Assembly: GCA_016193065.1 (NCBI GenBank)
Contig: JACPSX010000063.1
Coordinates: 1 to 6,116 of the forward strand
Reading direction: 5' to 3'
DNA: 6,116 nucleotides
DNA from: Candidatus Tectimicrobiota bacterium
GTDB taxonomy: Bacteria; JACPSX01
A program made the translations under genes and the position numbers. Below are positions 1 to 6,116 of the stretch, in pieces (positions within the stretch are counted from its first letter, which is position 1; every line of letters begins with the position of its first letter). Under the pieces are notes generated by a model. The model saw only the letters and a program-made list of their open reading frames with translations. It had not been told where the DNA came from and did not search any database.

Positions 1-186
1 CAGGCCATCGGCTGGCATCATCCGGCCGTGCGTCTTGTAGTAGGCGCTGCCCCAGCCGAAGGTCGTGAACCGGAAGCGGAGGCGCTTGTCGCGCCTGGCC
101 AGGGTCTCCAGGACCCTGCGTCCCTCGGCCACCACCTCGATCCCGACCCCGTCCCCGGGGATGACTGCAATCCGAAAAGTGGGCAT
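1..186 (-). CDS. Tartrate / 3-isopropylmalate / isocitrate dehydrogenase family, N-terminal fragment
   Basis: Reading leftward from the ATG at 186-184 gives 62 residues open to the window edge. It starts MPTFRIAVIPGDGVGIEVV, with the family's N-terminal IPGDGxG signature at about residues 9-15, and continues with TTFGWGSAYY and GRMMPADGL, a stretch I associate most closely with tartrate dehydrogenase/decarboxylase (TtuC type). Family members are NAD-dependent, metal-requiring beta-decarboxylating dehydrogenases of about 350-360 residues acting on 2R,3S-hydroxy-acids such as tartrate, malate or isopropylmalate. Catalytic and cofactor residues lie in the missing part, so substrate is unresolved. 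The start is supported by AGGAG at 198-194, 7 nt upstream. No neighbour in the window belongs to the same pathway. Confidence 0.88.
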   Translation of the reverse strand, partial: MPTFRIAVIPGDGVGIEVVAEGRRVLETLARRDKRLRFRFTTFGWGSAYYKTHGRMMPADGL

Positions 187-193
187 GCCTCCG

Positions 194-198
194 CTCCT
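194..198 (-). promoter_or_regulatory. Ribosome binding site of the dehydrogenase gene
   Basis: On the minus strand AGGAG lies 7 nt before the ATG at 186. A second purine run (GGAGG) directly abuts the ATG but is too close to act. This site fixes the start codon of the partial dehydrogenase. Confidence 0.6.
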
Positions 199-264
199 CG
201 TCTTCCCCCTCTTCCCCATGATCAGCCCGCCCGGTCGTGGTCCATCCAGTGTCAGCGGAAAAGC

Positions 265-294
265 AAAAGCCCCTCCGGTGGCGGCGGGTCTTTT
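265..294. terminator. Possible bidirectional intrinsic terminator
   Basis: An A run followed by GCCC (265-273) can pair with GGGTC and a T run (286-294), with one C/T mismatch and a GC-rich, partly paired interior. The A-tract/GC core/T-tract layout is that of a Rho-independent terminator usable from either side. On the plus strand the T run TTTTT spans 291-295. It sits between the divergently placed dehydrogenase and the toxin-antitoxin operon, so it may insulate them. The stem is short and interrupted. Confidence 0.4.
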
Positions 295-295
295 T

Positions 296-585
296 AGCAC
301 GATGAATGGAAGGAATCAAGCATGCCCACCCACTTACTGATCCCCCGACCCCTGGCCGCCGCCACCCGGTCGCCGCCGTTCATAGCTGAGGACGAGAATC
401 GCCTTGACAGCTCTCCCGCCTGCGCGTTAGCGTCTTGCCCGATTGAACGCGGCTCCCCTGCGGTTGATCTTGAGACGGCAGGGATCCTCACTGGAAAGCG
501 CCTGTTCCGTGAGCCCGCCGCGGCCTTTGGGGGGCAAATGACGCCCAGAAACCCAGGCGTTTTCGCAGCAACCGGCAACTCAAAA
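296..585. other. Stretch without a recognisable gene
   Basis: No recognisable protein is encoded here on either strand. A plus-strand frame from ATG 322 stays open to 639 and its TGA overlaps the antitoxin ATG (ATGA), but the 105-residue product is low in complexity, matches no family I know and has no clear ribosome binding site. A 5-bp stem (541-545 with 556-560) followed by TTT is too weak to call a terminator. The promoter of the toxin-antitoxin operon should lie in the right part of this stretch. Confidence 0.4.
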
Positions 586-614
586 AAGGGCTCAAAGAGG
601 ATCCTGGAGCCCTT
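586..614. promoter_or_regulatory. Nested palindrome, candidate autoregulatory operator of the toxin-antitoxin operon
   Basis: Perfect 8-bp inverted repeat AAGGGCTC (586-593) and GAGCCCTT (607-614), separated by 13 nt that contain the perfect palindrome AGGATCCT (598-605). It ends 21 nt before the antitoxin start. AbrB-type antitoxins dimerise and commonly repress their own operon by binding palindromes near the promoter, so this is the obvious operator candidate. The same arms could instead form an RNA hairpin just before the ribosome binding site. Confidence 0.45.
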
Positions 615-624
615 ACCACCCGGT

Positions 625-630
625 GGAGGG
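625..630 (+). promoter_or_regulatory. Ribosome binding site of the antitoxin gene
   Basis: GGAGGG followed by 5 nt and then ATG at 636. This strong site supports the chosen antitoxin start over any upstream frame. Confidence 0.65.
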
Positions 631-635
631 AACGC

Positions 636-878
636 ATGAGAGCCGTTCGGGTTCAGAGCGACGGATCAATCAAACTTCCGAGAGAGATTTTGCGACTTTT
701 CCCGAGCACCAGCCAGCTCGCGGTGTGGACTGAGGGCGATATGATCGTCCTCAAGCGGCTGGGATCACTGAGGCCCTCAGAGATCGCGCGGCGAATGCCT
801 GAGAAGGAGATGCCTCTCACAAAGATTGCCGCCGAAGTTCATCGCATGCGTCGGGAAAAGCGGAGCCGGCGTGGCTAA
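636..878 (+). CDS. AbrB/SpoVT-type (VapB-like) antitoxin
   Basis: An 80-residue protein. Residues 1 to about 42 (MRAVRVQSDGSIKLPREILR, then LAVWTEGDMIVLKRL) have the pattern of an AbrB/MazE swapped-hairpin DNA-binding domain: a short strand, a DGSIKLP turn, a helix ending in LF, then a strand pair with EGDMIVLK. The C-terminal half is charged and helical (residues 47-80, rich in Arg, Lys and Glu) and would be the arm that wraps and blocks the toxin. Length fits the family. Its stop overlaps the start of the PIN toxin by 8 nt, so the two are translationally coupled; antitoxin first is the usual order. Autorepression through the palindrome at 586-614 is inferred. Confidence 0.85.
   Translation: MRAVRVQSDGSIKLPREILRLFPSTSQLAVWTEGDMIVLKRLGSLRPSEIARRMPEKEMPLTKIAAEVHRMRREKRSRRG
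862..865 (+). promoter_or_regulatory. Ribosome binding site that decides the toxin start
   Basis: GGAG inside the antitoxin coding sequence, 5 nt before the GTG at 871. It favours GTG 871 over the ATG at 826, which would add 15 residues without family resemblance and would overlap the antitoxin by 53 nt. Confidence 0.55.
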
Positions 879-1305
879 GGCGCGGGTGGTCCTGGATGTG
901 AACGTCTGGATCTCTGGGCTGCTGTGGACTGGAACTCCGAACAGGCTGATTCAAGCAGCCGAGGATGGTGACCTAACGCTGGTGACGACTCCCGCGATTG
1001 TGGAGGAGATTCGTGGCGCATTCGCTCGTCCGAAGTTCGCAGCCAGGATCACAGCCTTGAATACCTCGATGGGAGAACTGATGGAGACTCTGCTCAGCAT
1101 CGTCGAAGTCATTCAGGATCCCAGGATCGAAGCTGTGATTTCGCAGGACCCGGACGATGACAAGATCTTGGCTTGCGCAATGGCCGCTGGGGCAGGCTCG
1201 ATCGTCTCGGGGGACCATCATCTATTGGCCTTGAAGCGATATTCAGGGATTCCGATCGTCACGCCAAAACAATTCTGGGACGCATGGGCAAAGCGGCCAG
1301 AGTGA
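871..1305 (+). CDS. PIN-domain toxin (COG1569 / PIN_3-like ribonuclease)
   Basis: From the GTG start the product is 144 residues, the normal size for a single PIN domain. The PIN core is complete: strand 1 ARVVLDVNVWISGLL with Asp9, TPAIVEEI with Glu45/Glu46, DPDDDKILACAMAAGA with Asp95-97, and GSIVSGDHHLLAL with Asp115, ending in IPIVTPKQFWDAW. These acidic residues coordinate the metal ions used to cut RNA. The LDTNVWxSGL, DPDDDKxLACA and VSGDxHLL signatures point to the COG1569 toxin group. It is translationally coupled to the AbrB-like antitoxin. The acidic residues are intact, so the toxin is probably active; its RNA target cannot be inferred. Confidence 0.88.
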   Translation: MAKARVVLDVNVWISGLLWTGTPNRLIQAAEDGDLTLVTTPAIVEEIRGAFARPKFAARITALNTSMGELMETLLSIVEVIQDPRIEAVISQDPDDDKILACAMAAGAGSIVSGDHHLLALKRYSGIPIVTPKQFWDAWAKRPE

Positions 1306-1462
1306 CAGCCCGTTGCGCTTCGACACCGACTGTATGTTGACCGGAAACCATCCGCCCTTCGAGCATTCCGCCATGTTCGCCGCCGAGACCGCATGGGTGG
1401 TAGGATGAGGAGCGGGACAGTAATATCACTCAGTCAATGACGTCCCCGATTCGCGATTTTTG

Positions 1463-1513
1463 ACTTGTAATGCAACGTCCCGTCCCACTTGTAATGCAAC
1501 GTCCCGTCCCACT
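1463..1513. repeat. 24-bp direct tandem repeat, 2.1 copies
   Basis: Two exact copies of a 24-bp unit (ACTTGTAATG..., 1463-1486 and 1487-1510) followed by the first 3 bases of a third. Short tandem, evenly spaced binding repeats like these are found at the ends of some insertion sequences (IS21 and IS481 type ends carry several transposase-binding copies), so an abandoned IS end is possible. No transposase lies next to it. Confidence 0.8.
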
Positions 1514-1701
1514 GGGGGTCTTATCGCGCGAATGTACGTTGGTTCAAAGAAAGCTTTCCTGTTGAGAACTCCTGCCGCGACTGCCGCGAAGGAACCAAAG
1601 CGGGAACCCGGCCACGTATGAGAAGCCAAGCTCTCTGGCGGAGGGGAGGGCCCGGCCGGCAATCGGCAGCAGCGCCCTCGTGCACGCCGCCGTAATACGT
1701 T

Positions 1702-1719
1702 GCCACTTTCGTCACCTTG
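1702..1719 (-). repeat. Left arm of an 18-bp exact inverted repeat
   Basis: On the minus strand this reads CAAGGTGACGAAAGTGGC, identical to plus-strand 2135-2152. By rough estimate an 18-base exact match between the strands of a 6-kb sequence is expected well below once in a thousand such windows. On the minus strand the arm can be read VTKVATYY, resembling the VTKVAW reading of the other arm. Confidence 0.8.
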
Positions 1720-2134
1720 TACTAGGGCCGCCCTGACCACCTCTCGCCGTCCGCATCTCAATGACCCCAGGGCCAGGCGGAGGCGTGGCGGGCGGGATTC
1801 CGCTTGACCCCGGCGGGCGCCCGGGAGTACGCTTCCGCCGATCACCTACCATCCAAGCCGCGCAGAATTGGTGTCCCGCTGGGGCGCCCATCCCACCACG
1901 GTCCCCCGGGTCACCGTGGCTCCTTTGTTCCATCATTGCTATAGCCATTTTCCTTGGGGGCGAAGTCGCGCCCAATCGGTCGTTCGGTTCCTGGTCGAGG
2001 GGAACTGCTGAGGCCTCAGTGCACGGCGTGAGATCGATCGATCCCTCGCGGCGTCCCGGCGATCCGGCCCGACTCGGTGTACCGGGCTACCGAATGGGGC
2101 TGAGCATCTCGCGCAGAGGGGATCCGGCCGCTCG

Positions 2135-2152
2135 CAAGGTGACGAAAGTGGC
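2135..2152 (+). repeat. Right arm of an 18-bp exact inverted repeat
   Basis: CAAGGTGACGAAAGTGGC, exact reverse complement of 1702-1719. The outer edges are 451 bp apart. The sequences just inside each arm share weak further similarity (GGCCG and CCTCT blocks in matching order). It coincides with the point where the VOC gene homology breaks off. No target-site duplication is visible outside the arms. Confidence 0.8.
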
Positions 2153-2478
2153 CTGGTCCCCCATTACTCCTCGGTTTCACATTGGAGCAAGACGCCTCGC
2201 CAGCCTTCGCGTCGGTCGTACGGGACGGCGTGCGCCTCCTCCTCAGCGGTGATGGCAGCTCGGGGAAGCGTCCGTTGCCTGACGGTCGCCGGCAGGTATC
2301 GGGCGGCTGGAAACGCGTGCACCTAGAGGTAACCGATCTCCCTGCGGAAGTTGAGCGGCTGCGTGCGGCGGGGGTTTCCTTCCGCACGAATGATATCGTG
2401 ACCGGGCCGGGCGGCGCCCAGGTCATTCTCGACGACCCGTCTGGCAACCCAGTGGAGCTGTTCCAGCCTCGGCGCTGA
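2139..2478 (+). pseudogene. Glyoxalase/bleomycin-resistance (VOC) family protein, 5'-truncated and frameshifted
   Basis: The intact part, from about 2170 to the TGA at 2478, reads LLGFTLEQDASPAFASVVRD, then RLLLSG, a GGWKRVHLEVTDLPAEVERL segment, AGVSF, and GPGGAQVILDDPSGNPVELF. This is the pattern of a VOC-fold protein with the second metal-binding Glu in NPVELF. VOC proteins are small dimeric metalloenzymes or binding proteins. The first beta-alpha unit is missing. In frame +3 the sequence reads VTKVAWSP up to 2160 and then loses frame; dropping one C from the five-C run at 2158-2162 would join it to LLLGFT, so a +1 frameshift is likely. A TTG at 2182 could start a 98-residue remnant but has no ribosome binding site. 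The 18-bp repeat arm lies at the break. Confidence 0.65.
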
Positions 2479-2547
2479 GACCCTTCATGGCGCCGGCAGC
2501 TTGCTCCGCAGCGACAATGACGCGAATGGCGTCGCAATTCGCGTGAT

Positions 2548-2617
2548 GCCTAACCCGGCGCTGCACCTGACCGCCGCCGCGATAGCGGGTTTAGGCGGCG
2601 GCAGGTGAGCTTGGTCG
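2548..2617 (+). other. attC-like integron recombination site (last half-core diverged)
   Basis: The layout matches an attC site: R'' GCCTAAC (2548-2554, fits RYYYAAC), 5-nt spacer, L'' GCTGCACC (2560-2567), an arm continuing TG, A, CCGCCGCC, a 15-nt loop, GGCGGCGG, then CAGGTG whose last bases form L' GGTGAGC (2604-2610), a 6-nt spacer, and G at 2617. L'' equals the complement of L' plus one extra base (G2563), the known hallmark of attC; A2570 is a second extrahelical base on the same side. The core after the crossover G is ATGCGC, not TTRRRY, so the right half-core is atypical. It lies 69 nt after the VOC stop. Confidence 0.55.
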
Positions 2618-2745
2618 ATGCGCCGACGCGCGCGGCCGTCGCTCCCGTCCAGTCGGGTAACCCGGAGTTGCTCCACGTCTCCGAGCCCGGCGGCTCACGG
2701 TACATTGGGTGCTGACCGCGCCGGCGCTCCGCAGTCGGCGCATCG
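2616..2745. repeat. 12-bp inverted repeat bounding a small gene-less unit
   Basis: CGATGCGCCGAC (2616-2627) and GTCGGCGCATCG (2734-2745) are exact reverse complements. The first begins at the proposed crossover base of the attC-like site; the second is followed directly by an 8-bp hairpin, GGGGCGGC (2745-2752) with GCCGCCCC (2761-2768). This fits a tiny cassette without a gene (about 2618-2774), but the cores GATGCGC/GCGCATC do not follow the GTTRRRY consensus, and a simple hairpin-forming repeat is the alternative. No protein is recognisable inside. Confidence 0.5.
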
Positions 2746-2773
2746 GGGCGGCGGCACGGAGCCGCCCCCGTCC

Positions 2774-2781
2774 GTTAGAGC
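2774..2781 (+). other. Cassette-start core motif before the ankyrin gene
   Basis: GTTAGAGC, exactly complementary to GCTCTAAC at 3969-3976 just after the stop codon of the ankyrin gene. In integron cassettes the first bases (after G) pair with the inverse core of the same cassette's attC, which is what is seen here. The last core base is G rather than the consensus pyrimidine. Confidence 0.45.
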
Positions 2782-2794
2782 GCATTGTGCTATC

Positions 2795-2800
2795 TATAAC
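2795..2800 (+). promoter_or_regulatory. Possible -10 element of the ankyrin gene
   Basis: TATAAC lies in a short AT-rich island (2791-2806) that stands out in GC-rich surroundings, 23 nt before the ATG at 2824. There is no good -35 hexamer at 16-18 nt spacing, so promoter strength is uncertain. Confidence 0.3.
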
Positions 2801-2823
2801 TAAAAGTCGAGTCTGAGCGAACG

Positions 2824-3954
2824 ATGACCAGCGCAGCGTTTAACGCAAGGTTCAATGGCAAGCGCGCTCTGTGCGCCCTTGCCATCGTCATCATGGTCGC
2901 AGCCGCCGCGGGTTGCGATGCGGGCATGGGGCCGTTGCATGAGGCCGCTATGACCGGAAACGCTGAAGTCGTGAAGTCCTGGATCGCACAAAAACGCAAC
3001 CTCGACGTCACCTTCGACGAACCGTCGAGAGGCCTCGAAGGCAACTACTCCCGGGCGCGAGGGGTGACCGCGCTGATGATGGCCGCCAGGACGGGGCAAT
3101 TCGAGATCGTGAAGCTGCTGGTGGAAGGCGGGGCGAATCTGTACGCCGAGTCGCATTGGCCCGACGGAGCGCATCCGCGCAACGCGTTCGACTACGCTGT
3201 CGAGAACGCGGTGCAGAAATCGGGAAACCCTGAAGCCGTGGAATACCTGTGGGCCAAATCGGACCGCGTCCGCTTCGCGGCCCGGCTCGACGAGCATATC
3301 GCCGCGAGCTGCCGGCGCACCTGCAACGACAAGTCCGGCGGCGACGCGCGCGGAAACCTCGCCTTGTTTCTGCTCGGCATCGCCCCCGACCGGCAGCGCG
3401 GCAAAGGCATAAGCGAAGCGGCATGCTTTTCGCTGCAGCCGCTCGAGCTCCTGACTTTTCTCGACAAGCACGCGGTACGGTTCCCGAAGAACACGCTTCA
3501 CTGCGCGGTCTATTACCCTGCGGTGAGAAGTCAGCATTCCCCGGAAGAGCGAATCGCCATGGCGTCCTTCTTTCTCGACCACGGCGCCGATCCGGAGGAT
3601 CAGATCCCGGGCGTCGGCTATACCCCGCTGATGGGCGCCGCTTCCACGCACGATATTGAAATGGTGAAGTTGCTTCTGGCGCGGGGCGCAAACCCCAATG
3701 CACGGAACCCGGCGGGCGTTACCGCCATCGGTTTAGCCGCCAATATCTGCATCTCCGGTGTAGGCGCAAACGACGTCGAGCCAAGGCAGAAGCCTCAACT
3801 CGCCGTGATCGAATACCTCGCGCAGTCCGGTGCGGACGCGAAACTGTATGCATCCGAAAGCGGGCGTTCGCAATTGCAAATCCTGACGAACTGTTGCAGC
3901 CGCCAGCCGCATACCGGGACCCAGCGGCGAATATGCGAGGTTTTCGGTTTGTGA
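2824..3954 (+). CDS. Ankyrin-repeat lipoprotein
   Basis: A 376-residue protein. Residues 1-31 form a lipoprotein signal: basic n-region (RFNGKR), hydrophobic core LCALAIVIMVAAAA, lipobox AAGC with Cys31. Asp at +2 would favour retention in the inner membrane by the E. coli Lol rule. Ankyrin repeats follow: about 36-66 (GPLHEAAMTGNAEVVKSWI), 80-110 (GVTALMMAARTGQFEIVKLL, GGANLYAES), a diverged one at 223-259 (NTLHCAV...FFLDHGADPED), 265-295 (GYTPLMGAAS...VKLLLARGANPNARN) and 298-340 (GVTAIGLAAN...IEYLAQSGADAKL). The middle (110-222) has weak repeat character. Several Cys fit an oxidising periplasm. Such repeats bind proteins; the partner is unknown. The ribosome binding site is weak (GAG at 2815), but no other in-frame start keeps the signal peptide. 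It sits in a possible integron cassette. Confidence 0.85.
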   Translation: MTSAAFNARFNGKRALCALAIVIMVAAAAGCDAGMGPLHEAAMTGNAEVVKSWIAQKRNLDVTFDEPSRGLEGNYSRARGVTALMMAARTGQFEIVKLLVEGGANLYAESHWPDGAHPRNAFDYAVENAVQKSGNPEAVEYLWAKSDRVRFAARLDEHIAASCRRTCNDKSGGDARGNLALFLLGIAPDRQRGKGISEAACFSLQPLELLTFLDKHAVRFPKNTLHCAVYYPAVRSQHSPEERIAMASFFLDHGADPEDQIPGVGYTPLMGAASTHDIEMVKLLLARGANPNARNPAGVTAIGLAANICISGVGANDVEPRQKPQLAVIEYLAQSGADAKLYASESGRSQLQILTNCCSRQPHTGTQRRICEVFGL

Positions 3955-3968
3955 TGGGTGAAAACCGA

Positions 3969-4035
3969 GCTCTAACCAATAAGGATTGAGACGACCACGG
4001 CGCTTTATCGGGGTCGTCTCAATCCATTGTTCAAG
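3969..4035 (+). other. Long hairpin after the ankyrin gene, attC-like
   Basis: Perfect 14-bp stem GGATTGAGACGACC (3983-3996) with GGTCGTCTCAATCC (4012-4025) and a 15-nt loop. It is extended by CAAT/ATTG across two unpaired A on the left side, and flanked by GCTCTAAC (3969-3976) and GTTCAAG (4029-4035). It starts 15 nt after the stop codon, as attC sites do. Unpaired bases on the left arm also fit attC. No T run follows, so it is not a standard intrinsic terminator, although it could still act to end or stabilise the transcript. The right spacer is short (3 nt) and the right core is GTTCAAG rather than GTTRRRY. Confidence 0.5.
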
Positions 4036-4373
4036 AAGCCCGAAGCGGCGACGACCTGTTGGCACGATCTCTGCTATTAGGGTAATGCTTCGATGCGGGA
4101 CGTGGGCAGGAGAGAGAGGTACTGTCCTCTCTGGATGGTGTTGCGGCTCTTCACTCCGCAGAGGCAGATACTGGGTGGGTTGGGCATGAGAGTTCCCACC
4201 GGAAACGGTCGTTCAGGAATCGACGGGTATCATACAAGGCTCGCCCGTTAGACGCAAGGTCGCGCTGATGTCGTGAGGGGATTCTGCCGCGAAGCGGCTT
4301 ACTTGAACAGCAGGTTGCAGCGGACGCTCGCAAGCGAGCGCCGGGTAGTGGGTCAGTTTCAAAAATCTGGAGG
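4036..4373. other. Gene-poor unit between the ankyrin and membrane-protein genes
   Basis: No recognisable gene. The longest plausible plus-strand frame is a 52-residue one from ATG 4093 to TAG 4249-4251, with no ribosome binding site and no known relatives, so I do not call it. Hairpins are present: AGAGAGG/CCTCTCT (4113-4132), GCCGC/GCGGC (4286-4298) and CGCTCGC-AA-GCGAGCG (4325-4340). CTTGAAC at 4302-4308 is the exact complement of GTTCAAG at 4029-4035, and the match extends to GCTT/AAGC if one A (4301) is unpaired, as expected for a cassette start and its own inverse core. The stem between 4309 and the next possible core (GTTTCAA at 4356 or GTTAACT at 4373) pairs poorly except at its tip. 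Confidence 0.4.
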
Positions 4374-5141
4374 TTAACTTGCGCTGTTGTGCTTCTCGCA
4401 GGGCTTGGCGTAGGTCGGCACGTAGCCCGGACCACCATTTTCGGGGAAGTTGGTCAGATCCGTCCCCCAATAGATATTGCAAAATTCCAACCTGTGGGGA
4501 TGGCCGAATACGTCCGTATATCTGATCTCTCCGAATACGTAGATCCGCTTGGTTCCCGCCATGACCGCCGATTGATCCGCCCCCTCCGCAGTCAGTTTTC
4601 CTCCGCGTTGCATTATGGCATGTTCAATTCCTGGACTCATTATCGTGATGCCCTCTTGACGGTTCCCTGGTCCGAGGTTGGCTATCTCGTTGGGAGTCAG
4701 GGGCGGCCTGACGATCATCCCGGCAAACTGCTCCACATCCTTCGCGTAGGTTTTCCCACTGTTGCCAATGTTTGTGTAATTTTCAAGCGGGCAGTTGTCG
4801 CTGACGCAATAGAGGAATCCCGGCCTTGCATAGAGATAGGCCCGTTCGGAGAGTTCGGAGGAAAGTTTCGATTCTCGCAACTGATTTCCCATAGCGCACC
4901 ATTGCATAACAGAGGTGACGACGAGAGCCAAGGTAAAGAGTGCTATCCAACCGCTAGAAGCCTCTACGGAAAATACCTTGCGTATCCATTTGAGCCACTT
5001 CTGCTGTATGGTCTTCTGGCCGGCGTGGGGATGCTCCTGTGGCAATTGAGCTGGTGCTTTATCCAGGGAGGTGGGCGACTCTCCGTCGGATTGATCGGAC
5101 TTGCCCTCGGACTTCTGTTGTTTGTTCTGTTCCTTCATCAT
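4374..5141 (-). CDS. Single-pass membrane protein of unknown function
   Basis: A 255-residue protein, read from the ATG at 5141-5139. The N-terminal 45 residues are polar and disordered (Lys, Gln, Ser, Glu). Then comes a basic stretch KWLKWIRK and one membrane helix at about residues 64-81 (GWIALFTLALVVTSVMQW), which predicts the N-terminus inside and a C-terminal domain of about 165 residues outside the inner membrane. The C-terminal part contains RAYLYARPG, NIGNSGKTYAKDVE and IYVFGEIRYTDVFG followed by HRLEFCNIYWG. I recall this pattern (one TM helix, RAY/W motif, N-x-G-K-T, GxIxYxDVFGxxH, FC) from uncharacterised proteins of soil bacteria, but know no function. Upstream GGAGGG (5156-5151) is 9 nt from ATG 5141; the TTG at 5150 abuts it and is unusable. 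The opposite-strand frame over the same DNA is a shadow. Confidence 0.75.
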   Translation of the reverse strand: MMKEQNKQQKSEGKSDQSDGESPTSLDKAPAQLPQEHPHAGQKTIQQKWLKWIRKVFSVEASSGWIALFTLALVVTSVMQWCAMGNQLRESKLSSELSERAYLYARPGFLYCVSDNCPLENYTNIGNSGKTYAKDVEQFAGMIVRPPLTPNEIANLGPGNRQEGITIMSPGIEHAIMQRGGKLTAEGADQSAVMAGTKRIYVFGEIRYTDVFGHPHRLEFCNIYWGTDLTNFPENGGPGYVPTYAKPCEKHNSAS

Positions 5142-5150
5142 TTGGCTCAA

Positions 5151-5156
5151 CCCTCC
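5151..5156 (-). promoter_or_regulatory. Ribosome binding site deciding the membrane-protein start
   Basis: GGAGGG on the minus strand, 9 nt before ATG 5141 and directly touching the in-frame TTG at 5150, which rules the TTG out. A second strong Shine-Dalgarno-like run, GAGGAGG, lies further upstream at about 5171-5177 and leads only into a short frame beginning GTG GCG CAG and ending TGA at the TTG. Confidence 0.55.
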
Positions 5157-5207
5157 GCTTCGCCCTGCGCCACCTCCTCGCCTAGGATTCTCGCAGCCAA
5201 TTCTTTA

Positions 5208-5435
5208 TCACTTGCGATCCATCAGCGCCACGATTTCTTCAAGGGCCCAGACGTGATCCGCCACCCCCGCCTCCATGGCCGGAGTGACCCGAAGGGTCTG
5301 GTGAATCCTCCCGAAGTTGTACCACATGAAGTGGAGGGCCACGGCAGCCTCTAGGTTTTCTACCTTCTTCGAGAAGGCGTTGGTCAGACGGGTAAAGCGC
5401 CGCATGCTCATGCGCATACGTTGGTGCAGAAACAA
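5208..5435 (-). pseudogene. C-terminal remnant of an IS1-type DDE transposase
   Basis: The minus-strand frame contains MRMSMRRFTRLTNAFSKKVE, then ALHFMWYNFGRIHQTLRVTP, AMEAGVADHVWALEEIVAL, ending at TGA 5210-5208. This matches the C-terminal end of transposases that I recall being annotated as IS1 family, where intact members carry ERQNLTMRMxMRRFTRLTNxFSKK. Here the residues before MRMSMRR are LFLHQR, so homology stops at about 5415. The catalytic core and N-terminus (usually 150-250 residues more) are absent, with a stop codon upstream in frame and no continuation to the right. It is a dead fragment; any TTG start at 5435 is not meaningful. Family assignment is from memory. Confidence 0.78.
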
Positions 5436-5927
5436 CTTCCTGTCTAGCCCACCACGGCGGCTTTCGCGGCGTCAAGAGGCGAAGGGGATTGCCCCTCAGC
5501 TCTCAGGCGATAACCTCTCTGGCCCGTGGCCCGGGGCAAGGTGCACGTCGGCGGGCCGACATTCGGGTGGCGGCGGAAAGTCGCCCCCGGGTGATCCCGG
5601 GGGCGATGGGGACACCCGGTGCGCCCGTCCTTGAGCACGCCGGTCCCCGGCGGCGTCTGCGCCACGCCCGTCGCCATGCTCCACAAAACTTGTTGCAATC
5701 CTTCGAGCGGCCCTCAGCCCTTTCCTCTTGACTTGCCCCTTCGAGGGGCGCTAGCGTTTCCCCGCACGTGCCCCGGTGTCTTCACCTCAGCCTGGTGAGG
5801 ACGGCTCCGCCGGGCACGCAGGAGCCCGCCGACGGCAGCCCGATCTGCCCTTGGGGGGTTCTCCCTTCGAAGGGCCGTCACTCTTCCTGGGTGGGGCGAT
5901 TTCGCTACCGAGCGAAGTGAATCCGGC
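5436..5927. other. Gene-free, hairpin-dense stretch
   Basis: No recognisable gene on either strand; open frames are Pro/Arg/Gly-rich shadows. Many short perfect stems follow one another: GTCGG/CCGAC (5547-5560), the strong hairpin at 5581-5606, GCCCCT-TCG-AGGGGC (5735-5749), GGCTCC/GGAGCC (5803-5826), the palindrome CCCTTCGAAGGG (5863-5874) and TTCGCT-ACCG-AGCGAA (5901-5916). It lies between a transposase scrap and the start of the last gene and may hold that gene's leader. I recognise no known riboswitch or RNA family in it. Confidence 0.45.
5581..5606. repeat. Strong 11-bp GC hairpin with four-base loop
   Basis: TCGCCCCCGGG (5581-5591), loop TGAT, CCCGGGGGCGA (5596-5606): perfect pairing, almost all GC. 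No T run on either side, so it is not a canonical terminator. An imperfect GGGGAC...GTCCCC pairing follows directly (about 5607-5656). It could be a structural element, a protein binding site or part of a repeat family. Confidence 0.7.
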
Positions 5928-6116
5928 ATGCCACGGAAAAAGCCGAGCGTCCCTTTTGGGCCGCCCGGACAAGTTGTTTCAGAACCAACGTCCCCCAAAA
6001 CGGAAGATCAGACGCCGGGCCAGATGAAGGTCGAGATTCTGGATGAGGTCGAAGCCGCGCTGAAGGCAGTCCGCAAGGGTGAGAGTCCAAAGGCGAGCGA
6101 GGATAGGGGCGACAGG
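5928..6116 (+). CDS. Unrecognised protein, N-terminal fragment
   Basis: From ATG 5928 the frame stays open to the window edge (63 codons). It begins MPRKKPSVPFGPPGQVVSEP, a polar Pro-rich segment, followed from about residue 32 by QMKVEILDEVEAALKAVRKG, which looks like an amphipathic helix, and a charged tail KASEDRGDR. Codon third positions and the change from a disordered head to a helix look more coding-like than the neighbouring frames. There is no signal peptide or membrane helix. The ribosome binding site is weak: GAAG at 5914-5917 is partly inside the hairpin 5901-5916. An internal ATG at 6024 has no better site. No function can be given. Confidence 0.5.
   Translation, partial: MPRKKPSVPFGPPGQVVSEPTSPKTEDQTPGQMKVEILDEVEAALKAVRKGESPKASEDRGDR

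What the first reader, a model, noticed from the sequence alone, without database searches (positions are those of the whole stretch)
2548..4373. Possible integron cassette array without integrase, recognised by start/end complementarity
Seen: three successive units obey the same rule. GATGCGCCGAC at 2617 pairs exactly with 2734-2744; GTTAGAGC at 2774 pairs exactly with GCTCTAAC at 3969; GTTCAAG at 4029 pairs exactly with CTTGAAC at 4302. Each right-hand motif is followed by hairpin-forming sequence and then by the next unit's left-hand motif. Known: in integron cassettes the first bases complement the inverse core of the cassette's own attC. Inferred: 2618-2774, 2775-4029 and 4030 to about 4356 or 4373 are cassettes, one of them carrying the ankyrin lipoprotein. 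Cores deviate from GTTRRRY and the first and third sites fold poorly, so the array is either decayed or uses non-standard sites.
Basis: partly seen in the sequence, partly recalled or inferred. Interest (0 to 1): 0.7.

Follow-up and report, generated by a model that had tools for sequence, protein, structure and literature searches.

The report
Jumping element splits integron cassette site
This stretch is a small worn piece of an integron cassette array in which what looked like a third gene cassette is a shrunken transposable element of the IS91 kind; related elements sit at exactly the same point of integron recombination sites in many bacterial phyla, including a drug-resistance plasmid of E. 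coli.

Summary
Other evidence confirms cassettes. The site at 2548-2623 is a textbook attC (covariance model 27.7 bits, E 1.6e-5; the known aadA1 and cmlA1 attC score 28.9 and 24.2), although its core reads GAT. The ankyrin lipoprotein unit (2775-3976) obeys the start/end rule. The third 'cassette' is something else: 3977-4308 is a 332-bp, internally deleted IS91-family element, inserted between the inverse core (GCTCTAAC) and the hairpin of the ankyrin cassette's own attC. GTTCAAG/CTTGAAC are its inverted repeats. Intact relatives (about 2.1-2.6 kb) encode an IS91 transposase plus a tyrosine recombinase. In 56 of 77 tested copies the attC model matches exactly at the junction (0.05 expected). 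An E. coli IncC plasmid copy splits the class 1 aadA1 attC at the same point, without gain or loss of bases. I found no description of an attC-targeting IS91 group; IS1111-attC elements and group IIC-attC introns are the precedents. The recombinase's role is unknown.

The parts
2548..2624 (+). attC site: inverse core GCCTAAC 2548-2554, hairpin with two extrahelical bases, core GATGCGCC 2617-2624
   Evidence: attC model 27.7 bits, E 1.6e-5; fold z -2.4
2618..2773 (+). short unit without clear gene, start GATGCGCCGAC complementary to GTCGGCGCATC at 2734-2744, with hairpin 2745-2773
   Evidence: exact pair; hairpin not found by the attC model, fold z -1.5; decayed or non-standard
2775..3976 (+). 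ankyrin cassette body: core GTTAGAGC 2774-2781 to inverse core GCTCTAAC 3969-3976
   Evidence: 8/8 complementarity, position fixed independently by the element's left end
2824..3954 (+). ankyrin-repeat lipoprotein gene, 376 aa
   Evidence: Pfam Ank_2 1.1e-26; lipoprotein signal by eye (VAAAAGC)
3977..4308 (-). internally deleted IS91-like element (332 bp), inserted in the attC of the ankyrin cassette
   Evidence: both ends conserved with intact 2.1-2.6 kb elements and other short copies
3977..4040 (-). left end: hairpin 3977-4028 and inverted repeat GTTCAAGAAGCC 4029-4040 (oriIS-like end by position after the transposase in relatives)
   Evidence: conserved in C73, C131 and some twenty loci of other phyla; fold z -7
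4284..4308 (-). right end: small hairpin CTGCCGCGAAGCGGC and inverted repeat GGCTTACTTGAAC
   Evidence: conserved in C48, C62, C187 and 109 right ends in the held loci
4309..4343 (+). remaining 5' arm and inner stem of the ankyrin cassette's attC; 3' arm lost
   Evidence: AAC|AGCAGGTT G CAGCGG A CGCTCGC..GCGAGCGCCG fits the attC 5' arm with both extrahelical bases (sequence; template); not found by the model

Best explanation
Window 2548 to ~4343 is a fragment of an integron cassette array (CALIN-like). The ankyrin-lipoprotein cassette's attC was invaded by an IS91-family element, which inserted between the inverse core RYYYAAC and the attC hairpin. The copy here has lost its genes and keeps only both ends (332 bp). 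Shown: the position of the element, its conserved ends, the genes of intact relatives, and precise insertion without target duplication in an E. coli plasmid. Inferred: transposition as single-stranded DNA by the Y2 (HUH) transposase, with the hairpin end placed next to GTTRRRY on the bottom strand of attC, the strand that folds for integron recombination. The insertion separates the gene from its attC hairpin. The role of the accessory tyrosine recombinase is unknown; help in target choice is possible.
For: 1) The same two ends bound 2.1-2.6 kb elements in L071, L086, L088, L089, L102, L104, L122, L147, L158, L180 and short ones (219-411 bp) in L092, L152, L169; intact ones carry an IS91 transposase (NF033538, 346.7 bits against cut-off 125) and a tyrosine recombinase. 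2) Right end next to attC: template score >=13 in 54 of 109 ends, against 70 of 1822 control AAC|A sites and 21 of 2180 shuffles; 51 of the 54 have the extrahelical base in the 5' arm. attC model not trained on these sites: 56 of 77 ends hit exactly at the junction, 0.05 expected. 3) Left end: the 8-9 nt before the element are exactly complementary to the start of the upstream cassette, right after an attC, in 9 of 14 loci with at least 700 nt upstream, window included; chance 0.006-0.05 each. 4) E. coli plasmid RCS41_p: GTCTAAC|element|AATTCGTTCAAGCC; the joined flanks equal the intact aadA1 attC (1,905 of the 5000 records kept match at >=99%). 5) Photobacterium pPHDD1: same ends between GGCATAAC and a long attC-like sequence. 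6) Own C62 occupied site against an uninterrupted near-identical attC in Rokubacteria L086:7032-7103.
Against: The window copy has no transposase gene, and the assembled genome holds only a transposase fragment with stops, so activity cannot be inferred here. The attC remainder at 4309 has lost its 3' arm, so the occupied site is recognised by its 5' arm only. The genome scan used a 17-mer ending in AACAA, which favours attC-like flanks, and the 70 loci were picked for having the element arm. About half of all right ends have no clear attC after them (decayed sites or other targets).
Confidence: 0.88

Rival explanations
1. One reading: 4030 to ~4356 is a third gene cassette and 3974-4029 the attC of the ankyrin cassette, in a decayed or non-standard array.
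For: Start/end complementarity GTTCAAG/CTTGAAC and a hairpin on each side.
Against: The 3977-4041 hairpin stays the same after different genes and the sequence before 4308 stays the same before different hairpins, in many genomes; IS91 and recombinase genes lie between these ends in intact copies; the aadA1 empty site. The hairpin has no extrahelical bases.
Confidence: 0.05
2. Mirror-image integron: the conserved right end is an attI with promoter, next to an IntI-like recombinase, and cassettes are [attC+gene] units exchanged at R''.
For: Recombinase gene divergent 100-230 bp from the conserved leader, variable attC then gene after it.
Against: IS91 transposase beside the recombinase; insertion in the middle of ordinary arrays and in a class 1 aadA1 attC; recombinase below the IntI cut-off and without the IntI domain.
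Confidence: 0.03
3. The elements are not attC-specific: they go to hairpins or terminators in general (as group IIC introns do), and attC enrichment reflects the search motif.
For: About half the right ends lack a clear attC; the scan motif ended in AACAA.
Against: The left flank is the inverse core of an identifiable cassette in 9 of 14 loci; extrahelical-base geometry specific to attC in 51 of 54.
Confidence: 0.2

Closest known systems
IS91 family insertion sequences (Y2/HUH transposase) and ISCR elements
   Same: Intact relatives encode an IS91 transposase over the NCBIfam cut-off; two different, structured ends; no target duplication
   Different: A second gene for a tyrosine recombinase; inserted in integron attC sites next to GTTRRRY. 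PMC9229058 reports an IS91-like element (ISShvi3) adjacent to an attC, read as a new cassette structure; PMC12772301 reports attC right after ISCR28. Neither describes attC targeting by IS91 elements.
IS1111-attC group (ISKpn4, ISPst6 and others)
   Same: Insertion sequences that target attC sites of cassettes (PMC11187229, citing Tetu and Holmes 2008, Post and Hall 2009)
   Different: IS1111 elements use a DEDD transposase guided by a seekRNA; here a Y2 transposase plus tyrosine recombinase
Group IIC-attC introns
   Same: Insert at TTGT/T in attC and separate gene from attC (PMC7923331, PMC8876359); practically the same point of attC
   Different: Retroelement RNA with GUGYG start and reverse transcriptase; none here, and no Rfam match
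CALIN (cluster of attC sites lacking integrase)
   Same: attC and cassettes without an integrase on the contig
   Different: Only one site passes the model, the rest are decayed or interrupted

Membership tests
Integron cassette array / CALIN | attC site with R''-L''-L'-R' and extrahelical bases | tested here: met
   2548-2623, 27.7 bits, E 1.6e-5; other window sites not detected
Integron cassette array / CALIN | at least two attC sites within about 4 kb | tested here: inconclusive
   second site (2734-2781) only by complementarity and hairpin; third is a remainder at 4309-4343
Integron cassette array / CALIN | cassette start complementary to own inverse core | tested here: met
   ankyrin unit 8/8, short unit 11/11; not significant without position
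Complete integron | intact intI next to the array | tested here: not met
   no intI in the 6116-base contig; only fragments below the cut-off in the genome
IS91 family (the element group) | Y2 transposase over family cut-off | tested here: met
   L086 transposase NF033538 346.7/125; the window copy itself has none
IS91 family (the element group) | insertion without target duplication | tested here: met
   RCS41_p flanks join to the intact aadA1 attC
IS91 family (the element group) | rolling-circle transposition | not testable with these tools
   inferred from the transposase family
Integron integrase (accessory recombinase) | TIGR02249 over cut-off and IntI-specific additional domain | tested here: not met
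   179.7 against 265 bits; gap of about 33 columns at the IntI-specific region
IS1111-attC | DEDD (IS110/IS1111) transposase | tested here: not met
   transposase is Y2_Tnp/Zn_Tnp_IS91
Group IIC-attC intron | intron RNA domains and reverse transcriptase | tested here: not met
   no Rfam match in the window; element ends do not start GTGYG

The most novel reading that the evidence does not exclude
The IS91-attC elements mimic cassettes: their ends are kept complementary (GTTCAAG/CTTGAAC in the main group, GTTGAAC/GTTCAAC in E. coli RCS41_p), beginning GTT and ending AAC. After insertion, the element plus the trapped attC hairpin therefore forms a formal cassette between two AAC-hairpin-GTT sites, which an integron integrase could move, while the element's own IntI-like recombinase recognises attC. 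The element would travel both by rolling-circle transposition and as a cassette.
Probability: 0.2. Interest if true: 0.75.

Novelty: new variant of a known kind. Interest (0 to 1): 0.55.

Why it matters
A third, unrelated kind of mobile element (after IS1111-attC and group IIC-attC introns) would have evolved to land at the same point of integron recombination sites, here across many phyla and in a class 1 resistance integron. It can cut gene cassettes off from their recombination hairpin, immobilising them or turning them into composite cassettes. Because its ends imitate cassette boundaries, it can mislead integron annotation, as it did here and perhaps in reports of attC sites next to IS91-like and ISCR elements.

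Tried and rejected
Mirror-image integron model (conserved leader as attI, [attC+gene] cassettes): held, dropped when IS91 transposases appeared between the ends and the aadA1 empty site was found. IS200/IS605 and group II intron readings of the hairpin end: considered, dropped for lack of matching genes and ends. Rfam: no hit. Relatives of the genome: 40 searched, none closer than domain, no homologous locus. Promoter scan of the element: nothing, although other copies show TATAAT/TACAAT-like boxes before the right end (by eye). Tetu and Holmes 2008 is not held, so IS1111-attC details come from papers citing it.

Full report
What the window is. It is the whole contig C206 of a 2.9-Mb, 294-contig genome (86% complete) without close relatives in the set: all 40 'relatives' share only the domain. 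Genes: an antitoxin-like small protein and a PIN-family toxin (636-1305), a truncated glyoxalase-like ORF (2182-2478), the ankyrin lipoprotein (2824-3954), a 258-aa ORF without family (4374-5150, minus).

Checking the observation. The three inverted pairs are exact. Against Markov shuffles they are not remarkable as bare matches: 8-mers 251 against 201, 7-mers 238 against 195, and an 11-mer pair in 23% of shuffles. The argument therefore has to come from context.

Is there a cassette array? I built a covariance model of attC from 28 internal array sites of other genomes. In the window it finds one site, 2548-2623, 27.7 bits, E 1.6e-5. As controls it finds the known aadA1 and cmlA1 attC at 28.9 and 24.2 bits in a plasmid. 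The site has the standard 8 + extrahelical + 6 + extrahelical spacing; only its core is GAT instead of GTT. In the same genome the model finds sites on C62 (two), C187, C48 and C7. On C62 an 828-aa helicase-like gene lies between GTTAGCTTGCC and GGCAAGCTAAC, with an attC on either side: a complete cassette. Fragments of integron integrases occur on many contigs. So the array reading is right; the window's array has no integrase and is worn.

What the third unit is. The hairpin at 3977-4028 and the following GTTCAAGAAGCCC recur on C73 and C131 after other genes, and the sequence ending GCGGCTTACTTGAAC recurs on C48, C62 and C187 before other hairpins. In some twenty loci the left-end hairpin is similar and the inverse core before it differs. 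Both ends sit on one locus 2.1-2.6 kb apart in ten loci and 219-411 bp apart in three others besides the window. Between them, in intact copies, lie a tyrosine recombinase gene and an IS91 transposase gene, adjacent and in the same direction. The transposase passes the IS91 family cut-off (346.7 against 125 bits), while the recombinase stays below the integron-integrase cut-off and lacks the IntI-specific domain. The window copy is thus an internally deleted, non-autonomous element with both ends, and the assembled genome has only a broken transposase fragment.

Where it inserts. After the right end, an attC-like arrangement scores 13 or more in 54 of 109 ends, against 3.8% of control sites and 1% of shuffles; 51 of 54 carry the extrahelical base in the 5' arm. 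The attC model, trained without these sites, hits 56 of 77 right ends exactly at the junction, where 0.05 would be expected (loci chosen for having the element arm). Before the left end, the inverse core is exactly complementary to the start of the upstream cassette in 9 of 14 testable loci, window included. The clearest case is E. coli IncC plasmid RCS41_p. Its class 1 integron has intI1, aac(6')-Ib, aadA2, cmlA1, aadA1, then the element, then qacEdelta1 and sul1; the aadA1 attC is split as GTCTAAC | element | AATTCGTTCAAG. The joined flanks give the intact aadA1 attC, matched at 99% or more by 1,905 of the 5000 records kept. Photobacterium pPHDD1 has the same ends between GGCATAAC and a long attC-like sequence. 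More distant IS91-plus-recombinase elements (Herpetosiphon, Bradyrhizobium) show no such ends near the genes, so the recombinase alone does not imply attC targeting.

How it probably works (inferred). IS91 transposases act on single strands and place the hairpin end next to a short target (family knowledge, not tested). Here that target is GTTRRRY, read on the bottom strand of attC, next to a hairpin that forms in single-stranded DNA. The outcome separates the gene with its inverse core from the hairpin. For the ankyrin cassette, the hairpin now lies 332 bp away with CTTGAAC as a substitute inverse core, and its 3' arm has decayed, so the cassette is probably immobile.

Comparison with the literature held. 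I found no description of attC-targeting IS91 elements. PMC9229058 reports an IS91-like element next to an attC and calls it a new cassette structure, adding that no IS interrupting attC was detected. PMC12772301 notes attC sites right after ISCR28. Both would fit the present model but were not tested here. Known attC invaders are IS1111-attC elements and group IIC-attC introns. ISfinder itself could not be searched, and most subscription papers are not held, so an earlier description cannot be excluded.

Noticed in passing
L015 (C62) ~2932-5706, minus strand: Complete cassette with an 828-aa helicase-like gene: starts GTTAGCTTGCC, ends GGCAAGCTAAC (11/11), attC model hits of 43.0 and 47.6 bits at its two ends; an element end sits in the upstream attC.
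   Followed up: partly
C49, C131, C188, C98, C145, C48, C41, C103, C73 of the same genome: Many fragments of integron integrases, all broken; on C73 and C131 the C-terminal piece lies just upstream of cassette-like genes in the same direction, followed by a repeated promoter-like region also found on C187:4443-4611 and C73:4665-4794.
   Followed up: partly
L017 (C131) 4299-4502 and 7571-7774: A transporter gene tail (SLC13-like by eye) is present twice, 81% identical, on either side of the integron remnant.
   Followed up: no
window 4344-4362 and L014 (C187) ~128-150: Both attC remainders break off near a similar GTGGGTCA/TTGGGTCA sequence, perhaps the end of another insertion sequence.
   Followed up: no
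L169, 3' of 4568 (minus orientation); window 2617: attC cores with GAT instead of GTT (GTCGATAAGC in L169, GTCGATGCGC in the window), in the window with a matching ATC in the next inverse core.
   Followed up: no
window 636-1305: AbrB/SpoVT-like small protein (by eye) overlapping a PIN_3 domain toxin (TIGR00305, PF13470): a toxin-antitoxin pair.
   Followed up: no
window 4374-5150, minus: 258-aa ORF with one membrane segment by eye and no Pfam or NCBIfam match; its stop codon overlaps GTTAACT.
   Followed up: no
L102 4144-6415 (Planctomycetes TBK1r): Textbook cassette array: four consecutive units with exact start/end complementarity, starting right after an IS91-attC element.
   Followed up: partly
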